DNA of 8,050 nt from Deltaproteobacteria bacterium RBG_13_61_14 (GTDB lineage: Bacteria > RBG-13-61-14). Positions 1 through 8,050 of the stretch are shown piece after piece; positions within the stretch are counted from its first letter, which is position 1; each line of letters starts with the position of its first letter. The DNA lies in assembly GCA_001797815.1 (NCBI GenBank), contig MGQK01000063.1:15432-23481 (forward strand), read 5' to 3'. The notes under the pieces are model-generated. The model did no database searches. It was given only the letters and a program-made list of their open reading frames with translations, and was not told the DNA's origin. The position numbers and the translations under genes are program-made.

Positions 1-1
1 C

Positions 2-268
2 ATAGACATCGGCGGGCCGTGCATGATCCGGGCCGCGGCCAAGAACTTCCTGCGCGTCGGCGTGGTGGTGGACCCGGCTGATTATCCCAAGCTCCTGGAG
101 GAACTCAAAAAGAGCAAAGGCAAAATCAGCCTCCAGACCCGCTACCAGCTCGCGCAAAAGGCCTTCGAGCATACCGCGCAGTATGACCGGGCCATTGCCG
201 ATTACCTGGCCAAGACCGAGTTCAGTGCGATCGAGAAAGCATACCCCGAGATCATGAAGCGAGGGTGA
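2..268 (+). CDS. purH: IMP cyclohydrolase (PurH N-terminal-domain type), 3' part
   Basis: Only the last 88 residues are inside the window; the reading frame is open from base 2 to the TGA at 266-268. The fragment begins [15 protein letters not shown], the signature of the MGS-like IMP cyclohydrolase domain, which closes FAICAR to IMP in the last step of de novo purine synthesis. The Asp of IDIGG and the Lys of AAKN are 12 residues apart, the same spacing as Asp125 and Lys137, the residues implicated in the cyclohydrolase site of vertebrate ATIC. The later [15 protein letters not shown] segment is typical of the end of this domain. In most bacteria the chain would run on into the AICAR transformylase domain. 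Here it stops about 18 residues after that segment, and the transformylase is a separate gene starting at 998. The domain looks complete at its C-terminus, so this appears to be a naturally split PurH rather than a broken one. Confidence 0.9.
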
Positions 269-281
269 GAAAAACATGGTT

Positions 282-306
282 GGGGGCGCGCCTGACCCCA
301 GGCGCG
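282..306 (+). repeat. REP-like palindrome, copy 1 (upstream of RAYT)
   Basis: Five Gs (282-286) precede a perfect 8-bp stem CGCGCCTG (287-294) and CAGGCGCG (299-306) with loop ACCC. A G-rich 5' tag followed by a GC-rich hairpin is the usual architecture of REP sequences mobilised by RAYT transposases. The copy lies 13 bp after the IMP cyclohydrolase stop and 16 bp before the RAYT start. Its stem is the same as that of the copy at 951-970. Confidence 0.75.
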
Positions 307-322
307 GACCAAAGAGATTGGC

Positions 323-901
323 ATGAGAACTGTTGGCAAGAGAGTGGAGCAGCGACGTCGAGGGAGATTGCATCATCTGGAGAAGGGTGGAGCAAGTTAT
401 TTTTTGACTTTCCACGCCCAGCCGGGTGAGCGTTTTACAGCCGAGGAGCGAGGGATCATTTTTGAAAGTTGTAAGTTTGGACATCCCCAGAGGTGGATAC
501 TGCATGGGGTGGTGGTGATGCCGGATCATGTTCATCTGCTGTTGACTCCACAAGTCATAAAATGGATTGCGCCTGAGGTCAGGCGCACCCCCAGAGGTAA
601 AGCTGAATCATGCACTAATGGGGGCGCGGCTGACCTCAGCCGCGAACCACGTTGGATGTCGTTGGCGGAGATTGTGAAGAGTATTAAGAGTGTTACAGCG
701 AGGAGAATCAATCAATTAAGAGGCAGAAAGTCCGGCTCAATTTGGCAAGACGACTATTATGACCGAGAGGTTCGGGACGAAGCTGACTTCGCGGTCAAAC
801 TCAAATATCTCTTGAATAATCCGGTGAAGCAAGGGCTGGTGAAGGAGCCAGCCGGGTGGGATGCGCTGTGGGTGCATGAAGAGAATAGGTTTCGCGGCTG
901 A
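323..901 (+). CDS. REP-associated tyrosine transposase (RAYT, Y1/HUH family)
   Basis: This 192-residue protein belongs to the IS200-like Y1 transposase superfamily, RAYT branch, thought to cut and move single-stranded REP hairpins. The HUH-type metal-binding motif is in MPDHVHLLL (His69 and His71). The C-terminal signature WQDDYYDREVRDE (141-153) supplies the candidate nucleophile, Tyr145 or Tyr146, followed by KYLLNNPVKQGLV. Residues about 78-110 interrupt the usual direct passage from HLLLTPQ to WMSLAEIVKSIKS. They are encoded by a pair of inverted REP-like palindromes (568-644), so the protein seems to carry an in-frame repeat insertion. The stop codon (899-901) lies inside another palindrome. 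The start at 323 gives the normal N-terminus (RGRLHHLEKGGASYFLTF follows) but has only a weak ribosome-binding site. Base composition is visibly more AT-rich than the neighbours, consistent with acquisition. It separates two purine genes that act in consecutive steps. Confidence 0.88.
   Translation: MRTVGKRVEQRRRGRLHHLEKGGASYFLTFHAQPGERFTAEERGIIFESCKFGHPQRWILHGVVVMPDHVHLLLTPQVIKWIAPEVRRTPRGKAESCTNGGAADLSREPRWMSLAEIVKSIKSVTARRINQLRGRKSGSIWQDDYYDREVRDEADFAVKLKYLLNNPVKQGLVKEPAGWDALWVHEENRFRG
568..644. repeat. Inverted pair of REP-like palindromes inside the RAYT gene
   Basis: The first palindrome is TGCGCCTGA (568-576) with TCAGGCGCA (579-587), followed by a C run, so it is in minus orientation. 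The second follows five Gs (620-624): CGCGGCTGA (625-633) with TCAGCCGCG (636-644), in plus orientation. Each has a perfect 9-bp stem and a 2-nt centre. The 37-bp spacer contains AGCTGA and TAATG, as does the spacer of the pair at 893-970, so the two are copies of one BIME-like composite repeat. The palindromes encode residues about 82-89 and 101-108 of the RAYT without breaking its frame. Confidence 0.8.
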
Positions 902-970
902 GGTCAGCCGCGCCCCCAAGGGGAGATAAGCTGAGTTTTAATGGCTGGGGCGCGCCTGACTCCAGGCGCG
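893..970. repeat. Inverted pair of REP-like palindromes at the 3' end of RAYT
   Basis: The minus-orientation copy is CGCGGCTGA (893-901) with TCAGCCGCG (904-912), followed by CCCCC; it includes the RAYT stop codon TGA. The plus-orientation copy is GGGG (947-950) then CGCGCCTG (951-958) with CAGGCGCG (963-970), loop ACTC. The order (minus, spacer, plus), total length (78 versus 77 bp) and spacer words AGCTGA and AATG match the pair at 568-644. Transcripts of this stretch should fold strongly between the RAYT stop and the next gene's ribosome-binding site. Confidence 0.8.
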
Positions 971-997
971 ATGGCAATAGATGAGGAGGAGTAATAG

Positions 998-2251
998 ATG
1001 GCCGAAGACCTGAAGAAGATGTATCGCACGATCATGGACGATCACTTCCCTCCCCGGATGGAGGTGAGCTTCATCGCCGAGGATGGAAATCGGAGCACCT
1101 TGGTTTACGAAAAAGTGAGCTGGGTGATCGAGGGGGTCAACAAGGGACTGCGCTACGGCGAGAACCCGGGCCAGGAAGCGGCCATGTTCAAGCTCACCAA
1201 CGGCAACCTGGTGCTGGGCAACGTGACCACCATCCAGCCCGGGCGCTTTTTAGCCGCGGAGATGGAGCTGCTCCAGTCCGGCAAGCACCCGGGCAAGACC
1301 AATATCACCGACGCCGACAACTCCCTCAACATCCTGCGCTACCTGGCCGACCGGCCCACCTGCGTGATCGTCAAGCACAACAACCCCTGCGGCGTGGCCC
1401 GAGCGGAGTCGCTCTGCGAGGCCTATGTCAAGGCCGACCTGGCCGACCGGGTGGCCGCGTTTGGCGGGTGTATCGCGCTCAACCGGCCGGTGGACAAGGC
1501 CACCGCGGAGGAGATCGTCAAGCGCTACGCCGAGGTGGTGGTGGCGCCGGAGTTTGAGGAAGGGGTGCTGGCGATTTTTGCGAAGAAGAAGAGCCTGCGG
1601 GTGATGCGGATCCAGGCCATCGAGCGCCTGCAAGAGTGGGCGGGTCAGGTTTTTGTCGAGTTCAAGAGCCTGATTGACGGCGGCCAGATCGTGCAGACTT
1701 CGTTCGTGCCCAAGAGCCGCCGGGCCCAGGACTTGAAGCTGGCCGAGTGCGAATCCCAGGGCAAGGTTTATAAGATCAAGCGGGCGCCCACGGCCAAGGA
1801 GTATGAGGACCTGATCTTCGGCTGGCTGGTGGAAGCGGGGGTGACCTCCAACTCGGTGCTCTACGTCAAAGACCAGGTGACCGTGGGCATCGGCACCGGC
1901 GAGCAGGACCGGGTGGGCGTGGCCGAGATTGCCCGGGACAAGGCCTATCGCAAGCTCGCCGACCGCTACTGCTTCCTGGAGACGGGCAAGCCCTTCAACG
2001 AGCTCAGCGACCCGAAGCAGCGGAAGCTTTATGAGGACCGGGCGGCCCAGGAGCACGGCGGCCTGGTCGGATCGGCCATGATTTCGGACGCCTTCTTCCC
2101 TTTCCGCGACGGGGTGGACGTGGGGCTCCGCGAAGGGGTGACCGCGGTGATCCAGCCCGGCGGCTCGGACCGCGACTTCGAGTCCATCGAGGCCTGCAAC
2201 GAACACAATGCCACCATGGTTTATACGGGACAGAGGAGTTTCAAGCACTGA
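998..2251 (+). CDS. purH: Stand-alone AICAR transformylase (PurH C-terminal type)
   Basis: This 417-residue cytoplasmic enzyme formylates AICAR to FAICAR using 10-formyltetrahydrofolate, the step just before the cyclohydrolase encoded upstream. Family signatures run in the expected order: LRYGENPGQ (51-59), KHNNPCG (126-132, with the Lys-His pair of the active site), AFGG (154-157), KRAPT (261-265), VGIGTG (296-301), SDAFFPF (363-369) and QPGGS (386-390). It is longer than the roughly 330-residue transformylase half of fused PurH because of an N-terminal extension and extra segments around residues 190-260. I recall this longer, unfused form from Desulfobacterota-like genomes. The ATG at 998 is preceded by GAGGAG (984-989), a good ribosome-binding site. 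No cyclohydrolase domain is attached. The upstream palindromes may influence co-expression with the cyclohydrolase. The symbol purH is used for both halves because no separate accepted symbol is known to me. Confidence 0.92.
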   Translation: MAEDLKKMYRTIMDDHFPPRMEVSFIAEDGNRSTLVYEKVSWVIEGVNKGLRYGENPGQEAAMFKLTNGNLVLGNVTTIQPGRFLAAEMELLQSGKHPGKTNITDADNSLNILRYLADRPTCVIVKHNNPCGVARAESLCEAYVKADLADRVAAFGGCIALNRPVDKATAEEIVKRYAEVVVAPEFEEGVLAIFAKKKSLRVMRIQAIERLQEWAGQVFVEFKSLIDGGQIVQTSFVPKSRRAQDLKLAECESQGKVYKIKRAPTAKEYEDLIFGWLVEAGVTSNSVLYVKDQVTVGIGTGEQDRVGVAEIARDKAYRKLADRYCFLETGKPFNELSDPKQRKLYEDRAAQEHGGLVGSAMISDAFFPFRDGVDVGLREGVTAVIQPGGSDRDFESIEACNEHNATMVYTGQRSFKH

Positions 2252-2274
2252 AAAGGGAATAAAATCCTTCTTGT

Positions 2275-2302
2275 AGCCCATCCTTGTCTTCAAGGATGGG
2301 TT
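2275..2302 (+). repeat. Perfect hairpin between purH and sppA (possible terminator)
   Basis: CCCATCCTTG (2277-2286) pairs with CAAGGATGGG (2291-2300) around loop TCTT; the stem can be extended by G-U and A-U pairs at 2276/2301 and 2275/2302. Only three Ts follow before CC, so it is a poor intrinsic terminator. It ends 8 bases before the sppA ribosome-binding site. It may instead be another dispersed palindrome. Confidence 0.5.
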
Positions 2303-2322
2303 TCCATGAAAAGGAGCCAACC

Positions 2323-4035
2323 ATGAAACGCAAGATTACCTGGGCCGCGGTTTTGGCGCTGATCGTGCTGGTGAGCGCGGCGCTGGCCCTTCGGCCGAAG
2401 AGCATCGGCCACCACTCCGTGCTCTTGTTCGAGGTCGGCGGCGACATCCCGGAGCAAACGCCCTGGAACCCGCTGTTCGCGCTTTTCGAGAAGCCGCCCC
2501 TGACCGTGCTCGACAAGGTGATGGCGCTGCGCAAGGCCGGGCACGACTCGCGCATCCAGGCGGTGGTGGTGCGCATCACCGATTTCGATTTCGGCATGGG
2601 CAAGACCCAGGAATTCCGCCAGGCCATCCTCGACTACAAGCGCTCGAAAAAACCCATCGTCGCCTACCTCGAACTGGAAGGCGGCGGCAACCTCGAGTAT
2701 TACCTGGCCACCGCCTGCGACCAGATCTATGTCTCCGAAGAATCGTTCCTGGGCCTGAACGGGCTCTCCAGCTTCCACTTCTTCCTGGGCGGGGTCTGGG
2801 ACAAGCTCTACCTGGACCTGCAGGTGGACCAGATCAAGGAATACAAGAGCGCGGCCGACATGCTCGCCCGCCAGGACATGTCCGAAGCCAACCGGGAAGT
2901 GGCCAACAGCATCCTGGACAGCCTGAACGCCCAGTTCCTGGGTGACATGGCCCGCGACCGGGGCAAGAAGCCGGAAGAAGCCCGGGCTATGGTGGACGGC
3001 TTCTGGATGATCCCGGAGCGCTACCGCGAGGCCGGGTGGGTGGACGGGATCAAATACCTGGACGAGGTGCTGGATCTCTTCAAGAAAGACTCCGGCCCGG
3101 TCCGGGTGGTGCGGGAAGACGAGTATGACCAGCAGGACCCGGTCGGCCTGGGCATCAACCGCGGGCCGAAAGTGAAAGTGGTCTTCGGCGTGGGCAACAT
3201 CGTCATGGGCGATCCCGGCGGCCGGCCCTTTGGCGGCCAGATCATGGGCTCGGACCGGATGGTGAAAGAGCTTTTGGAAGCGGCGGAGGACGACTCGATC
3301 AAGGCCGTCATCTTCCGGATTGACTCGGGCGGCGGCTCCGCCCTCGCCTCCGACCTGATCTGGCGCGCCACCCAGAAGGTGCGCGAGAAAAAACCCCTGG
3401 TGGTCTCCATGTCCGATGTGGCCGGCTCGGGCGGCTACTACATCGCCTGCGGCGCCGACGCCATCGTGGCCGAGCCGGCGACCATCACCGGCTCCATCGG
3501 CGTCTTCACCGCCCACCTCAGCCTGGGCCGGCTCCTGGAAAAGGCCGCGATCGGAACCGCGCTCCTCACCCGGGGCCCCTATGCCGACTACCGGCGGATC
3601 AGCCGACCGCTGTCCGAAGCGGGCCGGGAAAAGGCGCGCGCCTCCATCGCCGCCATCTACGACATCTTCACCCGCAAGGTGGGCCAGGGCCGGGGGCTCA
3701 AGCAAGAGCGGGTAAACGAGATCGGCCGGGGCCGGATCTGGACCGGCGCCCAGGCTAAGGAGCTCGGCCTGGTGGACGAGCTGGGCGGCATGATCCAGGC
3801 GAAGGAACTGGTCAAACAGAGGCTGGGCGTGGCCCCGGACAAAGACGTGGAGCTGATTTGGAAACGGCCGCCGGTCAGCCTCTGGAAGATCCTCACCGGC
3901 AAAGTGGAAGAGGCGGCCTTCCAGGCCTTCTTCACCCCCGAGGAAATCGAACTCCTGACCTGGCTGCGCCTCCCCGGGCTCTGGCGCGCCGGCGAGCCGC
4001 TCGCGCTGATGGAGGAGCGGGTCCTGGTCCAATAA
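2323..4035 (+). CDS. sppA: Signal peptide peptidase SppA, large (67K) type, peptidase family S49
   Basis: This 570-residue membrane-anchored serine protease is expected to degrade cleaved signal peptides. The sequence starts MKRKITWAAVLALIVLV, a short basic end plus one hydrophobic segment (about 6-23) acting as signal anchor, with the rest outside the inner membrane. It has two S49 repeats. The N-terminal one supplies the candidate general base Lys175 in EYKSAADML, equivalent to Lys209 of E. coli SppA. The C-terminal one supplies Ser369 in DVAGSGGYYIACGAD, equivalent to Ser409. The segment usually read as (N/D)SPGGS is DSGGGS here (334-339), replacing the proline by glycine. Length is close to the 618-residue E. 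coli enzyme. The ATG at 2323 is chosen because AAGGAG (2311-2316) lies 6 nt upstream and the signal anchor begins immediately; an in-frame TTG at 2284 lies within the preceding hairpin. The gene is convergent with the SDR gene at 4332-5324. Confidence 0.93.
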   Translation: MKRKITWAAVLALIVLVSAALALRPKSIGHHSVLLFEVGGDIPEQTPWNPLFALFEKPPLTVLDKVMALRKAGHDSRIQAVVVRITDFDFGMGKTQEFRQAILDYKRSKKPIVAYLELEGGGNLEYYLATACDQIYVSEESFLGLNGLSSFHFFLGGVWDKLYLDLQVDQIKEYKSAADMLARQDMSEANREVANSILDSLNAQFLGDMARDRGKKPEEARAMVDGFWMIPERYREAGWVDGIKYLDEVLDLFKKDSGPVRVVREDEYDQQDPVGLGINRGPKVKVVFGVGNIVMGDPGGRPFGGQIMGSDRMVKELLEAAEDDSIKAVIFRIDSGGGSALASDLIWRATQKVREKKPLVVSMSDVAGSGGYYIACGADAIVAEPATITGSIGVFTAHLSLGRLLEKAAIGTALLTRGPYADYRRISRPLSEAGREKARASIAAIYDIFTRKVGQGRGLKQERVNEIGRGRIWTGAQAKELGLVDELGGMIQAKELVKQRLGVAPDKDVELIWKRPPVSLWKILTGKVEEAAFQAFFTPEEIELLTWLRLPGLWRAGEPLALMEERVLVQ

Positions 4036-4064
4036 ACGGCGTCCTCCGCGATCACGGCCGGGGC

Positions 4065-4092
4065 GGAATTCCCCGGGGCAAGCCCCGATTCC
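4065..4092. repeat. Imperfect inverted repeat after sppA
   Basis: CGGGGC (4074-4079) pairs with GCCCCG (4082-4087) over an AA centre, flanked by an outer GGAAT (4065-4069) and ATTCC (4088-4092). It lies 29 bp after the sppA stop. There is no T run, so it could aid rho-dependent termination or be a dispersed repeat. Confidence 0.4.
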
Positions 4093-4107
4093 TGCCGCTA
4101 TTTGTGA

Positions 4108-4131
4108 GGGGGACAGACTTTCTTGTCTGTC
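4108..4131 (+). repeat. REP-like palindrome, second sequence family
   Basis: Four Gs (4108-4111) precede GACAGAC (4112-4118), which pairs with GTCTGTC (4125-4131) around a 6-nt pyrimidine-rich loop. The G-tag-plus-hairpin plan is that of the repeats at the RAYT gene, but the stem sequence is unrelated. It could be the target of a different RAYT encoded elsewhere. Confidence 0.45.
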
Positions 4132-4148
4132 AACAATCGAGTCTTTAG

Positions 4149-4276
4149 AAACTATCTCAAAACCGGCAAGGTAGGGGCGGCTCGCGAGCCGCCCCTACGC
4201 CGTGCCCTTGATTTTATCGCGGGTCAAAATTGCCATGGCGTATGATTATCCAAAACCAGAGGTTTTGAGATAGTTT
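4149..4276. mobile_element. MITE-like element with 16-bp perfect terminal inverted repeats
   Basis: AAACTATCTCAAAACC (4149-4164) is exactly repeated in inverted orientation at 4261-4276. The 128-bp unit has no open reading frame and encloses a 28-bp perfect palindrome (4171-4198). This is the build of a miniature inverted-repeat element or of an insertion-sequence remnant. No clear target-site duplication is seen (left flank CTTTAG, right flank ATTGGC), which leaves the exact ends uncertain. It sits between the 3' ends of two convergent genes, a tolerant site. Confidence 0.55.
4171..4198. repeat. 28-bp perfect palindrome, GTAGGGGCGG type
   Basis: The left half GTAGGGGCGGCTCG (4171-4184) is followed directly by its exact reverse complement (4185-4198). 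It has no loop, so it is symmetrical as DNA as well as able to form a hairpin. It lies within the MITE-like unit and may be its own dispersed repeat that landed there. Confidence 0.65.
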
Positions 4277-4291
4277 ATTGGCTCTTGCCCG

Positions 4292-4318
4292 AATGTGAAA
4301 TGTGAAGACCTGACCCCA
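4292..4318. repeat. Tandem AATGTGA heptamer followed by a REP-like decamer
   Basis: AATGTGA occurs twice back to back (4292-4305). It is followed by AGA and then CCTGACCCCA (4309-4318), the same ten bases as in the first RAYT-associated palindrome (291-300). Here the decamer has no pairing arm, so it may be a degenerate or truncated repeat. It lies 13 bp beyond the 3' end of the SDR gene. Confidence 0.25.
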
Positions 4319-4331
4319 TCGGAGGGAAAAG

Positions 4332-5324
4332 CTAGAGCATCCCCTGCTGATTGAACCAGCGATAGGCCCGCTCCACCGCCGGCTCCAGCGGCGACTGGGG
4401 CATCCCCAGCTCGGCGATGGCCTTCTGCGGCGTGAAATAATGCTGGGCATAGCCCATGCGGGCGGTGACCGAGTTCACGTCCGGCTCAAAGCCGAAGAGC
4501 CTGCCGGCCAGGTCTAAAAGGTATCCCGCACCGAGCGCCAGGGGATAGGGAATGCGGAATTTCGGCGGCGCCACGCCGACCACCTTCGCGATCAGGGTGA
4601 ACATCTCCCGGTAGGTGAGGTTGCCCTGGGCATTGCCCAGGATGTAGGCTTCGCCGCTCCGGCCCTTGGCCAGGGCCCGCCGGATGCCCTCGGCCACGTC
4701 GAGCACGTCCACGAAATTGTTGCCGCCGGCCGGATAGCCCACGGCCCGGCCCCGGGCCACCTGGAGGATCATCTGGCCGGAGGACGGCTTCAGGTCCCAC
4801 TCGCCGATCATATAGGTCGGCTTCACGATCACCAAGTCCAGGCCTTTGTTCATGATTTCGAGCGCGCGCTGCTCGGCCTCGAACTTGGTATCAATGTAGG
4901 GGTTGCCGAACGCGGCCAGGCTCTCGTGCTCTGTAGATTCGTCGGCCGGGTGCTCGCGGCTCGAAAGCCCGAGCGTGTCCACCGTGCTCACATACACCGC
5001 CCGCTTCACCCCGGCGGCCCGCGCCGCCTCCAGCACGTTCACCGTGCCCTGCACGTTGATTTCCTTCATCCGGGCCAGGTTGGGCCGCCACTGGCTGGTC
5101 GAGGCCGCGCAGTGCACGACCAAGTCGCAGCCCTGGACCGCCCGGTCCACGCTCTTCCGGTCGCGGATGTCGCCCCCATCCCGCTCGATGGGCAGGCCGT
5201 CAATCGCATAAGTCTTCGAGCTTTCCCGCACCAGCGCCCGGATCTCGCCCTCGCCCCGCTGCACCAAGAGCCGGACCAAGTTGCCGCCCAAAAGCCCGGT
5301 CGCGCCAGTGATCAGGGTCTTCAT
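4332..5324 (-). CDS. Extended SDR: NAD-dependent epimerase/dehydratase, HpnA-like
   Basis: This 330-residue cytoplasmic enzyme has an extended short-chain dehydrogenase fold. The start MKTLITGATGLLGG gives the nucleotide-binding glycine motif (7-14). HCAA (71-74) is the usual post-strand-4 motif. Ser113 in YVSTVDTLG together with Tyr143 and Lys147 (YIDTK) form the catalytic triad. The C-terminal half (NNFVDVLDVAEGIRRAL, then EAYILGNAQGNLTYREM) resembles hopanoid-associated HpnA and dihydroflavonol reductase-like proteins. No hopanoid or sugar-pathway gene is nearby, so substrate and exact reaction cannot be assigned. The ATG at 5324 is favoured because AAGGAG (5331-5336 on the plus strand as CTCCTT) lies 6 nt upstream and the Rossmann motif begins at residue 3. 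The frame stays open further upstream, but that extension overlaps the FmdB gene. It faces sppA and is divergent from the FmdB gene. Confidence 0.85.
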   Translation of the reverse strand: MKTLITGATGLLGGNLVRLLVQRGEGEIRALVRESSKTYAIDGLPIERDGGDIRDRKSVDRAVQGCDLVVHCAASTSQWRPNLARMKEINVQGTVNVLEAARAAGVKRAVYVSTVDTLGLSSREHPADESTEHESLAAFGNPYIDTKFEAEQRALEIMNKGLDLVIVKPTYMIGEWDLKPSSGQMILQVARGRAVGYPAGGNNFVDVLDVAEGIRRALAKGRSGEAYILGNAQGNLTYREMFTLIAKVVGVAPPKFRIPYPLALGAGYLLDLAGRLFGFEPDVNSVTARMGYAQHYFTPQKAIAELGMPQSPLEPAVERAYRWFNQQGML

Positions 5325-5344
5325 CGCCTTCTCCTTCTCGTTTA

Positions 5345-5373
5345 ATTCTGACACAGGCCCCTGCATCTGCCAA
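5345..5373 (-). promoter_or_regulatory. Possible sigma70-like promoter for the SDR gene
   Basis: On the minus strand TTGGCA (5373-5368) and CAGAAT (5350-5345) are 17 bp apart, five and four matches to the -35 and -10 consensus. Transcription would begin near 5338, leaving a very short leader that still includes the ribosome-binding site. Confidence 0.35.
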
Positions 5374-5391
5374 GCGGTTCCGGGCTCTCGT

Positions 5392-5420
5392 TTGACTTTG
5401 GGCTCGGCGAGGATTACATT
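5392..5420 (+). promoter_or_regulatory. Possible sigma70-like promoter for the FmdB-type gene
   Basis: TTGACT (5392-5397) and TACATT (5415-5420) are 17 bp apart, five and four consensus matches. A start near 5427 would lie just before the AGGAG at 5433-5437. It would exclude the in-frame upstream ATG at 5424, supporting the start at 5445. Confidence 0.4.
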
Positions 5421-5444
5421 GAAATGGACGGCAGGAGATGGATC

Positions 5445-5663
5445 ATGCCCCTTTACGAGTATCATTGTCCGAAGTGCGGTTGCGACTTCGAGGAACTGGT
5501 GAGCAGCAGCGCGGTCAAGGTGGCCTGCCCCGAATGCGGGGCCAAGAAAGTCAACAAGCTGATGAGCCTGTTCGCCCACCAGAGCGGGGGCAAATTCAGC
5601 GGCACCAGCGGCTCGAGCTGCAGCGGCTGCACCAGTTCCAACTGCTCGACCTGCGGACATTAG
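5445..5663 (+). CDS. FmdB-family zinc-ribbon protein
   Basis: This 72-residue protein starts MPLYEYHCPKCG, the hallmark of the FmdB zinc-ribbon family (named for a putative regulator of formamidase; function largely unknown). One zinc site is formed by Cys8, Cys11, Cys28 and Cys31. After a Gly/Ser-rich linker the tail holds two more CxxC pairs, Cys59/Cys62 and Cys67/Cys70, ending CSTCGH. Such Cys-rich tails are common in the family, so a second metal site is plausible. The ATG at 5445 is chosen over the in-frame ATG at 5424 because AGGAG (5433-5437) is 7 nt upstream and family members begin MPxYEY. It is divergent from the SDR gene with a 120-bp shared upstream region. It is followed after 70 bp by the deoxynucleoside kinase, which has its own promoter-like sequence. 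Confidence 0.85.
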   Translation: MPLYEYHCPKCGCDFEELVSSSAVKVACPECGAKKVNKLMSLFAHQSGGKFSGTSGSSCSGCTSSNCSTCGH

Positions 5664-5672
5664 GCCCGGTCT

Positions 5673-5687
5673 TTCTTGACGCAAGAA
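5673..5687. promoter_or_regulatory. Small palindrome over the kinase -35 region
   Basis: TTCTTG (5673-5678) and CAAGAA (5682-5687) are exact inverted repeats around ACG and overlap the predicted -35 hexamer at 5676-5681. The position suits a repressor site; it could also be a weak transcript end for the FmdB gene. Confidence 0.3.
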
Positions 5688-5705
5688 CGCCTTTTATGCT
5701 ATAAA
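5676..5705 (+). promoter_or_regulatory. Sigma70-like promoter for the dnk-panB-panC operon
   Basis: TTGACG (5676-5681) and TATAAA (5700-5705) are separated by 18 bp; each matches five of six consensus bases. The predicted start near 5712 leaves a leader of about 22 nt before the GTG at 5734. It is the best promoter-like sequence in the window. Confidence 0.55.
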
Positions 5706-5733
5706 TCTCGCAGGGTGCGGCGGCGGGGCGGGA

Positions 5734-6402
5734 GTGGAAAAAGCAGGCAGCGGACCGGCGGCCAAGGAACCGCGCTATCTTGCGATTGAAGGCCCGATCG
5801 GCGTGGGCAAGACCAGCCTGGCCGAGCGGGTGGCCGAGGTGCTCGGGGCGCGGCTGGTCAAGGAGCCGGCGGACGAAAACCCGTTCCTGCCCGGGTTTTA
5901 CCAGGATCCGCGGCGCTACGCTTTTCCGGCGCAGGTGTTCTTTTTACTCAACCGCTACCGGCAGCAGCAGGAATTGGCCCAGCAGGACCTGTTTGCGCAG
6001 AGCACGGTGGCGGATTACCTGTTCGACAAGGACCGGATCTTCGCGCACCTCAACCTGAGCGACAGCGAGCTCGAGCTTTACGAGCAGATCTACGGCTCGC
6101 TCAACCTGCGGGTGGTGCGGCCGGACCTGGTGATTTACTTGCAGGCGCGGCCCAAGGTGCTGTTGGAGCGGATCAAGCGCCGGGCCACGCCCTATGAGAA
6201 GAACCTGGACTTGAAATACCTCGAGCGCCTGAGCGCGGCATACGGCGATTACTTTTTCTATTACAACCAGACGCCGCTTTTGTCGGTGGATACCAGCGAG
6301 ATAGATTTCCTGGAGCGGGAGGAGGATTTCCAGGCCCTGGTCAAGGAGATCAAAACCGCCAAGGGCGGGACCCAGCATTTTAATCCGCTTGGATCCAGGT
6401 GA
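5734..6402 (+). CDS. Deoxynucleoside kinase (dAK/dGK family)
   Basis: This 222-residue cytoplasmic kinase phosphorylates purine deoxynucleosides (probably deoxyadenosine or deoxyguanosine) to monophosphates for salvage. It shows the Walker A loop GPIGVGKT (20-27), KEPADENPFL with Glu44 at the base-catalyst position of the family, RYAFPAQVFFLLNRYRQQQE (61-80), TVADYLFDKDRIFA (91-104) and the LID segment RIKRRATPYEKN (146-157). The sequence follows the bacterial dNK pattern closely. The start is GTG at 5734; no ATG, GTG or TTG lies upstream in frame back to the promoter. The ribosome-binding site is only a G-rich run. The N-terminal 13 residues before YLAIEG are longer than usual and low in conservation. 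Which deoxynucleoside is preferred cannot be read from the sequence. The stop codon lies in the loop of a small hairpin. A panB gene follows 188 bp later, an arrangement I recall from several bacterial groups. Confidence 0.9.
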   Translation: MEKAGSGPAAKEPRYLAIEGPIGVGKTSLAERVAEVLGARLVKEPADENPFLPGFYQDPRRYAFPAQVFFLLNRYRQQQELAQQDLFAQSTVADYLFDKDRIFAHLNLSDSELELYEQIYGSLNLRVVRPDLVIYLQARPKVLLERIKRRATPYEKNLDLKYLERLSAAYGDYFFYYNQTPLLSVDTSEIDFLEREEDFQALVKEIKTAKGGTQHFNPLGSR

Positions 6403-6495
6403 CTGGACCGAGACCGATTGCGCTTCTGGGTAAACCCTGTTTCTTGCCGACCGGGCCGGTAACCCGAAAGGGTAGCGGACCTGGAAAGACAAGGA
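6388..6495 (+). promoter_or_regulatory. Structured RNA leader of panB, possible pan RNA motif
   Basis: Two hairpins lie in tandem. Hairpin 1 (6388-6412): TCCAG (6394-6398) and CTGGA (6403-6407) close a GTGA tetraloop, A6393 is bulged, and the stem continues as CTTGG with CCGAG. Hairpin 2 (6451-6484): ACCC (6462-6465) and GGGT (6470-6473) close a GAAA tetraloop. Below them are U-A pair 6460/6474 with A6461 bulged, a G-G mismatch, CCG with CGG, bulged A6479, then CCGGG with CCTGG. An outer helix TTCTTG (6441-6446) with CAAGGA (6490-6495) is possible. From memory, the described pan motif is a stem with two conserved bulged adenosines, often in tandem, in leaders of pantothenate genes including deltaproteobacterial ones. 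The position directly before panB and a terminator fits. I could not compare it with the published consensus, so the family name is tentative. Confidence 0.42.
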
Positions 6496-6509
6496 CGAAG
6501 TTTGCAAGC

Positions 6510-6544
6510 AAGCCTTCCGGTCAAAGTCCGGAGGGCTTTTTTTT
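6510..6544 (+). terminator. Intrinsic terminator between dnk and panB (probable attenuator)
   Basis: AAGCCTTCCGG (6510-6520, including A6510) pairs with CCGGAGGGCTT (6528-6538), with one G-U pair and a 7-nt loop, followed by eight Ts (6537-6544). This is the only textbook rho-independent terminator in the window. Only 46 nt separate it from panB, and much of that is a palindrome, so panB most likely depends on read-through. Confidence 0.85.
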
Positions 6545-6547
6545 CAA

Positions 6548-6573
6548 TGGTCACAGGTTAAAAACCTGTGCCA
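6548..6573. repeat. Palindrome between the terminator and panB
   Basis: CACAGGTT (6552-6559) and AACCTGTG (6563-6570) pair perfectly around AAA. The stem extends to TGG (6548-6550) with CCA (6571-6573) across bulged T6551. It ends 5 bases before the AAGGAG of panB. It looks like a further dispersed palindrome inserted into the leader rather than a regulatory part, though it could affect ribosome access. Confidence 0.6.
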
Positions 6574-6590
6574 CTGAAAAGGAGTAAGCA

Positions 6591-7418
6591 GTGAAAAAAG
6601 TCACGATTTTGGACGTTCAGGCCATGAAGGACCGGGGCGAGAAGATCACCATGCTCACCGCCTACGATTACGCTTTCGGCAAGATCGTGGACGCCTGCGG
6701 GGTGGACATCATCCTGGTCGGCGACTCGGTGGGCACGGTGGTGCAGGGGGTGGCCAACACCCTGCCGGTGACCATGGAGGAGATGATCTACCACACCCGG
6801 ATGGTGGCCCGGGGCCGCGCGCGGGCGCTCCTGGTCTTTGACATGCCTTTCATGAGCTACCAGGAGAGCGTGGAGCAGGCGCGCCGGAACGCCGGCCGGG
6901 CCATCAAGGAGAGCGGCGCCGAGGCGGTGAAGCTCGAGGGCGGGGAGAACGTGGCCGAGGCGATTGCGGCGATTGTCAACATGGACGTGCCGGTGATGGC
7001 CCACATCGGGCTGACGCCCCAGTCGGTGCACCGGATGGGCGGCTTCAAGGTCCAGGGCCGCGAGGCCAAGCAGCGGAAGAAACTTTTGGCCGATGCCAAG
7101 GCGGTGGAAGACGCCGGCGCCTTTGCCGTGGTGCTGGAATGCGTCCCGGCCGAGCTCGCGGCCGAGATCACCCGGAGGCTCAAGATCCCCACCATCGGGA
7201 TCGGCTCCGGCATCCGCTGCGACGGCCAAGTGCTGGTGATCCACGACCTGCTCGGGCTTTACACCGACCGCAAGATCAGCTTTGTCAAGCAATACGTGAA
7301 CCTGAACCAGGCGATCGTCAAAGCGGTGGTCACTTACCTGGACGAGGTGCGGCGGGGCGCGTTCCCGGGCAAAGAGCATACATTCTTCATGAAACCAAAG
7401 AAAAGGACTAAAAAGTAG
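6591..7418 (+). CDS. panB: 3-methyl-2-oxobutanoate hydroxymethyltransferase (ketopantoate hydroxymethyltransferase)
   Basis: This 275-residue cytoplasmic enzyme transfers a hydroxymethyl group from 5,10-methylenetetrahydrofolate to 3-methyl-2-oxobutanoate to make ketopantoate, the first committed step to pantothenate and CoA. Metal-binding Asp45 (VGDSVG) and Asp84 (VFDMPF) match E. coli Asp45 and Asp84. Lys114 in VKLEGG and Glu183 in LECVP occupy the substrate and catalytic positions. [11 protein letters not shown] (137-147) and [14 protein letters not shown] (203-216) are also typical. Length is near the 264 residues of E. coli PanB, with a basic tail KPKKRTKK. The start is GTG at 6591 with AAGGAG (6579-6584) 6 nt upstream. 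panC follows after 38 bp. The upstream RNA structure and terminator suggest control by transcription attenuation. No panD or panE is in the window. Confidence 0.95.
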
Positions 7419-7422
7419 AACT

Positions 7423-7450
7423 GTGCACTGTTTACTGAGCACTATGCACT
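7423..7450. repeat. Three GCACT-containing heptamers in the panB-panC gap
   Basis: GTGCACT (7423-7429), GAGCACT (7437-7443) and ATGCACT (7444-7450) fill most of the 38-bp gap. No purine-rich ribosome-binding site precedes the panC ATG, so these bases occupy the place where one would be expected. Confidence 0.35.
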
Positions 7451-7456
7451 ACTCCG

Positions 7457-8050
7457 ATGGAAATTATTTCAGAACTGAAAGAGATGCAGGCGCGGGCCGA
7501 GGCGCTACGGCTCCAGGGCAAGCGGCTCGGGTGCGTGCCGACCATGGGCGCGCTGCACGAGGGGCACCTTCAGCTGATGCGCGAGGCCAAGCGGCGGAGC
7601 GACGTGGTTGCGGCCTCGGTGTTCGTGAACCCCGCCCAGTTCGCGCCCACCGAGGACCTGGCCAAGTATCCGCGCGACCGGGAGGGCGACCTGAGGAAAA
7701 TGGAGTCGGCCGGGGTGGACATCGCCTTTTTTCCGAGTGCGGAGGCCATGTATCCGGCTGGCGCGCAGACCTGGGTGACGGTGGAGGAGATCAGCCGGGA
7801 GCTGGAAGGCGCGAGCCGGCCCACGCACTTCCGGGGCGTGACCACGGTAGTGCTGAAGCTCTTTGCCCTGATGAAGCCGCACCTCGCGGTCTTCGGCCAG
7901 AAGGATTTTCAGCAGCTCAAGGTGATCGAGCGCATGGTCAAGGATCTGGACCTGGATATCGAGATCGTAGGGCACCCGACCGTGCGCGAGCCGGACGGCC
8001 TGGCCATGTCCAGCCGCAACCGCTACCTGAGCCCGGAAGAGCGCCGGCAG
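7457..8050 (+). CDS. panC: Pantothenate synthetase (pantoate-beta-alanine ligase), 5' part
   Basis: The first 198 codons are present and the frame runs off the window; family members are about 280 residues. The enzyme joins pantoate and beta-alanine with ATP through a pantoyl-adenylate intermediate. It belongs to the HIGH-type nucleotidyltransferase superfamily. PTMGALHEGHL (28-38) holds the ATP-binding HxGH (His34, His37). VFVNPAQF (55-62), THFRGV (123-128), VFGQKDFQQL (145-154) and the KMSKS-like MSSRNRYLS (184-192) follow in order. The ATG at 7457 gives the standard N-terminus MEIISELKEM, but there is no recognisable ribosome-binding site. Translation may depend on coupling to panB or on another initiation mode. 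It acts downstream of PanB, with ketopantoate reductase needed in between but not encoded here. Confidence 0.95.
   Translation, partial: MEIISELKEMQARAEALRLQGKRLGCVPTMGALHEGHLQLMREAKRRSDVVAASVFVNPAQFAPTEDLAKYPRDREGDLRKMESAGVDIAFFPSAEAMYPAGAQTWVTVEEISRELEGASRPTHFRGVTTVVLKLFALMKPHLAVFGQKDFQQLKVIERMVKDLDLDIEIVGHPTVREPDGLAMSSRNRYLSPEERRQ

Follow-up and report, generated by a model that had tools for sequence, protein, structure and literature searches.

A pan-type RNA leader as a probable transcription attenuator of panB-panC, with the opened pan strand as candidate antiterminator

The leader of panB-panC in Deltaproteobacteria bacterium RBG_13_61_14 contains a canonical unit of the pan motif, a second, degenerate unit and an intrinsic terminator, and we consider it probable (around 0.7) that this RNA is a transcription attenuator of both genes, in which the opened pan strand would act as antiterminator. 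The window, i.e. the whole stretch of 8,050 nucleotides analysed (contig MGQK01000063.1), was compared with some 50 relatives, and the comparison suggests that RNA folding decides whether the B5 genes are read. According to this proposal, a transcript running through the deoxynucleoside kinase gene dNK, or starting inside it, would make pan hairpins A and B and then the terminator. As long as a putative regulatory protein or metabolite keeps the canonical hairpin folded, its 3' strand and tail would be barred from downstream pairing, the terminator would form and panBC would be off; once the hairpin is opened, its 3' strand would pair with the terminator 5' arm, giving the antiterminator, and the polymerase would read into panBC. 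We infer that these two structures switch in the cell, with the folded state being the off state, and the signal would presumably be feedback on pantothenate/CoA synthesis. The pan motif was described in 2010 without a mechanism, and the match between its 3' strand and the terminator offers a concrete switch that can be mutated and that predicts the sign of regulation (folded meaning off).

Features are listed in Table 1. The Pfam domains give the gene order dNK-panB-panC, and the two bulged-A hairpins, the terminator and the panB start were all found where an earlier note, made from the sequence alone, had placed them. Pan motifs stand 5' of panB, panC or aspartate decarboxylase operons, and both panB and panC lie downstream of unit A.

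Table 1. Features of the dNK-panB-panC locus (window positions).
Feature	Position	Strand	Basis or detail
dNK, deoxynucleoside kinase gene	5734..6402	+	Pfam PF01712, E 3.8e-42
Pan unit A, canonical	6385..6416	+	R1 and R2 covariance models, 11-pair covariation
Candidate antiterminator 5' strand, option 1 (unit A 3' arm, GACCG)	6412..6416	+	partner CGGUC 6518-6522, 5 bp
Pan unit B, degenerate	6453..6482	+	descriptor geometry, shuffle test, L005 homologue
Candidate antiterminator 5' strand, option 2 (unit B, GACC-U-GGAA)	6478..6486	+	partner UUCCGGUC 6515-6522
Intrinsic terminator	6510..6544	+	11-bp stem 6510-6520/6528-6538, 7-nt loop, T run
panB, ketopantoate hydroxymethyltransferase	6591..7418	+	PF02548, E 8.4e-117
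panC, pantoate-beta-alanine ligase	7460..8050, continues beyond window end	+	PF02569, E 1.7e-87

Hairpin 1 is a canonical pan-motif unit, as follows from its covariance-model scores, from covariation and from a homologue in a related leader. Its layout is CCG/CUUGG/A/UCC..GGA/CCGAG/A/CCG, with bulged A6393 and A6413 and 10 of 11 positions paired; the core at 6388-6412 reads CUUGG-A-UCCAG-GUGA-CUGGA-CCGAG, and beyond the second bulged A (6413) an outer stem (6385-6387/6414-6416) includes one C-C mismatch (6386/6415). The predicted fold has -14.6 kcal/mol, compared with a shuffle mean of -7.4, and 2 of 200 shuffles were equally stable. A geometric descriptor (3 bp, 5 bp, a bulged A and at least 3 bp, with the 3'-side bulged A before the last 3 bp) recovered a unit of this type 5' of panB in about 30 loci of other lineages. 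When 30 pan units were aligned, 95% of the cells were paired and five of the 11 pairs showed changes in both partners, values that slid and shuffled controls came nowhere near. The covariance model built from these 30 units (R1) scored unit A at 39.5 bits (E 3.6e-11, in the window), while a second model made without the window's phylum (R2) placed its best match in the 4.7-Mb genome at 6385-6416, directly 5' of panB (30.4 bits, E 8.3e-6). By R2, unit A carries the conserved pan-unit sequence (CYGCYUGGAUCC / GGACCGRGACRG), which unit B does not have. The same model also detected the counterpart of this unit in L005, the leader of panB in a genome from the window's order.

Hairpin 2, which has the layout GGG/CCGGU/A/ACCC-GAAA-GGGU/AGCGG/A/CCU (one G-G mismatch, 10 of 11 pairs), we take to be a probable degenerate pan unit placed after the canonical one. 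Its bulged A6461 and A6479 stand at pan spacing, an outer extension pairs CC 6451-6452 with GG 6483-6484, and the whole hairpin (6451-6484, GAAA loop) folds with -20.9 kcal/mol and a z-score of -1.95, modest taken singly. Neither R1 nor R2 detects it. In L005, unit A is likewise followed by a second unit, GGU/AACUG/A/ACC..GGA/CGGUU/A/ACC, which has the geometry of unit B with different letters and folds in that form by itself. A second unit with at least five G-C pairs by the descriptor, within 110 nt 3' of the canonical one, was present in 11 of 75 leaders, compared with 0.4 +- 0.6 in shuffles, and several of the 11 are close relatives, so that they represent perhaps four or five independent lineages. 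Most pan members are tandem, and here unit B would be the second member by its geometry and its L005 homologue, in an order that is the reverse of that in the Rfam model. Many of the leaders L133-L158, from the phylum of genome G007, have a second hairpin in common (such as CGGGGACCC..GGGCCUUAA), which follows unit A at a distance of about 29-32 nt; these leaders show further conserved sequence before panB.

The Rfam scan of the window at the gathering cut-off returned 0 matches. At a lax threshold RF01749 (pan) gave 17.3 bits against a gathering cut-off of 36.2, a curator's choice for a tandem model and not a biological feature. In that alignment the second hairpin of the model matches unit A nearly letter for letter (GCUUGGAUCC..GGACCGAGAC), while its first hairpin is absent and its place is taken by an unrelated stem. 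The Rfam model misses the locus because it expects another unit upstream, and the second unit lies here downstream; counting the lack of a covariance-model hit as refutation, as had been suggested, would misfire for the same reason, namely that the model was built with an upstream tandem unit. The cut-off was reached by five of 20 leaders that have a pan unit by R1, and the leaders L114 and L115, from the same order as the window, gave weak Rfam pan matches; the window's phylum entered the comparison with three genomes only. The locus is probably a pan attenuator in a two-unit, reversed-order layout missed by Rfam, the class itself being known. Most pan leaders with a single unit or with the reverse order escape the Rfam model, so that the family extends beyond what is recorded. 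The stem at 6363-6373, located inside dNK and used by the lax pan match, was rejected as a first unit, as it does not have the two-bulge geometry. Membership of the leader in PyrR was also discarded (17.9 bits at the lax threshold, with a cut-off of 54), and the remaining lax matches (mir-4679, Phe_leader, ctRNA), like that to PyrR, are due to chance or describe the terminator or a palindrome downstream of it.

As in attenuators, the first of the presumably regulated genes is preceded by an intrinsic terminator. Among the terminator-like sites on the + strand of 5600-6620 it ranks first, and its fold (6510-6538 plus the T run) has -19.5 kcal/mol and a z-score of -3.84. The whole leader (6384-6545) has a z-score of -3.73, to which hairpin 1 and the terminator contribute most, and 0 of 200 shuffles reached its stability. 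An explanation that we regard as unlikely is that this terminator merely ends the dNK transcript and panB has its own promoter, the pan hairpins acting elsewhere, e.g. on the stability of the mRNA or by binding a protein with no attenuation involved. The terminator does lie about 110 nt after a complete upstream gene, and a promoter could overlap it or the palindrome at 6552-6570. However, a search of 5600-6620 gave no sigma-70-like promoter, a negative of little weight in a genome so rich in G+C, and terminators before panB occur almost only together with pan, also in leaders whose upstream regions are quite different: within 190 nt 5' of panB, 28 of 40 pan-bearing leaders have one, compared with one of 60 pan-less leaders, and within 150 nt the figures are 26 of 40 and one of 60 (Fisher p 7e-13). 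A first scan had left nine of the 40 pan leaders without a terminator. The complementarity between the pan tail and the terminator 5' arm, described below, also speaks against an independent panB promoter.

The central evidence for attenuation comes from the family. In pan leaders, the 3' arm of the canonical unit plus the following bases (GACGGAAGG) is complementary to the terminator 5' arm (CCUUCCGUC and variants). Among 48 leaders, the duplex formed with the own terminator had a mean of -11.7 kcal/mol, compared with -10.4 +- 0.3 when terminators were swapped (0 of 5000 permutations), and a non-redundant set of 21 leaders with dissimilar terminators gave -11.7 versus -9.6 +- 0.5 (0 of 5000 permutations), counts that are optimistic even after thinning because members of one lineage are related. 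Tail positions change in step with their terminator partners (A-U, G-C, G-U), and in 24 of 31 leaders the tail pairs better than any other 15-mer between pan and terminator. Across the family, pan 3' strand and terminator 5' arm match each other beyond a permutation blind to relatedness. In L005, the leader of the nearest relative, the fold pairs the unit A 3' strand CGGAGG with the terminator strand CCUCCG, around unit B. Two Myxococcales leaders have no terminator, and in them the pan 3' strand directly adjoins the Shine-Dalgarno sequence (GACGGAGGTCGACATG in L076), an arrangement predicted to be off when folded by another route. The terminator and the Shine-Dalgarno arrangements both predict that the folded pan hairpin means off. 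In L074 and L087, pan units with a terminator and a matching tail are located about 1 kb upstream of panB, and the gene after the pan unit starts like a Rossmann-fold protein (MRKKVSIIGAGVVG, MKTVGIVG).

In the window, either unit A or unit B could supply the antiterminator strand, and we leave the choice between them uncertain. The earlier note had proposed CCTGGAA (6480-6486) pairing with TTCCGG (6515-6520); this pairing is present in the sequence and is part of a longer one, GACC(U)GGAA / TTCCGGTC (6515-6522), with eight pairs around one bulged U with a duplex energy of -10.9 kcal/mol, and taken alone it is within chance, with 113 of 500 shuffled targets pairing equally well. For the 5-bp unit A option, 79 of 500 shuffled targets did so. 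The evidence for an antiterminator that would exclude both sensor and terminator is strong in the family and weak in the window alone, and since the window pairing by itself fails shuffling, the mechanism is argued from the family. It is possible, and we hold it tentatively, that the 3' arm and tail of hairpin 2 are what switches, with unit A serving just for binding, which would be a variant of the mechanism we favour rather than its opposite. In addition to its longer pairing, unit B adjoins the terminator, the place that the canonical unit takes in Desulfuromonadia leaders. On the other hand, the related leader L005 folds with the unit A strand instead, the family-wide complementarity sits in the strand of the canonical unit, and the window pairing of unit B is within chance. 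The note's proposal of hairpin 2 as the switch is possible in the window, while it is the canonical 3' arm and tail that pair throughout the family, and hairpin 1 that pairs in the pre-terminator fold: in transcripts ending at 6523-6526, the minimum-energy structure contains option 1 (GACCG/CGGUC) with unit B enclosed, a topology like that of L005. The option 1 strand is at the position homologous to the family-wide pairing strand. For the terminator arm of the window, the tails of 24 other leaders are better pairing partners than the tail of its own unit A, and the family consensus tail fits it better as well. The minimum-energy fold of the full-length leader contains both pan units and the terminator, which means that the antiterminator has to be a kinetic structure or one of the unbound state. 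The broader proposal of a pan-type attenuator of panB-panC agrees with the match of unit A to pan, the dNK-panB-panC order and the family-wide pan-terminator/antiterminator architecture.

Unit A overlaps the end of the kinase gene. The last codons of dNK, CCG CTT GGA TCC AGG TGA (P L G S R stop), make up its 5' arm and loop, and the stop UGA (6400-6402) is within the GUGA loop. In the window and several further lineages, kinases overlapped by a pan unit end in PLGS or PLGT with no more than a few residues after it, and the stop codon falls in or next to the unit A loop in L010, L018, L069, L076, L131, L133-L158 and L182-L188. Most pan-less kinases have an aromatic-x-P before that point and no LGS, with L007 and L052 as exceptions. 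A canonical unit directly follows dNK in all seven genomes of the phylum of genome G037 (L163, L182-L188), five of the seven leaders having a terminator, and reading of the sequence by eye indicated that in L163/G037 the genes after dNK and pan are panC and panD, not panB. This overlap makes it conceivable that the ribosome ending dNK covers unit A and the antiterminator strand, so that dNK translation rather than a ligand would set the switch. The recurrence of this stop codon position across the window and leaders from several further lineages, and the conservation of the dNK-pan order where panC comes next, are in line with such coupling; we nevertheless think it very improbable, given that many pan leaders do not overlap dNK (L034-L068, L077, L087). 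In the phylum of genome G007, 61 of 77 genomes have a pan unit. A wider generalization, that pan would be a general attenuator, occurring in far more phyla than the literature records and acting in Myxococcota by blocking the Shine-Dalgarno sequence, with the sensing hairpin sometimes placed in the dNK end and stop codon, coupling the end of kinase translation to B5 expression, appears rather doubtful to us at present.

The pan motif (RF01749) was defined in Chloroflexi, Firmicutes and delta-Proteobacteria by its two bulged As and mostly tandem units, and was suggested to be a dimeric protein-binding motif; the main text does not connect pan with terminators or antiterminators (Weinberg et al., 2010; PMC2864571). 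The leader described here resembles RF01749 in having a stem with two conserved bulged As, a position 5' of panB/panC and two units, and differs in the position of its second unit, 3' of the canonical one, in its score below the cut-off and in its overlap with the upstream coding region. A conserved sequence 5' of panBC in Geobacter (Gmet_P1642, GSU1704.1) was noted in 2009 as a possible promoter or riboswitch (PMC2700814); the Geobacter argillaceus (L056) and Geomonas leaders in our set carry pan units, whereas that paper proposed no structure or mechanism. In Paenibacillus riograndensis, RNA-seq located an Rfam pan element within the 5' UTR transcribed ahead of panB-panC-panD, the same genes as here, and in the parts of that report available to us the element is an Rfam match without a mechanism (PMC5670726). 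Beyond that report, the literature searched yielded no later work on pan, and neither the antiterminator match nor the overlap with the kinase stop codon appears in the main texts consulted; earlier supplementary material may mention terminators.

PyrR-type leaders are attenuators with mutually exclusive terminator and antiterminator. The pan leaders would share with them a structured sensor strand that is also part of the antiterminator, and differ in that pan has no known ligand or binding protein.

Some other elements of the window deserve mention. Between the terminator and the panB ribosome-binding site, the palindrome CACAGGTTAAAAACCTGTG (6552-6570) is a dispersed repeat, with 11 exact copies and three one-mismatch copies in the genome and 0 matches to a reversed control pattern. 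An IS200/Y1-type transposase is encoded at 323-901 (PF01797) and may or may not mobilise this palindrome. Positions 998-2251 encode a protein that matches only the AICARFT part of PurH (PF01808).
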